Source: Candidatus Fusobacterium pullicola
Lineage (GTDB): Bacteria > Fusobacteriota > Fusobacteriia > Fusobacteriales > Fusobacteriaceae
Length of the DNA: 59,136 nt
Direction of reading: 5' to 3'
Assembly: GCA_018883725.1 (NCBI GenBank)
Contig: JAHLFN010000019.1
Coordinates: 1 to 59,136 of the forward strand
Shown: piece by piece, positions 1 through 59,136 of the stretch
Position numbering within the stretch: the stretch's first letter is position 1
Layout: each line of letters starts with the position of its first letter
Translations under genes and position numbers: made by a program
Notes under the pieces: model-generated
What the model saw: the letters and a program-made list of their open reading frames with translations, nothing else
What the model was told of the DNA's origin: nothing
Database searches by the model: none

Positions 1-252
1 TTAAATCTGGTAAATGATGTTGCTAAACGTTTATCTGATGCTTGTTTTGAAGATAGTGTATTTATAAAATATAATATAGCAAATGGTGTTAATGTAAAAA
101 CACCAATAAAAGAAGAGAAAATAAAAGAGTGCGGAGTAATGGTTTTAAAAGGAGAAAATAAAGAGTTAATTGAGAAAATAAATAATGGTTTAGTTAACTT
201 AAAAGCAAATGGAGTATATGATAAAATTATTGCTAAGTATTTAAATAATTAA
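1..252 (+). CDS. Solute-binding protein of an amino-acid-type ABC importer, C-terminal fragment
   Basis: This is an open frame from the first base to TAA at 250-252, so the gene starts upstream of the window. The 83 visible residues end in the pattern ANGVYDKIIAKYL, which is typical of the last helix of family 3 periplasmic binding proteins for amino acids. Just before it sits a strand with VMVLKGE followed by a helix (ELIEKINNGLVNLKANG), as in that family's second lobe. A strong terminator follows 51 bases later, so this is the last gene of its unit. The ligand cannot be told, and the rest of the importer would lie upstream. Family assignment is moderately secure. Confidence 0.6.
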   Translation, partial: LNLVNDVAKRLSDACFEDSVFIKYNIANGVNVKTPIKEEKIKECGVMVLKGENKELIEKINNGLVNLKANGVYDKIIAKYLNN

Positions 253-303
253 CAGATTTAAAAGAAAAAAATAAAAATTTCAAATTATATTATAAAATTA
301 GTT

Positions 304-345
304 AAGATTATGAAAAATAGCCAACTTTCATAATCTTTTTTTTAT
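304..345 (+). terminator. Rho-independent terminator after the solute-binding protein gene
   Basis: There is a 12-bp perfect stem (304-315 with 326-337) and a 10-base loop, and a run of eight T begins inside the right arm. It isolates the pilus locus downstream from read-through. Confidence 0.85.
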
Positions 346-352
346 TCTCTGT

Positions 353-390
353 TTTATCATATATATATTAAATTTATCATATATATTAAA
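353..390 (+). repeat. Tandem repeat of two units upstream of the pilus promoter
   Basis: Two head-to-tail units begin TTTATCATATATA and end ATTAAA. Unit 1 (353-372) is 20 bases and unit 2 (373-390) is 18 bases; they differ only by one TA step. They abut the predicted -35 element. They may be an UP-like element or paired binding sites for a regulator. The (TA)n core is itself prone to length change. Confidence 0.7.
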
Positions 391-392
391 GC

Positions 393-419
393 TTGACTTT
401 TTTTTTTTTTTGATACACT
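393..419 (+). promoter_or_regulatory. Candidate phase-variable promoter of the pilus locus (14-T tract in the spacer)
   Basis: A good -35 (TTGACT, 393-398) is followed by an uninterrupted run of 14 T (398-411) and then by a -10-like TACACT (414-419). The spacer is 15 bp, two short of the 17-bp optimum, and nearly all of it is the homopolymer. Gain or loss of T residues by slipped-strand mispairing would therefore change promoter strength. This is known for fimbrial promoters elsewhere (Bordetella fim poly-C, Haemophilus hif TA repeats). Here it is inferred from sequence only. Confidence 0.6.
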
Positions 420-538
420 AAGTAAGTCGAAATAAGATTATAAAAAAAAATACAAAAAAATTTACATGGTATATGAGAGGGCATATTTTCAATTGGGAAT
501 TACTTTTGAAATTTAAAAAGGTGGGAGTGATAAAAAGC

Positions 539-1396
539 GTGAAAAAACAGTTGATTATTTTTTTCCTTTTTGTTTTTAACTTGTTAAGTTATTCCAAAAT
601 ATATAAAAGTGAAGTTGTAAATATTTCAACAAATGAAAGCTTGATTATTGGAAAAACAAGTAGATTAAATTTTAATATGGTTATGCAAGTAGAAGGTGAA
701 AATATTACACAGGATGATTTTTGCTCTTTTTTTAAGGAGCAAGGGAATGATTTTGTAAAAATTAGTAACTTAGAAATAAAGAATAATAAGTATAAAAAAA
801 GAGGGAATAATATTTATTTTTCAGAAATAAATGATCGTTTAAGTGAAAAGTTAGAGTTACCTATTACAGGAACGCTTATATTTAACTGGAACAAAAATAC
901 ACGAAGTGTTGTCAATAGAATAGAGGAAATAAATATAGGATATGTTAATAGCGAACAGAACCCTATCCTTTTGTCTATAAATCTTTCAGATTTAGATCCA
1001 ATTGCAAATATAAAGGTTGAAGTTATTGATGATATGGACTTGGGAACTGTCTTTTCTGGAGAAAAATTAAGTACAAAGAATGTAAATAGTAATGGAACTC
1101 CAGCTAAGATAAGAATAGAGGGAGAGAATAATAAAAAAATTAAAATAAGCATTCCTGAAAGTATGAGTATTGTCAATAGTAAAAACGATACCTTAGCTGT
1201 TAAATTAGGGTTTAGAGAGAATAATAGCAATGTTTTAGAAAAGACTTTAAATAGTAATACTGGAAAAATTAAAGATGACCAAACTATTATTCTTGATGAT
1301 GTTTTAATAGACGGAGAGTGTCAAAGTAATAAAAATAGTAATGGGACATATGAGGGTAGTTTTGTAGTCAGAGTTGAATACTGTTTAGATAGTTAA
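539..1396 (+). CDS. Candidate two-domain pilus tip adhesin
   Basis: This is a secreted protein of 285 residues. The frame is open from an ATG at 473, but no ribosome site precedes that ATG. GTG 539 (or GTG 527) follows GGTGGGAG and gives a clean signal peptide (MKKQLIIFFLFVFNLLSYS). The N-terminal part, about 150 residues, resembles nothing I recognise. The C-terminal part (about residues 155-285) has the layout of the pilins downstream: a strand, then DLGTVFSGEK, then an RIEGENN strand, and a last strand FVVRVEYCLDS like their VVVRVAYN endings. A receptor-binding domain fused to a pilin domain, encoded first in the locus and before the chaperone, is the plan of tip adhesins. Function is inferred from architecture; no ligand can be named. 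Confidence 0.6.
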   Translation: MKKQLIIFFLFVFNLLSYSKIYKSEVVNISTNESLIIGKTSRLNFNMVMQVEGENITQDDFCSFFKEQGNDFVKISNLEIKNNKYKKRGNNIYFSEINDRLSEKLELPITGTLIFNWNKNTRSVVNRIEEINIGYVNSEQNPILLSINLSDLDPIANIKVEVIDDMDLGTVFSGEKLSTKNVNSNGTPAKIRIEGENNKKIKISIPESMSIVNSKNDTLAVKLGFRENNSNVLEKTLNSNTGKIKDDQTIILDDVLIDGECQSNKNSNGTYEGSFVVRVEYCLDS

Positions 1397-1411
1397 AAAA
1401 GGGAGAGAAAG

Positions 1412-2149
1412 ATGAAAAAGATTATAGTAGGGATATTTATAATATTAACAACTATTACAAATGCAATAAGTTTTACTGTTTATCCAACGAGATTTGAAAT
1501 TGATTCAAAATCAGTAGGTATTTATGAGGCAGAGGTAGTGAATAATACAGAGGAGCCATTAAGAGTAACTATGTATACTGAAGAGGATGATAATTTTGGA
1601 AAGGAACATAATATTAATGAAAATATTGTGGTAGTTCCTAAAAATATTGCTTTGAAGCCAGGAGCTTCACAAACAGTAAGATTTAGATTTAAACCAGATA
1701 AAAATAAAACAGATGGAGAGTATAAATCTAACATTATTTTTAAGGAGATTCCTCTAGATATAAAATCAGTAAGTAAAGCAGAAAATAATGAGAATATGAC
1801 AAGTAATGTTAGATTTATTACTGAAATGGCTGTACCTGTTTATGCTTTGGGAGATAATTTAATTAGAGAGGGAGAATTAAAAAATATTAAAATAAATATA
1901 CAGGGTTCAGTCATGAATATCGAGGCACAAACTGTTTCAAAGGGAAACAGCAAAATAGAGTTTTCATACTCAATAAAGGAAGTAAATGGATCATATAAAA
2001 CTGATGGAATACTTGGATATAGTTTAAGAAATGGGGAAAGTAAGATTTCAACTTCTATACCTTTAGAAGAAAAACTAAAAGGAAAGAAGTTAGAGATAAA
2101 AATCTATGATACACAAAAAGAATATTACAAAAACAAAGTAAACTTTTAA
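1412..2149 (+). CDS. PapD-like periplasmic pilus chaperone (first copy)
   Basis: The protein has 245 residues with a signal peptide ending near ITNAIS. Domain 1 shows the PapD-like pattern: mature start FTVYPTRFEID, a strand LRVTMYTEED, then NIVVVPKNIALKPGASQTVRFRF, the region around the conserved basic residue and the G1 donor strand. Domain 2 begins at about residue 130 (FITEMAVPVYAL). Such chaperones fold pilins in the periplasm by donating a strand and hand them to the usher. The gene lies 15 bp after the adhesin and 16 bp before the first pilin. A paralogue at 7993 shares most motifs (VVPKNI, LKPG, VRFR). Family confidence is good; the exact chaperone class is not assigned. Confidence 0.8.
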   Translation: MKKIIVGIFIILTTITNAISFTVYPTRFEIDSKSVGIYEAEVVNNTEEPLRVTMYTEEDDNFGKEHNINENIVVVPKNIALKPGASQTVRFRFKPDKNKTDGEYKSNIIFKEIPLDIKSVSKAENNENMTSNVRFITEMAVPVYALGDNLIREGELKNIKINIQGSVMNIEAQTVSKGNSKIEFSYSIKEVNGSYKTDGILGYSLRNGESKISTSIPLEEKLKGKKLEIKIYDTQKEYYKNKVNF

Positions 2150-2165
2150 AATTTAAGGAGGAAGA

Positions 2166-2648
2166 ATGAGAAAAACATTATTATTATTAGGAGCATTAGG
2201 AGTATTTGCATCTTTATCAGCAGCAAACGATATTGATGTATCAGGAAACCTAGAGATAAAAGCTGAGGTTGTTACTCCACTAAAATTAACTTTAAGTCCA
2301 TTAGATTTTGGAATTGTAGCACAAGGAGGAACTAAAACAGCTTCAAATCCAGGAGCAATCAAAATAGAAGGACAAACAGGAAGAAACGTAAATATTTATT
2401 TCACATCAAATGGAGTAGATAATAACTTACTTGCAAATAATGTAACACTAAACCATGAAAGAGTAGAAGGGCAAACAATAAATTATGTACCTGATGTTAC
2501 TCTTAACGGACAAAGATTAACAAATCAAACAATCGCTTTAAGTTCTGGAATTGCAGAGTTAAAAGTTGGAGGAAGCGTAACAGCTGCTTCTGATGCTGCA
2601 ATAGGAAATTATAATACTGATGTTGTTGTAAGAGTAGCTTATAACTAA
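2166..2648 (+). CDS. DUF4402-like pilin subunit 1 (candidate major pilin)
   Basis: The protein has 160 residues with a signal peptide cleaved after about ASLSAA. The mature protein begins with alternating residues (NDIDVSGNLEIKAEVV) that could act as the donor strand. It continues with the DUF4402 hallmark LSPLDFGIVAQGG, a strand AIKIEGQTG, and a last strand DVVVRVAYN with the near-terminal Tyr typical of chaperone-usher subunits. It has no cysteine. GGAGGA lies just before the ATG. Its position next to the chaperone and before an internal terminator suggests high expression. Role as main shaft subunit is inferred. Confidence 0.75.
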   Translation: MRKTLLLLGALGVFASLSAANDIDVSGNLEIKAEVVTPLKLTLSPLDFGIVAQGGTKTASNPGAIKIEGQTGRNVNIYFTSNGVDNNLLANNVTLNHERVEGQTINYVPDVTLNGQRLTNQTIALSSGIAELKVGGSVTAASDAAIGNYNTDVVVRVAYN

Positions 2649-2669
2649 TAGATATTTTTGGAGGTTATC

Positions 2670-3167
2670 ATGAAAAAAAGTTTATTAATATTAGGATTAT
2701 TAGCAGTTTGTGGAATAGCAAATGCTGCCGATACTACAATGGATGTTACTGCTAAAGTTGTAGGAAGTGCTTTAGAAGTAAATACAACTGCAGTAAATTT
2801 TGGAGAAATTGCTAGAAATGCAACAAAATCTCAACCAGATACTCCAGGAAGAGTTTCTATATCTGGAGATGCAAATAGCCGTGTATCTGTAACTATATTA
2901 AATACTTACAATGGAACTGCTGATGGAGCAGTTGTTTTATCAAGAGTTGCTGACCCAAGCGACTATAGAAAGTTAACATATACTCCTTACTATACAGTAA
3001 ACGGAACACAAATAACAGCTGGTGAATTACAACATACAGGTATAACACTAGATGGAAATGGAAGTAAAGAGATTAATGTAGCAGGAACTTTACAAGCTCC
3101 TCAAAACATAGAAGTAGGAGATTACTCTGCTCAAATGACGATTAAGGTAGCTTATAAATTACAATAA
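2670..3167 (+). CDS. DUF4402-like pilin subunit 2
   Basis: The protein has 165 residues. The frame is open from TTG 2658, but that codon is part of the ribosome site TTGGAGG (2658-2664), so the start is ATG 2670. The signal peptide ends at IANA. The mature protein (ADTTMDVTAKVVG) has the alternating N-terminal strand, the motif VNFGEIARN, a strand RVSISGDANSRVSVTI, and a closing strand MTIKVAYKLQ. It is paralogous to the subunit before it (22 bp upstream) but clearly diverged, so the fibre may have two structural subunits. A 13-bp-stem terminator follows its stop closely. Confidence 0.75.
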   Translation: MKKSLLILGLLAVCGIANAADTTMDVTAKVVGSALEVNTTAVNFGEIARNATKSQPDTPGRVSISGDANSRVSVTILNTYNGTADGAVVLSRVADPSDYRKLTYTPYYTVNGTQITAGELQHTGITLDGNGSKEINVAGTLQAPQNIEVGDYSAQMTIKVAYKLQ

Positions 3168-3181
3168 AGGTAATTTGGCAT

Positions 3182-3214
3182 AAAAAGCAGTAGTCTTACT
3201 ACTGCTTTTTATCC
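3182..3214 (+). terminator. Terminator/attenuator inside the pilus locus
   Basis: There is a 13-bp perfect stem (3182-3194 with 3198-3210) with a 3-base loop, and the right arm ends in five T. It sits between the second and third pilin genes. Partial read-through would give many copies of the first two pilins and few of the usher and later proteins. Confidence 0.8.
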
Positions 3215-3235
3215 TAAAAAGACTAAAGGAGACAT

Positions 3236-3709
3236 ATGAGACAAATATTATTATTAACATTGTTATCTATATTTTTTAGTAAAACTTATAGTGAAGAGGC
3301 TTTGGTTAGAGTAAGTGCTAAAATTTTAATTCCATTAAAAGTTGAGGTTACTCAACATTTAAATTTTGGAGATATATTTAAAGGCGGAAAAAATTTTTCT
3401 GCTAAAGATACTGGAGAGTTAAAGGTAAGTGGAAATGGTAGAGTTAGACTCCTTTGGAAAGATAGTTTAAATACAGAATATCAATCTATAGAAAAGGGAT
3501 TGAAAGTAGCTTTAAGTAATAACAAAGGGAATAGCTTTAATGTAACAGTTTCTCCAACTTCACTTGGAAATTTACACGATTTTACTGTAACGGAAAATAA
3601 TGATAAAATTGTGAAGATAGGTGGAAGGATAGATTCGTTGGATAAATCTTTACCAGAGGGAGACTACAGTGGAAGTATTCTTATTAGAGCAGAGTATTTA
3701 AATGATTGA
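3236..3709 (+). CDS. DUF4402-like minor pilin
   Basis: The protein has 157 residues with a signal peptide ending at about KTYS. The mature part starts EEALVRVSAKILIPLKVEV, then LNFGDIFKGGKNF (the DUF4402 signature position), and closes with ILIRAEYLND. AAAGGAG precedes the ATG. Because it lies behind the internal terminator and next to the usher, a low-copy subunit (adaptor, anchor or terminator of the fibre) is more likely than a shaft subunit. That is inference. Sequence kinship to the two pilins upstream is seen in the strand pattern and the F-G-x-I motif. Confidence 0.7.
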   Translation: MRQILLLTLLSIFFSKTYSEEALVRVSAKILIPLKVEVTQHLNFGDIFKGGKNFSAKDTGELKVSGNGRVRLLWKDSLNTEYQSIEKGLKVALSNNKGNSFNVTVSPTSLGNLHDFTVTENNDKIVKIGGRIDSLDKSLPEGDYSGSILIRAEYLND

Positions 3710-3974
3710 GTTTAATATTGGGAATATATGTTGAATTATAAAAATTATGGAAAAAATATTAAGTAGAGTTTTTTTGAAATTAAATTAAGTAGAAATAATA
3801 TGATTAATATAATTTATACCTTTATTTAAAAAATTTTGAAAAAATTTTAAGGATTGCTAGAAAAAATCAGCTTTACTACCTATCTATTTATTCCATTATT
3901 AAATAATTAAATTTTTAATTAGTAAAATAGGGAGACTGATATTATGAAGTATCAAATAAAAAATTTAAAGATAG
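3710..3974. other. AT-rich spacer before the usher gene
   Basis: No gene is seen before 3944. A weak promoter is possible: TTAAGT (3785-3790), a 17-bp spacer and TATAAT (3808-3813). Since the terminator at 3182 would cut transcription, a second promoter here would make sense, but the -35 is poor. A leader frame starts at 3944. Confidence 0.35.
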
Positions 3975-4003
3975 ATGAAAAGAGTGAGAATAAAGTTAGC
4001 TAG
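3944..4003 (+). CDS. Putative 19-codon leader peptide overlapping the usher start
   Basis: AGGGAG (3929-3934) lies nine bases before ATG 3944, and the frame reads MKYQIKNLKIDEKSENKVS then TAG at 4001-4003. The usher ATG (3975) lies inside this frame, shifted by one base, and has no good ribosome site of its own. Translation of the leader could therefore load ribosomes onto the usher start (coupling). The peptide itself resembles nothing known. An alternative is that this ATG is fortuitous. Confidence 0.4.
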   Translation: MKYQIKNLKIDEKSENKVS

Positions 4004-6605
4004 TATTGTATTGGTTTTACTGCTAGCTCTTGACGTAAAAACCTATTCCCAAATTGATACTGAATCCCTAGAAACAACATATATACAGATAAGAGTAAAG
4101 AAATTAAGAGATGATTTTTTTGAAGTAAAATACAATTTTTCTACTGATGAATACTATATTGGATTAAATACTCTTTTCTATTTATTAGAAATTTTTACCT
4201 TGGATATAGACAGTGCAAAGCGAGAAGTATCAGGAAATTTAGATGGTAAAAAGATAGATGTTAGATTTCCTGTTGATAAAAGCTTTGAAATGAATGGAGA
4301 GTTATATGTTGCTCCGGAATTATTAAAAGAATATTTAAACTTCTCACAAGTGAGTTACAACCCAAATATACTTTCTTTGGAATTACAGCCTAGTTTTACT
4401 TTAGCTTATGAACAAAGAGAAAAAGGAAAACTTGAGAGAATGCGTTTGGATAGAAAAGCTGGAGAAAAGGTTAAAAATTATAATTATGAGATGAAAGGGA
4501 AAATTTTAAGACCAGGTCTATTAAAATTAAACTATTCAATTCCCAATATTGATGAGCAATATTATTATTTAGATTATGAGTATGGGACAGAGCTTCTATA
4601 TGGGCAATATTATATGAATGGAACCATAAAGCCAGAGAGTGAAATAGGGGATGTCAAGTTAGTATACTCTAATTTTTGGAAAAATAATACAATTACATTG
4701 GGAACTTACTCACCACAAACTCCAAATTTTATAAATCTATCTTCTAATCTGATTGGAGTTAATATAAATGCTGATTCAACCTATGCTAGAAAAGAAAACG
4801 GAGTAACCATAATAAAAGGAGAGGCTTTAAATGCTGACTCTGTTGAGATTTATAGAAATAATATACTTATAGATTACGTATCTGTAATTAATAATCAATT
4901 CCAATTTGAAATAAATGATGGAATATTAAATTCAGATTATCTCTTAAAAATATATCATAATGATGGAAAGATAGAGGAAAGATGGGTTTATTCTTTAGGA
5001 GATGAAGAAGCATTAGAAGCTGGAAAAAGTAAATTTATTTTACAATTAGGTAAAAATAGAAATGATAGTAATTATCAGAATATAGTTGGAGGATATTATG
5101 GAATTTCTGATAATATAACTGTTGGTAGTGAGTTTTATAATTTGAAATTAGATACAGAAGAAAATTTTAATTTTTTAGAAAATACTATTCTATTTAAGAG
5201 TCACGGTTTAAGCTATCCACTTTTAATAAATTATAAAAATTATTATATATTAGATGATAACGAGCTTTCACAAGAAATAGCAATACTCCAAAAATTTCAT
5301 AATTTCAATTTAAAGTTTGAAAGAGATGAGTATTCAAGTATTATTACTCAGAAAAATAATACAAAGCATTCAACTTCTTTTTCGATTAATACTTCTCGTT
5401 GGAATACATCTTTTGATATCGGAATACAAAAGAAAAGAGTAATAGAAAATGGAGATAATGAAGTAGACCAAAAAAGTCTTTATGGTGCTATTTATTCATC
5501 AATACTTTCACCTGTTTCTTTAAACTTAAAGGTTGAAAAAATTCTTACTAAAGGAAGTGAAGCAACTATTTATAGCCCCTCAATAAGTTTTTCTAGGGGA
5601 GTTAATGTCATTTTAGATGGAATAATTGAAAAAAATAAAGATGAAGTAACTCAAAATTATACCTTAAAAATTGGAAAAAGACAACTTCCTATAATAAAAG
5701 ATAAGATTTATGGAGATTTAAATTTACAAGTTGAATATGATCATAAATATAGAGAATTTAAGTATGGAATATCTTTTAATATAGAACTTGATAGTTTTAT
5801 GAAAATGGCTTTTAGAAATACTGTTGTTATTGATGAAAATAAAGAGATAGGAAGAACATCAGGGGTTAATTTAGGAAAGGTTATAAATTTAAGCAATCCA
5901 TTAGAAGAGATAAGTAATAATGCTGGAGTAAATGATTTTATTATTCAAGGGCATATTTTCTTGGATAAAAATGGAAATAGTGTATTTGATAATGATGATG
6001 AACCTATTGAAGGAGCTTCTATAGAGGTTGAAAATTACAAAGCCGTATCTAAAAATAATGGCTTCTATCTTTTAAGTGGTACTTCAGATAAAGATATTGT
6101 CACATTAAAAGTCAATAGAAAGAGTATTGATATTATGCAAAAAAATACAAATGGTGATGTTAATATAAAAGTTAAAAATTCAAGAAGTATAAATATAGAT
6201 ATACCAGTAGAGACAGTTTCTATGATTACTGGAAACATTTGGAATACAGATGACTTTGTTGAAAAAAAATTCACACAAAATATAGCTAGTACAGTTATTA
6301 TTCTTGAAAAAAATGGGGAGCTTTATAGAGAGATTGACCCAGAGTTTGATGGAATGTTTTTCCTTGATGATATATCCCCTGGAAAGTATAAATTGAAGTT
6401 TACATATATAGGAACTGAAAATGTTACTTTCCAACCAGACGAACTAGATGTAGATATCGTATTGGAAAATCCGTATGAAGGTTTATATTTAGATTCATTA
6501 GATACTAAGATGGTATTGAAAGATATCGAAAATGTTGAGGAAACAGAAACTGACGATATAGATAATATTGTAGATGAATTTAACGATTTAATAAATTTTG
6601 ATTAA
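3975..6605 (+). CDS. Outer-membrane usher-like pilus assembly platform
   Basis: The protein has 876 residues with a signal peptide (MKRVRIKLASIVLVLLLAL...TYS). An N-terminal domain (about 27-130) is followed by a long run of alternating strands expected of a beta-barrel (about 145-640). Within it, about residues 275-330 read like a plug/middle domain (DSVEIYRNNILIDYV, then LKIYHNDGKIEERWVY). The C-terminus holds an SdrD-B/carboxypeptidase-regulatory-like repeat (GHIFLDKNGNSVFDNDDEPIEGA, about 659-680) and a second beta-sandwich with DDISPGKYKL. Ushers bind chaperone-pilin complexes and export the fibre. Its length suits the family (about 800-900) but the N-terminal domain is divergent from FimD/PapC; it looks closer to the alternative TcfC-like ushers. 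Context (chaperones, pilins) is the strongest support. Confidence 0.7.
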   Translation: MKRVRIKLASIVLVLLLALDVKTYSQIDTESLETTYIQIRVKKLRDDFFEVKYNFSTDEYYIGLNTLFYLLEIFTLDIDSAKREVSGNLDGKKIDVRFPVDKSFEMNGELYVAPELLKEYLNFSQVSYNPNILSLELQPSFTLAYEQREKGKLERMRLDRKAGEKVKNYNYEMKGKILRPGLLKLNYSIPNIDEQYYYLDYEYGTELLYGQYYMNGTIKPESEIGDVKLVYSNFWKNNTITLGTYSPQTPNFINLSSNLIGVNINADSTYARKENGVTIIKGEALNADSVEIYRNNILIDYVSVINNQFQFEINDGILNSDYLLKIYHNDGKIEERWVYSLGDEEALEAGKSKFILQLGKNRNDSNYQNIVGGYYGISDNITVGSEFYNLKLDTEENFNFLENTILFKSHGLSYPLLINYKNYYILDDNELSQEIAILQKFHNFNLKFERDEYSSIITQKNNTKHSTSFSINTSRWNTSFDIGIQKKRVIENGDNEVDQKSLYGAIYSSILSPVSLNLKVEKILTKGSEATIYSPSISFSRGVNVILDGIIEKNKDEVTQNYTLKIGKRQLPIIKDKIYGDLNLQVEYDHKYREFKYGISFNIELDSFMKMAFRNTVVIDENKEIGRTSGVNLGKVINLSNPLEEISNNAGVNDFIIQGHIFLDKNGNSVFDNDDEPIEGASIEVENYKAVSKNNGFYLLSGTSDKDIVTLKVNRKSIDIMQKNTNGDVNIKVKNSRSINIDIPVETVSMITGNIWNTDDFVEKKFTQNIASTVIILEKNGELYREIDPEFDGMFFLDDISPGKYKLKFTYIGTENVTFQPDELDVDIVLENPYEGLYLDSLDTKMVLKDIENVEETETDDIDNIVDEFNDLINFD

Positions 6606-6630
6606 ATTTATAAAGGAGGAAAAATCGAAG

Positions 6631-7539
6631 TTGCTTAAATTATTTCAAATAAAAAAAATAAGTATACTTTTTTTAATTTTAAATTCTTTTGTTTATGCTA
6701 AAAGTTTTGATATAGCAGAAAAGATACAGAAAGATGGTATCGTTTATAGAAAAGGGGAAGAAAAAGCTTTTACAGGAGCTTTTATAGGAGACGGAATATA
6801 TGAAGAGTATAAAGATGGGATAAAGAATGGAAAATTTATTGGAAAAGTCACTATTGAGAAAAATATCTACAATTATGAAGGAGTCTATATCGAAGGAGTA
6901 AAAAATGGTGAATGGAGAATAAGATATCCAGATGGAAAGATAAAGGCTATTCTTAATTATAACTATGATTTACCAAGAGGACAGTGGACATATTTCTATG
7001 AAAATAATCAAATAAAAGGATATGAGAATTTTAATAACGGAGTTATTTATGGTGAGAGTATTTTCTATCAAGAAAATGGAAATATTCTTAAAAGAGGAAC
7101 CTATAAAAATGGACTGATTGATGGAGAGTTAGTTCTATATAGAAAAAATCATAACTTAGATTCTATTGTAAATTTTTCTGTTGGAAATTTAGATGGAAAG
7201 ATTGAGGTATATTCACAAAATAATATTCTTCAGCTACAAGGAAGTTATAAAAATAATAAAAGGGATAACCTGTGGAAACTTTATTATAATAATGGAGATT
7301 TAAAAATGATAGTTTCTTACTCTCATGGCTTAAAAAATGGAAGAATGGTAATTTATGGAAAAGCTGGAGAGATAGTACAGACAACAATATATAAAGATAA
7401 TAATGAAATTGATAATACAGGACAAATTATCTTGAAAGGTCCAGCTGAAGTAGAAGATAATATAGCTAATCGATATCAAAAATTAGTTTATAGTTTTGAG
7501 TATATGAAATATAATAAAGCTTTAAATGACTTAAAGTAA
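6631..7539 (+). CDS. Exported MORN/YwqK-type repeat protein in the pilus locus
   Basis: The protein has 302 residues. An in-frame TTG at 6598 overlaps the usher end, but AAAGGAGGA (6612-6620) fits TTG 6631, which gives a signal peptide (MLKLFQIKKISILFLILNSFVYA). At least six repeats of about 23 residues follow with the pattern G-x-Y-x-x-G-x-x-x-G-x-W/E-x-x-Y-x-x-(N/D)-G, e.g. GVKNGEWRIRYPDGKI and NKRDNLWKLYYNNGDLK. Such repeats are beta-hairpin MORN variants found in YwqK-like proteins. Periplasmic or surface location is expected. A role in pilus assembly, or as a surface accessory, is suggested only by being co-transcribed between usher and chaperones. Confidence 0.7.
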   Translation: MLKLFQIKKISILFLILNSFVYAKSFDIAEKIQKDGIVYRKGEEKAFTGAFIGDGIYEEYKDGIKNGKFIGKVTIEKNIYNYEGVYIEGVKNGEWRIRYPDGKIKAILNYNYDLPRGQWTYFYENNQIKGYENFNNGVIYGESIFYQENGNILKRGTYKNGLIDGELVLYRKNHNLDSIVNFSVGNLDGKIEVYSQNNILQLQGSYKNNKRDNLWKLYYNNGDLKMIVSYSHGLKNGRMVIYGKAGEIVQTTIYKDNNEIDNTGQIILKGPAEVEDNIANRYQKLVYSFEYMKYNKALNDLK

Positions 7540-7552
7540 TAGGAGACAGCAT

Positions 7553-7996
7553 ATGAAGAGAATATTAGTTATTTTAGTAGTAGTTTTATGTAGTACTAAT
7601 TTATTTGCTCTTAGTTTTTCTATAGCACCTACAGAATTTGATATATCTTTAGATAAAAATCAATTACATGAAGCTTACATTATGAATAATACTTTTTCTC
7701 CACTGAGAATAGAGATATACAAAGAAGATGTAAAAGGATATGAAGATAAGAGTATAACAGAGGATATAATAATATTTCCAAAGATTATATCTATTCGTCC
7801 TGGAGGAAAACAATTAGTCAGATTCAAAGTAAAGCCTAATCCCTCAAGAGAAAAAGGGGTTTATAGAAGTTTATTAGTTTTTAGAGAGAGTCCAAACAAT
7901 GTAAAAACAATTTCAAAAAATGAAAATGGAAATTTTGAAACAAAATTAAATTTTATAACAGAGATTGCAATTGGAGTAAAAGGAGAAAAGAAATGA
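7553..7996 (+). CDS. Single-domain ('half') PapD-like chaperone
   Basis: The protein has 147 residues with a signal peptide ending LFA. The mature part matches only domain 1 of the chaperones in this locus: LSFSIAPTEFDI, SPLRIEIYKEDV, IIIFPKIISIRPGGKQLVRFKV, ending in FITEIAIGVKGEKK where domain 2 would begin. It stops in an ATGA overlap with the next chaperone gene, so it looks like a maintained short gene rather than a random break, although a decayed duplicate is possible. The G1-like strand is kept (RPGGKQLVRFKV). The absence of domain 2 would remove part of the subunit- and usher-binding surface of a normal chaperone. Confidence 0.7.
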   Translation: MKRILVILVVVLCSTNLFALSFSIAPTEFDISLDKNQLHEAYIMNNTFSPLRIEIYKEDVKGYEDKSITEDIIIFPKIISIRPGGKQLVRFKVKPNPSREKGVYRSLLVFRESPNNVKTISKNENGNFETKLNFITEIAIGVKGEKK

Positions 7997-8736
7997 AAAG
8001 AGTTTTATCAGTATTATTTTTTCTAGTAGTTAATTGTATAGGATATAGTTTAAACTTTAAATTATATCCAACAAGCTTTAATTTAGATATAAATAAAACA
8101 AGTGTAAATGAAGTAACAATCATAAATGAGACATTAAATCCATTAAGAGTTACGATATATCCTGAGAAAGATATTGAGTTTGGAGAGGATTACAATTTAA
8201 ATAATAATATCACAATTGTGCCTAAAAATATATCTTTAAAACCAGGGGGATCACAAGTTGTTAGATTTAGAATAAAACCTGATGCTACTAGAAAAGTAGG
8301 AGAATTTAGAAGTTATTTAACATTTAAGGAGATATTACCTGAGATAAAAACAACTGCAACTACAAATGCAGATGGATTAATGAGTAATATTCAATTTATA
8401 ACAGAGCTATCTATTCCGGTTTCAGCTTCTGGAGATTCTTTAGTGGTAGATGGAAGTGTAAAAAATGTTAAATTAAAATATAATGGAGGAAACTCAATAT
8501 TAACAGCTACTCTTACATCAAAGGGAAATACAGCTATGAGATTAAATTATGATTTAGAAGTAATTGGAAAAAATATAAAAAGAACAGGTTCTATAGGAAG
8601 TAGTAAAAGAGAGGGAGTGTCAGAATTAAAGACACCAATTGAATTAGGTAAGAAGTTAGATGGAAGTAAAGTAAAATTAATAATCAAAGATCAAAATGGT
8701 AAAGAGTATTACAATAATACTTTAATATTACAATAA
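7993..8736 (+). CDS. PapD-like periplasmic pilus chaperone (second full copy)
   Basis: The protein has 247 residues with a signal peptide ending at about CIGYS. Domain 1 includes LNFKLYPTSFNLDI, LRVTIYPEKDIEFGEDY, NNITIVPKNISLKPGGSQVVRFRI; domain 2 starts near FITELSIPVSASG and carries LRLNYDLEV-like strands. It is closest to the chaperone at 1412 (same length, shared FGEDYN/FGKEHN and VPKNISLKPG blocks). The ATG overlaps the stop of the half chaperone by four bases, so the two are translationally coupled and may act as a pair. It is the last gene of the locus. Confidence 0.8.
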   Translation: MKRVLSVLFFLVVNCIGYSLNFKLYPTSFNLDINKTSVNEVTIINETLNPLRVTIYPEKDIEFGEDYNLNNNITIVPKNISLKPGGSQVVRFRIKPDATRKVGEFRSYLTFKEILPEIKTTATTNADGLMSNIQFITELSIPVSASGDSLVVDGSVKNVKLKYNGGNSILTATLTSKGNTAMRLNYDLEVIGKNIKRTGSIGSSKREGVSELKTPIELGKKLDGSKVKLIIKDQNGKEYYNNTLILQ

Positions 8737-8739
8737 TTT

Positions 8740-8755
8740 ATTTAGCTATTATATT
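8740..8755 (+). repeat. 16-bp direct repeat, copy 1 (left of transposase remnant)
   Basis: This 16-bp stretch (ATTTAGCTATTATATT) is identical to 9385-9400. The pair brackets the transposase remnant and the 100 bases after it. It is longer than the target duplications usual for IS4/IS5 elements, so it may mark a recombination or deletion joint instead. Confidence 0.7.
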
Positions 8756-9280
8756 GAGTAGAAAAGTCACTTGCTGAAATTTCAATATAACTTCTCATTG
8801 AGAAAAAATATTCGCTTGGTATTTTGCGATATTTTCTACTTTCTAAGGGAATCCAAACTCTATGAGAACATGATTGAGAACATTCTTTATCATAACAACG
8901 ATAATTTATCCTATTTTGATGTTTATTATAACCGTTTCGATTATCAGCAATGAGATAAATAGGGGTATTTAAATCAGCAAAGATAGGGGCTATTGTGGAA
9001 ATTAATTTTCTTAAAATAGGACTGTCATGATGATTCGCTGGAGTAAAGTCAAAAGATATAGGCAAAATAAAAGGATAAACGATACTCAAAGTATGAATTT
9101 TAATCCCTAATTTGCCATTGAGGTATTTATTGTAAGAATATATAGTTCCTTTTGGATATAAATCATCAGTAGCAATAGGTTTAGAATCTAAGGAAAAAAT
9201 CCGCATAATCCAATTAAATCTTTAGATAAATCAAGTTTCGGACTATGTGAAGAGTAAGAAAAAGAACTTCTAAATTACAT
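8742..9280 (-). pseudogene. Decayed DDE transposase fragment
   Basis: On the minus strand a remnant reads M-stop-FRSSFSYSSHSPKLDLSKDLIGL (from 9280), then shifts frame near 9206 and continues as MRIFSLDSKPIATDDLYPKGTIY down to 8742. The joined product carries a first-catalytic-Asp context (SLDSKPIA) and LIADNRNGYN, as in IS4/IS5-type DDE transposases, but lacks most of the N-terminal domain and the end of the catalytic domain. A nonsense codon, a frameshift and truncation show it is inactive. It separates the pilus locus from the HD-GYP gene. The family is assigned loosely. Confidence 0.7.
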
Positions 9281-9286
9281 AAAAAA

Positions 9287-9328
9287 CCTCCAAAGATGAT
9301 GTTTTTATAGAATACACGATTTTGGAGG
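9287..9328. repeat. Inverted repeat CCTCCAAA/TTTGGAGG at the edge of the transposase remnant
   Basis: CCTCCAAA (9287-9294) and TTTGGAGG (9321-9328) are inverted copies 26 bases apart. Each arm contains a Shine-Dalgarno core, one for the minus-strand transposase ATG at 9280 and one for the plus-strand ATG at 9338. It may be an insertion-sequence end. Confidence 0.55.
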
Positions 9329-9384
9329 AAAAGTAAAATGAAAAAAATTTTAATTTATAAGAGTTTTAATAAATTGAATCAACA

Positions 9385-9400
9385 ATTTAGCTATTATATT
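9385..9400 (+). repeat. 16-bp direct repeat, copy 2
   Basis: This is an exact copy of 8740-8755, lying inside the N-terminal extension that the HD-GYP gene would have if it started at ATG 9338. Confidence 0.7.
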
Positions 9401-9415
9401 TTTAGGGGGGAAATT

Positions 9416-11497
9416 TTGAAAAATATATTTATTTTATTCTATCTATTAGTAAGTACTTTACTACTGGGAGAAAATATAACCATATCATATCCTAAAAATA
9501 AGATGAGTTATCATTTTTATAAAGATTTAACAACAAATAAGTATTCTGGAAACTATGCTTATTTATTTAATGAAATAAATAAAGATAATAGATATGAATT
9601 TAAATATGAACTAGAAAATGATGTGTATAATGAAGATATTCAGATTAGAAAGATTGGAAGTTTTAGTACAAACTACTATTATCTTGAAACTCCATATACA
9701 CAAAAAGTTTTTATAATAGGAAATGATGATGTAAATATAGATGATATTAAAAATAAAGAGCATTTACGAATAGGATGTTTAGGGCTTGGAATTGAAGATT
9801 TGAAAAGAGTTCAAACTATATATAATTTAAAAGCTTATGAAACAGTTACGTTTTTTAGAAATGAAATGGATGCTATGTATGCTTTAAAAAATAGTAAAGT
9901 TGATGTTCTTTTTATATTAAATTTTAAAAAAAATAACAAATTTGATGGACAAATTTTAGGAGTTGCTAATCTAAGAGAGTATATAGGGATTAGAAAAGAT
10001 CAAAGTGAATTACTAGATAGAATAAAGCCTCAATTAGATTTATTGTTCGAAAATAATGATAAGTTATTAAAATTAAATATGAAAAATAAAGAAAATTATT
10101 TAAAATATCTTTATGCTGATTTAAATGATTATGAAGAGATAAGAAAAGAGTATAAAAAGTTAAAGGTATTGGTACCAAATAGAAATTATATTCCTTACTA
10201 TAAAGAAAAAAGATTCAAAAAAATTGGAATAGTACCATTTATTATGAAGAATATCGAAAATTTTTTAGGAATTCCTGTTGAATATGTTTTTTCAGAAGAT
10301 GAGGATTGGGATATAAAGGCAGTGGATTTTTCTAATAATGATAAGAGTATAAGTAAAGAGTACTATAGAACAAAAATAGTAGGAATTAATCACATATATG
10401 ATAATAAAATTACAAATTATGATCAATTAGATGATTTAAGAATTATAAAGTTAAAAGGAATAAATTTAGATACTCTCTTAAAAAAAGTTAAGACAAAGGA
10501 AATTATTGAGGTTGATTCATTAAAGGAAGCGTTTAAACTATTAAAGGATAGAGAGGGGGATATTCTTATAGGACCTTATTCTCTATTAAATAGTTATATG
10601 AACACTTATAATTATAATAAATATTTTAAACTTTCTCTATCGCAATTTGAAGTAGTAGTTGAGATGACTTTTAAAGATGAGAGATTAAAGAATATATTAA
10701 ATGACCTGCTTCAAAGTTATTCCGTTGATGAGATAGAATATGTTTCAAATAGGGCTATACTTTTAGATAAACCAGTGAATATTTGGTTGATTATAACAGA
10801 TATATTAGTGGTTGTTTTTATCATATTTAGTATAACTTTTATTAGAAAGCATATAATTAAATGTAAATTGAATGAGTTTTTAAAACTATTTATAAAAATA
10901 GAGGATATAAACTTAATGAAGGACGAACGTTCTTTATATCATATTCAAAATGTGGCAAAAATTTCAAAACTTATTGCTCAAGAATTAAAGTTTAGTAAAA
11001 GAAGGATAATTACAATTGAAAAATTGGGACTTTTACATGACATTGGTTTAATTTTTATTCCAAGTAAAATTATTTTAAATAAGAAAATAGGAACTTTATC
11101 TGAGAGGGAAGAAGAGATATTCAGAGAACATATACAATTGGGAGAGCTTTTATTAAAAGGAATAGGAATAAGAGCAAGAAAAAGAAGGATAATTGAATAC
11201 CATCATGAAAATCTTGATGGTAGTGGTTATTTAGGGATTTCAAGAGAGCATTTACCTATTGAAGCAAGGATTTTAAGGATAGCTGATATGTATGATAGAA
11301 TAGTGGGATGGCAAAATAACTCCCATGAGAAAGCAATGGAGTTTTTAGAAAAATATAAGAATATATATTTTGACGAGAGATTAGTAGATATTGTATCTGG
11401 ATTAGAAAAAGAGTTAAAAGCTATATATACTTATGAAAATCAAAATAAGGATAATGATAGATTATTAAAGGAATTTGGAGATATTTTAACAAAATAA
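9416..11497 (+). CDS. Membrane HD-GYP-type protein with two periplasmic solute-binding-like domains
   Basis: The frame opens at ATG 9338, but TTG 9416 follows AGGGGGG and gives a proper signal sequence (MKNIFILFYLLVSTLLLG), so I take 693 residues. Two extracytoplasmic SBP_bac_3-like domains (ITISYPKNKMSY..., about 20-240, and KLKVLVPNRNYIPYY..., about 250-440) are followed by a membrane helix (about 455-478) and a cytoplasmic HD-GYP domain: HD at 541-542 and HHENLDGSGYL at 596-606. HD-GYP enzymes hydrolyse cyclic di-GMP. Here the usual HDIGK is HDIGL and GYP is GYL, so activity or specificity may differ. A ligand-sensing role is inferred. It lies 22 bp before a solute-binding protein gene, likely the same unit. 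Confidence 0.75.
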   Translation: MKNIFILFYLLVSTLLLGENITISYPKNKMSYHFYKDLTTNKYSGNYAYLFNEINKDNRYEFKYELENDVYNEDIQIRKIGSFSTNYYYLETPYTQKVFIIGNDDVNIDDIKNKEHLRIGCLGLGIEDLKRVQTIYNLKAYETVTFFRNEMDAMYALKNSKVDVLFILNFKKNNKFDGQILGVANLREYIGIRKDQSELLDRIKPQLDLLFENNDKLLKLNMKNKENYLKYLYADLNDYEEIRKEYKKLKVLVPNRNYIPYYKEKRFKKIGIVPFIMKNIENFLGIPVEYVFSEDEDWDIKAVDFSNNDKSISKEYYRTKIVGINHIYDNKITNYDQLDDLRIIKLKGINLDTLLKKVKTKEIIEVDSLKEAFKLLKDREGDILIGPYSLLNSYMNTYNYNKYFKLSLSQFEVVVEMTFKDERLKNILNDLLQSYSVDEIEYVSNRAILLDKPVNIWLIITDILVVVFIIFSITFIRKHIIKCKLNEFLKLFIKIEDINLMKDERSLYHIQNVAKISKLIAQELKFSKRRIITIEKLGLLHDIGLIFIPSKIILNKKIGTLSEREEEIFREHIQLGELLLKGIGIRARKRRIIEYHHENLDGSGYLGISREHLPIEARILRIADMYDRIVGWQNNSHEKAMEFLEKYKNIYFDERLVDIVSGLEKELKAIYTYENQNKDNDRLLKEFGDILTK

Positions 11498-11519
11498 TTG
11501 ATAGAAAGAAGGTAGAAAA

Positions 11520-12908
11520 TTGATAAATATTATAACTAGATTTTTAATTTTTTTTACAATTACTACATTTAGTTTTTCTATTTATGAAGATGAAATTAAT
11601 GATTTATTTAGTCAAGAGGTTGTTGAAAAAAGTAATAAATTGATTATAGAACAAGAAGTAAAGGTTGAAACAATAGACCCAATCAAATTAAGAGATACTT
11701 ATTCTAGAAGAGCTATGCAATATTTTTATGCTCAATTATTTCGTTTTAATAAAAACGGTGAGATTGTTCCTTACTTACTAGCAGAGTATAAGTATAATGA
11801 TAATACAGAACTTTACTGCAAATTGAGAGATGATATATATTTTTCAAATGGTGATCCAATAACTTCAGAAGATGTTAAATCATCAATTGAAAATTTCCTA
11901 AAAAATGGATATATGAATAATTTGTATGCTTCTATTAAACAGGTTAAAGTTATCAATAATAAGGAGTTTTTAATAATTTTAAATTATCCAGATTATGATT
12001 TAAAAATTGGATTAACTAATCCGTCGATGTCAATATTAAAGAGAAAAGATGGAAAAATTCTTACTAGTGGTCCTTATAGTATAGAGAGATTTGATAACAG
12101 AAAATTAAAACTTAAGAAAAATGAATATTATTTTGAAGATGATATTCCTTTTGAAAAGATGGATATAAAAGGAGAGTTAAGTAGTTATCAGAGAGTTATT
12201 AACTCTTTAAATATACCAAACTATTATTCTTATGACTTATATCAAGAGGATGTTGATAAGGCTAAAAAAATAGGATACTTAAAAGATAAAGAAGTAAGTA
12301 AAGATTCAATATTTGATATAATATCCTTAATTTTTGGAAATGAGAGAGAATATTCTCTAGAAGAGAAAAAAGCATTGGAATCTTTATTAAATCGTGATGC
12401 TACAACGATATATCCTAAGGATTTATTTGATATAAAAGTCTCTGCTTTAGAAAAAAAATATAGCAAGGAAGAGGCTGTTCAACTTCTTAAAAAAAGTGGG
12501 ATATTCAATGAAAAAATTAAAATTATGTGTTTGAATACTATTCATAATAGAAACTATGTTCAATATGTAGCTTATAATTTAACTGAGAATGGATTAGATG
12601 TAGAGGTTGAAATTTATAATCTAGAGAAATTTTTAACTAAATTAAGAACAAAAGACTATAATATAGCATTATACAATGTAACTATGAATAAGGCATATCC
12701 TTTAACAAGTCTAGAAAAAATAATAGTTGGAGAAATTATTGCACCTGAATTAGAAGATGCATTACTTCCATTTTTCCAAATGTATAAAAATGAAAAAAAT
12801 AAAAATAATAGAGCAAGGTTAATAGATAAGATATTTTACTTAATATATAGCAGTAGGTATATTATCCCAATAGCTCACCAGCAAACATATATTATAAAAA
12901 ACTTCTAA
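11520..12908 (+). CDS. Family 5 (oligopeptide/nickel-type) solute-binding protein
   Basis: The protein has 462 residues from a TTG start with AGAAGG upstream. It has a signal peptide (MINIITRFLIFFTITTFSFS) and no lipobox. Typical SBP_bac_5 blocks are RAMQYFYAQLFRFNKNGEIVPYLLAEYKYNDNTE split around short gaps, DDIYFSNGDPITSEDVKSSIE, and LTSGPYSIERF. Members deliver peptides, nickel or other solutes to an ABC importer, but no permease or ATPase is nearby. It follows the HD-GYP sensor by 22 bp, so it may feed ligand information to that sensor rather than a transporter. The C-terminal lobe is somewhat short for the family (about 500-540). Confidence 0.75.
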   Translation: MINIITRFLIFFTITTFSFSIYEDEINDLFSQEVVEKSNKLIIEQEVKVETIDPIKLRDTYSRRAMQYFYAQLFRFNKNGEIVPYLLAEYKYNDNTELYCKLRDDIYFSNGDPITSEDVKSSIENFLKNGYMNNLYASIKQVKVINNKEFLIILNYPDYDLKIGLTNPSMSILKRKDGKILTSGPYSIERFDNRKLKLKKNEYYFEDDIPFEKMDIKGELSSYQRVINSLNIPNYYSYDLYQEDVDKAKKIGYLKDKEVSKDSIFDIISLIFGNEREYSLEEKKALESLLNRDATTIYPKDLFDIKVSALEKKYSKEEAVQLLKKSGIFNEKIKIMCLNTIHNRNYVQYVAYNLTENGLDVEVEIYNLEKFLTKLRTKDYNIALYNVTMNKAYPLTSLEKIIVGEIIAPELEDALLPFFQMYKNEKNKNNRARLIDKIFYLIYSSRYIIPIAHQQTYIIKNF

Positions 12909-13243
12909 TAAAGTTATTGAAGTAAAAATAAAAAATAGAAAACTCAGAATAACCTAAAATAGGTAGTATTTCTGGCTCTTTGTCAAATGGTGTTGGTAAA
13001 AAAACAAATAAATTTTATATGGCTCCAGTGGGTTACACTGGAGTTATTTAGTTACCAATAATTTATTAGTTATTAAAATTCTTGCTCTGAAGTGATAAAA
13101 ATTTTTATAACCATAAGCACTTCTTTTTTAGGTACCAACACCAAAAATTATACACCCACTTTTTATTCATAATTTAGAACAGGAAATAATCTATATTTTT
13201 TTATTAAATATAGTGATAGTAGATATTTAATAAAAATTTAAAA
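12909..13243. mobile_element. Non-coding insertion-sequence remnant or MITE-like element
   Basis: There is no gene here. The segment 12974-12998 (GGCTCTTTGTCAAATGGTG...) resembles ISL3-family ends as I remember them. Its inner part TGGTGTTGGTA (12988-12998) is exactly inverted at 13133-13143, followed by ATTATACACCC. Between lie a hairpin with arms CTCCAGTG/CACTGGAG (13023-13042) and GAAGTG/CACTTC arms (13089-13094 with 13119-13124) around an ATAAAAATTTTTAT palindrome. A palindrome TTATTAAATA/TATTTAATAA is at 13201-13233. Family is a guess; that it is a structured non-coding element is seen directly. Confidence 0.5.
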
Positions 13244-14122
13244 CTATTGGGGAGTAGTATTGGAAGAGTTTTGATTTATAGTAATATCCATTTTATTTGT
13301 AGGTAGTTTTATATTATTTTCAGCTAAGTAGTCTTTAAGATTATTCATAACTTCCCAGTAAACTTGCCAATAATTTTCATTTTTAGTCCAACCTTTTAGA
13401 GCGATATTGATAAATCCCTCTTCGTAGGACTCCACATGGGAAACTATTGGAGGATCATCAATAACTAAAGGGTTATCTTTTAATAATTTCTCTAAAGATT
13501 CTCTAGCTATTTTTAGATTACAATCATAGGATACCCGAATAACAAATTTTAATCTTCTAATAGGTATTTTTGTGTAATTAATAATTTTATTTGATATTAT
13601 TACTCCATTGGGAACAATTATTAAATCTCCATTATAAGTTCTTATAGAAGTTGAAAAGACATCTATTTCATAAATGAAACCAACTTCCTCATTGATATTA
13701 ACCTCATCTCCTACTTTATAAGCTTTGAATACAAGAATAATAATTCCAGCAGCAAGGTTGGAAAGATTATCCTTTAAAGCAAGTCCTACTCCTATTCCTA
13801 AAGTACCAAAGAAAGCTACTAAACTACTTCCTTTTATACCCAGTATTAAAAGACAGATTGTAATTAAAAAAAGATGAATTCCTATATTTAGGATAGATTT
13901 AATAAAACTTTTTAAAGATTGATTTCTAATAATCTCCTCTTTATTTTTAGAAAGTACAGGAGATAATTTTTTTATAATTCTAGTAGCTATATAATAGATT
14001 AGGACACAAGCTATTAGTTTCATCATAAAAATAATAAAATCAGCAAAAAAATTCAATAAAACTTGCTTTCCAAAAATTTTTTTAAAAAGCTCATTAATAA
14101 ATAAGTATGTATGTTCTAACAT
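13244..14122 (-). CDS. Small-conductance mechanosensitive channel (MscS family)
   Basis: The protein has 292 residues on the minus strand with AAGGAG before the ATG. Three membrane helices lie in residues 1-125. TM3 carries the MscS signature GTLGIGVGLALKDNLSNLAAGIIILVFKAYKVGD, split here: pore-lining Gly/Ala-rich helix, then the beta domain start (FKAYKVGDEVNI). The cytoplasmic vestibule includes TYNGDLIIVPNGVI and IRRLKFVIRVSYD. It opens under membrane tension to release solutes in hypo-osmotic shock. Length fits the short MscS type (286 in E. coli). It stands alone, divergent from the ABC importer genes. Confidence 0.92.
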   Translation of the reverse strand: MLEHTYLFINELFKKIFGKQVLLNFFADFIIFMMKLIACVLIYYIATRIIKKLSPVLSKNKEEIIRNQSLKSFIKSILNIGIHLFLITICLLILGIKGSSLVAFFGTLGIGVGLALKDNLSNLAAGIIILVFKAYKVGDEVNINEEVGFIYEIDVFSTSIRTYNGDLIIVPNGVIISNKIINYTKIPIRRLKFVIRVSYDCNLKIARESLEKLLKDNPLVIDDPPIVSHVESYEEGFINIALKGWTKNENYWQVYWEVMNNLKDYLAENNIKLPTNKMDITINQNSSNTTPQ

Positions 14123-14417
14123 TAATTCAACTCCTTTTTTTGATAAGAATATTATACTAAAAAAATAAGTTTTATAAAAGAAAATCTTAAAAATTCCAAG
14201 TTAGATAGGAGAAAGTGATAATAAAATATAATTCTAGTTCTATTTTGATAAGAAAGATACGAACAAAAAAATAAAAAACACCTGTTATAAAACCTAGAAA
14301 AAATAGGATATATTCTCTTTAAAAAGGGAACAAATATTAAAAATAATTGTTATCTACACAAAATGGGGATTTAGTAGTATCATTATTCTATAAATAAGAT
14401 GTCGGGAGGGATTTATA
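14123..14417. promoter_or_regulatory. Divergent control region between mscS and the ABC importer
   Basis: On the minus strand TATAAT (14151-14156, read as ATTATA on plus) with a preceding TAG fits a -10 for the channel gene, although its -35 is weak. On the plus side I see no convincing promoter and no T-box or riboswitch hallmark. There is a small CCTA/TAGG hairpin near 14293-14308. GGGAGGG precedes the ATG at 14418. Confidence 0.4.
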
Positions 14418-15341
14418 ATGAAGAGATTAGCAATGGCACTACTACTATTTTCAACAATGGCGATGGGGCAAGAGGTTAAAGAACCTAGAGATATAAAAAT
14501 TGGAGTTACACAAATAATGGAGCATCCAGCTCTTGATTCAGCAAGAGTAGGATTTGAAAAAGCCTTAAAAGATGGAGGATATGGAGAGGCAAAAATAGAT
14601 TATCAAAATGCTCAAGGGGATTTTGGAACAGCTCAAATGATAGCAAACTCTTTTGTACAAGGAAAAAAAGATATGATATATGCTATATCTACTCCTAGTG
14701 CTCAAGCAGCTTATAATGTTACAAAGAAGATACCAATACTTATCACAGCAGTAACAGATGCTAAGGCGGCTGGTTTAGTAGGAGAGAATATTACTGGAAC
14801 AAGTGATGCTACTTCAATCTATAAACAGTTAGAAACAATAACTAAGGTATTACCAAAAGCTAAAAAAGTTGGAATAATCTATAATACAAGTGAACAAAAC
14901 TCGCAAGTACAAGTTGCAAAGGCTAAAGAGGAGAGTAAAAAGCTTGGATTAGAGATTGTAGAAGTTGGAGTAACAAACGTAAACGATATGGCAATGGGGC
15001 TTGACTCACTACTTGATAAGGTAGATGTACTATACACACCAACAGATAATTTAGTTGTTTCAGCTACACCACTTGTACTAGATAAGGCTAATAGAAAAAA
15101 TGTACCAGTGGTTGGTTGTATTGAGGAGCAAGTTATTCAAGGGGCTTTGATTACTGATACTATTGATTATGAAAAATTAGGATATCAAACTGGAGAGATG
15201 GCTATAAGAGTTTTAAAAGGTGAGGAACCTAAAAATATGCCAGTTGAAACATTAAAAGATACTCAACTTATAGTAAATAAAAAGGCAGCAGAAAAATATG
15301 GAGTGGACTTAGGAGCTTTAGAGGGAGCTAAGTTATATTAA
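14418..15341 (+). CDS. ABC importer periplasmic binding protein (ABC_sub_bind / TrpX type)
   Basis: The protein has 307 residues with a signal peptide (MKRLAMALLLFSTMAMG) and no lipobox, so it is periplasmic. It has the two-lobe fold of PF04392: IKIGVTQIMEHPALD at the start, then ALKDGGYGEAKIDYQNAQGD, and in lobe 2 KKVGIIYNTSEQNSQVQV and VDVLYTPTDN. Members of this family with the same three-gene order are the TrpXYZ importers, taken to carry tryptophan or tyrosine; the ligand here is inferred from that. The permease and ATPase follow at once (15 bp), forming one operon. Confidence 0.8.
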   Translation: MKRLAMALLLFSTMAMGQEVKEPRDIKIGVTQIMEHPALDSARVGFEKALKDGGYGEAKIDYQNAQGDFGTAQMIANSFVQGKKDMIYAISTPSAQAAYNVTKKIPILITAVTDAKAAGLVGENITGTSDATSIYKQLETITKVLPKAKKVGIIYNTSEQNSQVQVAKAKEESKKLGLEIVEVGVTNVNDMAMGLDSLLDKVDVLYTPTDNLVVSATPLVLDKANRKNVPVVGCIEEQVIQGALITDTIDYEKLGYQTGEMAIRVLKGEEPKNMPVETLKDTQLIVNKKAAEKYGVDLGALEGAKLY

Positions 15342-15356
15342 GAGAGGTAGAGAGAG

Positions 15357-16208
15357 ATGTTATTAGGAACTATTGAACAGAGTTTTATATTTGCAATAAT
15401 GGTATTGGGAGTCTATATCTCATATAAGGTATTGGATTTTCCAGATATGACGGTAGATGGAAGTTTTCCATTGGGAGCAGCAGTGAGTGCGGCACTGATA
15501 ATAAAGGGGGTAAATCCATTATTAGCTTTAGTTGTGGCTATGTTAGCTGGAGCTATAGCTGGGCTTATTACAGGAATGATTCATGTAAAACTAAAGGTAA
15601 CTAATCTACTTGCTGGAATTATAGTTATGACAGGGTTATACAGTGTAAATTTAAGAATAATGGGGAAATCAAATATACCACTTTTTATGTCAAACCATCT
15701 ATTTAATGGAACAGTACCAGCGATAGTAGTTATAGTAATCTTTCTATTAGTTGTAAAATTTGCAATAGATTTCCTATTAAAAACAAAATTTGGATTTGTT
15801 CTAAAAGCTCTAGGAGATAATGAAAGTTTGGTAACATCTTTAGGACTTGATGGAAATAGAATAAAGCTTTATGGGCTTATGATAGCCAATAGCTTGGTAG
15901 CCTTATCAGGAGGAATACTTGCCCAATATCAAGGGTTTGCTGATGTAGGTATGGGAACAGGAACTATTATAACAGGACTTGCTTCTATAATAATAGGTGA
16001 GGCTGTAATAGGTAAGAGAAAATTTATAAAAGCTACGACTATGGTTATAATAGGAACTTTAATATATAGAGCAATAATAGCTCTATCTTTAAAACTAGGA
16101 ATGAATGCTAGTGATTTAAAACTTATAACATCTATATTGGTAGTAATTATTATCTACTTAAAAATTAAAAAGGAATCATTGAGAAAAGGAGGAGTTGTAA
16201 ATGCTTAA
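15357..16208 (+). CDS. ABC importer permease (BPD_transp_2 / TrpY type)
   Basis: The protein has 283 residues and about eight hydrophobic helices. It contains the branched-chain-permease-like blocks DFPDMTVDGSFPLGAA near residue 30 and LVALSGGILAQYQGFADVGMGTG near 185-205, which is typical of the permease partner of ABC_sub_bind proteins. It forms the inner-membrane pore. GAGAGGTAGAGAG precedes the ATG, and the gene overlaps the ATPase gene by eight bases. The partner proteins on both sides make the assignment secure, apart from substrate. Confidence 0.85.
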   Translation: MLLGTIEQSFIFAIMVLGVYISYKVLDFPDMTVDGSFPLGAAVSAALIIKGVNPLLALVVAMLAGAIAGLITGMIHVKLKVTNLLAGIIVMTGLYSVNLRIMGKSNIPLFMSNHLFNGTVPAIVVIVIFLLVVKFAIDFLLKTKFGFVLKALGDNESLVTSLGLDGNRIKLYGLMIANSLVALSGGILAQYQGFADVGMGTGTIITGLASIIIGEAVIGKRKFIKATTMVIIGTLIYRAIIALSLKLGMNASDLKLITSILVVIIIYLKIKKESLRKGGVVNA

Positions 16209-16992
16209 TATAAAATCTATTGAAAAGAGCTTTGTTACTGAATTGGGAACAGTGAAAAAAGTATTTAGAGGGTTAAATCTTCAAGTTGAAAAGGGAGATT
16301 TTATCTCAATAATAGGGAGTAATGGAGCAGGTAAATCAACACTTCTTGATACAATTACAGGGAATATCGTAGTAGATAAGGGAAGTATAGATATAGATGG
16401 AAGGGATATTACAAAGTTACCTAAATATAAAAGAGGAAGTTTTATCTCTAAAGTTTATCAAAATCCCTCTATGGGAACAGCTCCATCTATGACAGTGTTT
16501 GAAAATCTATCTATGGCAGATAATAAGGGTAAGAGATTTGGTTTTACTATGGGGCTTAATAAAAAGAGAAAAGAGTATTATAGAGAAATTTTAAAGGAGC
16601 TTGATTTAGGGATAGAAAATCAAATGGATACAGAGGTAGGTTCTCTATCTGGAGGGCAAAGACAGTGCCTAGCTCTTATAATGGCTACACTTAATAAACC
16701 GGAGATACTACTATTAGATGAACATACTGCAGCTCTTGACCCTAAAACTTCTAAGATTATAATGGATAAAACTAGAGAGATAGTAGAGAAAAATCAGATA
16801 TCTACTCTGATGATAACTCATAATTTACAAGATGCTATAAACTATGGAAATAGACTTATTATGTTGCATAATGGAGAGATAATTATTGATATAAAGGGAG
16901 AGGAGAAGAAAAATCTTACCCCTGAAAAACTTTTGAAAATATTCAATAATAGAGAAGCTTACTTAAAGGATAGTGAACTTTTCTCAGCTTAG
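16201..16992 (+). CDS. ABC importer ATPase (TrpZ type)
   Basis: The protein has 263 residues with all ABC motifs: Walker A GSNGAGKST (about 38-46), Q-loop at VYQNPSMG, signature LSGGQRQ, Walker B ILLLDEHTAALD and a switch His in LMITHNLQDA. It powers import by the two genes before it. The Walker B sequence ends DEH rather than the commoner DEP, as in several members of this subfamily. A hairpin with several G-U pairs and a T run (17014-17056) ends the operon. Confidence 0.9.
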   Translation: MLNIKSIEKSFVTELGTVKKVFRGLNLQVEKGDFISIIGSNGAGKSTLLDTITGNIVVDKGSIDIDGRDITKLPKYKRGSFISKVYQNPSMGTAPSMTVFENLSMADNKGKRFGFTMGLNKKRKEYYREILKELDLGIENQMDTEVGSLSGGQRQCLALIMATLNKPEILLLDEHTAALDPKTSKIIMDKTREIVEKNQISTLMITHNLQDAINYGNRLIMLHNGEIIIDIKGEEKKNLTPEKLLKIFNNREAYLKDSELFSA

Positions 16993-17013
16993 CTATATAA
17001 AACAATTTATTAT

Positions 17014-17056
17014 AAAAGGGATTTTGGAGCAGTAGTTGTTCTGAAGTCCTTTTTTA
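17014..17056 (+). terminator. Terminator after the ABC importer operon
   Basis: The left arm AAAAGGGATTTTGG and the right arm TCTGAAGTCCTTTTTT pair with a few G-U wobbles, and six T follow. It is less regular than the other terminators here. Confidence 0.6.
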
Positions 17057-17059
17057 TTG

Positions 17060-17088
17060 TTTAAATATTTTTATTTCTATGATATAAT
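17060..17088 (+). promoter_or_regulatory. Promoter of the RHH-WYL regulator gene
   Basis: There is a perfect -10 TATAAT (17083-17088) with a weak -35 TTTAAA (17060-17065) at 17-bp spacing. The start codon lies 31 bases downstream of the -10. Confidence 0.55.
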
Positions 17089-17118
17089 GTAAAAATAGAT
17101 TGGAATGGGGGAAAAGCT

Positions 17119-17964
17119 ATGAAGAAGATAAGAGTAACTGTTCCAGAGGATATATGGCGTTTGATGAAAAATGATACTGAGGAGTTTGGTATCAATAACA
17201 ATAAGTTGTGTAACTATATTTTAGAAAGATTTAAATATAATAGAAAGATGGAAGTTGAAAAACTACTTGAAACACAAGGGCGTCCTCTGAAAAAGATAAT
17301 ACAATTTGATTTAAATGTTTCAAATAGAGAGATATACTATGATGTTTTAAAAGCTAATGAGGTTGATGTAGAGGCAGAGTATTTTAGAGAGTTATTTGAG
17401 CTATATACATCAAAATTTAAATATCAAAGAGAGCTTTTTATTTTTGAAGATAGAGTAAAAGCTATATTAGAAGCAATAAAAGAGAAGAAAAAATTAAAAA
17501 TAAAATATTTAAAGAGAGTTTTTAGTGTAGAGCCTTACTTCATAAAGAGAGAGGAAAGAGGAGATGAAAACTTTCTCTTTTGTTATGATGAGGAGAAAAG
17601 GGAGTATGCTAACTTTAAATTAAAGGAGTTAGAGATAGTTTCTATTTTAGAAGAGAAGATAAAAGGTAAGGATAAAAAATATATAGAGAATATGAGAAAA
17701 AACTTTGACCCTTTCTTAGGAAATGGAAATATAGTAAAGGTAAGATTGACTGAGGAGGGAGAGAGTCTACTAAAAAGTTTGACAAACTATCGTCCTAAAA
17801 TGATAAAAAAAGAGGGAGATATCTACTATTTTGAGGTAGCTAATGAGAATGCCAAGCTATATTTTAGACAGTTCTCTAAGGAGGCTGAAATTTTAGAGCC
17901 AAAACAGCTTCGTGAGGAGATAAGAAGAGAGTATTTAGAGATTTTAGAGCTGTATAGGGATTAA
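17119..17964 (+). CDS. Ribbon-helix-helix / WYL-domain regulator
   Basis: The protein has 281 residues. The N-terminus (KKIRVTVPEDIWRLMKNDTEEFG, then NNKLCNYILERF) is a ribbon-helix-helix DNA-binding unit. The middle, about 115-175, has the WYL-type core (KKLKIKYLKRVFSVEPYFIKRE, FLFCYDEEKREYANFKLKELEIV), and a C-terminal WCX-like extension follows (VKVRLTEEGESLL ... YFEVANENAKLYFRQF). WYL regulators bind ligands such as single-stranded nucleic acid or nucleotides. Most carry a winged-helix or HTH head; an RHH head is unusual. It is monocistronic and lies just upstream of the nrdDG operon, which may be its target; that is only a suggestion. Confidence 0.7.
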   Translation: MKKIRVTVPEDIWRLMKNDTEEFGINNNKLCNYILERFKYNRKMEVEKLLETQGRPLKKIIQFDLNVSNREIYYDVLKANEVDVEAEYFRELFELYTSKFKYQRELFIFEDRVKAILEAIKEKKKLKIKYLKRVFSVEPYFIKREERGDENFLFCYDEEKREYANFKLKELEIVSILEEKIKGKDKKYIENMRKNFDPFLGNGNIVKVRLTEEGESLLKSLTNYRPKMIKKEGDIYYFEVANENAKLYFRQFSKEAEILEPKQLREEIRREYLEILELYRD

Positions 17965-18090
17965 AAATTCTCTAAAAATGAAAAAATATTAAAAATTTTA
18001 GAAAAAATACTCTAATATATATAAATTATATTTGACAAAAGGGGAAAAAATTTTTTGAGCCTCTAAAAAGGGAAATAAAAGAAAAAATAG

Positions 18091-18119
18091 ACTCAACACT
18101 ATATGGTGTTGAGTTTTTT
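18091..18119 (+). terminator. Terminator between the WYL regulator and nrdD (overlaps an NrdR box)
   Basis: The 9-bp stem ACTCAACAC/GTGTTGAGT (18091-18099 with 18106-18114) has a 6-base loop and then six T. The same palindrome contains the first predicted NrdR box. Confidence 0.7.
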
Positions 18120-18142
18120 AGTTTTACCACTATATATTGTAT
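18096..18142 (+). promoter_or_regulatory. Tandem NrdR boxes upstream of nrdDG
   Basis: There are two sites with core CACTATAT: box 1 at 18096-18111 (ACACTATATGGTGTTG) and box 2 at 18127-18142 (CCACTATATATTGTAT). Compared with the NrdR-box consensus as I recall it (acaCwAtATaTwGtgt), box 2 matches at 14 of 16 positions and box 1 at 12. The cores are exactly 31 bp apart, three helical turns, the usual arrangement for NrdR. nrdR is encoded at 42450-42914. Confidence 0.75.
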
Positions 18143-18169
18143 ATATTTTTATTTTTTAAGAAAAGATTG

Positions 18170-18175
18170 TATAAT
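18170..18175 (+). promoter_or_regulatory. -10 element of the nrdDG promoter
   Basis: TATAAT lies 36 bases before the nrdD ATG. The -35 region (around 18147-18152) is poor and is preceded closely by NrdR box 2, so bound NrdR would block polymerase. Confidence 0.55.
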
Positions 18176-18210
18176 AGTCTAAGTAAAAAATATGAACGAG
18201 GTTGATATAA

Positions 18211-20400
18211 ATGAAAGAAGTTATAAAAAGAGATGGAACTGTTGTTGAGTTCGACAGAGATAGAATAGTAAGAGCAATTACAATGGCTTTTAAGCAAAGC
18301 TCTGGAACAGTAAACAACGAATTGGTTAATAAAATAGCCTCTCAAATAGAGAATATGGACAATAAAAAGATGCATGTAGAGGATATACAAGATATAGTAG
18401 TAAAAAAACTTATGGCTTCTAGTGAAAAGGATATAGCTATAGCTTACCAAAGTTATAGAGCAATAAAGACAGAGATAAGAAATAAGGAAAAGGGAATATA
18501 CAAAAATATAGCTGAACTTGTAGATGCCTCTAATGAAGATATAATGAGTGAAAATGCTAATAAAGATGCTAAGACAATCTCTGTACAAAGAGACCTTTTA
18601 GCAGGGATATCTTCAAAAGATTACTACTTGAATAAAATTTTACCTAAGCATCTAAAGAAAGCTCATGAAACTGGAGAGATTCATATTCATGACTTAGACT
18701 ATCTTCTATTTAAAGAGACTAACTGTGAATTAGTAAATATAGAGAGAATGTTAAAGGGTGGTTGTAACATTGGAAATGCTAAGATGTTAGAGCCAAACTC
18801 TGTAGATGTAGCTGTGGGACACATAGTGCAAATTATAGCTTCTGTTTCATCTAATACATATGGTGGATGTTCAATTCCATATCTAGATAGAGCATTAATA
18901 CCATATATTAAAAAGAGCTTTAAAAAGCACTTTGCAAAGGGATTAAAATATGTAGAGAGAGTAGATGAGGCTACAGCTAAAGAGATTATAGAAAGAGGGA
19001 ATATAGAGTATTCAAACATGGAGTTAAAGGAGAAGTATCCATTAGCTTATGAGTACAGTTGTGATTTGACAAGAGAGTCTGTAAAACAAGCTATGCAAGG
19101 GCTAGAATATGAGATAAACTCTCTATCAACAGTAAATGGACAAACACCATTTACAACAATAGGTATAGGAACAGAGACATCTTGGGAAGGAAGACTTGTA
19201 CAGGAGTTTGTATTCAAAACTAGAATGGAAGGGTTTGGAGCTAAGAAAGAGACAGCAATTTTCCCTAAGATAGTTTATGCTATGTGTGAAGGATTGAATA
19301 TGAATGAGGAAGACCCTAACTGGGATATAGCTCAACTTGGATTTGAATGTATGACAAAATCAATCTATCCAGATATTCTGTTTATAACTAAAGAACAACT
19401 TGAAAAGGGAACAGTTGTTTATCCAATGGGATGTAGAGCTTTCCTATCTCCTTGGTTCAATGAAAAGGGAGAGGAGATATACTCTGGAAGATTTAATATT
19501 GGAGCTACAACTATCAATCTACCTAGAATAGCTATAAAAAATAAAGGTGATGAGGCTGGATTCTATAAAGAGTTAGATAGAGTATTAGATATGTGTAAGG
19601 AAAACTCAATATTTAGAGCTCACTATCTAGAAAAAACTCAAGCTGAGATGGCACCTATTCTTTGGCAATCTGGAGCTTTAGCAGAAAAACAACCTAAGGA
19701 AACAATAGAGGATTTAATCTGGGGAGGGTATGCTACTGTATCAATAGGATATATTGGACTTAGTGAAGTATCTCAACTTCTTTATGGAGAGGATTTTGCT
19801 TACAATGAAGAGATTTATGAGAAAACATTTAATATATTAAAATACATCTCTGAAAAAGTAGCACAATTTAAAGCTGAAACAAATTTAGGATTTGCACTAT
19901 ATGGAACTCCATCTGAATCACTATGTGATAGATTTGCAAGAATAGATAGAGAGGAGTTTGGAGATATAGAGGGAATTACAGATAAGGGTTACTATGATAA
20001 TTCATTCCATGTATCTTCTCATATAAATATAAATCCATTTGAGAAATTAAGACTAGAAGCTTTAGGGCACCAATACTCTAAAGGTGGACATATAAGTTAT
20101 ATAGAGACTGACTCTCTAAAAAATAACTTAGAAGCTATTCAAGAGATATTAAGATATGCAAAAGAGTTAGGAATACATTATATGGGAATAAATCAACCAG
20201 TTGATAAATGCCATGTGTGTGGATTTAAAGGGGAATTTTTAGCAACAGAGAGAGGATTTGAATGTCCTCAATGTGGAAATCACGCTAATGATAAGATGAG
20301 TGTAATAAGAAGAGTGTGTGGATACTTAAGTCAACCAAATGCAAGACCTTTTAATAAGGGAAAACAAAAGGAGATAATGAGTAGAGTAAAGCACAACTAG
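18211..20400 (+). CDS. nrdD: Anaerobic ribonucleoside-triphosphate reductase
   Basis: The protein has 729 residues. It makes deoxynucleotides from ribonucleoside triphosphates without oxygen, using a glycyl radical. The N-terminal ATP-cone (VIKRDGTVVEFDRDRIVRAI, about 3-95) is the allosteric site. The C-terminal end has a zinc site (CHVCGF ... CPQCGN) and the glycyl-radical loop RRVCGYL with Gly 704. GAGG lies upstream of the ATG. It forms an operon with its activase nrdG (21 bp). No aerobic class I or II reductase is seen here, in keeping with an anaerobe. Control by NrdR is expected from the boxes upstream. Confidence 0.96.
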   Translation: MKEVIKRDGTVVEFDRDRIVRAITMAFKQSSGTVNNELVNKIASQIENMDNKKMHVEDIQDIVVKKLMASSEKDIAIAYQSYRAIKTEIRNKEKGIYKNIAELVDASNEDIMSENANKDAKTISVQRDLLAGISSKDYYLNKILPKHLKKAHETGEIHIHDLDYLLFKETNCELVNIERMLKGGCNIGNAKMLEPNSVDVAVGHIVQIIASVSSNTYGGCSIPYLDRALIPYIKKSFKKHFAKGLKYVERVDEATAKEIIERGNIEYSNMELKEKYPLAYEYSCDLTRESVKQAMQGLEYEINSLSTVNGQTPFTTIGIGTETSWEGRLVQEFVFKTRMEGFGAKKETAIFPKIVYAMCEGLNMNEEDPNWDIAQLGFECMTKSIYPDILFITKEQLEKGTVVYPMGCRAFLSPWFNEKGEEIYSGRFNIGATTINLPRIAIKNKGDEAGFYKELDRVLDMCKENSIFRAHYLEKTQAEMAPILWQSGALAEKQPKETIEDLIWGGYATVSIGYIGLSEVSQLLYGEDFAYNEEIYEKTFNILKYISEKVAQFKAETNLGFALYGTPSESLCDRFARIDREEFGDIEGITDKGYYDNSFHVSSHININPFEKLRLEALGHQYSKGGHISYIETDSLKNNLEAIQEILRYAKELGIHYMGINQPVDKCHVCGFKGEFLATERGFECPQCGNHANDKMSVIRRVCGYLSQPNARPFNKGKQKEIMSRVKHN

Positions 20401-20421
20401 AAGCACAAATAGGAGAGAAAA

Positions 20422-20928
20422 ATGAATTATTCTGGAATTAAATACTCTGATATGATAAATGGAAAGGGTATAAGAGTTAGCTTGTTTGTCAGTGGGTGTA
20501 CTCATAGATGTAAGGGGTGTTTCAATAGAGATACTTGGGATCCCGAGTATGGAGAGCCTTTTACACAGAAAGAGGAAGATGAGATATTTTTATACTTTGA
20601 AAAATATGGAAGAACAGCAAAGGGATTATCACTTTTAGGTGGGGATCCAACTTACCATAAAAATGTAGAACCACTGATAGAGTTTTTGAAAAAATTTAAA
20701 GAGAGATTTCCAGATAAAGATATATGGATGTGGTCTGGATTCACTTGGGAACAATTGGAAAAGGATAAAAAAAGACTTGAGTTAGTATCACTTTGTGATG
20801 TATTGATAGATGGTAGATTTGAGATAGAGAAAAAGGATTTGAATCTTAAATGGAGAGGAAGCAGTAACCAAAGGGTGATAGATATACAAAAAACTATATC
20901 ACTTGGTGAGATAGTAGAGTACCATTGA
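20422..20928 (+). CDS. nrdG: Anaerobic ribonucleotide reductase activating protein (radical SAM)
   Basis: The protein has 168 residues. The radical-SAM cluster motif is CTHRCKGC (C-x3-C-x2-C) near residues 26-33, with the SAM-binding LLGGDPTYH near 73. It binds a [4Fe-4S] cluster and S-adenosylmethionine and generates the glycyl radical on NrdD, which is encoded directly upstream. AGGAGAG precedes the ATG. The length suits the family (about 155-175). A terminator follows eight bases after the stop. Confidence 0.95.
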   Translation: MNYSGIKYSDMINGKGIRVSLFVSGCTHRCKGCFNRDTWDPEYGEPFTQKEEDEIFLYFEKYGRTAKGLSLLGGDPTYHKNVEPLIEFLKKFKERFPDKDIWMWSGFTWEQLEKDKKRLELVSLCDVLIDGRFEIEKKDLNLKWRGSSNQRVIDIQKTISLGEIVEYH

Positions 20929-20935
20929 TAGGATA

Positions 20936-20973
20936 AGAGAGGTGTTATATGAGAGGTAACATCTCTCTTTTTA
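20936..20973 (+). terminator. Terminator after nrdDG
   Basis: AGAGAGGTGTTA pairs with TAACATCTCTCT (12 bp, one G-U) around a 9-base loop, then a run of T follows. Confidence 0.85.
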
Positions 20974-21059
20974 TTTTAAAATATAGAAGAGATTAAATTT
21001 TAACCTTATAAAATTAAAAGAAAATTTAAAATAATATTTTTATATTCAAAGGTTTTTTG

Positions 21060-21088
21060 TTGACAAATTTTTATTTATATTTTATAAT
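21060..21088 (+). promoter_or_regulatory. Consensus promoter of the ferrous-iron (feo) genes
   Basis: TTGACA (21060-21065), a 17-bp spacer and TATAAT (21083-21088) match the housekeeping consensus exactly. The -10 lies within TATAATTATTATGTA, a symmetric AT-rich stretch that could be a Fur-type operator, as expected for iron-repressed feo genes. The operator is only suggested. Confidence 0.8.
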
Positions 21089-21132
21089 TATTATGTAAAT
21101 TAGAGGATTATGTTTCTTAGGGAGTGATTAAG

Positions 21133-21357
21133 ATGGTACCTTTATGTTTTGCTCAATTAGATAAAGATTTCTTAATAAAAGAGATAAAAGGACAAAGAGG
21201 TTCTAAATGTTGTCTGTTAGACAAGGGACTCTGTGTGGGAAATAAGATTCGTGTGATGAATGGAACAAAGGATTGTTTCGTAGTAAAAGTTAATGATAAA
21301 ATTAAATATGCTCTAAATTTTGGAGTAGCTAACAAGATAATGTTACAAGAGATATAG
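21133..21357 (+). CDS. feoA: FeoA-domain protein (first copy)
   Basis: The protein has 74 residues. The frame could start at GTG 21124, but that codon is part of the ribosome site TTAGGGAG, so ATG 21133 is chosen. It has an SH3-like FeoA fold pattern: MVPLCFAQLDKDFLIKEIKGQ, LLDKGLCVGNKIRVMN, and ALNFGVANKIMLQEI. It carries four cysteines (CCLLDKGLC plus CFAQ), which the second FeoA lacks. FeoA proteins are cytosolic partners of the FeoB iron transporter. A weak hairpin separates it from the next gene. Confidence 0.75.
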   Translation: MVPLCFAQLDKDFLIKEIKGQRGSKCCLLDKGLCVGNKIRVMNGTKDCFVVKVNDKIKYALNFGVANKIMLQEI

Positions 21358-21369
21358 AATAAAATTATA

Positions 21370-21396
21370 AACAGCCTGAAAGGGCTGTTCTTATTT
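21370..21396 (+). terminator. Weak hairpin between the two feoA genes
   Basis: AACAGCC (21370-21376) pairs with GGCTGTT (21383-21389) and is followed by only a poor T run (CTTATTT). It is likely an attenuator or processing site rather than a full stop. Confidence 0.5.
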
Positions 21397-21453
21397 AAAG
21401 TAAAATTTTGAAAATCAAAGCATTTAAGATAAGGAGTAGGGAGGCACAGTATT

Positions 21454-21684
21454 ATGAAACTATGTGATTTAAAAAATGGGGAGAGAGCTAGAATAATAAA
21501 AATAGGCAGAATAGGAGAGCTAAAAAAGAGATTAGTTGATATGGGAGTTACAGCTGGAGAGATAGTGAAGCTTGAAAGAAATGCTCCACTAGGAGACCCA
21601 CAAGAGTATATAGTGAAGGGAACAGGGATAGCAATAAGGAAAGAGGATGCAAAAAATATAGAAGTGGAAAGAGTTGAAGAATAA
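21454..21684 (+). CDS. feoA: FeoA-domain protein (second copy)
   Basis: The protein has 76 residues. The pattern is the canonical FeoA one: MKLCDLKNGERARIIKIG, LKKRLVDMGVTAGEIVKLERNAPLGDP, and GIAIRKEDAKNIEVE. It likely binds the FeoB G domain or membrane part and tunes ferrous iron uptake. AGGGAGG lies upstream. The stop is 21 bases before the feoB start, so the two are surely co-transcribed. Confidence 0.9.
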   Translation: MKLCDLKNGERARIIKIGRIGELKKRLVDMGVTAGEIVKLERNAPLGDPQEYIVKGTGIAIRKEDAKNIEVERVEE

Positions 21685-21705
21685 TTATTGAAAGGGAGAA
21701 AAAAT

Positions 21706-23904
21706 ATGATAAAATTAGCATTTACAGGAAATCCAAATGTTGGTAAATCAGCTTTGATTAATGCTATAGCAGGATCGAAGTTGAAAGTTGGAAACTGGCC
21801 AGGGGTAACGGTAGAGAAGAAGGAAGCAACTTTTACTTATAAGGGAGAGGAGATAGAGCTAGTAGACTTACCTGGAGTATATAGTTTAAGTCCATATACA
21901 CTAGAGGAGAAGATAACAAGAGACTTTATTCTTGAAGAGAATCCAGATGTTGTTATAAACGTTGTAGACTCAACAAACTTAGAGAGAAACTTATATCTTA
22001 CATACCTTATAAAGGAGTTAGAGAAGCCAACAATTATGGCTCTAAATCTGTACGATGAGTTTGATAAGTTAAAGTATAAATTGAATTTAAAAGAGTTTGA
22101 ACACTTTATAGAGATGAGTGCTGTTCCAGTTTCTGCGTTAAAGGGAACAGGGATTACAGAGCTTATGGATAAGGCTTTAGAGTTAGCTAAAGGAAAGAAA
22201 AAGGAGAAGTTTTCACTTCCTTTTGATGATGGAACAACAGCCTTAGTAAATGAGATTGTTAAAGAGATAAAAGCTGATAAATCTTTTGAAGAAGCTTTAA
22301 AGGTTTACTCACCAGAGTTTTTAGCTATAAAGTTAATAGAGAGAGATACACATATAATAGAGAAGTTAAAGACAAAGTTTAATATAGATGCTGATGGAAA
22401 ATTTGAAGATAAAATCTTAAAATTAGAGGATAAGTATGACAATGACAGTGAAACTATATTAGCAGAGCAAAGATATGGAAGTGTAAATGGAGTCTTAGCA
22501 AAAACATTTACAACTTCAATGAAGTCTAGATTAGATTTTACTGATAAGGTTGATAAGATACTTTTAAATAGAGTTTTAGGATTACCACTATTTTTCTTAA
22601 TTATGGCTGGAGTGATGGCTTTCGTATTCAATGGAAGTGCTCCTTTTATTGATTGGGTAGATGGTTTCTTTGCTGACTTTGTTGGTAAATATGTAGGTAT
22701 ATTAGTAGAGGGAACACCAGATTGGCTACACTCTCTAATCATAGATGGAATAGTAGGAGGGGTAGGAGGAGTTCTTACATTCGTTCCTGTTATGGTATTC
22801 CTATATTTCTTCTTGGCAATTCTAGAAGAGAGTGGATATATGTCAAGGGTAGCTTTCTTAATGGATAAAATAATGAGAAAACTAGGATTAAATGGTAAAT
22901 CTTTTGTACCTATGGTAGTAGGATTTGGATGTACAGTACCAGCTATCTATGCTACAAGAACTATGGAAGATGAAAGTTCAAGAAAGATGACAGCGGCAAT
23001 GACACCGTTTATGTCTTGTGGAGCTAGACTTCCTGTATATGGACTTTTTACAGCGGCTTTCTTTGGAGCTAAGGGAGGAATAATAGTTGTATCTCTATAT
23101 CTATTAGGAATAGCTATAGCTATCTTAGTAGGACTTGTATTGAAGAATGTAAAGGGATTTAAACCTGAAAATAGAGCTTTATTAATAGAGTTACCTCCAT
23201 ATAGAATACCTAGTTTAAAGGTTATATTAAACTCAACTTGGCTTAGAGTTTTTGATTATATAAAGAGAGCAGGAACTGTAATACTAGGAATAATGATGAT
23301 ATTATGGGCTCTTACATACTTCCCTAACCACGGGGATTCAAACTCATCATATATAGCTAAGTTTGGGCACACTTTTGCTCCTATTATGAAGCCTACTGGT
23401 TTTGGAGATAGATGGGAGACTGTAGCAGCAATTCCACCTAGTATAGCAGCTAAAGAAGTAGTAGTAGGATTCTTAGCACAAGCTTTACCACTTGATGGGG
23501 GAGAAACTCAAGAGAGTGATGAGACAGTTGAAGAAACAACTTTTGGACAGGATTTAGTAGAGCAAGTAAAAGGTTTAGGAGTAGCTGTAAAGGATTCTGT
23601 AAAGGGAATGTTAAGTTTAAATGTATCAGGATTATTCTCAACTCCTGAAGCTGATGAGATAGAGGAAGAGGGAACAGGAATAGTACAGGCTACAGCAAAT
23701 CTATGGCCAGATGACGAATTAGCACCATTAAGAGCTTACTCATTCATGGCATTTATCCTTCTAGTAGTACCTTGTGTAGCAACATTAGGAGCTATCAAAC
23801 ATGAGTTTGGTTGGGGATATCTAGGAAAGATAATAGGAATAATGTTAGTAGTACCATATGTAGTATCTACTCTTATCTTCCAAATTGGAAAACTTTTTTT
23901 CTAA
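21706..23904 (+). CDS. feoB: Ferrous iron transporter FeoB
   Basis: The protein has 732 residues from ATG 21706, which follows AAAGGGAG; the upstream in-frame TTG 21688 has no such site. The N-terminal GTPase domain shows G1 GNPNVGKSA, G3 DLPGVYSL and G4 NLYD. It is followed by the GDI-like helices and two Gate domains with membrane helices (FGCTVPAIYATRT near residue 405 and AIPPSIAAKEVVVGFLAQ near 580). It moves Fe2+ across the inner membrane. An acidic/polar insert (residues about 592-665) precedes the last helices. It is the core gene of the operon. Confidence 0.96.
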   Translation: MIKLAFTGNPNVGKSALINAIAGSKLKVGNWPGVTVEKKEATFTYKGEEIELVDLPGVYSLSPYTLEEKITRDFILEENPDVVINVVDSTNLERNLYLTYLIKELEKPTIMALNLYDEFDKLKYKLNLKEFEHFIEMSAVPVSALKGTGITELMDKALELAKGKKKEKFSLPFDDGTTALVNEIVKEIKADKSFEEALKVYSPEFLAIKLIERDTHIIEKLKTKFNIDADGKFEDKILKLEDKYDNDSETILAEQRYGSVNGVLAKTFTTSMKSRLDFTDKVDKILLNRVLGLPLFFLIMAGVMAFVFNGSAPFIDWVDGFFADFVGKYVGILVEGTPDWLHSLIIDGIVGGVGGVLTFVPVMVFLYFFLAILEESGYMSRVAFLMDKIMRKLGLNGKSFVPMVVGFGCTVPAIYATRTMEDESSRKMTAAMTPFMSCGARLPVYGLFTAAFFGAKGGIIVVSLYLLGIAIAILVGLVLKNVKGFKPENRALLIELPPYRIPSLKVILNSTWLRVFDYIKRAGTVILGIMMILWALTYFPNHGDSNSSYIAKFGHTFAPIMKPTGFGDRWETVAAIPPSIAAKEVVVGFLAQALPLDGGETQESDETVEETTFGQDLVEQVKGLGVAVKDSVKGMLSLNVSGLFSTPEADEIEEEGTGIVQATANLWPDDELAPLRAYSFMAFILLVVPCVATLGAIKHEFGWGYLGKIIGIMLVVPYVVSTLIFQIGKLFF

Positions 23905-23944
23905 GGTTTTAATTTTAAATTTTCTCTATGAAAGGAGAATAGAT

Positions 23945-24139
23945 ATGAAAACAGTAATATTGATAATAATTGTAGCTATAATAGCTTTCTTTGCCTTAAG
24001 AAGTGTTATAAGAAGCTTTAAAGGAGAAGGGTGTAGCTGTGGTGATGGTGGAAAATGTAGTTCAGGTGGGTGCTCTTGTGGTTCTCATAAGCATGATGAG
24101 AAAGAGCATGGTTGTAACTGTGGACATCATCGTAAGTAA
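23945..24139 (+). CDS. FeoB-associated Cys-rich membrane protein
   Basis: The protein has 64 residues. ATG 23945 follows AAAGGAG; the frame upstream runs into the feoB end and is not used. One N-terminal membrane helix (VILIIIVAIIAFFAL) is followed by a tail with eight Cys and several His (CSCGDGGKCSSGGCSCGSHKH ... CNCGHHRK, in pieces). This is the small protein commonly found after feoB in anaerobes, thought to bind metal or take the place of FeoC. It ends the operon. Confidence 0.85.
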   Translation: MKTVILIIIVAIIAFFALRSVIRSFKGEGCSCGDGGKCSSGGCSCGSHKHDEKEHGCNCGHHRK

Positions 24140-24173
24140 AAATTAAAGTCAAGGTAGTTAAATTGTAGAAGAA

Positions 24174-24241
24174 GAGAGAGTTTTACTTTAGATTATCACT
24201 ACTTATTAAGTAGTTGATATAGTAAAACTTTCTCTTTTTTC
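24174..24241 (+). terminator. Terminator after the feo operon
   Basis: The long outer stem (GAGAGAGTTTTACT with AGTAAAACTTTCTC) encloses a second hairpin CTACTT/AAGTAG and is followed by seven T. About 130 bases of AT-rich sequence follow to the next gene; a TTGACA at 24256-24261 there lacks a clear -10. Confidence 0.8.
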
Positions 24242-24371
24242 TTTTTCCATTTCCTTTGACATAATTGTGACACAAAAGTGATAGATAATATAGTAAAATT
24301 TTTAAATATATAGTAAAATAATTTAATAGCAAATATTATGCTAAATAAAATTATTGTTGGAAGGGAGTAAA

Positions 24372-25616
24372 ATGAAAAAGGGGATTTTCTTGTTTTTCCT
24401 ATTGGGATTGATGAGTTATGGGAAAGAGATAAGTTTAGATAATATGCTTAATGACTTAGATGAAAAATCGTATGAAAAACAAATTTATGAGGTACAAAAA
24501 AAGATAAATAGTGATAAGGAGAGATACTATAAGTTAGATGATTTTAATGGAGTAGATACAAGTGTAACATCAAATTATAGTAATAGAGAGGATGCCTTTG
24601 AAACAATGGGAAGAGTACAGTATGGACCACTATATTTTGAAGGAACAAGAAACTATAATTCAGAGGATGAGGCTGTATATGGTATTGAAAAGAGCTTAAA
24701 GGATTTAATTTACTCAGGAAGTAAAAATCAATTAAAACAGTTACAATACACTAAAGAGATAGATAGGATAGATTATGAAAAAAATCTAGAAACTCAGAAA
24801 ATAAATCTACTAAATCTTTATAAAGAGTATAAAAATAGTGAGTTGGAGATAGAGATAAAGAAAAGTGGAATAGAAAAATTAAGGATTGAAGAGAAAAAAA
24901 TGAAAAAATCTCACGAGTTAGGTGCAGTTGCTAGAATAGAGTTAGAAAGTATACAATATAGTATAAAAAATATGCAACTAGAGATAGAGGTATTAAAAAG
25001 AAATCTATCAAAATTAAAAGAGAAATTTAAATATGATTTTGGTATAGATATAGGAGATGACACTTTAAAGACTATAACTCCTCCAGCTAAGGATTTCACT
25101 CTATATGTAGATAGATATGGTAAAAAAGATATTGAACTTTTGGAGTATCAAAAGATGAAAACTCAAGAGAGTATAAAGTATCTGAACTATGACAACAAGA
25201 TGCCAGAGGTAACTTTAGGAGTGGAGCATAGTACAAAATACGATGAAAATAGAGTAGTGCTTAAATTTTCTAAAAAATTATTTGATTTAAATATAGATTT
25301 AGAAAATGAAAAGGATAATCTAATTCAACAGGAGATAAATTTAAAGCAGAAGATAAATGAAAAAGAGGGAGAGAAACTTCAGATTTTAAATAACTATGAT
25401 AACTACGTAAAAGAGTATGAGTTAAATAAAAATAGTGCAGAATTAGAGCTTTCAAAATATAATATAAAAAAATTAGAGTACTCTTTAGGTAAGAGTGATT
25501 ATGTAGAGGTAATGGAGTATTTTAACTCTTATATCAATTATGAGGTAGCTAAGGAGAAAGCTAAGAACAATTTAAATGGATATATTTATGAGATAATGAT
25601 AAGGGGAGAAAAATGA
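24372..25616 (+). CDS. TolC-family outer-membrane efflux protein
   Basis: The protein has 414 residues from ATG 24372 (AAGGGAG upstream; TTG 24354 rejected). It has a signal peptide (MKKGIFLFFLLGLMSYG). Two long coiled-coil stretches (about 90-215 and 290-410), rich in Lys/Glu and Leu, form the pattern of TolC helical hairpins, with a conserved-like HELGAVARIELESIQYSIK segment. It should form the outer-membrane duct for the MacAB-type pump encoded next. The stop overlaps the adaptor gene by four bases (ATGA). Sequence similarity to TolC is low, so the context carries weight. Confidence 0.75.
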   Translation: MKKGIFLFFLLGLMSYGKEISLDNMLNDLDEKSYEKQIYEVQKKINSDKERYYKLDDFNGVDTSVTSNYSNREDAFETMGRVQYGPLYFEGTRNYNSEDEAVYGIEKSLKDLIYSGSKNQLKQLQYTKEIDRIDYEKNLETQKINLLNLYKEYKNSELEIEIKKSGIEKLRIEEKKMKKSHELGAVARIELESIQYSIKNMQLEIEVLKRNLSKLKEKFKYDFGIDIGDDTLKTITPPAKDFTLYVDRYGKKDIELLEYQKMKTQESIKYLNYDNKMPEVTLGVEHSTKYDENRVVLKFSKKLFDLNIDLENEKDNLIQQEINLKQKINEKEGEKLQILNNYDNYVKEYELNKNSAELELSKYNIKKLEYSLGKSDYVEVMEYFNSYINYEVAKEKAKNNLNGYIYEIMIRGEK

Positions 25617-26728
25617 AGAAGATAAATTTTAAAACAGTAGGGATTGTACTTGTTATATTGGTGTTACTAGGATTAGAATTTATAAGATATAGCAATAGTA
25701 AAAAAGCTAAGGAAAACTTGACAACATATAGTGCTATGAGAGTAAATAGTGGTGATGTAAAAGGGTATATAGAGGTAAATGGAAAGGTAGAGGTAAACGA
25801 TACTAAAAAAGTTTTCGTAGATAAAAAATTAAAGGTTGATGAGGTGTTTGTACAGGAGGGGGATTACATTGAAAAGGGACAGCTCCTTATGACATTTGAT
25901 GAGACTGAAAGAAATAATATAATAAGAAATTTAGAGAGGGAGAAACTCTCTTTAGCAAAGTTAAAGAGAGATTATACTGTAGAAAAGGAATTATATAAAA
26001 TAGGAGGAAGCTCTGCTAACAGTGTAAAAGAGCTAGAAGAGGAGATAAGAAGAGTAGAGATAAATATAGAGGAGTATGAAGAGGATTTAGCTAAGACAGC
26101 ACAGAAAATAGTGAGTCCAGTAAGTGGAACTATTACATCTTTAACAGCTCAGGAGAACTATCTAGTAGATACAGATTCACCACTTATGGAGATAGCAGAT
26201 TTATCTGATATAAAGATTGTTCTAGAGGTACCAGAGTATGATGTAAAAAATGTGTATATTGGACAAAAAATACTTTTAAAGCCTGAAGCTTTTGAAAAGA
26301 AAAAGAGTTTTCCAGGAAAGGTAACAAAGATATCTAAGATATCAGAAGTATCTGACACAACATCAGAGAATGTATTGGAAACTGAGGTAAAACCAGATGA
26401 GGTAATCCCATATATTGTTCCAGGATTTAAAGTAACAGCTACGATATATTTAGATGAAAAGGATAATGAGATAATCATACCTAAGACAGCTCTTTTAGAA
26501 AAAGATGGAAAGTACTTTGTAGTGGTAGCAGATAGTGAAGGAGTTGTAAAAAGACAGGAAGTGGAGATAGAGAACTTAGAAGGGGATAACATAATAATTA
26601 AGAAGGGATTAGCAGGAAATGAGATTGTACTTATAACTCCAAATGAGAACTTGAAAGATGGAGATAGAGTAATACTACAAATGAGAATTAGAGGTAATCA
26701 AAATGCTAAGAGTGGAAAAGTTAAATAA
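25613..26728 (+). CDS. MacA-like periplasmic adaptor (HlyD/RND-type)
   Basis: The protein has 371 residues. An N-terminal membrane anchor (VGIVLVILVLLGLEFI) is followed by the split lipoyl domain (GYIEVNGKVEVNDTKKV ... VDEVFVQEGDYIEKGQLLM and IVSPVSGTITSL), a coiled coil in between (about 105-155) and beta-barrel segments (KILLKPEAF, VPGFKVTATIYLDE). Such adaptors link an inner-membrane ABC exporter to TolC. The gene overlaps its neighbours on both sides, showing a tight operon. Confidence 0.88.
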   Translation: MKKINFKTVGIVLVILVLLGLEFIRYSNSKKAKENLTTYSAMRVNSGDVKGYIEVNGKVEVNDTKKVFVDKKLKVDEVFVQEGDYIEKGQLLMTFDETERNNIIRNLEREKLSLAKLKRDYTVEKELYKIGGSSANSVKELEEEIRRVEINIEEYEEDLAKTAQKIVSPVSGTITSLTAQENYLVDTDSPLMEIADLSDIKIVLEVPEYDVKNVYIGQKILLKPEAFEKKKSFPGKVTKISKISEVSDTTSENVLETEVKPDEVIPYIVPGFKVTATIYLDEKDNEIIIPKTALLEKDGKYFVVVADSEGVVKRQEVEIENLEGDNIIIKKGLAGNEIVLITPNENLKDGDRVILQMRIRGNQNAKSGKVK

Positions 26729-27380
26729 ATATTACATAAATGGTGATATGAAGTTACATGCTTTAAAGGATATAAGCTTTGAAATAAAAAAAGGTGAGTA
26801 TGTAGCTATAATGGGAAGTAGTGGAAGTGGAAAGTCTACTATGATGAATATCTTAGGGTGTCTAGATAGAGAGTTTCAAGGTGAGTATATATTAGATGGA
26901 ATAGAGATATCTAAGATAGAGGAGAAGGATATATCAAAGATAAGAAATCTAAAGATAGGATTTGTTTTCCAATCCTTTAACCTTTTACCTAAGCTATCAG
27001 CTTTACAAAATGTGGAGTTACCACTTGTATATGCAGGTGTTCCTAAGAGTGAAAGGGAGAAAAGAGCTATAGAGATGCTGGAGAAAGTAGGACTTGGAGC
27101 AAGGATACATCACAGACCCAATGAATTATCTGGAGGACAGAAACAGAGAGTGGCAATAGCCAGAGCTTTAGTAAATAATCCAGCTATAATTTTAGCTGAT
27201 GAGCCGACAGGAAACTTAGATAGTGTTTCAGAAAAGGAGATAATGGAACTTTTTACAGAGTTAAATTCACAAGGAAAAACTATAATAATAGTTAGTCACG
27301 AGCCAGAAGTAGCTCAGTATGTCAGAAGGATACTACTCTTCAAAGATGGAGAGATAATAAGAGATGGTGATAGCAGATGA
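26703..27380 (+). CDS. MacB/LolD-type ABC exporter ATPase
   Basis: The protein has 225 residues. Walker A GSSGSGKST, Q-loop VFQSFNLLP, signature LSGGQKQRVAIARAL and Walker B IILADEPTGNLD are all intact. The LLPKLSALQNVELPL block is typical of the MacB/LolD/FtsE group. It overlaps the adaptor gene by 26 bases and the permease gene by four. In proteobacteria MacB is one fused chain; here ATPase and permease are separate genes. Confidence 0.92.
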   Translation: MLRVEKLNKYYINGDMKLHALKDISFEIKKGEYVAIMGSSGSGKSTMMNILGCLDREFQGEYILDGIEISKIEEKDISKIRNLKIGFVFQSFNLLPKLSALQNVELPLVYAGVPKSEREKRAIEMLEKVGLGARIHHRPNELSGGQKQRVAIARALVNNPAIILADEPTGNLDSVSEKEIMELFTELNSQGKTIIIVSHEPEVAQYVRRILLFKDGEIIRDGDSR

Positions 27381-28606
27381 ATTTTGTAGAGAGTTTAAAA
27401 AGTGCTATTCAAAGTATAAAGGGTAATAAGATGAGAGCCTTTTTGACAATGTTAGGAATAATAATAGGTATCTCATCAGTAATAACTATGTCTTCTATTG
27501 GAAAGGGTGGACAAGAGAGTATAACTGGAGACTTAAAAGAGGGAGGATATGGAAAATTTAATATCACAATAGATAAAACTGATGAGAATTTTAGATGGAA
27601 GTACCTTTTAAATGAAGATATAGTAAAGAAGTTACAAGAGAGTAATAAGTTTAAAGCTGTCAGTCCAAAGATAAGTAGCAACTTTGGGATAAAGATTGAT
27701 GGAGATAGTAGAAGACAGATGGTAATATTCAATGCCACTACTCCAGATTATGAAGAGATAGATAAGGTAAAGATGTTATATGGAAGAAATCTACTTCCCT
27801 TTGAGTATGAAAATAGTGAAAAGGTAATAACAATAGATAATATAACAGCAAAAGACCTATATGGTAATTCCAAGGCAGCCTTGGGGCAAAAATTAGAAAT
27901 TTTTAAAGGAAGATTTGGAAATCCTCAAACATATAAGATAGTTGGTGTGTATCAAAATCCTTTAGAGCAGATGATAAAGGTTATGGGTGGAAGGAGAGTA
28001 CCAAGATTTGGAAGAATGCCTTTACCTACATACGAAAAATTATATGATAGCTCTCAGACAGGGTATACAACTATAATTTTAGAATCTAAAACACCTGAGG
28101 ATATGGCTCTTAGTATGACAGAGGCTAGAGCACTTCTAGAGACAATTACAAATGAAGCGGAACTGTATGATATAAATGTTGAAAATAATGGAGCTGCCTC
28201 TTTTGATAGTATCTTAAGTACACTTAATATATTTGTTACTTTCGTGGCTGGAATATCTCTTTTTGTAGGAGGAATTGGAGTGATGAATATTATGTTGGTA
28301 AGTGTTGTAGAGAGAACTAAGGAGATAGGAATAAGAAAAGCTATTGGAGCAACAGATTTTGATATTTTATCTCAATTTTTAATGGAATCTATTATCTTAA
28401 CAGGTATAGGAGGGGTATTAGGTATAGGATTTGGTGTAGTATTGGCAATAGTTATAGGATATTTTATAAATATAGAACCTTTATTTTCACTATTTACTAT
28501 ACTGGTTTCTCTGATTGTTTCTATGGGAATAGGAATAATATTTGGAGTAACTCCAGCAAAAAAAGCGGCTAAATTAAATCCAGTAGATGCTCTTAGAGCT
28601 GAATAG
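27377..28606 (+). CDS. MacB-type ABC exporter permease
   Basis: The protein has 409 residues. An N-terminal membrane helix (MRAFLTMLGIIIGISSVITM) is followed by a large periplasmic MacB_PCD domain (about 45-275), then three helices of the FtsX domain with GGIGVMNIMLVSVVERTKEIGIRKAIGA and VSMGIGIIFGVTPAKKAAKLNPVDALR. It is a mechanotransmission-type exporter that drives substrate from periplasm to TolC. The substrate (macrolide, peptide, lipoprotein or other) cannot be told from sequence. Confidence 0.92.
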   Translation: MNFVESLKSAIQSIKGNKMRAFLTMLGIIIGISSVITMSSIGKGGQESITGDLKEGGYGKFNITIDKTDENFRWKYLLNEDIVKKLQESNKFKAVSPKISSNFGIKIDGDSRRQMVIFNATTPDYEEIDKVKMLYGRNLLPFEYENSEKVITIDNITAKDLYGNSKAALGQKLEIFKGRFGNPQTYKIVGVYQNPLEQMIKVMGGRRVPRFGRMPLPTYEKLYDSSQTGYTTIILESKTPEDMALSMTEARALLETITNEAELYDINVENNGAASFDSILSTLNIFVTFVAGISLFVGGIGVMNIMLVSVVERTKEIGIRKAIGATDFDILSQFLMESIILTGIGGVLGIGFGVVLAIVIGYFINIEPLFSLFTILVSLIVSMGIGIIFGVTPAKKAAKLNPVDALRAE

Positions 28607-28659
28607 AAAAAAATAGTAATAATATAAAAAATATGGTAACAAGAATTTAAAAAATTTGA

Positions 28660-28665
28660 TATAAT
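28660..28665 (+). promoter_or_regulatory. -10 element before the transpeptidase gene
   Basis: TATAAT within TTTGATATAATGAAG, 30 bases before the GTG start. No clear -35 is seen at the right distance. Confidence 0.45.
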
Positions 28666-28695
28666 GAAGTAAATGAAAAATTATGGAGGAGAAAA

Positions 28696-30804
28696 GTGAA
28701 ATACCTAAAGATAATTACTCTACTTTCAACATTAGTGGGAATAGGGGTTTCAGTTTACTATAAATTGTATCTACTTACAGTTTTTTTTATCTTGTTACTT
28801 TTTTATTTTTTGCATATTTTTATGAAAAAGAAGGAGTATCAACGGGCAAGTAACTTTAATAAAAGGGTAATACTTGCTTCAAATATAATACTCTTTGCTA
28901 TTATGTTAATAGTACTTAGATTAACTCAGGTACAGCTTTTTAAATATGAGGAGTATGATAAAAAAGCTATAGACCAGATAAAGAAAAATGATAAAAGTTA
29001 TGGAAATAGGGGGGAGATTTTTGATAGTAATGGAAAGAGTCTTGCCTTTAATAAAAATATATATATGTTAGGAGTAAATCCAAGTGCTATATATGATGAT
29101 GAGCAAACAATCATAGGGATAGAAAAGATTTTAGATGAACCTTATATAAGAAAAAATAAAGATAAACTTCTAAAGGAGATAAAAGAGGGGTATGAAAATA
29201 ATAGAAAGTATAAGGTTGTAGCTAGAAATTTGAGTGAAAAACAGAAAGAAAGAATACAAGAGATAGTAAAAAAATATAAAATTACACAAAATGTTATACA
29301 GTTTGATAGAAGTATTGAGAGAACTTACTATAAACCAGAGGTTTATAAAAATCTAGTTGGATTTATAGGATATACTGCCACTTCAAGTGCCCAGAAAGTA
29401 GGGGTCTTTGGGATAGAAAGACAGTATGAAAGATACTTGAAGGAGAAGGTATTAGAGAGACAAAATCTGTATACTAAAAATAGAGGATTAAAGCTTCCTT
29501 TTTCCAAAGAGAGTGTAAAGATTAGTTTGAATGGAAAAAATATTTATACTACGATAGATAGTGATGTTCAGTTTATTTTAAATGATGAATTGAGAAAGAA
29601 ATTTATCTCCTCAGGCTCAGAAGAGGCTTATGGAATTGTAATGGACCCAAATACAGGAAAAATATTGGGAACTTCATATCATACAACTTCAAAAAATAAG
29701 GCTCTTAGAAATCCAATTTTTCAAAACCAATTTGAGCCGGGGTCTATTTTTAAACCGATAATAGTAGCTTCTGCTTTAGATGCTAGGCTTATAAATAGAT
29801 ATACAAAATTTGATATTGGTGAAGGTAAGATAAAGAAATATAACCATACGATAAAGGAAGCTAGTAGAAGTACAAAGGGAATACTTACAACAGAAGAGGT
29901 ATTAAAAAAGTCAAGTAACGTAGGAATGGTTATGATAAGTGATAGATTTACTAATCAAGAGTTTGAAGAGTATCTGAAAAAATTTGGATTTTATGATAAG
30001 ACAGGAGTAGATTTTTCTGGAGAGATAAAACCATATACAACACCATATAAGAGATGGGATGGATTAAAAAAGAATACGATGTCCTTTGGACAAGGTATAG
30101 CAGTTACTCCAGTTCAGATGATAACAGCTTTTTCATCATTAGTAAATGGTGGAATATTATACAGGCCATACTTAGTAGAAAAGATAACTGATGAAAATGG
30201 AAGTGTGGTAAGAAGAAATCTTACTACTCCAGTAAGAAGAGTTATATCTGAGGGACTTTCCAGAGATATGAGAGATATGCTAGAGAAAGTAGTAAGTGAA
30301 GGAACAGCTAAAAGAGGAGAGGTACATGGATATAAGGTTGGAGGAAAGACTGGAACAGCACAGTTAAGTACAAAGGGAGGATATTTAAAAGAGAACTATC
30401 TATCATCTTTTATTGGATTTTTCCCAGTTGATAAACCTAGGTATGTAGTTCTAGTAATGTTTTTAAAACCAAAAGGAGAAACTGTGTATGAGAAGTATGG
30501 AGGAGCTACAGCAGCACCAGTATTTGGTGAAATTGTTAAGAGGATAACAAAAACAAAAAATATACTTTCAGAAAATGTATCTAGTCTTTCTCAAGTAAAA
30601 AAATTCCAAGGAGAAGAGAAGAAAGAGTTAACAGATATACTGATGCCAGACTTGAAGGGACTTAATCCAAAAGATGTAATACATATCTTTAAGAATACAG
30701 ATATAGAGGTAAAGATAAAGGGAACAGGTATGGTAAAGGAGCAGTATCCTAAACCAGGAACTTCACTACAGGATATAAAAGAGATTAGAATAGTCTTAAA
30801 TTAG
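28696..30804 (+). CDS. Class B penicillin-binding protein (FtsI/SpoVD-like transpeptidase) with PASTA domain
   Basis: The protein has 702 residues from GTG 28696 with GGAGGAG upstream. N-terminal membrane helices (1-70) are followed by a PBP dimer domain (YGNRGEIFDSNGKSLA, about 105) and a transpeptidase domain with SxxK in PGSIFKPI (about 350), SxN in KKSSNVGM (about 404) and KTG in GGKTGTAQL (about 551). The C-terminal PASTA-like unit (about 645-702) starts MPDLKGLNPKDVIHIF. It cross-links septal peptidoglycan. Two N-terminal hydrophobic segments rather than one are a little unusual. Confidence 0.9.
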   Translation: MKYLKIITLLSTLVGIGVSVYYKLYLLTVFFILLLFYFLHIFMKKKEYQRASNFNKRVILASNIILFAIMLIVLRLTQVQLFKYEEYDKKAIDQIKKNDKSYGNRGEIFDSNGKSLAFNKNIYMLGVNPSAIYDDEQTIIGIEKILDEPYIRKNKDKLLKEIKEGYENNRKYKVVARNLSEKQKERIQEIVKKYKITQNVIQFDRSIERTYYKPEVYKNLVGFIGYTATSSAQKVGVFGIERQYERYLKEKVLERQNLYTKNRGLKLPFSKESVKISLNGKNIYTTIDSDVQFILNDELRKKFISSGSEEAYGIVMDPNTGKILGTSYHTTSKNKALRNPIFQNQFEPGSIFKPIIVASALDARLINRYTKFDIGEGKIKKYNHTIKEASRSTKGILTTEEVLKKSSNVGMVMISDRFTNQEFEEYLKKFGFYDKTGVDFSGEIKPYTTPYKRWDGLKKNTMSFGQGIAVTPVQMITAFSSLVNGGILYRPYLVEKITDENGSVVRRNLTTPVRRVISEGLSRDMRDMLEKVVSEGTAKRGEVHGYKVGGKTGTAQLSTKGGYLKENYLSSFIGFFPVDKPRYVVLVMFLKPKGETVYEKYGGATAAPVFGEIVKRITKTKNILSENVSSLSQVKKFQGEEKKELTDILMPDLKGLNPKDVIHIFKNTDIEVKIKGTGMVKEQYPKPGTSLQDIKEIRIVLN

Positions 30805-30815
30805 GGAGAAAAAAT

Positions 30816-33125
30816 ATGAGGTATTATAAGATTTATGTGGATAATACAAGAGAGCTATACACCTATGAGGATAGAGAGAATAAGTATGAGATAGGGGATA
30901 GGGTAATTGTATCCTTTAGAGGAAAGCAAAGAACAGGACTTATAATAGCTCAAGATACAGATGAAGAGAGAGCTTACAAAGTACTACCTATTCAAAAAAT
31001 AGTTGAAAATTCAATAAAGCTTAGTGAAAGCTATATTAAGCTACTAGTTTGGATAAAAAATTACTATATGAGTAGTTATGAGCAGGTAATTACAGCAGCT
31101 ATTCCAAGTGGCTTGAGTATCAAATATGAGAGTTTTTATTTTCCTAGAGATATTGAAGAGTTCCTAAAAACAGATATAATTGATGGGGAGTTAAGAGAGT
31201 ATTTTAAAAAAAGAGTAACAGTAACAAAGGGAGCTCTGACTAAAAATTTTGGACTTGATCTGATAAATGCTTTAATAAAAATGGAGTTATTACTTAGAGA
31301 GGGAAAGGCAAATATCACTTTAAACTACTCTAAAAAAGAGGAATTAGAAGAGAAGGAAAAAAGTGTTTATGAGTATTTTAAGAAAAGGGAGAGAGTAAAA
31401 GAGGAGAGTTTAGAGAAACTCTTTTCTAAAAAGGTGTTGGAAAAACTTCTAAAATCTGGAGATTTAAGACTTGAAAAATTGATTAAATCTGAAGAGGAAA
31501 AAGTAGTTGAAGATATAGATGAAGAGATAGAGAGTAGAGATAAGCAATTAAATGAGGAGCAGGAAAAAGCTAAAATGGATATCCTCACAGGAAAAGAGAG
31601 TTTTTTTCTTTTGAAGGGTATAACTGGTTCTGGAAAGACAGAGGTATATATAAGTATCATAAAATCAGCCTTTAATGAGGGAAAGGGGAGTATATTTTTA
31701 GTTCCAGAGATATCTCTTACCCCTCAGATGATAGACAGATTTAAAGGGGAGTTTAAAGAGAATATAGCCATTTTACATAGTAAGCTAACTCAGAGTGAGA
31801 GAGCAAAAGAGTGGTATGATATATATAGCGGAAGAAAAAAAGTTGTATTGGGTGTTCGTTCTGCCATATTTGCTCCAGTTCAAAATTTAGGATATATATT
31901 TTTAGACGAAGAGCATGAGACAACTTATAAACAGGATAATAATCCTAGATATAATGCCAAACAAGTAGCTATTAAGCGGGTGGAATTAGAGGGAGCAAAG
32001 CTTGTCTTAGGTTCTGCCACTCCCTCTATTGAAAGCTTTTACTTTGCCCAAAAAGGAATTTTTAAGTTAATTGAACTAAAAAATAGATATAATAATGCAT
32101 TCTTACCAGAAGTAGAGATAGTGGATATGAAGGGAGAGGAGAGCCTATATTTTAGTAAAAGACTCTTAGATGAGATAAGAAAGACTCTTTTAAAAGGTGA
32201 GCAGGTACTTTTACTGCTCAATAGAAAAGGGTACTCAACCTATATTCAATGTAAAGATTGTGGGCATGTAGAGGAGTGTTCACACTGTTCTATAAAATAT
32301 AGTTATTATGCTAGCCAAGGAGTTCTAAAGTGTAACTACTGTGGAAGAGTTAAGAGGTATACTGGACAGTGTAGCAATTGTGGAAGTAAAAATCTAATCC
32401 ATAGCGGTAAGGGAGTAGAGAGAGTAGAAGAGGAGATAAAAAAATATTTTGATGTGAGAGTTATTAGAGTAGATTCTGAAATGTCTAAAGATAGAGAGTT
32501 TTTTGAGAAGATGTACTATGATTTTTTAGATAAAAAATATGATATAATGGTAGGAACACAGTTAATCTCAAAGGGATTACATTTTCCAGATGTAACACTT
32601 GTAGGGGTAGTAAATGCTGATACAATTCTGAATTTTCCAGATTTTAGAGCTGGAGAGAAAACTTATCAACTTGTTACACAGGTAGCTGGAAGAGCTGGAA
32701 GAGGAGATAAGAGAGGAAGAGTAATAGTTCAGACCTACCAAAGTGAGCACCCAGTATTTAAAAGAGTGAAAACTAATGATTATGAGGGCTTTTATAAAGA
32801 GGAGATATATAACAGGGAGCTTTTAGAGTATCCACCTTTTTCTAAAACTATAAATATTGGAATATCATCTAAGTATGAGAAGTATTTAGAGGAGTTTGTA
32901 AAGGATTTTTTTAGGGATATAAGATATGAAAATGTAGAGATGTATGGACCTATGAGAAGTATGGTTTACAAGGTGAAGGATAGGTTTAGATATAACATTT
33001 TTATCAAAGGAAATATCAAAGAGATAAATATTTTTAAAAAGAAATTAAAATTAAAGCTTACAAATTATGAAAAAAATGATAAAATTAGAATAGTGGTAGA
33101 TGTAGACCCTATCAATTTAATTTAG
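30816..33125 (+). CDS. priA: Primosomal replication-restart helicase
   Basis: The protein has 769 residues. The N-terminal DNA-binding domain (YKIYVDNTRELYTYEDRE, about 1-110) is followed by helicase lobe 1 with Walker A GITGSGKTEVY (about 268), the DEEH box (FLDEEHE, about 366) and a zinc-binding module of eight Cys (CKDCGHVEECSHC ... CNYCGR ... CSNCGS, about 480-530). Lobe 2 has GTQLISKGLHFPDVTLVG and QVAGRAGR. It reloads the replicative helicase at stalled forks. It lies 11 bp after the transpeptidase gene and is followed by def. Confidence 0.96.
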   Translation: MRYYKIYVDNTRELYTYEDRENKYEIGDRVIVSFRGKQRTGLIIAQDTDEERAYKVLPIQKIVENSIKLSESYIKLLVWIKNYYMSSYEQVITAAIPSGLSIKYESFYFPRDIEEFLKTDIIDGELREYFKKRVTVTKGALTKNFGLDLINALIKMELLLREGKANITLNYSKKEELEEKEKSVYEYFKKRERVKEESLEKLFSKKVLEKLLKSGDLRLEKLIKSEEEKVVEDIDEEIESRDKQLNEEQEKAKMDILTGKESFFLLKGITGSGKTEVYISIIKSAFNEGKGSIFLVPEISLTPQMIDRFKGEFKENIAILHSKLTQSERAKEWYDIYSGRKKVVLGVRSAIFAPVQNLGYIFLDEEHETTYKQDNNPRYNAKQVAIKRVELEGAKLVLGSATPSIESFYFAQKGIFKLIELKNRYNNAFLPEVEIVDMKGEESLYFSKRLLDEIRKTLLKGEQVLLLLNRKGYSTYIQCKDCGHVEECSHCSIKYSYYASQGVLKCNYCGRVKRYTGQCSNCGSKNLIHSGKGVERVEEEIKKYFDVRVIRVDSEMSKDREFFEKMYYDFLDKKYDIMVGTQLISKGLHFPDVTLVGVVNADTILNFPDFRAGEKTYQLVTQVAGRAGRGDKRGRVIVQTYQSEHPVFKRVKTNDYEGFYKEEIYNRELLEYPPFSKTINIGISSKYEKYLEEFVKDFFRDIRYENVEMYGPMRSMVYKVKDRFRYNIFIKGNIKEINIFKKKLKLKLTNYEKNDKIRIVVDVDPINLI

Positions 33126-33153
33126 AAATAAAAATTTATATAGAGGTGAATAG

Positions 33154-33663
33154 ATGATTTACGAAATAAAGAAGTATGGAGAGACTGTACTTAGAGAGAT
33201 AGCTCAAGAAGTAGATAAGATAGATGATGAGATTCTTGAGATATTAGACAATATGGTAGAGACTATGCACTCGGCAAAGGGAGTGGGACTTGCTGCTCCA
33301 CAAGTTGGAATAAGCAAGAGAATATTTGTTTGTGACCAAGGAGATGGAGTTGTAAGAAAAGTTATAAATCCAGTAATCACTCCACTTACAGAAAAGCTTA
33401 TGGATTATGAGGAAGGGTGTCTAAGTGTTCCTGGAATCTATAAAAAAGTGCAAAGACCTGAAAAAATTAAGATAGAGTACTTAAATGAAAAGGGAGAGAG
33501 TGTAACTGAAGAGGTAGAAGGATTCTTAGCTATAATAATGCAACATGAGTATGATCATTTAAATGCTGTATTGTTTGTTGATAAGGTATCTCCAATGGCA
33601 AAGAGAATGATTAGTAAAAAGTTACAGCTGTTAAAAAAAGAGACATTAAAAGAGAAAAAGTAA
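33154..33663 (+). CDS. def: Peptide deformylase
   Basis: The protein has 169 residues. All three motifs are present: GVGLAAPQVG (about 46), EGCLSVPG with the metal-binding Cys (about 90), and QHEYDH with the two metal-binding His (about 131). It removes the formyl group from nascent N-terminal Met, using Fe2+ or a similar metal. GAGGTG precedes the ATG. The fmt gene that adds formyl groups lies 9 kb away in this window (42915). Confidence 0.96.
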   Translation: MIYEIKKYGETVLREIAQEVDKIDDEILEILDNMVETMHSAKGVGLAAPQVGISKRIFVCDQGDGVVRKVINPVITPLTEKLMDYEEGCLSVPGIYKKVQRPEKIKIEYLNEKGESVTEEVEGFLAIIMQHEYDHLNAVLFVDKVSPMAKRMISKKLQLLKKETLKEKK

Positions 33664-33673
33664 GGTGTAGTGT

Positions 33674-33955
33674 GTGAAAGAAAATAGGGTTGGTAAAATT
33701 TTATTATTTGGTGTAATCCTTTTGAATATTTACTTTTTTGTACCTTATATGTATAGAAGTTATGTAAAGATAAATAAATTAAAAAAAGAACAGATAGATA
33801 TAAAAAATAAAATTGAACTAGCAAAAAATAGGATAGAGGATTATAATAGACGTATTGAAAAGTTAGAAGATGATTTTCAAAGAGAGAGAATTGCTAGAGA
33901 TAAACTTCAAATGGTAAAAGAAAAAGAAGAGATATATAGATTTATAAATAAATAA
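33674..33955 (+). CDS. DivIC/FtsB-like septum protein
   Basis: The protein has 93 residues from a GTG start. A short cytoplasmic tail and one membrane helix (ILLFGVILLNIYFFVPYMY) precede a coiled coil (about 35-85, IDIKNKIELAKNRIEDYNRR) and the closing KEEIYRFINK. Size and plan match FtsB/DivIC, the bitopic divisome proteins that pair with FtsL. It lies between def and glpX, 10 bp from each. The family is called on architecture since such proteins vary greatly in sequence. Confidence 0.75.
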   Translation: MKENRVGKILLFGVILLNIYFFVPYMYRSYVKINKLKKEQIDIKNKIELAKNRIEDYNRRIEKLEDDFQRERIARDKLQMVKEKEEIYRFINK

Positions 33956-33965
33956 GGGAGGAAAA

Positions 33966-35018
33966 ATGAAAAGAGAATTAGCACTAGAATTTGCTAGGGT
34001 AACAGAGGCGGCAGCTTTAGCGGCTCACAAATGGGTAGGAAGAGGAGACAAAGAGGCAGCTGACCAAGCGGCAGTAGATGCTATGAGAACTATGTTAAAT
34101 AGAATCTCGATAGATGGAGAGATAGTAATAGGAGAGGGAGAGATAGATGAAGCTCCTATGCTTTATATCGGTGAGAAAGTAGGAAGAGCAAATCAACCTA
34201 AATCAGAATTAGAAGAGGGAGAAACTATTGATGGATGTTCAGCTGTAGATATAGCTGTAGACCCAGTAGAGGGAACAAGAATGACAGCTCAAGGACAAGC
34301 GAATGCAATAACAGTTCTAGCTGTAGGAAATAAAGGAAGCTTCTTAAAGGCTCCAGATATGTATATGGAGAAGTTAATAGTAGGACCAGAAGCAAAAGGG
34401 GTAATTGACCTAAATAAACCTCTTATAGAGAATATTCACAATGTAGCAAAGGCTCTTAAAAAAGATTTAAGAGATATGATGGTAGTGGTTTTAGATAAAC
34501 CTAGACACTCACAAATTATAAAAGATTTACAAAAATTAGGAATAAAAGTATATGCTTTACCAGATGGAGATGTAGCAGGGTCTATACTTACTTGTATTGT
34601 TGACTCAGATGCAGATATCCTTTATGGAATAGGAGGGGCTCCAGAAGGAGTTATATCAGCGGCTGTAATTAGAGCTCTAGGTGGAGATATGCAAGCTAGA
34701 TTAAAACTTAGAAGTGAAGTAAAAGGTGTAACTTTAGAAAATGATAAGATTTCTAACTTTGAAAAACGTAGATGTGAAGAGATGGGACTAAGAGTTGGAG
34801 ATGTCTTAAAAATGGATGACCTAGTAAAAGATGACGAAGTAATATTCTCAGCTACAGGAATTACTAGTGGAGATCTATTAGAAGGTATCAAAAGAAAAGG
34901 GAATATTGCTAGAACACAAACTCTAGTAGTAAGAGGAAAAAGTAAAACTATTAGATATATCAATTCAGTTCATAATTTAGATTATAAAGATGAAAAGATA
35001 AGCCATCTAGTTAAATAG
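33966..35018 (+). CDS. glpX: Class II fructose-1,6-bisphosphatase
   Basis: The protein has 350 residues. It begins RELALEFARVTEAAALAAHKWVGRGDKEAADQAAVDAM (in part), the GlpX start, with metal-binding acidic motifs GEGEIDEAPM (about 55-65) and DPVEGT (about 98), and IGGAPEGVISAAVIRALGG (split) near 220. It removes the 1-phosphate of fructose-1,6-bisphosphate in gluconeogenesis. GGGAGG lies upstream. A strong terminator follows. Confidence 0.96.
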   Translation: MKRELALEFARVTEAAALAAHKWVGRGDKEAADQAAVDAMRTMLNRISIDGEIVIGEGEIDEAPMLYIGEKVGRANQPKSELEEGETIDGCSAVDIAVDPVEGTRMTAQGQANAITVLAVGNKGSFLKAPDMYMEKLIVGPEAKGVIDLNKPLIENIHNVAKALKKDLRDMMVVVLDKPRHSQIIKDLQKLGIKVYALPDGDVAGSILTCIVDSDADILYGIGGAPEGVISAAVIRALGGDMQARLKLRSEVKGVTLENDKISNFEKRRCEEMGLRVGDVLKMDDLVKDDEVIFSATGITSGDLLEGIKRKGNIARTQTLVVRGKSKTIRYINSVHNLDYKDEKISHLVK

Positions 35019-35037
35019 TTAATATAGGAACAGTAAG

Positions 35038-35090
35038 AATTCAAGAATAACTTTTATCCTTTTAGAGTTTGTTATTCTTGAATTTTTTAT
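35038..35090 (+). terminator. Terminator after glpX
   Basis: A 14-bp perfect stem (35038-35051 with 35071-35084, AATTCAAGAATAAC and its inverse) with a 19-base loop, then TTTTT. It ends the 28,696-35,018 gene run. Confidence 0.85.
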
Positions 35091-35111
35091 TTAAAAAAGG
35101 AGAATAGAGAA

Positions 35112-35594
35112 ATGGTATTTTATGATGAGTTTTTAAAAAAGATAGATGAAGGAAAGTTTGAAGCGAAGGATATTGAGAGATTTTCTCCAGATATAAAAAG
35201 ATCAGTAATAAGTCTAGGAATAGCTATTCCTATGTTTATAATTGCTTTAGCACAATTATATATGGCTAAATTAGATGGAAACTTAATAAGGGTAGCCTTT
35301 GCAATAGGATTTATATATATGGGAATAAGACAGCTAAGAACAACTTTTTCATATAAAATTCAAATTGATGTAAAGAATAAAAAGATGAAGTTTATGAAAG
35401 TAGATATAGATTTAACGAGAGTTGAAAGTTGTACTTTAAAAGAGGGAAAAGTTGGAAAAAGATTGGAAGTGGTATTGGATATAATAACTTTTGATAACCA
35501 GCAGTATATTATTCCACTTTATATGAATAGAAAATTAAAATTTGTGTGGTTGATGAGAGAAATTTTGAAAAAGAGTTTTATAATAAAAAAATAA
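35112..35594 (+). CDS. Small membrane protein with a cytoplasmic beta-rich domain
   Basis: The protein has 160 residues and I do not recognise the family. Two close hydrophobic helices (about 33-78: SVISLGIAIPMFIIALAQLYM and VAFAIGFIYMGIRQL) form a hairpin. The rest alternates short strands (YKIQIDVKNKKMKFMKVDIDLTRVESCTL, QYIIPLYM), the look of a bacterial PH-like domain. AAAGGAGAATAGAGAA precedes the ATG. It appears to be a lone gene between the glpX terminator and a new promoter. Confidence 0.7.
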   Translation: MVFYDEFLKKIDEGKFEAKDIERFSPDIKRSVISLGIAIPMFIIALAQLYMAKLDGNLIRVAFAIGFIYMGIRQLRTTFSYKIQIDVKNKKMKFMKVDIDLTRVESCTLKEGKVGKRLEVVLDIITFDNQQYIIPLYMNRKLKFVWLMREILKKSFIIKK

Positions 35595-35604
35595 TTAAAA
35601 TTTC

Positions 35605-35633
35605 TTGACAATTACATAAAAAAAGGGTAGAAT
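35605..35633 (+). promoter_or_regulatory. Strong promoter before a small membrane-peptide gene
   Basis: TTGACA (35605-35610), a 17-bp spacer and TAGAAT (35628-35633): one mismatch to consensus overall. Confidence 0.75.
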
Positions 35634-35664
35634 TAGTAAAAGTATAAAAAGGGGAGAAAGATTC

Positions 35665-35775
35665 ATGATTATGACTAATAAAATGATAATATGTTCAATA
35701 ATTCTGATAATAATGCTAATAATTAAGCATTGTAATTTTGACATATTTAAATTTATTAGGCATATAGAGAATTAA
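35665..35775 (+). CDS. Putative 36-residue membrane peptide
   Basis: ATG 35665 follows GGGGAG at ten bases and the frame reads MIMTNKMIICSIILIIMLII followed by KHCNFDIFKFIRHIEN and TAA. One hydrophobic helix is followed by a basic tail, as in small membrane proteins and type I toxin-like peptides. It has its own near-consensus promoter (35605-35633) and terminator (35825-35851), forming a complete unit of about 220 bp. It may be a free peptide or a leader controlling the transporter gene downstream. No homologue is known to me. Confidence 0.5.
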   Translation: MIMTNKMIICSIILIIMLIIKHCNFDIFKFIRHIEN

Positions 35776-35824
35776 ATGAAGAGTGTTAGTAGAAGTATAA
35801 CTAGCTTTTATCAATTAAGTTTTT

Positions 35825-35851
35825 AACAGCCTAATAGGCTGTTTTTTTTAT
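35825..35851 (+). terminator. Terminator after the small membrane-peptide gene
   Basis: The 8-bp stem AACAGCCT/AGGCTGTT (35825-35832 with 35836-35843) has a 3-base loop, then seven more T. It lies only 23 bases before the transporter ATG, so it could act as an attenuator. Confidence 0.8.
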
Positions 35852-35873
35852 ATATAACATCAAGGGGGATTTT

Positions 35874-36872
35874 ATGAGAGAAGAGAGAAATTTTTTTAAC
35901 AGAGTGAGTGAGTTTTTAGGAAGGTATTTTGTAGCTTTAGTTGTTATTATTGCTTGTCTTGCTTTAATAGTTCCAAATCCTTTTTTAATTTTAGGAAAAA
36001 TGAGGTTTGTGGGCCAATCTTTAGTAAGCTTATGTTTAGGAATAATTATGTTTGTCATGGGACTTACACTAAATAAAAGAGATTTTCAGGTTGTTTTAAC
36101 TAATCCAAGGGATATCTTTATAGGATGTTTAGCTCAATTTACAATTATGCCTTTAGGAGCTTTTTTCCTAGCTAAAATTTTTAATTTACCAAGTGAATTG
36201 GCTGTAGGTTTAGTTTTATTAGGAACTTGTCCAGGTGGTACAGCAAGTAACGTAATGACATATCTAGCAAAGGGTGATGTAGCACTATCTATAGGGATGA
36301 CGACGGTATCAACTATCTTAGCACCAATACTAACCCCATTACTAACTTATCTACTAGCAGGACAATGGGTTGATATAAATGTTACTTTAATGGTATTAGA
36401 CATTATAAAAGTTGTAATTATTCCCATTATTTTAGGATTAATTTTTCATAAGATTTTTAAAGAGAAAATTGAAAAAATAACTAAAGTTTTAGTAATTATA
36501 CCAATTTTAACAATTTTACTCGTAATGGGAATATGTGTAGCCCCAAATAGAGCTAATTTAATTAATTCAGGGATAATTCTAATATTAGTAGTTTGTTTGC
36601 ATAATTGGTTAGGATTTATTATGGGATATTTAGTTGGAAAACTTACAAAAATGAATGAGAGTAAGAAAAGAGCTTTAGCAATAGAAGTTGGACTACAAAA
36701 TTCAGGATTGGCAGTAGGACTTTCGGCACAGTTTGGAAATCCAATTTGTGCTTTACCAGCAGCAATTGCAACAGTTATTCATCAAATTTCTGGTTCTTTT
36801 TTAGCTAATTTGTTTTCCGGAAATATTAACTTTACTAAATTAAAAATAGGTAAAAAAGTTGTATCAAATTAA
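35874..36872 (+). CDS. BASS-family sodium-coupled organic anion transporter
   Basis: The protein has 332 residues with about ten hydrophobic helices. BASS hallmarks: LVLLGTCPGGTASNVMTYLAKGDVALSIGMTT (split; about 117-145) and EVGLQNSGLAVGLSAQFGNP (about 265). The family includes bile-acid, pyruvate, 2-keto-acid and pantoate transporters driven by Na+. The dehydrogenase gene 21 bp downstream looks like a reductase of 2-oxo acids, so a keto or hydroxy acid is a better guess for the substrate than a bile acid. Substrate is inferred. Confidence 0.85.
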   Translation: MREERNFFNRVSEFLGRYFVALVVIIACLALIVPNPFLILGKMRFVGQSLVSLCLGIIMFVMGLTLNKRDFQVVLTNPRDIFIGCLAQFTIMPLGAFFLAKIFNLPSELAVGLVLLGTCPGGTASNVMTYLAKGDVALSIGMTTVSTILAPILTPLLTYLLAGQWVDINVTLMVLDIIKVVIIPIILGLIFHKIFKEKIEKITKVLVIIPILTILLVMGICVAPNRANLINSGIILILVVCLHNWLGFIMGYLVGKLTKMNESKKRALAIEVGLQNSGLAVGLSAQFGNPICALPAAIATVIHQISGSFLANLFSGNINFTKLKIGKKVVSN

Positions 36873-36893
36873 AATTATTTATGGAGGAAAGAT

Positions 36894-37979
36894 ATGTTAA
36901 CAAAAAGTTTATTTTTACCAAGCTATACAATAGGTGATGAGGCATATAAAGAGGTTTTAAATATTTGTAAAAAATATGGAAAGAAGATTGTTTTTATCGG
37001 AGGAAAAACTGCTTTAGATGTAGCTGAAAAAAAGTTAAGAGAAGTTTTAAAAAATAGCTCTTTTGAGATTTTAGGAAGTTTTTGGTATGGTGGAGAAGCA
37101 GCATACGAAAATGTAGAAAAATTAAAGGAAAAAAAGGAAATTTTAGAAGCGGATATGATATTTGCTGTTGGTGGAGGAAAGGCTTTAGATACATGTAAAG
37201 TGTTATCATCACAATTAGATAAGGCTCTATTTAATTTTCCTACAATAGCTTCAACTTGCGCAGCTACAACTTGTGTATGTGCTATGTATAATGAGAATGG
37301 CTCATTTAAAGATTTGTATTGGAGAAAAAGGCCAGCTGAGCATGTATTTATTGATACTGAAATTATAGCTCAAGCTCCTACTAAATATCTATGGGCTGGA
37401 ATTGGAGATACTTTAGCTAAAGGGTATGAACCAGAGTTTTCAGCAAGAGGAAGAGAGTTAGATAATAAAAATTTAACTGGAATAACTCTATCATCTCTAT
37501 GTAGTGCACCATTGATAAAATATGGAAAAAAGGCTTTAGAAAGCTCTATGAATAAAAGTAGCAGTATGGAGTTAGAGGAAGTTATTTTAAGTATAATAGT
37601 GAGTACAGGGCTTGTTTCTAACTGTGTAGATAATGATTACAATAGTTGTGTAGCTCATGCTGTATGTTATGGATTTTCAATGTTACATGAGGTAGAAGAA
37701 AAACATCTCCATGGAGAGTTGGTTTCTTATGGAGTATTAGTTCAATTAGTTCTTGATAACAAAATTGAAGAGTTAAAAAAATTATTAGAATTTTATAAAG
37801 AGATAGGTCTTCCAACTACTTTTAATAAATTTTCTGTAACTCAAGAGGAAATAAATAATGTTGTATTGAAAAAAGCTAGTGAGGTAAATGATATAAAAGT
37901 TGCGGCAGTTACAGTAAATTATGAAGTTTTAAGAGAGGCTGTATATAGATTAGAAAGTTTGATAAATAATGGTTTTTAG
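36894..37979 (+). CDS. Iron-type alcohol dehydrogenase (GldA/HcxA-like)
   Basis: The protein has 361 residues. It has a nucleotide-binding domain with GKKIVFIGGKTAL and FAVGGGKALDTCK (GGGK motif, about 93), and metal ligands expected in DTLAKGYEPEF (about 177), HAVCYGFSML (about 255) and HLHGELVSYGVLVQL (about 270). The HGE-x-V-x-Y-G-x-L-V-Q block resembles the hydroxycarboxylate dehydrogenase HcxA (YbdH) more than glycerol dehydrogenase, so NAD(P)H-linked reduction of a 2-oxo acid is plausible. It follows the BASS transporter, likely one operon. Confidence 0.82.
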   Translation: MLTKSLFLPSYTIGDEAYKEVLNICKKYGKKIVFIGGKTALDVAEKKLREVLKNSSFEILGSFWYGGEAAYENVEKLKEKKEILEADMIFAVGGGKALDTCKVLSSQLDKALFNFPTIASTCAATTCVCAMYNENGSFKDLYWRKRPAEHVFIDTEIIAQAPTKYLWAGIGDTLAKGYEPEFSARGRELDNKNLTGITLSSLCSAPLIKYGKKALESSMNKSSSMELEEVILSIIVSTGLVSNCVDNDYNSCVAHAVCYGFSMLHEVEEKHLHGELVSYGVLVQLVLDNKIEELKKLLEFYKEIGLPTTFNKFSVTQEEINNVVLKKASEVNDIKVAAVTVNYEVLREAVYRLESLINNGF

Positions 37980-38028
37980 TAGTTTGAAAAAAATAAATAA
38001 AAAATTATAAAAAAAATTAAAAAAATAT

Positions 38029-38057
38029 TTGACAAGAAATGATAAATGTGGTATTAT
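38029..38057 (+). promoter_or_regulatory. Promoter of the tRNA cluster
   Basis: TTGACA (38029-38034), a 17-bp spacer and TATTAT (38052-38057), 11 bases before the first tRNA. Confidence 0.8.
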
Positions 38058-38068
38058 TATTCTTGTCT

Positions 38069-38144
<76 letters not shown>

Positions 38145-38154
38145 AATAAAAGAT

Positions 38155-38229
38155 GCCCCGTTCGTTCAGTGGTAAGGACATCAGATTTTCACTCTGGAAA
38201 CAGGGGTTCGATTCCCCTACGGGGTACCA
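38155..38229 (+). tRNA. tRNA-Glu (anticodon TTC)
   Basis: Acceptor GCCCCGT/ACGGGGT with a G-U at the first pair; anticodon loop TTTTCAC in a TCAGA/TCTGG stem; CCA encoded. Confidence 0.93.
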
Positions 38230-38232
38230 CTA

Positions 38233-38308
38233 GGTCTCATAGCTCAGTTGGGAGAGCACCTGCCTTACAAGCAGGGGGTCACAGGTTCAAGTCCTGTTGA
38301 GACCACCA
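38233..38308 (+). tRNA. tRNA-Val (anticodon TAC)
   Basis: Acceptor GGTCTCA/TGAGACC; loop CTTACAA in a CCTGC/GCAGG stem; CCA encoded. It begins three bases after tRNA-Glu. Confidence 0.95.
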
Positions 38309-38314
38309 TATTAT

Positions 38315-38391
38315 GGGGGTGTAGCTCAGTTGGTTAGAGCGCATGCCTGTCACGCATGAGGTCGCGAGTTCGACCCTCGTCACTCCCGCCA
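38315..38391 (+). tRNA. tRNA-Asp (anticodon GTC)
   Basis: Acceptor GGGGGTG/CACTCCC (one G-U); loop CTGTCAC in a CATGC/GCATG stem; discriminator G and encoded CCA, as usual for tRNA-Asp. Confidence 0.95.
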
Positions 38392-38401
38392 TATTAATTG
38401 T

Positions 38402-38477
<76 letters not shown>

Positions 38478-38496
38478 TTTTTTTAAACTGAATAGT

Positions 38497-38580
38497 GCGA
38501 GGATGGCGGAATTGGCAGACGCGCTAGACTTAGGATCTAGTGTCCCAGACGTGAGAGTTCAAGTCTCTCTCTTCGCACCA
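38497..38580 (+). tRNA. tRNA-Leu (anticodon TAG)
   Basis: This is an 84-base class II tRNA with a long variable arm (TGTCCCAGACGTG). The acceptor is GCGAGGA/TCTTCGC with one G-U, the loop is CTTAGGA, and CCA is encoded. It is the last tRNA of the cluster. Confidence 0.95.
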
Positions 38581-38593
38581 CTTTGTAAATAAC

Positions 38594-38620
38594 ACTCCAC
38601 TCAATGTGGAGTTTTTTTTA
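38594..38620 (+). terminator. Terminator of the tRNA cluster
   Basis: The 7-bp stem ACTCCAC/GTGGAGT (38594-38600 with 38606-38612) has a 5-base loop, then seven more T. Confidence 0.9.
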
Positions 38621-38728
38621 TATCTTATTACAGAGTTAGATTAAATATTTGAGTGTTTTAAAAGGCAAAAAGTTAAAATTTAAAGAGATAAAATTATAGA
38701 ATTGTCTATTTTTTTGTACTAGTAGTAC

Positions 38729-38758
38729 TTTACAAAACCACTAAAAATATATTATAAT
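38729..38758 (+). promoter_or_regulatory. Promoter of the 38,792-49,021 gene run
   Basis: TTTACA (38729-38734), an 18-bp spacer and TATAAT (38753-38758). An inverted repeat GTACT-AGT-AGTAC (38716-38728) abuts the -35 and could be an operator. Confidence 0.65.
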
Positions 38759-38791
38759 TAAGAGAAAAGAGATAAATTAGGAGGACAACTG

Positions 38792-39901
38792 ATGGTTAAT
38801 GTAGAAAGAATGGTAAAGAATTTTGTTAATATGGCAAAGATATCTTCACCATCATTAAAAGAAAGAGAAGTTGCTGATTATATAAAAAGAGAGTTAGAAA
38901 GTATAGGATTAGAAGTATTAGAGGATAACGCTGGGGATAAAACAGGAGGAAACTCTGGAAATATAATTGGAATTTTAAGAGCACCAGGAAAGAAAAAAGT
39001 TTTATTAAGTGCACATATGGATACGGTATTACCTTGTGATAAGGTAACACCAATCATTGAAAATGGAGTAATAAAAAGTGATGGGACAACTGTTCTAGGT
39101 GGAGATGATAAGGCAGGAATAGCTAATATAATAGAGGCTATTAGAGTTATAAAGGAAAATAATATAGATCATCCAGAGATAATAGTTGTGTGTTCTATAG
39201 CTGAAGAGATAGGATTATTGGGAGCGAAAAATTTTGAAATAGAGAAATATTCTCCAGATTATTCATTTATATTAGATTCAAGTGGTAAACCTGGAATAGC
39301 AATAGTTCAAACTCCATATTCAGCAAAGGGGCAAATAAAAATAATAGGAAGACCAGCTCATGCAGGAATAGCTCCAGAAAATGGAATAAATGCTTTAACA
39401 GTTGCGGCTCATGCTATTACAAAACTAAAACTTGGAAGAATAGATAGTGAAACAACTTCTAATATAGGAGTAGTAAGAGGTGGAGAAGCTGTTAATATAG
39501 TTATGCCAGAGGTAACTCTTCAATATGAAGCAAGAAGTTTCTCAGGAGAGAAATTAGATAATTTATTAAAAGAGACAGCTGATATTTTTGAAACAGTAGC
39601 AAAGGAGTTTGGAGCTAGTGTTGAAAATGGAGTAGAGAAGGGATATTCGGGATATCATTTAAAAGAAGATGATGAAATATTAAGATATTTTGAAAAAGCT
39701 TGTTCAAATGTAGGAATGGATTATGTAACAAAATCTACAGGTGGAGGAAGTGACTCAAATATATATAATGAAAAAGGATATAAAGCTTTAACATTAGCAA
39801 TAGGAATGACAAAGGTTCACACTAAAGAGGAATACATAGAGATTCAAGATATGGTAAATACAACAAAATTAGTTGTAGAAATTTTAAGGGAAATAGCATA
39901 A
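38792..39901 (+). CDS. M20-family metallopeptidase (PepT-like)
   Basis: The protein has 369 residues. Zinc-site blocks are in order: LLSAHMDTV (about 72), GGDDKAGIANI (about 105), SIAEEIGLLGA (catalytic Glu and ligand, about 137), LDSSGKPG (about 163) and the C-terminal ligand region GMTKVHTKEEY (about 345). A dimerisation lid lies between (GRPAHAGIAPENG). It resembles the PepT/YqjE group of tripeptidases; the exact substrate is not set. AGGAGG precedes the ATG. It heads a long co-directional run, one base before mreC. Confidence 0.9.
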   Translation: MVNVERMVKNFVNMAKISSPSLKEREVADYIKRELESIGLEVLEDNAGDKTGGNSGNIIGILRAPGKKKVLLSAHMDTVLPCDKVTPIIENGVIKSDGTTVLGGDDKAGIANIIEAIRVIKENNIDHPEIIVVCSIAEEIGLLGAKNFEIEKYSPDYSFILDSSGKPGIAIVQTPYSAKGQIKIIGRPAHAGIAPENGINALTVAAHAITKLKLGRIDSETTSNIGVVRGGEAVNIVMPEVTLQYEARSFSGEKLDNLLKETADIFETVAKEFGASVENGVEKGYSGYHLKEDDEILRYFEKACSNVGMDYVTKSTGGGSDSNIYNEKGYKALTLAIGMTKVHTKEEYIEIQDMVNTTKLVVEILREIA

Positions 39902-39902
39902 G

Positions 39903-40748
39903 ATGTTACGTAAAAACAAAAGCTCTAGAAGTGCTAAAAGAAGAAAAGTGTATATAGCGGTAGCTTGTATATCTTTTCTGCTTTTGATATTTAAAGGGGC
40001 TATCAACCATGGTGTTGAACTAGTAAGTTATGTTGTTTTTCCTATTCAAAAAAAAATATATGAAATAGGGGATTATATAAAAAGAACAAAGGAAGCTATT
40101 GTAAGTTATCAAGAGATTTTAGAGGAAAATCAAGTATTAAAAAATGAGCAGATAAAGTATGATATCCTGCTGTCTTATAATGAAAAAATATTAGAAGAGA
40201 ATAAAAGATTACAGGAGATTTTAAAAATTAAAGAAGAAAAGAATTTAAATTTAAGAGTTACCAAGGTTAACTTTAGAAATCCAAGTAATCTTTATACGAG
40301 ATTTTATATAAATTTAGGTAAAAAAGATGGTGTAAAGAAAAATATGATAGTCCTATCAGGAGAAACCTTGATAGGGAAAGTTGGTAGAGTATATGAAAAT
40401 TACTCTATTGTTGATATGATAACTTCTGAAAATTTTAATGTTAGTGCTTTAACTGAAAGTCAGATGCTTGGAATCGTAAAGGGTAGTGATGAAGAGGATG
40501 GAACTCTATACTTTGAAGCAAATACATTCCAAAACAATATTGAGATAGGTGAAAAAATATATACCTCTGGAATAAGCGAGATATACCCAAAGGGATTATA
40601 TATAGGAAAAGTATCAGAAATAGATGAAGATAATGGTGAATTATTTAGAAGTATCAAAGTAAAAAACGATATAGATATTCTTAATATGATGGAGGTATTA
40701 ATTTTAATGCCAGAGGATAAAAAAGAGGTAAAAAATGGAAAAAATTAA
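39903..40748 (+). CDS. mreC: Rod-shape-determining protein MreC
   Basis: The protein has 281 residues. A basic N-terminal tail, one membrane helix (VYIAVACISFLLLIFKGAI), a coiled coil (about 58-110) and the periplasmic beta domains (YTRFYINLGKKDGVKKNMIV, LIGKVGRVYENYSIVDMITS, GLYIGKVSEIDED) match MreC. It scaffolds the elongasome between cytoskeletal MreB and cell-wall enzymes. Neither mreB nor mreD is adjacent, which is unusual. It overlaps the LolA-like gene by 14 bases. Confidence 0.9.
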   Translation: MLRKNKSSRSAKRRKVYIAVACISFLLLIFKGAINHGVELVSYVVFPIQKKIYEIGDYIKRTKEAIVSYQEILEENQVLKNEQIKYDILLSYNEKILEENKRLQEILKIKEEKNLNLRVTKVNFRNPSNLYTRFYINLGKKDGVKKNMIVLSGETLIGKVGRVYENYSIVDMITSENFNVSALTESQMLGIVKGSDEEDGTLYFEANTFQNNIEIGEKIYTSGISEIYPKGLYIGKVSEIDEDNGELFRSIKVKNDIDILNMMEVLILMPEDKKEVKNGKN

Positions 40749-41265
40749 GTATTTTCTTTTGTTTTTGATAATAAACCTAATTACTTTTGGAAAAAGTATA
40801 GATAGTATAAAGGATATAACCTTTGAAGTAGAAGAAAAGCTGTATATGAATAATGATACAAAGAAAAGTGAATATGTCATAAAATATATTAAGCCTGATT
40901 TTATAAGAAAAGAGGTATTGAAACCTGAATTAAATAAAGGGGAAATATATATTTATAGTGAGGGAAAAAAAATAGTTTATCTTCCACTTTTTGACCAAAT
41001 AAGTGAAGAGAATATAGTTAATGGAGAAGATAATACATTAGAGAGTTTAAACTATATTATGAAAGAGAAAGAGTTAAAAGATGGAGAGATGACTTTAAAA
41101 AATGGTATAACTTTGAAATTGGAGAAATTAAAAAAAGTATCAGGGTATACTTTACCAGAAAGCTTAACTATATATGATGGAAAGATTAAAGTAGCAAGTT
41201 TAAAAATAAAGAATTATAGGATAGATTCAAACTTAAATAGAGAGGAGTTAGCACTCCATGATTAA
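40735..41265 (+). CDS. LolA-like outer-membrane lipoprotein carrier
   Basis: The protein has 176 residues with a signal peptide (KYFLLFLIINLITFG). The pattern is that of the LolA/LolB half-barrel: FEVEEKLYMNNDTKKSEYVIKYIKPDFIRKEVLKP (split), GEIYIYSEGKKIVYLPLFDQ, and TLKLEKLKKVSGYTLPESLTIYDGK. LolA ferries lipoproteins through the periplasm, so its presence supports a two-membrane cell. It overlaps mreC before it and recO after it. Called from strand pattern and size; sequence identity to E. coli LolA would be low. Confidence 0.65.
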   Translation: MEKIKYFLLFLIINLITFGKSIDSIKDITFEVEEKLYMNNDTKKSEYVIKYIKPDFIRKEVLKPELNKGEIYIYSEGKKIVYLPLFDQISEENIVNGEDNTLESLNYIMKEKELKDGEMTLKNGITLKLEKLKKVSGYTLPESLTIYDGKIKVASLKIKNYRIDSNLNREELALHD

Positions 41266-41974
41266 GTTTATCAATGACAACGGCATTGTGATAAATAAAA
41301 GGGATTTTGGAGAGGCTGATAGATATATAACTGTATTTACTGAAAATTTTGGAAAAATCGTATTTCTTTTGAAAGGGATTAGAAAGAGTAAGAAAAGAGA
41401 GCTAAACTCTGTAGATGTACTTACTCTTTCTAAATTTACTTTTTATAAAAAAGGTGAGGTATATACAGCATCTAACTTTCTAGGAGTAGATTCTTTTATG
41501 GAGATAAAGGGTAACTTAGAGAATTTGAGTTTATCACTTTATATTCTAGCTATTTTAAATGATATTTTGGTGGAGAATAATAGAAAAAAATCTCTATACC
41601 AAATTACAATAAAAACATTAAATTATTTAAAAAGTAGTGTGGATAGAAGGAATAACTATATTCTGTTGGGATACTACTTATATTATTTGATAAAGGACGA
41701 AGGATTGAAGATTGATATGGGAGTAGGAGAGAATTTCTCCTATGAAAAATCAAGGTTTTTACTAGAGAACGAAAGATATACCTATAAGATTTCTCGCGAA
41801 GAGAAAGAGATAGTGGAGTTGTTTGTTGCAGGAAAGGTAAGAAATATTATAGAAGGTAGATATTTATTTGAAGATATAGAAAGGGTTGTAACTCTATTTG
41901 AAAAATATTTAAGTTTTCATTTAGGAGTTCAATCTAAATTAAAAAATTATATTATGGGGGTAGAGAATGATTAA
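41258..41974 (+). CDS. recO: DNA repair protein RecO
   Basis: The protein has 238 residues. The N-terminal OB fold is clear: GIVINKRDFGEADRYITVFTENFGKIVFLLKGIRKSKKR (split), then VLTLSKFTFYKKGEVYTAS. A helical C-terminal domain follows. The Cys4 zinc site found in many RecO proteins is not seen, as in some bacteria. RecO anneals strands and helps RecR load RecA. The gene overlaps both neighbours by eight bases, which fits a compact operon. Confidence 0.85.
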   Translation: MIKFINDNGIVINKRDFGEADRYITVFTENFGKIVFLLKGIRKSKKRELNSVDVLTLSKFTFYKKGEVYTASNFLGVDSFMEIKGNLENLSLSLYILAILNDILVENNRKKSLYQITIKTLNYLKSSVDRRNNYILLGYYLYYLIKDEGLKIDMGVGENFSYEKSRFLLENERYTYKISREEKEIVELFVAGKVRNIIEGRYLFEDIERVVTLFEKYLSFHLGVQSKLKNYIMGVEND

Positions 41975-42440
41975 TATAGTAAAAATAACTGACTATATGT
42001 CAGAAGAATTAATTTCTCTTAATCTAAAAGCTAAAACAAAAGATGAAGTATTATTAGAATTATCAAAATTGATGGAGACTTCGCCAAATATTTCAAATGA
42101 GAGCAACAACATATATAAATCTCTAGTGGAGAGAGAAAAATTAGGAAGTACAGGAATAGGAAAGGGAGTGGCAATTCCTCATGCTAAAACAGAAGCAGCT
42201 AAGGAGTTAACAATAGCTTTTGGTATAAGTAAAGAAAAGATAGATTTTAAATCTATGGATAATGAGGGAGTAAATATATTCTTTGTTTTTGCTTCACCAA
42301 ATAAGGATAGTCAAATCTATCTTAAGGTATTGGCTAGAATATCTCGTTTAATCAGAGAGGAGAGCTTTAGACAAGGCTTATTAGAGTGTAAGAGTGCAAG
42401 TGAGGTAATAGAGTATATTAGTAAGAAAGAATCAGTGTAG
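41967..42440 (+). CDS. PTS EIIA-type protein (PtsN-like)
   Basis: The protein has 157 residues. It is a PTS_EIIA_2 domain with the phosphorylatable His in GKGVAIPHAKT (about 72) and LGSTGIGKG before it; later VNIFFVFASPNKDSQIYLKVLARISRL is typical. No EIIB/EIIC sugar subunit is nearby, so a regulatory role (nitrogen/potassium/carbon signalling as for PtsN) is likelier than sugar uptake. It overlaps recO and is nine bases before nrdR. Confidence 0.85.
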   Translation: MINIVKITDYMSEELISLNLKAKTKDEVLLELSKLMETSPNISNESNNIYKSLVEREKLGSTGIGKGVAIPHAKTEAAKELTIAFGISKEKIDFKSMDNEGVNIFFVFASPNKDSQIYLKVLARISRLIREESFRQGLLECKSASEVIEYISKKESV

Positions 42441-42449
42441 GTGATAGTT

Positions 42450-42914
42450 ATGAGATGTCCATTTTGTGGGTCAGAAGATACAAAGGTAGTAGATAGTCGT
42501 TCATTTATGGAGGGTTTTTCTATAAAGAGACGTCGTGAGTGTATCCAGTGTGAAAAGAGATTTACTACATATGAAAAAGTGGAAGAGACACCTTTATACA
42601 TCGTAAAGAAGGATAAAAGAAGAGAGAGATTTGATAGAAATAAACTTTTAAATGGTCTAATAAGAGCTACAATAAAGAGAAACATAAGTAGAGAAGAGCT
42701 GGATACCTTTGTTTTGGAGATAGAAAAGTACATTCAAAACTCACTAAAAAATGAGATAACAAGTCAAGAGTTAGGAGAGTTAGTGATGGAGAGACTTTTA
42801 GAGATGGACGAGGTAGCCTATGTTAGATTTGTTTCTGTATATAAAGAGTTTAATGATATAAAATCTTTTATAGAATTAGTTGAAAATATAAGTAAAAATA
42901 GGAAAGGTGAGTAG
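42450..42914 (+). CDS. nrdR: Transcriptional repressor NrdR
   Basis: The protein has 154 residues. ATG 42450 gives the usual start MRCPFCGSEDTKVVDSR; an in-frame GTG 42441 lies within the ribosome site. The N-terminal zinc ribbon (CPFC ... CIQCEKRF) binds DNA and an ATP-cone domain (VVKKDKRRERFDRNKLL-like, about 45-135) senses ATP/dATP. It represses ribonucleotide reductase genes when dATP is high. Its likely target in this window is the paired box upstream of nrdD (18096-18142). Confidence 0.96.
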   Translation: MRCPFCGSEDTKVVDSRSFMEGFSIKRRRECIQCEKRFTTYEKVEETPLYIVKKDKRRERFDRNKLLNGLIRATIKRNISREELDTFVLEIEKYIQNSLKNEITSQELGELVMERLLEMDEVAYVRFVSVYKEFNDIKSFIELVENISKNRKGE

Positions 42915-43847
42915 ATGAGAATACTTTTTATGGGAACTCCAGAATTTGCAGTACCATCTTTAGATGTATTAAATTCTGAATATGAAATAGTTGGAGCTTT
43001 CACAAAAATTGATAAGCCTAATATGAGAGGGAAGAAGATTAAATTCACTCCAGTAAAAGAGTATGCTTTAGAGCATAATATACCAGTATATCAACCAAAT
43101 ACTTTAAAAAGTGAGGAGACTCAAAATTTAATAAAGGAGTTAAATCCAGATTTAATAGTAGTAGTAGCTTATGGAAAGATATTACCAAAAGAGATAATTG
43201 AGATGCCAAAGTATGGAGTAATCAATGTTCACTCATCTCTACTTCCAAAGTATAGAGGGGCAGCTCCAATAAATGCAGCTCTTATACATGGAGAGGAAGA
43301 GAGTGGAGTAAGTATAATGTACATAGCTGAGGAGTTAGATGCTGGAGATGTAATACTTACTGTTAAAACAAAAATAACAGATGAGGACACTTTCTTAACT
43401 TTACATGATAGATTGAAAGAGTTAGGAGCAGAGGGGTTAATAGAAGCTGTAAGACTTATAGAGAAAGAGGAGGCACCAAGAACTCCACAAAATCACTCTG
43501 AAGCTACTTTTGTAAGACCATTTTCAAAAGAGGATTGTAGAATTGATTGGAGTAAAAGTGAAAGAGAGATTTTCAACTTTGTAAGAGGAATGAATCCTTT
43601 CCCAAGTGCCTTTACAACTTGTGAGGATAAAATATTTAAGATATATGGAGTAAAGGAAAACTTCAAGACATATGAGAATGGAGTGTGTGGAGAGGTAGTA
43701 GATGTAAAAAAAGGTGAAGGGGTAGTAGTAAAGACTGGAAATGGAAGTGTAATACTAACTCAAGTAAAACCTGAAAATAAAAAGCTTTTAAATGGAGCGG
43801 ATATAATCAACGGTGGAATGTTAAAAGTTGGAGATATCTTAAAATAG
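42915..43847 (+). CDS. fmt: Methionyl-tRNA formyltransferase
   Basis: The protein has 310 residues. The formyl-transferase fold starts MRILFMGTPEFAVPSLDVL; the folate-binding and catalytic region is INVHSSLLPKYRGAAPINAALIHG (split; Asn and His near 106-108), with EELDAGDVIL following. The C-terminal OB-like domain begins about 205 (RPFSKEDCRIDWSKS). It formylates initiator Met-tRNA with 10-formyl-tetrahydrofolate, made by FolD encoded 10 bp downstream. It starts right at the nrdR stop. Confidence 0.96.
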   Translation: MRILFMGTPEFAVPSLDVLNSEYEIVGAFTKIDKPNMRGKKIKFTPVKEYALEHNIPVYQPNTLKSEETQNLIKELNPDLIVVVAYGKILPKEIIEMPKYGVINVHSSLLPKYRGAAPINAALIHGEEESGVSIMYIAEELDAGDVILTVKTKITDEDTFLTLHDRLKELGAEGLIEAVRLIEKEEAPRTPQNHSEATFVRPFSKEDCRIDWSKSEREIFNFVRGMNPFPSAFTTCEDKIFKIYGVKENFKTYENGVCGEVVDVKKGEGVVVKTGNGSVILTQVKPENKKLLNGADIINGGMLKVGDILK

Positions 43848-43857
43848 AGAGGGTAAA

Positions 43858-44712
43858 ATGATAAAATTAGATGGAAAAGATTTGGCTCAAAGGATAAAAT
43901 TACAACTAAAGGAAGAGACTTTAGGGCTTAAGGAAAGCTTGGGAAAAGTTCCGGGATTAGCAATTATTCTTGTAGGAGATAATCCAGCTTCAAAGATATA
44001 TGTAAACTCTAAAATAAAGGGGTGTAGTGAGTTAGGATTTGAAAGTTTTGCTCACTTTTTACCTGAGAATACAAGTGAAGAGAGGGTTTTAGAGTTAATA
44101 GGGGAGTTAAATGAAGATGAGAGAGTAAATGGAATACTTGTTCAACTTCCTCTACCAAAACATGTAGATGAAAAGAAAGTGATAGATAAGATAGCACTAG
44201 ATAAAGATGTTGATGGATTTAAACCAGAAAATCTAGGATTATTAATGTTAGGAGATAAAGACTCTATGCAACCATGTACTCCAGCTGGAATAATGGAGCT
44301 GTTAAGAGCTTATTCAATAGAGTTAGTTGGTAAAGATGTAGTAGTAGTAGGAAGAAGTAACATAGTGGGAAAACCTATGGGAAGTCTTTTAATAAATGAA
44401 GGTGCTACAGTAACTACATGTAATAGTAAAACAAAGGATTTGAAAGCTAAGACAAGTCAGGCTGATATGGTTATAATGGCAATAGGACAAGCAAAATTTT
44501 TAACTGAAGATATGGTAAAAGAGGGAGCTATAATAGTAGATGTAGGGATAAATAGAACAGAAGATGGTCTGTTTGGAGATGTAGATTATGATGGTGTAAG
44601 TAAAAAAGCCGCATATATAACTCCTGTACCTGGAGGAGTAGGACCTATGACAGTAGCTATGTTATTTGCTAACACTATGAAAGCTTTCAAAAAAGTTAAT
44701 AATATAAGATAG
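43858..44712 (+). CDS. folD: Methylenetetrahydrofolate dehydrogenase / methenyl-THF cyclohydrolase
   Basis: The protein has 284 residues. FolD motifs: the catalytic Lys region ASKIYVNSKIKGCSELG (about 44-60), GILVQLPLPKH (about 97), DVDGFKPEN, the NAD(P)-binding VVVGRSNIVGKPMG (about 163) and YITPVPGGVGPMTVAML (about 258). It interconverts one-carbon folates for purine and formyl-Met synthesis. Its place beside fmt is a natural metabolic pairing. Confidence 0.97.
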   Translation: MIKLDGKDLAQRIKLQLKEETLGLKESLGKVPGLAIILVGDNPASKIYVNSKIKGCSELGFESFAHFLPENTSEERVLELIGELNEDERVNGILVQLPLPKHVDEKKVIDKIALDKDVDGFKPENLGLLMLGDKDSMQPCTPAGIMELLRAYSIELVGKDVVVVGRSNIVGKPMGSLLINEGATVTTCNSKTKDLKAKTSQADMVIMAIGQAKFLTEDMVKEGAIIVDVGINRTEDGLFGDVDYDGVSKKAAYITPVPGGVGPMTVAMLFANTMKAFKKVNNIR

Positions 44713-44728
44713 AAGCAAGGGAGAAATT

Positions 44729-45178
44729 ATGAAAAAAAATGAGAAAAGAGAGTACTATATAGTTGATAAAAGAATACTTCCAAACTCTATTCAAAGTGTA
44801 ATTAAAGTAAATGATTTAGTACAACACACAAAAATTTCAAAGTATGAAGCTATAAAAAAAGTTGGAATAAGTAGAAGTACTTACTATAAATATAAGGATT
44901 ATATAAAACCTTTCTTTGAAAGTGGAAAGGATAAGGTATTTAGTATTCATATGTCACTAGTAGATAAACCTGGAATATTAGCAAGTATTTTAAATATAAT
45001 AGCTGGTGAAGATATGAATGTACTTACTATAGTACAAAATATAGCTGTAGATGGAATAGCAAAATCTACTATCTCTATTCAAACAACAGAGAATATGTTG
45101 AGAAAGATAGAGGGAATGTTAGAGAAAATCTCTGAAGTAGATGGAGTTAAAGATTTAAGAATAATAGGTAGTAACTAA
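44729..45178 (+). CDS. ACT-domain protein PheB (UPF0735 family)
   Basis: The protein has 149 residues. An N-terminal helix-turn-helix-like part (HTKISKYEAIKKVGISRSTYYKYKDYI, split) precedes a C-terminal ACT domain (VFSIHMSLVDKPGILASILNIIAGEDMNVLTIVQNI, split). This pairing is the UPF0735/PheB family, thought to sense an amino acid, perhaps phenylalanine; the function is not established. AAGGGAG precedes the ATG. It follows folD by 16 bp and precedes accB by 29 bp. Confidence 0.88.
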   Translation: MKKNEKREYYIVDKRILPNSIQSVIKVNDLVQHTKISKYEAIKKVGISRSTYYKYKDYIKPFFESGKDKVFSIHMSLVDKPGILASILNIIAGEDMNVLTIVQNIAVDGIAKSTISIQTTENMLRKIEGMLEKISEVDGVKDLRIIGSN

Positions 45179-45207
45179 TATATAAAACATTATAAAGGAG
45201 AAAAACA

Positions 45208-45660
45208 ATGAAAATAGATATAAAAACTATAAAGGAATTAGCAGAGAATATTGAAAAATATAATTTAAATGAGGTAACTTTAGAGAGTGAAGGAGTAAAA
45301 TTAGTATTAAAGAAGGAAAAGCCAGTAAAGGTTGAAGCAGTTCAAGTTCAACAACCAGTGGTGCAACAATATGTTGGAGTTCAAGAAGAGGTAGAGGTAA
45401 AAGAGGAAGTAGTAGAAGTTGGAGAGAAAGAGTGTATAACAGCTCCTATGGTAGGAACTTTTTATAAATCATCAGCTCCAGGAAACCCAGCTTTTGTAGA
45501 GGTAGGGATGAATGTTTCAGCTGGAGATACTCTATGTATAATTGAGGCTATGAAGCTTATGAACGAGGTAAAAGCTACTAAAAATTGTAAAATCACAAAA
45601 ATATTAGTAGAAAATGGACAAACAGTTAAAAAGGGAGATAAGTTATTTGAAATAGAGTAG
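45208..45660 (+). CDS. accB: Biotin carboxyl carrier protein of acetyl-CoA carboxylase
   Basis: The protein has 150 residues. The N-terminus (MKIDIKTIKELAENIEKYNLNEVTLES, split) is typical of AccB. A Val/Gln/Glu-rich linker (about 40-80) leads to the biotinyl domain with the modified Lys in IEAMKLMNEV (about 115) and the usual TAPMVGTFYKSSAPG start. It carries CO2 as carboxybiotin in fatty-acid synthesis. AccC, which often follows, is not next to it here. Confidence 0.94.
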   Translation: MKIDIKTIKELAENIEKYNLNEVTLESEGVKLVLKKEKPVKVEAVQVQQPVVQQYVGVQEEVEVKEEVVEVGEKECITAPMVGTFYKSSAPGNPAFVEVGMNVSAGDTLCIIEAMKLMNEVKATKNCKITKILVENGQTVKKGDKLFEIE

Positions 45661-45741
45661 AATTTGATTTTTTATTCTATTTTATGGTAAAATAGTATTA
45701 CATAAATTTTAGAATCTTAAGAAGGAGAGTGTAGAAGAAAA

Positions 45742-47034
45742 TTGGACACGTACCAAAATATTTTGTTGTTAGTTGTATTAATTATGTTATCTGGATTTTT
45801 TTCGGCTTCTGAAACAGCTTTGACATCATTTAGAAGTATTCATTTAGAGAAATTTGAAGATGGAAAAAATCATAAAAAAGTGGAACTTTTAAAAAAATGG
45901 TTAACAAATCCAAACGAGATGCTGACAGGTCTTTTAGTAGGAAATAATATTGTAAATATTTTAGCTTCATCTATAGCTACTGTTGTAACGATTAACCTTT
46001 TAGGTGGGACTTCAAGTTCCTCAATAGCGATAGCTACTATCGGAATGACAATAATTATACTTATTTTTGGAGAGATTACTCCAAAGATTATAGCTAAAAA
46101 TCAATCTGTAAAGATTGCTGGGATAGTAGTTACAATAATCTATTACTTTGCTTTAATTTTAAAACCTATTATAAAAATACTTATGATGATATCTAAGTTT
46201 ATAGGAAGATTATTAGGTATAGAGATAAGAGATGAAGGGCTTATGATTACGGAAGAGGATATAATCTCTTTTGTAAATGTAGGGGAAGCTGAAGGTATTA
46301 TTGAAGAAGAAGAAAAAGAGATGATACACTCAATAGTAGGATTTGGAGAAACAACAGCAAAAGAGGTAATGACTCCAAGAACATCTATGTTTGCTCTTGA
46401 AGGTGAAAGAACACTAGATGAAGTTTTGGATGAGATCATAGAAAAGGGATTTTCAAGAATTCCTGTATATGAAGATACTATTGATAATATTATAGGGGTA
46501 CTATATTTAAAAGATGTATTAGGGATTATAAAAGATGGAAAAACAGATACACCTATTAAAAACTTTATAAGAAGTGGATATTTTGTACCTGAAACAAAAT
46601 CTATTATTGAAATTTTACAAGAGTTTAGAAGTATGAAAGTACATATAGCTCTAGTTTTAGATGAGTATGGTGGAATAGTAGGAATAGTAACTATTGAGGA
46701 TTTAATTGAAGAGATTACTGGAGAGATTCGTGATGAGTATGATACTGAAGAGGAAGAGTTGATCCATAAGATAGATGAGAATAGTTATGAAGTAGATGGT
46801 ATGATAGATATAGAAACTTTAGATAAAGAGTTAGCTATAGGATTGCCAGAGTCTGAGGATTATGAGAGTCTTGGAGGATTAATTGTTACTGAGATGGGAA
46901 GAGTAGCAGTAGTCGGAGATGAAATAATGATAGATAATGTTAGATTAAAAGTTTTAGAAGTAGATAAGATGAGAGTGTCAAAAGTATTAATTGAACTAAA
47001 TGCGGGAGATAAAGTGGATGATCAAAAAAGTTAA
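45742..47034 (+). CDS. CNNM/CorC-type membrane protein (DUF21, CBS pair, CorC_HlyC)
   Basis: The protein has 430 residues, probably from TTG 45742; GGAG lies about 15 bases before, which is long, so the start is not certain. An N-terminal DUF21 membrane domain (LSGFFSASETALTSF, LLVGNNIVNILAS, IFGEITPKIIAK) is followed by a CBS pair (MTPRTSMFAL, FSRIPVYEDTIDNIIGVLYLKDVL, VLDEYGGIVGIVTIEDLIEEI, split) and the CorC_HlyC domain (about 350-425). Members handle Mg2+/Co2+ or are called hemolysins; transport of Mg2+ is the better-supported role. Confidence 0.9.
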   Translation: MDTYQNILLLVVLIMLSGFFSASETALTSFRSIHLEKFEDGKNHKKVELLKKWLTNPNEMLTGLLVGNNIVNILASSIATVVTINLLGGTSSSSIAIATIGMTIIILIFGEITPKIIAKNQSVKIAGIVVTIIYYFALILKPIIKILMMISKFIGRLLGIEIRDEGLMITEEDIISFVNVGEAEGIIEEEEKEMIHSIVGFGETTAKEVMTPRTSMFALEGERTLDEVLDEIIEKGFSRIPVYEDTIDNIIGVLYLKDVLGIIKDGKTDTPIKNFIRSGYFVPETKSIIEILQEFRSMKVHIALVLDEYGGIVGIVTIEDLIEEITGEIRDEYDTEEEELIHKIDENSYEVDGMIDIETLDKELAIGLPESEDYESLGGLIVTEMGRVAVVGDEIMIDNVRLKVLEVDKMRVSKVLIELNAGDKVDDQKS

Positions 47035-47689
47035 AGCTTATTTTTATACAGGTTTAATAGCCTTACTTCCAATAATCTTAACTGTATATATATTTAACTG
47101 GATAGTTAGTATTATGATGAGTTTATTGGGAAATTCTTTTGTAACTATAATTATACAAAAACTTCTTCTCAAATTTGTAGAGGAGAGGGATATGGATTAT
47201 TATTTTCAACTTTTAGTATATTTTATTTCGTTGGTAACAATGATAGTAGGAACATGCTTAGTTGGATTTACATTGAAGATAGTTTTTTTTGCAAGAATTA
47301 TAAAAAAGGCTAAGGAACTGTTTATAAAAATACCTTTAATTAAACAAGTCTATACTACAATTAGCCAAATAATAGATTTGACTATGTCTGATAGAGAGAA
47401 ATCATATCAAAAAGTTGTAATGGTAGAATATCCGAGAAAGGGAATATACAGTATTGGATTTTTAACTTCAGAGGATAACTTTTTAATTAGTGAAGTTATT
47501 GGAGATGGAAAAAAGATGTGTAATGTCTTTATACCAACATCTCCAAATCCAACTTCTGGAATGTTTATTATAGTACCTGAAGATGAAGTAAAAATTTTAG
47601 ATATTAAAATAGATGATGCTGTAAAATTAATAATATCTGGTGGAGTGATATTACCAGAGAAAAAGGAGATAGAGAGGGTTGAAAAATAG
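47018..47689 (+). CDS. DUF502-family membrane protein
   Basis: The protein has 223 residues. An ATG at 47000 is in frame, but GGGAG at 47004-47008 fits ATG 47018 (MIKKVKAYFYTGLIALLPIILTVYIFNW, split). Two membrane helices (about 10-35 and 60-95) precede a soluble domain with PLIKQVYTTISQIIDL, VVMVEYPRKGIYSIGFLT and VFIPTSPNPTSGMFIIVP, the DUF502 signatures. The function of this family is unknown. It overlaps the gene before by 17 bases and the gene after by 11. Confidence 0.88.
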   Translation: MIKKVKAYFYTGLIALLPIILTVYIFNWIVSIMMSLLGNSFVTIIIQKLLLKFVEERDMDYYFQLLVYFISLVTMIVGTCLVGFTLKIVFFARIIKKAKELFIKIPLIKQVYTTISQIIDLTMSDREKSYQKVVMVEYPRKGIYSIGFLTSEDNFLISEVIGDGKKMCNVFIPTSPNPTSGMFIIVPEDEVKILDIKIDDAVKLIISGGVILPEKKEIERVEK

Positions 47690-48458
47690 CCAAAAAATAC
47701 TATTTTTAGGACTGTCAATATTTTTACTTGGATGTAGTAACACACAAAAAGATAATAAGGAGATAGAGTACTCGATATTACGTGGAGTGAACTTATCTAA
47801 ACAGCAACAGTATGAGAAAGCTATGGTAGAATATCAAAAAGCTTATAGTTTAGACCCAGAGAATTTGATCCTCTTGAAGGAGTTGGGATATTGTTACTAT
47901 CAATTTGGAGATTATAACAGAGCTAAAGAATTTTGGACAAAAGCTTTAGAAATATCTCCAAAAGATGATAATACAATAAAAAATTTGGCAATTCTTTATT
48001 ATAAAGAGAGGGATTATGATAAAGTTTTTGATGTTGTAAGTCAAAGTTATAATCCTAATAGTGATTACTATTTAAAATTAAAGGCTTTAATAAATTATGA
48101 AACTGGAGATAAAATTGAAGCTTATGAGCTATTTAGGAAAATGAAAAGAGAAAGCTTTGATGAGGAGTGTACTTTAAAAAATATGGAGCTTTTAAAAGAG
48201 TTAGATAAAAAGATGGAGTTATACTCTTTTATGAGAGAGAGTTATCCAATTTTTATGGATAATAAAGAGTACACATTGAGATATACTCAAAATTTAGTAG
48301 AGCTTTATAATATGAATAGAGAGGCTCAGGAGATACTTTTAGATTACATTGTTAGAAATGGTAATGATGAGAATATTTTGTTACAATTAAGGGAGATGTA
48401 CTTAAAAGATGGAGATATTCAAAAGGCTGAAAGTGTCTACAAATTAATAGTCAGATAG
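47679..48458 (+). CDS. TPR-repeat lipoprotein
   Basis: The protein has 259 residues from a TTG start overlapping the previous gene. A lipoprotein signal (KILFLGLSIFLLGC, lipobox LLGC near residue 19) is followed by tetratricopeptide repeats: YEKAMVEYQKAYSLDPENL and YNRAKEFWTKALEISPKDD, with weaker repeats up to the end (GDIQKAESVYKLIV). TPR lipoproteins serve as assembly or docking proteins at a membrane. No specific partner can be named. Confidence 0.85.
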   Translation: MKNSQKILFLGLSIFLLGCSNTQKDNKEIEYSILRGVNLSKQQQYEKAMVEYQKAYSLDPENLILLKELGYCYYQFGDYNRAKEFWTKALEISPKDDNTIKNLAILYYKERDYDKVFDVVSQSYNPNSDYYLKLKALINYETGDKIEAYELFRKMKRESFDEECTLKNMELLKELDKKMELYSFMRESYPIFMDNKEYTLRYTQNLVELYNMNREAQEILLDYIVRNGNDENILLQLREMYLKDGDIQKAESVYKLIVR

Positions 48459-48508
48459 AATTTGAGGGGTAAAGAGAGAAAAAGAATAAAGAAAACGGAG
48501 TGAAGAGA

Positions 48509-49021
48509 ATGGATTTAAAAAAATATGTAGCAAATGTAAAAGACTTTCCAAAAGAGGGAATACTATTTAGAGATATTACTCCTCTAATGAATGATGGAGA
48601 AGCTTTTAAAGCTGCTACAGATGAGATAGTAAAATTTGCAAAGGAACAAAAAGTAGATTTAATAGTTGGGCCGGAAGCAAGAGGATTTATATTTGGTTGT
48701 CCAGTTTCTTATGCTATGGGAATAGGATTTGTACCAGTTAGAAAACCAAAGAAATTACCTAGAGAGGTTATTGAATTTTCTTATGATTTAGAATATGGTT
48801 CAAATACTCTATGTATGCATAAAGATGCTATAAAACCAGGGCAAAGAGTACTTATAGTAGATGATCTTTTAGCTACTGGAGGAACTATGGAAGCTGCTGT
48901 AAAATTAGTAGAAGCATTAGGTGGAGTTGTAGCAGGATTAGCTTTTTTAATTGAATTAGAGGAGCTTAAGGGAAGAGAAAAATTAAAAGATTATCCAGTT
49001 TTAACATTAATGAAGTATTAA
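48509..49021 (+). CDS. apt: Adenine phosphoribosyltransferase
   Basis: The protein has 170 residues. ATG 48509 follows CGGAG by nine bases; the in-frame GTG 48500 abuts that site. It starts [26 protein letters not shown], split here as seen in APT enzymes. The PRPP-binding loop is [17 protein letters not shown] (about 113-129) and [11 protein letters not shown] is typical. It makes AMP from adenine and PRPP. It ends the gene run and is followed by a strong terminator. Confidence 0.96.
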
Positions 49022-49046
49022 TATAGAGAGAGTGAATGGATAGAGC

Positions 49047-49111
49047 CTAAAACAACTTCTTATCAGACTTAAATTAACTAATTTAAGTGGGGGTTGTTTT
49101 AGCTTTTTTTT
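49047..49111 (+). terminator. Terminator after apt
   Basis: The outer stem CTAAAACAAC/GTTGTTTTAG (49047-49056 with 49093-49102) encloses an inner hairpin CTTAAAT/ATTTAAG, then eight T follow. Confidence 0.88.
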
Positions 49112-49152
49112 AATCACTCTCTTTAAAATTTTGGATAGAAAAGAGGAGTTAT

Positions 49153-51336
49153 ATGAATTATTGGGAAGAGATACTAAAAGAGATAGAGAAAAATAATCTA
49201 AAAGTTGATATTGAAAAGATTAAATTGGCTTTTTTCTTTGCTGAAGAGTGCCATGAGGGACAGTATAGAAAATCTGGTGAAGATTATATTATGCACCCTG
49301 TTGAAGTTACAAAAATTTTGATAGATATGAAGATGGATACAGATACTATTGTAGCTGGAATATTACATGATATAGTTGAGGATACATTGATTACTTTAGC
49401 GGATATTAAGTATAACTTTGGAGATACAGTAGCAACTTTAGTAGATGGAGTTACTAAGTTAAAAACTCTTCCTAATGGTACTAAAAAGCAAGATGAGAAT
49501 ATTAGAAAAATGATTCTGGCTATGGCTCAAAATTTGAGAGTAATAATTATAAAGTTGGCAGATAGACTTCATAACATGAGAACTTTAAAATATATGAAGC
49601 CAGAGAAACAGATTGCTATATCTCAAGAGACTTTGGATATATATGCTCCTCTTGCACACAGATTAGGAATAGCTAAAATAAAATGGGAGTTAGAGGACTT
49701 AGCCCTACGTTATTTGAAACCAAAGGAGTATATGCACATCAAATCTTTAGTTGACTCTAAGAAAAAAGAGAGAGAGGACTACATAGAGGAGTTTATAGAA
49801 AAAATAGTAACTTTACTTCATGAAAGTGGAATAAAGGGAAGTGTAAAGGGAAGATTTAAACACTTTTACAGTATCTATAAAAAGATGTATGAAAAGAATA
49901 AAGATTTTGATGACATATATGATTTGATGGGAGTAAGAATAATCGTAGGAACTGAGGGAGAGTGTTACAATACCCTTGGAGTAATACATAGCCATTTTAA
50001 ACCAGTACCAGGAAGATTTAAAGATTATATAGCTGTACCTAAATCAAATAATTATCAATCAATTCATACTACTATAGTTGGACCTCAAGGAAAATTTATA
50101 GAGATTCAGATAAGAACAGAGGAGATGGATAAGGTAGCTGAAGAGGGAATTGCAGCCCACTGGAGTTATAAGGAGCATACTAAGGTAACTAAGAGTGATC
50201 AAGTCTATGGTTGGCTTAGAAATATACTTGAGTTACAAAATGAGACAGAGACAGCTCAGGAGTTCATAGATAGTGTAACTAAGGATATAATGAACGAGAC
50301 AGTATTTGTTTTCTCACCTAAGGGGGATATAACAGAGTTACCACAAGGGGCTACTCCATTAGATTTTGCTTTTGCTATACACACACAGATAGGATGTAAA
50401 TGTGTAGGAGCTAAGGTAAATGGGAAGATAGTAACATTAGATTATAAGCTTCAAAATGGAGATAGAGTTGAGATAATAACATCTAAAAACTCTAAAGGAC
50501 CTAGTAAAGATTGGTTGGATATAGTTGTAACACATGGAGCAAAGAGTAAGATTAGAAAGGTTCTAAAGGATTTAGTAAGAGACCAGACTATAAAAATTGG
50601 AAGAGAAAATCTTGAAAGAGAGCTTGGAAAACTTGGTATAACTCTGAAAGAGATGGAAGAGGATCCAATTATTAAAAAACATATGGAAAAAAATAATATC
50701 ACATCACTAGATGAGTTTTATTACCATGTTGGAGAGAAGAGAAGTAAGATAGATGTCATTATAGATAAGCTTAGAACTAAGATAGAAAAAGAGAGAAAGA
50801 TAGAGAATATTAATATTGAAGAGTTAATGGAGAAGAAAAAAGAGAAGGAAAAGAGCTCTTCAAGTAAGAATGATTATGGAATAGTAATAGATGGAGTAAA
50901 TAATACTCTAATTAGATTTGCTAGATGTTGTACACCACTTCCTGGAGATGATATCGGTGGATATGTAACTAAATTGACAGGGATAACTGTACATAGAAGA
51001 GATTGTAAAAACTTTCAAAGTATGGTGGCTCAAGACCCAACTAGAGAGATAGAGGTAAATTGGGATAGTAAGATATTAGACCAGAAAGAGAATAAATATA
51101 AGTTTACATTCAATGTGCTGGTTTATGATAAACCAAATGTACTTATGAATATAATAAACTTAATAGCAAATCATAAGATTCACCTAGTTACAATAAATAG
51201 TAATCAGATAAATAAAAATGGTGAAAACTTTATGAATTTCCAAATTACAATAGAGATTTCAAATAAAAATGAGTATAAATATCTATTGAATAATATGTTA
51301 AAAATGAAAGAGATAATATCAGTAGATAGATCATAG
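49153..51336 (+). CDS. (p)ppGpp synthetase/hydrolase (RelA/SpoT homologue)
   Basis: The protein has 727 residues. An HD hydrolase domain (HEGQYRKSGEDYIMHP, HDIVEDT, about 35-160) is followed by the synthetase domain (RFKHFYSIYKKM and DLMGVRIIV, about 235-340), TGS (VFVFSPKGDITELPQGATPLDFAF, split; about 390-450), a His/Cys-rich middle (RFARCCTPLPGDDIGGYVT, about 593) and an ACT domain (about 650-727). With both catalytic domains intact it is a bifunctional long RSH enzyme controlling the stringent response. GAGGAG precedes the ATG; tgt follows at 12 bp. Confidence 0.95.
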   Translation: MNYWEEILKEIEKNNLKVDIEKIKLAFFFAEECHEGQYRKSGEDYIMHPVEVTKILIDMKMDTDTIVAGILHDIVEDTLITLADIKYNFGDTVATLVDGVTKLKTLPNGTKKQDENIRKMILAMAQNLRVIIIKLADRLHNMRTLKYMKPEKQIAISQETLDIYAPLAHRLGIAKIKWELEDLALRYLKPKEYMHIKSLVDSKKKEREDYIEEFIEKIVTLLHESGIKGSVKGRFKHFYSIYKKMYEKNKDFDDIYDLMGVRIIVGTEGECYNTLGVIHSHFKPVPGRFKDYIAVPKSNNYQSIHTTIVGPQGKFIEIQIRTEEMDKVAEEGIAAHWSYKEHTKVTKSDQVYGWLRNILELQNETETAQEFIDSVTKDIMNETVFVFSPKGDITELPQGATPLDFAFAIHTQIGCKCVGAKVNGKIVTLDYKLQNGDRVEIITSKNSKGPSKDWLDIVVTHGAKSKIRKVLKDLVRDQTIKIGRENLERELGKLGITLKEMEEDPIIKKHMEKNNITSLDEFYYHVGEKRSKIDVIIDKLRTKIEKERKIENINIEELMEKKKEKEKSSSSKNDYGIVIDGVNNTLIRFARCCTPLPGDDIGGYVTKLTGITVHRRDCKNFQSMVAQDPTREIEVNWDSKILDQKENKYKFTFNVLVYDKPNVLMNIINLIANHKIHLVTINSNQINKNGENFMNFQITIEISNKNEYKYLLNNMLKMKEIISVDRS

Positions 51337-52515
<1,179 letters not shown>

Positions 52516-52554
52516 AATTAATTTAAAATAGAGTTAAAAATAGGTTAAAATTTG

Positions 52555-52619
52555 AGAGAGGTTTTACTTAAAGAATTAGTGTGAATGTACTAATTATAAG
52601 GGTGAAACCTCTCTTTTTT
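52555..52619 (+). terminator. Terminator after tgt
   Basis: AGAGAGGTTTTAC pairs with GTGAAACCTCTCT (13 bp, one G-U) and encloses a small hairpin AATTAGT/ACTAATT, followed by six T. The next 120 bases to the PHP gene are AT-rich with no clear promoter. Confidence 0.88.
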
Positions 52620-52739
52620 ATGTAAAAATTTATTTTACTTCTATTTTACCTTTTTTTTACTTAAAATTAATAGAGAATTAACATCTGTTGAATAGAATAA
52701 TAGAGTAAAGATAAGAGAAATAGGAGGAAAGAATAGTAA

Positions 52740-54095
52740 ATGTTAATTAAAGGAAGTTTTGATTGTACAAAAAATGTTGAAAAGCTTGAGTACAATTTCT
52801 TAGTTGAAGAGGGAGTAAAGGAGATAGAGCTGATTATAAAGAAAGGACCTTTTCAACATGTAATAATACAACTTGTAGATAGTAAAGGGAAGTATAGAGC
52901 ATTGACTTCATTTAAAACTTTTGAAAAGGAGTATTACATCAGTAAAGATAATAAAAAAACTTCTAACTGCTGTATAGCTGGAGAGATTCCAGCTGGAGAA
53001 TGGAAGGTAAGATTATTAAAGAATTATATAGTAGATAGTGAATTTGAGATTGAGATATTAGGAAATAAAGAGATAACAAATGGTGAAACTAAGTTTAAAG
53101 ATATGGTATTAACTGAAAGATTTGCAGATAAAAAAGAGTGGTATTTTGGGGAATTACATAATCATACAAGGGTTTCTGATGGAAAGATATCTTTAGAAGA
53201 GTTAGAAAAGGAGATAGTTGAGAAGAAGTTGGACTTCATATTCCCAACAGAGCATAACAGTGTATTAACTAAGTATCCCAATATAGATATTCCTGTAATA
53301 CCATCAACGGAGTTAACTTTAGATGATTTAGGGCATTTTAATTTCTTTGGGCTGAAAGAGTTTATTGATTACTACTCACTTATTGAAGAGGGAGAAGCAA
53401 AAGAGGAGAGTTTAAGGAAAATATTTGAAAAGGTGAAGAGCATAGGTGGAATGATATCTTTAAATCACCCATTTCACAATAGTCGTAGAATGCCTTTAGG
53501 ACTTATGTACAATATAGATTTAGAGAATTTAGACTTTTTAGAGGTAATAAATTCACCTACAGTGGAGGGAAGAAATCCTTACTATGATAAGAAAACTTTA
53601 GAAGCTTTAGATATACTTTGGAGTAATGGATACAAGGTATTTGCTGTAGCTGGAAGTGATAATCATGGAATGGTTTTAGGAGACCCTTTGAACTATATAA
53701 AGTTAGATGAGTACTCAACAGATAATATCTTAAAGAGTTTAAAGCTTGGAAGAAGCTATGTATCGAGAATAGGGGAGTTAGAGTTAGAGTATAGAAACAA
53801 TGGAAAGTTAATCTATCCAGGGGAAGAGGTAAAAGGTAAAGTAGAGATAAAAGTTAAGGGAGATAAAAACCTAATTTGGAAAGTTATAAAAAATAATAGA
53901 GTTATTGAGACAGTTGAAGGGAAAGAGCTTATCGCAGCTCATGAAGTAAATGAAAAAGAGTACCTAAGGGTAGAGGCTACTGATATAGACCATGAGATTT
54001 TTGTAGTGATAAATCCAGTTTACAACTCTATAGATAGAGTAGAGCCTCAGATAAAAAAATGGTTTGAGATAAAAGACTCAATTTGGAGGGAGTAG
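52740..54095 (+). CDS. PHP-domain metallo-phosphoesterase (CehA/McbA-like) heading the ugp-like operon
   Basis: The protein has 451 residues without a signal peptide. An N-terminal beta-sandwich (about 1-125) precedes a PHP domain with metal-binding motifs ELHNHTRVSDG (about 137), FIFPTEHNSV (about 170), STELTLDDLGHFNFFG (about 192), SLNHPFHNSRR (about 240) and VAGSDNHG (about 304). A C-terminal beta domain follows. AGGAGGA lies upstream. Its stop is three bases before the permease gene, so it belongs to the importer operon; a role in cleaving glycerophosphodiesters, replacing UgpQ, is an attractive but unproven idea. Confidence 0.82.
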   Translation: MLIKGSFDCTKNVEKLEYNFLVEEGVKEIELIIKKGPFQHVIIQLVDSKGKYRALTSFKTFEKEYYISKDNKKTSNCCIAGEIPAGEWKVRLLKNYIVDSEFEIEILGNKEITNGETKFKDMVLTERFADKKEWYFGELHNHTRVSDGKISLEELEKEIVEKKLDFIFPTEHNSVLTKYPNIDIPVIPSTELTLDDLGHFNFFGLKEFIDYYSLIEEGEAKEESLRKIFEKVKSIGGMISLNHPFHNSRRMPLGLMYNIDLENLDFLEVINSPTVEGRNPYYDKKTLEALDILWSNGYKVFAVAGSDNHGMVLGDPLNYIKLDEYSTDNILKSLKLGRSYVSRIGELELEYRNNGKLIYPGEEVKGKVEIKVKGDKNLIWKVIKNNRVIETVEGKELIAAHEVNEKEYLRVEATDIDHEIFVVINPVYNSIDRVEPQIKKWFEIKDSIWRE

Positions 54096-54098
54096 AGA

Positions 54099-54968
54099 AT
54101 GAAAAATAGAACAAACGAGATAAATGGGAGGATATTTTTCCTACCAGCTCTAATAATTACAATAATATTCTATATCTATCCATTATTAAAGACAGTATTA
54201 TACTCATTCTATTTTACAGGAAATAGTGGAGAACTGATTGAGTTTGCTGGGATAGAAAACTATATAGAGCTATTTACAGATAGTAATTTCTATTATAGTT
54301 TGTATGTAACCTTTAAATTTGTATTCTACACGACGATATTTAGTATTTTAGTATCTCTGTTTTTAGCAATACTTTGTAATGAAAAGTTAAAAGGGATACC
54401 GATGTTTAGAATATTTTTCTCATCTACAATGGGAATATCAGTTTCAGCTGCTTCTACTATAGTTTTATTTATGTTCCACCCAAGTGTAGGAATTATAAAT
54501 TCGATTTTAGTTGAGCTAGGATTTTTACCAATTAACTGGTTTACAGATAGTAGATATACACTGATGGCAGTAATAATCTCAACTGTATGGATGAATATTG
54601 GATTTGGATTTATTGTTCTGACTGCTGGACTACAAAATATAAGTACAGAGGTAGAGGAGAGCTGTATGATAGATGGAACAGGATATTTTTCAAAGTTATT
54701 TAAGATAACACTACCTCTGATTAGCCCGAGTCTATTTTATCTTCTGATAACAACTACTTTAAAATCATTCCAAAGTTTTGGACAGATAGATATTATGACT
54801 GGTGGAGGACCAGCTAACTCTACAAATATTCTTGTATATAGCTTATATAGAACAGCTTTTGTAGATTATAGATTTGATTATGCAAGTGTAAAGGGAGTTA
54901 TCCTACTGATAATAATTACAATAGTTATGTGTATAAAGTTTAAATTAGAAAGGAGAGTACATTATTAA
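54099..54968 (+). CDS. ABC sugar/glycerol-phosphate importer permease (UgpA/MalF type)
   Basis: The protein has 289 residues with six hydrophobic helices. The EAA loop that contacts the ATPase reads EESCMIDGTGYFSKLFKITLPLISPSLFY (split; about 187-210). FFLPALIITIIFYIYPLL at the start and FGQIDIMTGGGPANSTNILV near 230 are typical of the UgpA/MalF group. Two bases separate it from the second permease gene. Confidence 0.9.
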   Translation: MKNRTNEINGRIFFLPALIITIIFYIYPLLKTVLYSFYFTGNSGELIEFAGIENYIELFTDSNFYYSLYVTFKFVFYTTIFSILVSLFLAILCNEKLKGIPMFRIFFSSTMGISVSAASTIVLFMFHPSVGIINSILVELGFLPINWFTDSRYTLMAVIISTVWMNIGFGFIVLTAGLQNISTEVEESCMIDGTGYFSKLFKITLPLISPSLFYLLITTTLKSFQSFGQIDIMTGGGPANSTNILVYSLYRTAFVDYRFDYASVKGVILLIIITIVMCIKFKLERRVHY

Positions 54969-54969
54969 G

Positions 54970-55809
54970 ATGAAAAGTAAAATAAATTTTAATAGAGAGA
55001 ATATCAATAAGCTAATATGTTATGCAATCTTAATTTTTATGACAATAATAGTGTTCTCACCAATCATATACGCATTTTTAACAAGTTTTATGAGCAATAG
55101 AGATATAATGGCTGGAAGATTATTCCCAGAAACTTTCAGCTTTGAGAACTACAAGGTATTGAAGGATAAGATACCAATAGGAACATTTTTCTATAACTCT
55201 CTTGTTGTCTCTATCTTAGGAATGATATTCCAAATAATAACGTGTAGCTTAGCTGCATATGCTGTGGTTTTCATAGAGTTCAAAGGGAAAAAAGGAATGT
55301 ACCTACTTATATTACTATCTATGTTCATACCTTGGGAAGCGATATTTATTCCAAACTACATTACAGTGTTGAGAATGAACCTTATAGATACAAAACTAGC
55401 TATACTACTTCCATTTTTAACAAATGGACTGGGAGCTTTTCTGATGGTTCAACAATTTAAAAGCTTGAGTAAATCCTTAGTTGAGGCAGCTCAAATAGAT
55501 GGATGTAGTCATATCTATATCTATTCAAAAATAGTTATGCCTCTTTCAAAATCAATACTTGGAACTTGGGGGATGTATTCATTCTTAAATCTATGGAATA
55601 TGTATCTATGGCCACTGATGACATCTACAAGACCAGAATCAAGAACTATTCAAATAGGATTGAGAATGATGAATATGTCAGATGGAATAGCTGACTATGG
55701 AGTTATAATGGCAGCTGTAATAATGGTTACAATACCATCATTACTGGTTCTATTCTTAGGACAGACACAGTTACAAAAGGGAATTACAAGTGGAGCAGTA
55801 AAAGAATAA
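54970..55809 (+). CDS. ABC sugar/glycerol-phosphate importer permease (UgpE/MalG type)
   Basis: The protein has 279 residues. After the first helix comes FLTSFMSNRDIMAGRLFPETFSFENYK (split), a mark of UgpE-type permeases. The EAA loop is EAAQIDGCSHIYIYSKIVMPLSKSIL (split; about 176). SMFIPWEAIFIPNYITVLRMNLIDT lies in the middle helices. It pairs with the permease before it to form the pore. Confidence 0.9.
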   Translation: MKSKINFNRENINKLICYAILIFMTIIVFSPIIYAFLTSFMSNRDIMAGRLFPETFSFENYKVLKDKIPIGTFFYNSLVVSILGMIFQIITCSLAAYAVVFIEFKGKKGMYLLILLSMFIPWEAIFIPNYITVLRMNLIDTKLAILLPFLTNGLGAFLMVQQFKSLSKSLVEAAQIDGCSHIYIYSKIVMPLSKSILGTWGMYSFLNLWNMYLWPLMTSTRPESRTIQIGLRMMNMSDGIADYGVIMAAVIMVTIPSLLVLFLGQTQLQKGITSGAVKE

Positions 55810-55847
55810 GATTAAAAATCTAGATTGAGATAAATTGGAGGAGAATT

Positions 55848-57140
55848 ATGAGAGTAAAAACAGCGGTATCACTATTACTTTTAGGAATATCAACAATGGC
55901 AGCAGCTAAGGAAAAGATAGTATTTTGGCACGCAATGGGAGGAAATTTCCAACCAACGTTGAATAAGATAGTAGAGGAGTATAACAAGTCACAAGATGAG
56001 TATGAGGTAGAAGCTCTATATCAAGGTTCTTATCAAGAGACTTTAAATAAATTTAAAAGTGTACAGGGGACAGATAAGGCTCCAGCTCTAGTTCAATTAA
56101 ATGAGATTTCAACAGAGTATATGTATAATAGTGGGGCTATTACTCCTATACAAAATTTTGTGAATAAAGATGGTTATGATTTAAGTAAGTTAGAGGATAC
56201 ATTGATAAACTACTATACAATAAATGGAACTCTTTATTCAATGCCTTTTAACTCTTCAGCATCAGTTTTACTATACAATAAAGATGCTTTTAAAGAGGTA
56301 GGGCTTGACCCAGAGAAAGCTCCAAGAAGTTATAAGGAGATAAGTGAAGCAGCTAAGAAGTTAACAAAGGGAACTGAGAGATATGGTTTTGCAATGATAA
56401 TGGACGCTTGGTTTATAGAGCAATTATTAGCAAATGAGAATACTCTATATGTAAATGAGGAGAATGGAAGAGTTGGAAAGGCGCCAACTGGAGTGGCATA
56501 TGAAGGGGATAAGATAAAAGCTATCTTCTCTTGGTTAAATGATATGTATCGTACAAATACAGCCACTTCATATGGAAAGGAGTATCAAAATACAAGAGCA
56601 GCTTTCCTTTCTGGAAAAGTTACTATGTATATGGATAGCTCATCTGGAATACAACAGTTGACTGAGTTAGCAGATTTTGAAATAGGAACAGCTTATGTTC
56701 CAAGTGAGAGTGGAGAGTTTGTAGGAGTACCTATAGGGGGAGCTAGTTTATGGGTAACAAACTCTGTACCTACAAAGCAACAGGAAGCAGCTTGGGACTT
56801 TATAAAATATGCTGTTTCAAAGGAGAGTCAAGCACTTTGGGCTTCTTCAACAGGGTATTATTCAGTTAATAAAGAAGCGTACAATTTAGACTTATTAAAA
56901 AATGACTTAGAGAAAACTCCACAAAAATTGGTTGCTGTAAATGAGATAAAAAATACTAAAAAGACTCCAGCAACTTCAGGGGCAGTAGTTGGAGTATTCC
57001 CAGAGCTTAGAAAATTAATGACAGATGCTATGGAGAAAGTATATGTTGGAAATGAAAAGTTAGATAAGGTAATTGATAAAGTTGTTAAAGATTCTGATAG
57101 AGTTATTAAAAGATATAATAGACTAAACAAGAGTAAATAG
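55848..57140 (+). CDS. Extracellular solute-binding protein, family 1 (UgpB-like)
   Basis: The protein has 430 residues with a signal peptide (MRVKTAVSLLLLGISTMAAA) and no lipobox. Family 1 signs: KIVFWHAMGGNFQPTLNKIVEEYNKSQ (split) at the mature start, QGSYQETLNKFKS, VPIGGASLWVTN and the AWDFIKYAVSKESQALWASSTGYYSVN block (split). The WHAMGG start and the PVNKEAY-type end are those of UgpB, which binds sn-glycerol-3-phosphate or glycerophosphodiesters. Ligand is inferred. TGGAGGAG precedes the ATG. Confidence 0.88.
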   Translation: MRVKTAVSLLLLGISTMAAAKEKIVFWHAMGGNFQPTLNKIVEEYNKSQDEYEVEALYQGSYQETLNKFKSVQGTDKAPALVQLNEISTEYMYNSGAITPIQNFVNKDGYDLSKLEDTLINYYTINGTLYSMPFNSSASVLLYNKDAFKEVGLDPEKAPRSYKEISEAAKKLTKGTERYGFAMIMDAWFIEQLLANENTLYVNEENGRVGKAPTGVAYEGDKIKAIFSWLNDMYRTNTATSYGKEYQNTRAAFLSGKVTMYMDSSSGIQQLTELADFEIGTAYVPSESGEFVGVPIGGASLWVTNSVPTKQQEAAWDFIKYAVSKESQALWASSTGYYSVNKEAYNLDLLKNDLEKTPQKLVAVNEIKNTKKTPATSGAVVGVFPELRKLMTDAMEKVYVGNEKLDKVIDKVVKDSDRVIKRYNRLNKSK

Positions 57141-57183
57141 ATTATAATAGAGATATATGTAGTAAGTTATAGGAGGTAGAAAA

Positions 57184-58314
57184 GTGGCAAGAGTTACACT
57201 AAAACAAGTTGAAAAACAGTATCCAAATGGATTTAAAGCAGTACATGGGATAAATTTAGATATTAAAGATGGAGAGTTTATGGTTTTTGTAGGACCATCT
57301 GGTTGTGCAAAATCAACTACTCTTAGAATGGTAGCAGGTTTAGAAGAGATAACTGGAGGAGAGATTTGGATAGGTGATAAACTTGTAAATGATCTACCTC
57401 CAAAGGATAGAGGAATAGCAATGGTTTTCCAAAACTATGCACTATATCCACATATGACAGTTTATGAAAATATGGCTTTTGGATTAAAGATGGCTAAGGT
57501 ACCAAAAGAAGAGATAGATAGAAGGGTAAAGGAAGCAGCAGAGAAACTTGAAATTACTCAACTTTTAAATAGAAAACCAAAGGAGATGTCAGGAGGACAA
57601 AGACAAAGGGTAGCAGTAGGAAGAGCTATCGTTAGAAAGCCAGATGTTTTCCTATTTGATGAACCGCTATCTAACTTAGATGCAAAATTAAGAGTATCAA
57701 TGAGGGTTAAGATAACTCAACTTCATAAACAACTAAAGGCAGAGGGACAAAATGCCACAATGATATATGTAACACATGATCAAGTGGAAGCTATGACAAT
57801 GGGAGATAGAATTTGTGTACTTAATTTTGGAAAGATTATGCAAGTTGATACACCTCTAAATCTATATAATAAGCCAGCAAATAAATTCGTAGCAGGATTT
57901 ATTGGTTCACCAGCTATGAACTTGGTAAAAGTTAAGTTGGTTTCTAAAAATGAAAAATTATATGTAAAATTATCAAATGATGAACTATTAGAACTTCCTG
58001 AAGCAAAGGCTGAAAAGGTAAAAGATAGAGTTGGAGAGGAGTTCTGGTTAGGTATAAGACCAGAAAATATAGGAAATAGATTAACAGCTCCAGAAGGGGT
58101 AGAGAAAAACTTTGTAGAGGCAAAGATAAACCTTGTAGAGCAGATGGGTAATGAGGAGTTTGTGTATTTTATGCTAGGGGATACACAATATACAAGTAGA
58201 ATACCAGTTGAAAAATCTACAGGAGCAAACTTTAGTGAGAAGGAAAGTTTTTATTTTGATATGAATAAGTGCCACCTTTTTGATATGGCTACAGAAAATA
58301 ATGTAACTTTATAG
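57184..58314 (+). CDS. ABC importer ATPase (UgpC/MsmK type) with altered Walker A
   Basis: The protein has 376 residues from GTG 57184 with AGGAGG upstream. Nucleotide-binding domain: Q-loop [13 protein letters not shown], signature [15 protein letters not shown], Walker [14 protein letters not shown] and switch YVTHDQ are normal. Walker A reads GPSGCAKST, with Ala 42 (codon GCA, 57307-57309) where the last Gly before the catalytic Lys is expected. A C-terminal TOBE/MalK-like domain starts about 240. It energises the UgpA/E-like permeases. Whether the Ala reduces ATP use is open. Confidence 0.92.
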
Positions 58315-58338
58315 AGATAAGATACTACTGCCACCTAG

Positions 58339-58366
58339 TATAAAAATTTATAAAAAAATTTTTATT
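58339..58366 (+). terminator. AT-only hairpin after the ugp-like operon
   Basis: ATAAAAATTT pairs with AAATTTTTAT across six bases, then TTTA. It is weak in energy and only a possible terminator. Confidence 0.35.
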
Positions 58367-58435
58367 TTAATCTTCCTTTAATAATTGAACTATATAATAA
58401 ATTCATAATGAAAGAGAGATTTAGGAGGTAGTAGT

Positions 58436-58849
58436 ATGAAAGATGTAAATATTAAAAAATTTGGAAAAAAGTTTTTAGTGGGTTTAGGGTTATCTGTCTT
58501 CATGCTTGGGATAGGAGGAGTAACTTATGCAGACTCTTTAAAAGAAAAACAAGCAAAGGAGATAGAGCAAAGACTCATTTTAAACAAGGTTTCAAAGAGT
58601 GGATTGAACTTGATTAGTTCAGATGAAGCAAAGGATATAGCACTAAAAACAGCAGAGGTAAATCCTAAAGAGGTACAATATATCAAGGCGAAGCTAGAAG
58701 AAGAGGATGATTACAAGATTATAAAGGGAAAAAGAGTAAACTATGTGTATGAAGTAGAGTTTTTACACAATGGTTTTGAGTATGAGTTTGATATAGATGC
58801 TGAAACAAAGGAAGTTATAAAAATTAAAGTTGATTCTTGGCAGGATTAA
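58436..58849 (+). CDS. Small exported PepSY-domain protein
   Basis: The protein has 137 residues. The signal peptide (KKFLVGLGLSVFMLGIGGVTYA) is followed by a linker and one PepSY unit: ISSDEAKDIALKTAEVNPKEVQYIKAKLEEEDD (split), then YVYEVEFLHNGFEYEFDIDAETKEVIKIKVDS (split). PepSY domains are thought to inhibit or chaperone peptidases or to act in the cell envelope. AGGAGG precedes the ATG, and a TATAAT-like box (ATATAATAA) lies about 40 bases before it. It has its own terminator, so it is monocistronic. Confidence 0.85.
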   Translation: MKDVNIKKFGKKFLVGLGLSVFMLGIGGVTYADSLKEKQAKEIEQRLILNKVSKSGLNLISSDEAKDIALKTAEVNPKEVQYIKAKLEEEDDYKIIKGKRVNYVYEVEFLHNGFEYEFDIDAETKEVIKIKVDSWQD

Positions 58850-58856
58850 AAAATAA

Positions 58857-58896
58857 AGAGAGTTTCTACCTAGAGAAGAGTAGAGCTCTCTTTTTT
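58857..58896 (+). terminator. Terminator after the PepSY gene
   Basis: The stem AGAGAG/CTCTCT is extended by TCTAC/GTAGA with a bulge, followed by six T. Confidence 0.75.
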
Positions 58897-59010
58897 ATGT
58901 CCAAGGAAATTGCTAGCTATTTAAAGAATTGAGGAATTTATGAAAAATTAAATTAGTTAAACAGAAATAAAAAAACACTCCTTCGTCTGAAAGAGTGCTA
59001 TAAACAAAGA

Positions 59011-59087
59011 TGGTGCCTAGAAATGGATTCGAACCATCGACCGTACGGGTATGAACCGTATGCTCTAGCCAACTGAGCTATCTAGGC
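59011..59087 (-). tRNA. tRNA-Met (anticodon CAT)
   Basis: On the minus strand: acceptor GCCTAGA/TCTAGGC, anticodon loop TTCATAC in a TACGG/CCGTA stem, discriminator A, encoded CCA. A CAT anticodon could also be a lysidine-modified tRNA-Ile; the first acceptor pair (G-C, so not the mismatch of an initiator) suggests elongator Met or Ile2. Confidence 0.9.
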
Positions 59088-59088
59088 A

Positions 59089-59136
59089 TGGTGGAGATAA
59101 GCGGGATCGAACCGCTGACCTACGCAGTGCAAGTGC
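59089..59136 (-). tRNA. tRNA-Ala (anticodon TGC), cut by the window end
   Basis: Only the 3' part is visible: the anticodon loop CTTGCAC with stem GCA/TGC, the T arm AGCGG-TTCGATC-CCGCT and TATCTCC-A-CCA. The 5' part lies beyond 59136. It is one base from the tRNA-Met, in the same orientation. Confidence 0.85.

Follow-up and report, generated by a model that had tools for sequence, protein, structure and literature searches.

A homopolymer-spaced promoter as the probable length-dependent control of a Fusobacterium pilus operon

Slippage-driven changes of spacer length, modulating a sigma-70-type promoter of a pilus operon, are in our judgment the best and a quite probable explanation of the T tract located near the beginning of the analyzed DNA (i.e., 59,136 nucleotides of the Candidatus Fusobacterium pullicola contig JAHLFN010000019.1, hereafter the window). 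The tract would form the spacer of this promoter, slipped-strand mispairing during replication would add or remove T residues, and each gain or loss would shift the -35 hexamer relative to the -10 hexamer, raising or lowering transcription of the adhesin-chaperone-pilin genes. What speaks for such a switch is the exact promoter anatomy between a terminator and the operon, the presence in it of the longest homopolymer of the genome, and the difference between 14 and 16 T residues in two strains. Further support comes from the promoter boxes, kept across paralogous copies with unequal T runs, and from an A tract occupying the same place in another genome of the genus (G001).

The first-pass annotation had described TTGACT, 14 T residues, and TACACT with a 15-bp spacer directly upstream of an adhesin-chaperone-pilin gene set; the sequence and its coordinates were confirmed exactly, and the gene set was corroborated by its Pfam families (Table 1). 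It should be stressed that T398 counts twice, since it both ends the -35 hexamer (393-398) and opens the tract (398-411), which is followed by GA and by TACACT (414-419), with positions 399-413 constituting the spacer. Absent from that annotation was the extended -10 (TGN), formed by T411, G412, and N413 together with TACACT; the TGN-TACACT combination is conserved in the four pure-T copies of F. mortiferum An814 as well as in the A-tract copy of G001. The intrinsic terminator at 304-341 (z = -3.5, with none of 200 shuffles equally stable) closes the upstream gene of a family-3 solute-binding protein (SBP3), and the promoter therefore occupies its own short leader ahead of the operon. Other assignments were rejected, i.e., the alternative -10 hexamers for the 393 box at 16-18 bp (ACACTA, CACTAA, and ACTAAG), none of which is TATAAT-like, and the rival scan match TTGATA-17-TAAGAT (410-438), which is not preserved in An814 (TTGCTA at the corresponding bases).

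Table 1. Features of the promoter region and of the downstream gene set (positions in the window).
Feature	Position	Strand	Basis
SBP3 gene, 3' end, cut by contig start	1-252	+	Pfam SBP_bac_3, E 3.6e-5
Intrinsic terminator ending the upstream SBP3 gene (stem of 12 bp, then T run)	304-341	+	Fold, -10.1 kcal/mol
-35 hexamer TTGACT	393-398	+	Sequence; kept in paralogous promoters
T14 mononucleotide tract (F. mortiferum An814: T16)	398-411	+	Sequence and strain comparison
Promoter spacer, 15 bp (An814: 17 bp)	399-413	+	
Extended -10, TGA-TACACT (TGN plus hexamer 414-419)	411-419	+	TGN-TACACT conserved in other copies
DUF4402 protein, adhesin-like (listed ORF; start probably at 539)	473-1396	+	PF14352, E 5.9e-8
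Putative RBS GGTGGGAG and likely GTG start 539-541, followed by signal peptide	518-541	+	Read from sequence
PapD-type pilus chaperone	1412-2149	+	PF00345, E 3.3e-7, over cut-off
Pilin, DUF4402	2166-2648	+	PF14352
Pilin, DUF4402/SCPU	2670-3167	+	PF14352, PF05229
Pilin-like, DUF4402, under curated cut-off	3236-3709	+	PF14352, E 5e-4
Usher-like outer-membrane protein, 876 aa	3975-6605	+	Size, context, conservation
MORN-repeat protein (constant in these operons)	6598-7539	+	PF07661
Two further chaperone-like genes (7553-7996, 7993-8736)	7553-8736	+	Similarity to 1412-2149 product by reading
SBP3-like sensor fused to HD-GYP-type domain	9338-11497	+	PF13487, E 1.5e-27; SBP part by reading
SBP5 (family-5 solute-binding protein)	11520-12908	+	PF00496, E 1.6e-26; An814 paralogues behind T10 and T9 promoters

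The first gene of the operon, whose adhesin-like product has an extra N-terminal part, probably starts at GTG 539 rather than at the mechanically listed ATG 473. Both a PapD-like chaperone (PF00345) and pilin-like subunits (PF14352, PF05229), by which a chaperone-usher pilus is recognized, are encoded downstream. The usher identity of the 876-aa protein is suggested by its size, genomic context, and conservation (relatives were found in 38 of 61 Fusobacteriaceae genomes); searches of Pfam and NCBIfam gave no usher match and that of PDB no match, the only recognizable domains being carboxypeptidase-regulatory-like ones near the C-terminus, and a single-sequence AlphaFold model reached a pLDDT of 30. 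The 266-bp gap (3709-3975) before this gene lacks a stable hairpin and possibly holds a second promoter. The two further chaperone-like genes gave no Pfam match. A DDE transposase remnant with a weak Pfam match (8742-9206, minus strand) lies between the pilus and SBP genes, and An814 is devoid of most of this stretch. This type of Fusobacterium pilus operon constantly includes the SBP3/HD-GYP fusion and SBP5 genes (9338-12908; also in L139 and L143-L148). Their recurrence inside related operons of several Fusobacterium species may account for the sharing of the promoter type by SBP genes; ABC transporter genes were not found beside them in the operons listed.

The T14 run is the longest T/A run in the 1.94-Mb, 87-contig genome (of which the window is contig C19), followed by runs of 13 and 11, and these three are all its T/A runs of at least 11; runs of at least 10 number eight in the whole genome versus approximately 95-260 expected. 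By base composition alone T14 is unsurprising, as about 2-8 runs of at least 14 T per genome are expected (Markov extrapolation from the window), and in the window T10 matches were about as numerous (5) as in dinucleotide shuffles (5.4). It is the conjunction of the tract with the promoter context that exceeds chance. The joint pattern TTGAC-T7+-N(0-14)-GNTACACT, searched across 61 Fusobacteriaceae genomes, gave six matches, compared with one for the pattern read backwards as a control. Pure-T spacers account for five of the six (one in the window genome and four in An814), and among the 61 genomes no pure-T TTGAC-T(n)-GN-TACACT promoter was found outside these two genomes of the species. A chance T run, although compositionally possible, was rejected in view of the exact promoter context and the paralogues. 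The longest run seen in An814 was an intergenic T21 (G003:C207, ~92965).

F. mortiferum An814 (genome G003), the closest named relative and listed as the same species, carries four such promoters, with n = 16, 15, 10, and 9. The T16 copy (17-bp spacer) precedes the pilus operon, while the T15 copy (16 bp; TTGAC-T15-GG-TACACT at L049:8055-8082) precedes the upstream SBP3 gene, which is full-length in this strain (L049:8195-8935). In the window genome two contigs terminate in or beside SBP3 copies (window 1-252 and the end of G000:C37), so this assembly lacks the T-tract promoter belonging to the upstream SBP3 gene. The T10 (11 bp) and T9 (10 bp) copies of An814 stand before two SBP5 genes, of which the former is split near residue 429 and the latter lacks residues 1-67 and contains a stop; hence, it is before decaying genes that the two shortest spacers are found. 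A second, intact SBP3 gene of An814 has the promoter TTGACT-TTTTTTAAAATTTTTGA-TAGACT (L048:4574-4602, G003:C261), whose interrupted spacer (T7-A4-T5-GA) is exactly 17 bp long and which resembles a naturally locked state of the putative switch.

In G001, a third genome of the genus, TTGAC-A11-TGATACACT leads the orthologous pilin operon, with A instead of T. Its exact spacing is uncertain, since an alternative -10 (TATATT) would give an 18-bp spacer; either way, the tract lies within the spacer. In the same genome, a broken SBP3 gene is preceded by a 17-T run flanked by TTGA and GTTATACACT; the candidate T8 promoter of an SBP5 gene of this genome (G001:C8) was dropped, as an ordinary TTGACT-16-TATAAA is present at that site. 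A spacer tract was found neither at the two other pilus loci of the window genome nor, in other species, in the leader regions of related operons, which indicates that the tract belongs to this locus and not to the operon type. In G035 (L150, ~5562-5615 in reverse-complement coordinates), a DUF4402 pilus operon is preceded, at a distance of 200-250 bp, by A12 and A17 tracts; they stand upstream of the promoter boxes, not between them, and possibly represent a second kind of length-modulated promoter. Another candidate homopolymer-spaced promoter of the Fusobacteriaceae is TTGAC-A13-TAGTACAAT of G031:C28:2994-3020 (L152); its spacer is 15 bp long, and the TRAP-transporter-like solute-binding gene behind it is split in two frames.

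Two additional T residues had been predicted to give a 17-bp spacer, and exactly this state (16 T, 17 bp) was encountered in An814, as against 14 T and 15 bp in the window strain, within an alignment of 8.9 kb with 99.3% identity and very few indels; the base change A413C accompanies the difference. A constant tract length across isolates, named beforehand as an argument against switching, was not what we saw in the one other strain compared. Where orthologous stretches of the two strains were compared, a length difference was seen in 3 of 713 tracts of 5-10 nt and in both tracts of at least 11 nt (2/2); the T tract thus shows the ordinary length-dependent hypermutability, and any run of at least 11 in this species seems to be unstable. 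The second of these longer tracts (T11/T12) lies outside any promoter spacer, and therefore length variation alone is no proof of an evolved switch or of selection for switching; the informative part is the position of the tract. No further alleles were found in a scan of viral contigs.

The strongest competing view, which we regard as rather improbable, is that the promoter is real and its tract a passive hot spot, i.e., that long A/T tracts could be unstable merely through their length and drift slowly between lineages, giving fixed expression levels with neither switching within a clone nor selection. It would agree with the variation of all compared runs of at least 11 (including T11/T12), with the existence of just two known alleles, and with the short-tract copies before broken SBP5 genes, for which decay may fit as well as switching. 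Against such passivity stand the strong depletion of long runs elsewhere in the genome, the shared promoter position of pure runs of 14-17 in paralogous or related promoters, and the replacement of the T tract by an A tract in G001. Far less probable is a structural role (a rigid or bent A/T spacer, an UP-like element, or part of a terminator) with coincidental or constitutive boxes: in this AT-rich genus, promoters and terminators indeed often have A/T tracts nearby, but the boxes on both flanks are conserved in the paralogues, UP elements sit upstream of the -35 and not between the boxes, and the T tract as a terminator was rejected because a distinct one, which has a T run itself, is present upstream (304-341). 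Finally, a sequencing or assembly artefact, to which long homopolymers in draft assemblies (that of An814 being short-read-style, judging by its contig name) are possibly prone, is the least credible source of the 14/16 difference, given that it amounts to 2 nt, is joined by the base change at 413, and has almost no counterpart among the 713 shorter tracts.

With regard to promoter strength, sigma-70 promoters work optimally with a 17-bp spacer and weakly with one of 15 bp. We infer that the promoter is used, that it would be strongest at 17 bp and weaker at 15 bp, and that, within a population, the changes would be repeated and reversible. Owing to the extended -10, some activity may persist at 15 bp and the effect of spacing may be softened, so a graded output is just as probable as an ON/OFF one, and pilus production in the window strain is more likely low than absent. 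The phase-variable switch originally proposed is partly supported: its promoter assignment and spacer-length idea gained support from the paralogues, the interrupted 17-bp spacer, and the A tract of G001, whereas the switching itself and the OFF state are conjectural.

The locus resembles the class of promoter-spacer simple sequence repeats (hif, vlp, and fim3 type): a homopolymer lies between -35 and -10, its length shifts the spacer around the optimum depending on the isolate (in two strains only), and a surface structure, i.e., DUF4402/SCPU pilins with a PapD chaperone, is encoded downstream. In Mycoplasma hyorhinis, as outlined in a review (Citti and Wise 1995, reviewed in PMC10502178), each gene of the vlp surface lipoprotein family has a homopolymeric A tract in its promoter region. 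The similarity concerns the A/T homopolymer in the promoter and the set of several paralogous genes, each with its own tract; for vlp, expression is linked to tract length. The Fusobacterium locus differs in its phylum and in its genes (pilus and solute-binding-protein genes), several of the paralogous SBP genes decaying. For hifA/hifB of Haemophilus influenzae, a TA repeat was proposed to alter the -35/-10 spacing (PMC2651432; van Ham 1993), and there too the repeat lies between the promoter elements of a pilus operon (of chaperone-usher type in Haemophilus); unlike the Fusobacterium mononucleotide tract, whose promoter faces one direction, it is a dinucleotide repeat serving divergent promoters. 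The fim2/fim3 genes of Bordetella pertussis have mononucleotide poly-C tracts of 11-16 nt between the promoter elements of fimbrial genes, where at least 14 bp was reported as needed for fim3 and one-base changes switch or abolish Fim3 production (PMC10172299). Those C-tract promoters are activator-dependent (BvgA), whereas the T-tract promoter has a near-consensus -35, an extended -10, and no known activator.

Nucleotide tracts had previously led to the suggestion of phase variation in Fusobacterium; in the case of trimeric autotransporter adhesins, it was stated as not demonstrated (PMC6346709). In the literature searched, which covered a minority of subscription papers, we found no promoter-spacer switch described for this genus. 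The type of mechanism is therefore known (hif/vlp/fim3), the phylum is one for which we found no earlier report, and the link to a set of paralogous promoters is unusual. It is tempting, though doubtful, to propose that dispersed paralogous homopolymer-spaced promoters of F. mortiferum let the pilus and its companion SBPs (putative sensors) vary independently of each other, creating combinatorial states of surface and sensing, and that the SBP and SBP-HD-GYP proteins may be part of the pilus system.

The natural 15- and 17-bp alleles, found in a close relative and a named strain, make a sharp test case, in which the fixed 17-bp paralogue provides an internal control. The SBP3/HD-GYP and SBP5 proteins may have a sensing or pilus-associated role in these operons. 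If the proposed switch is true, a little-studied Fusobacterium pilus would be under stochastic control and linked to a family of solute-binding proteins.
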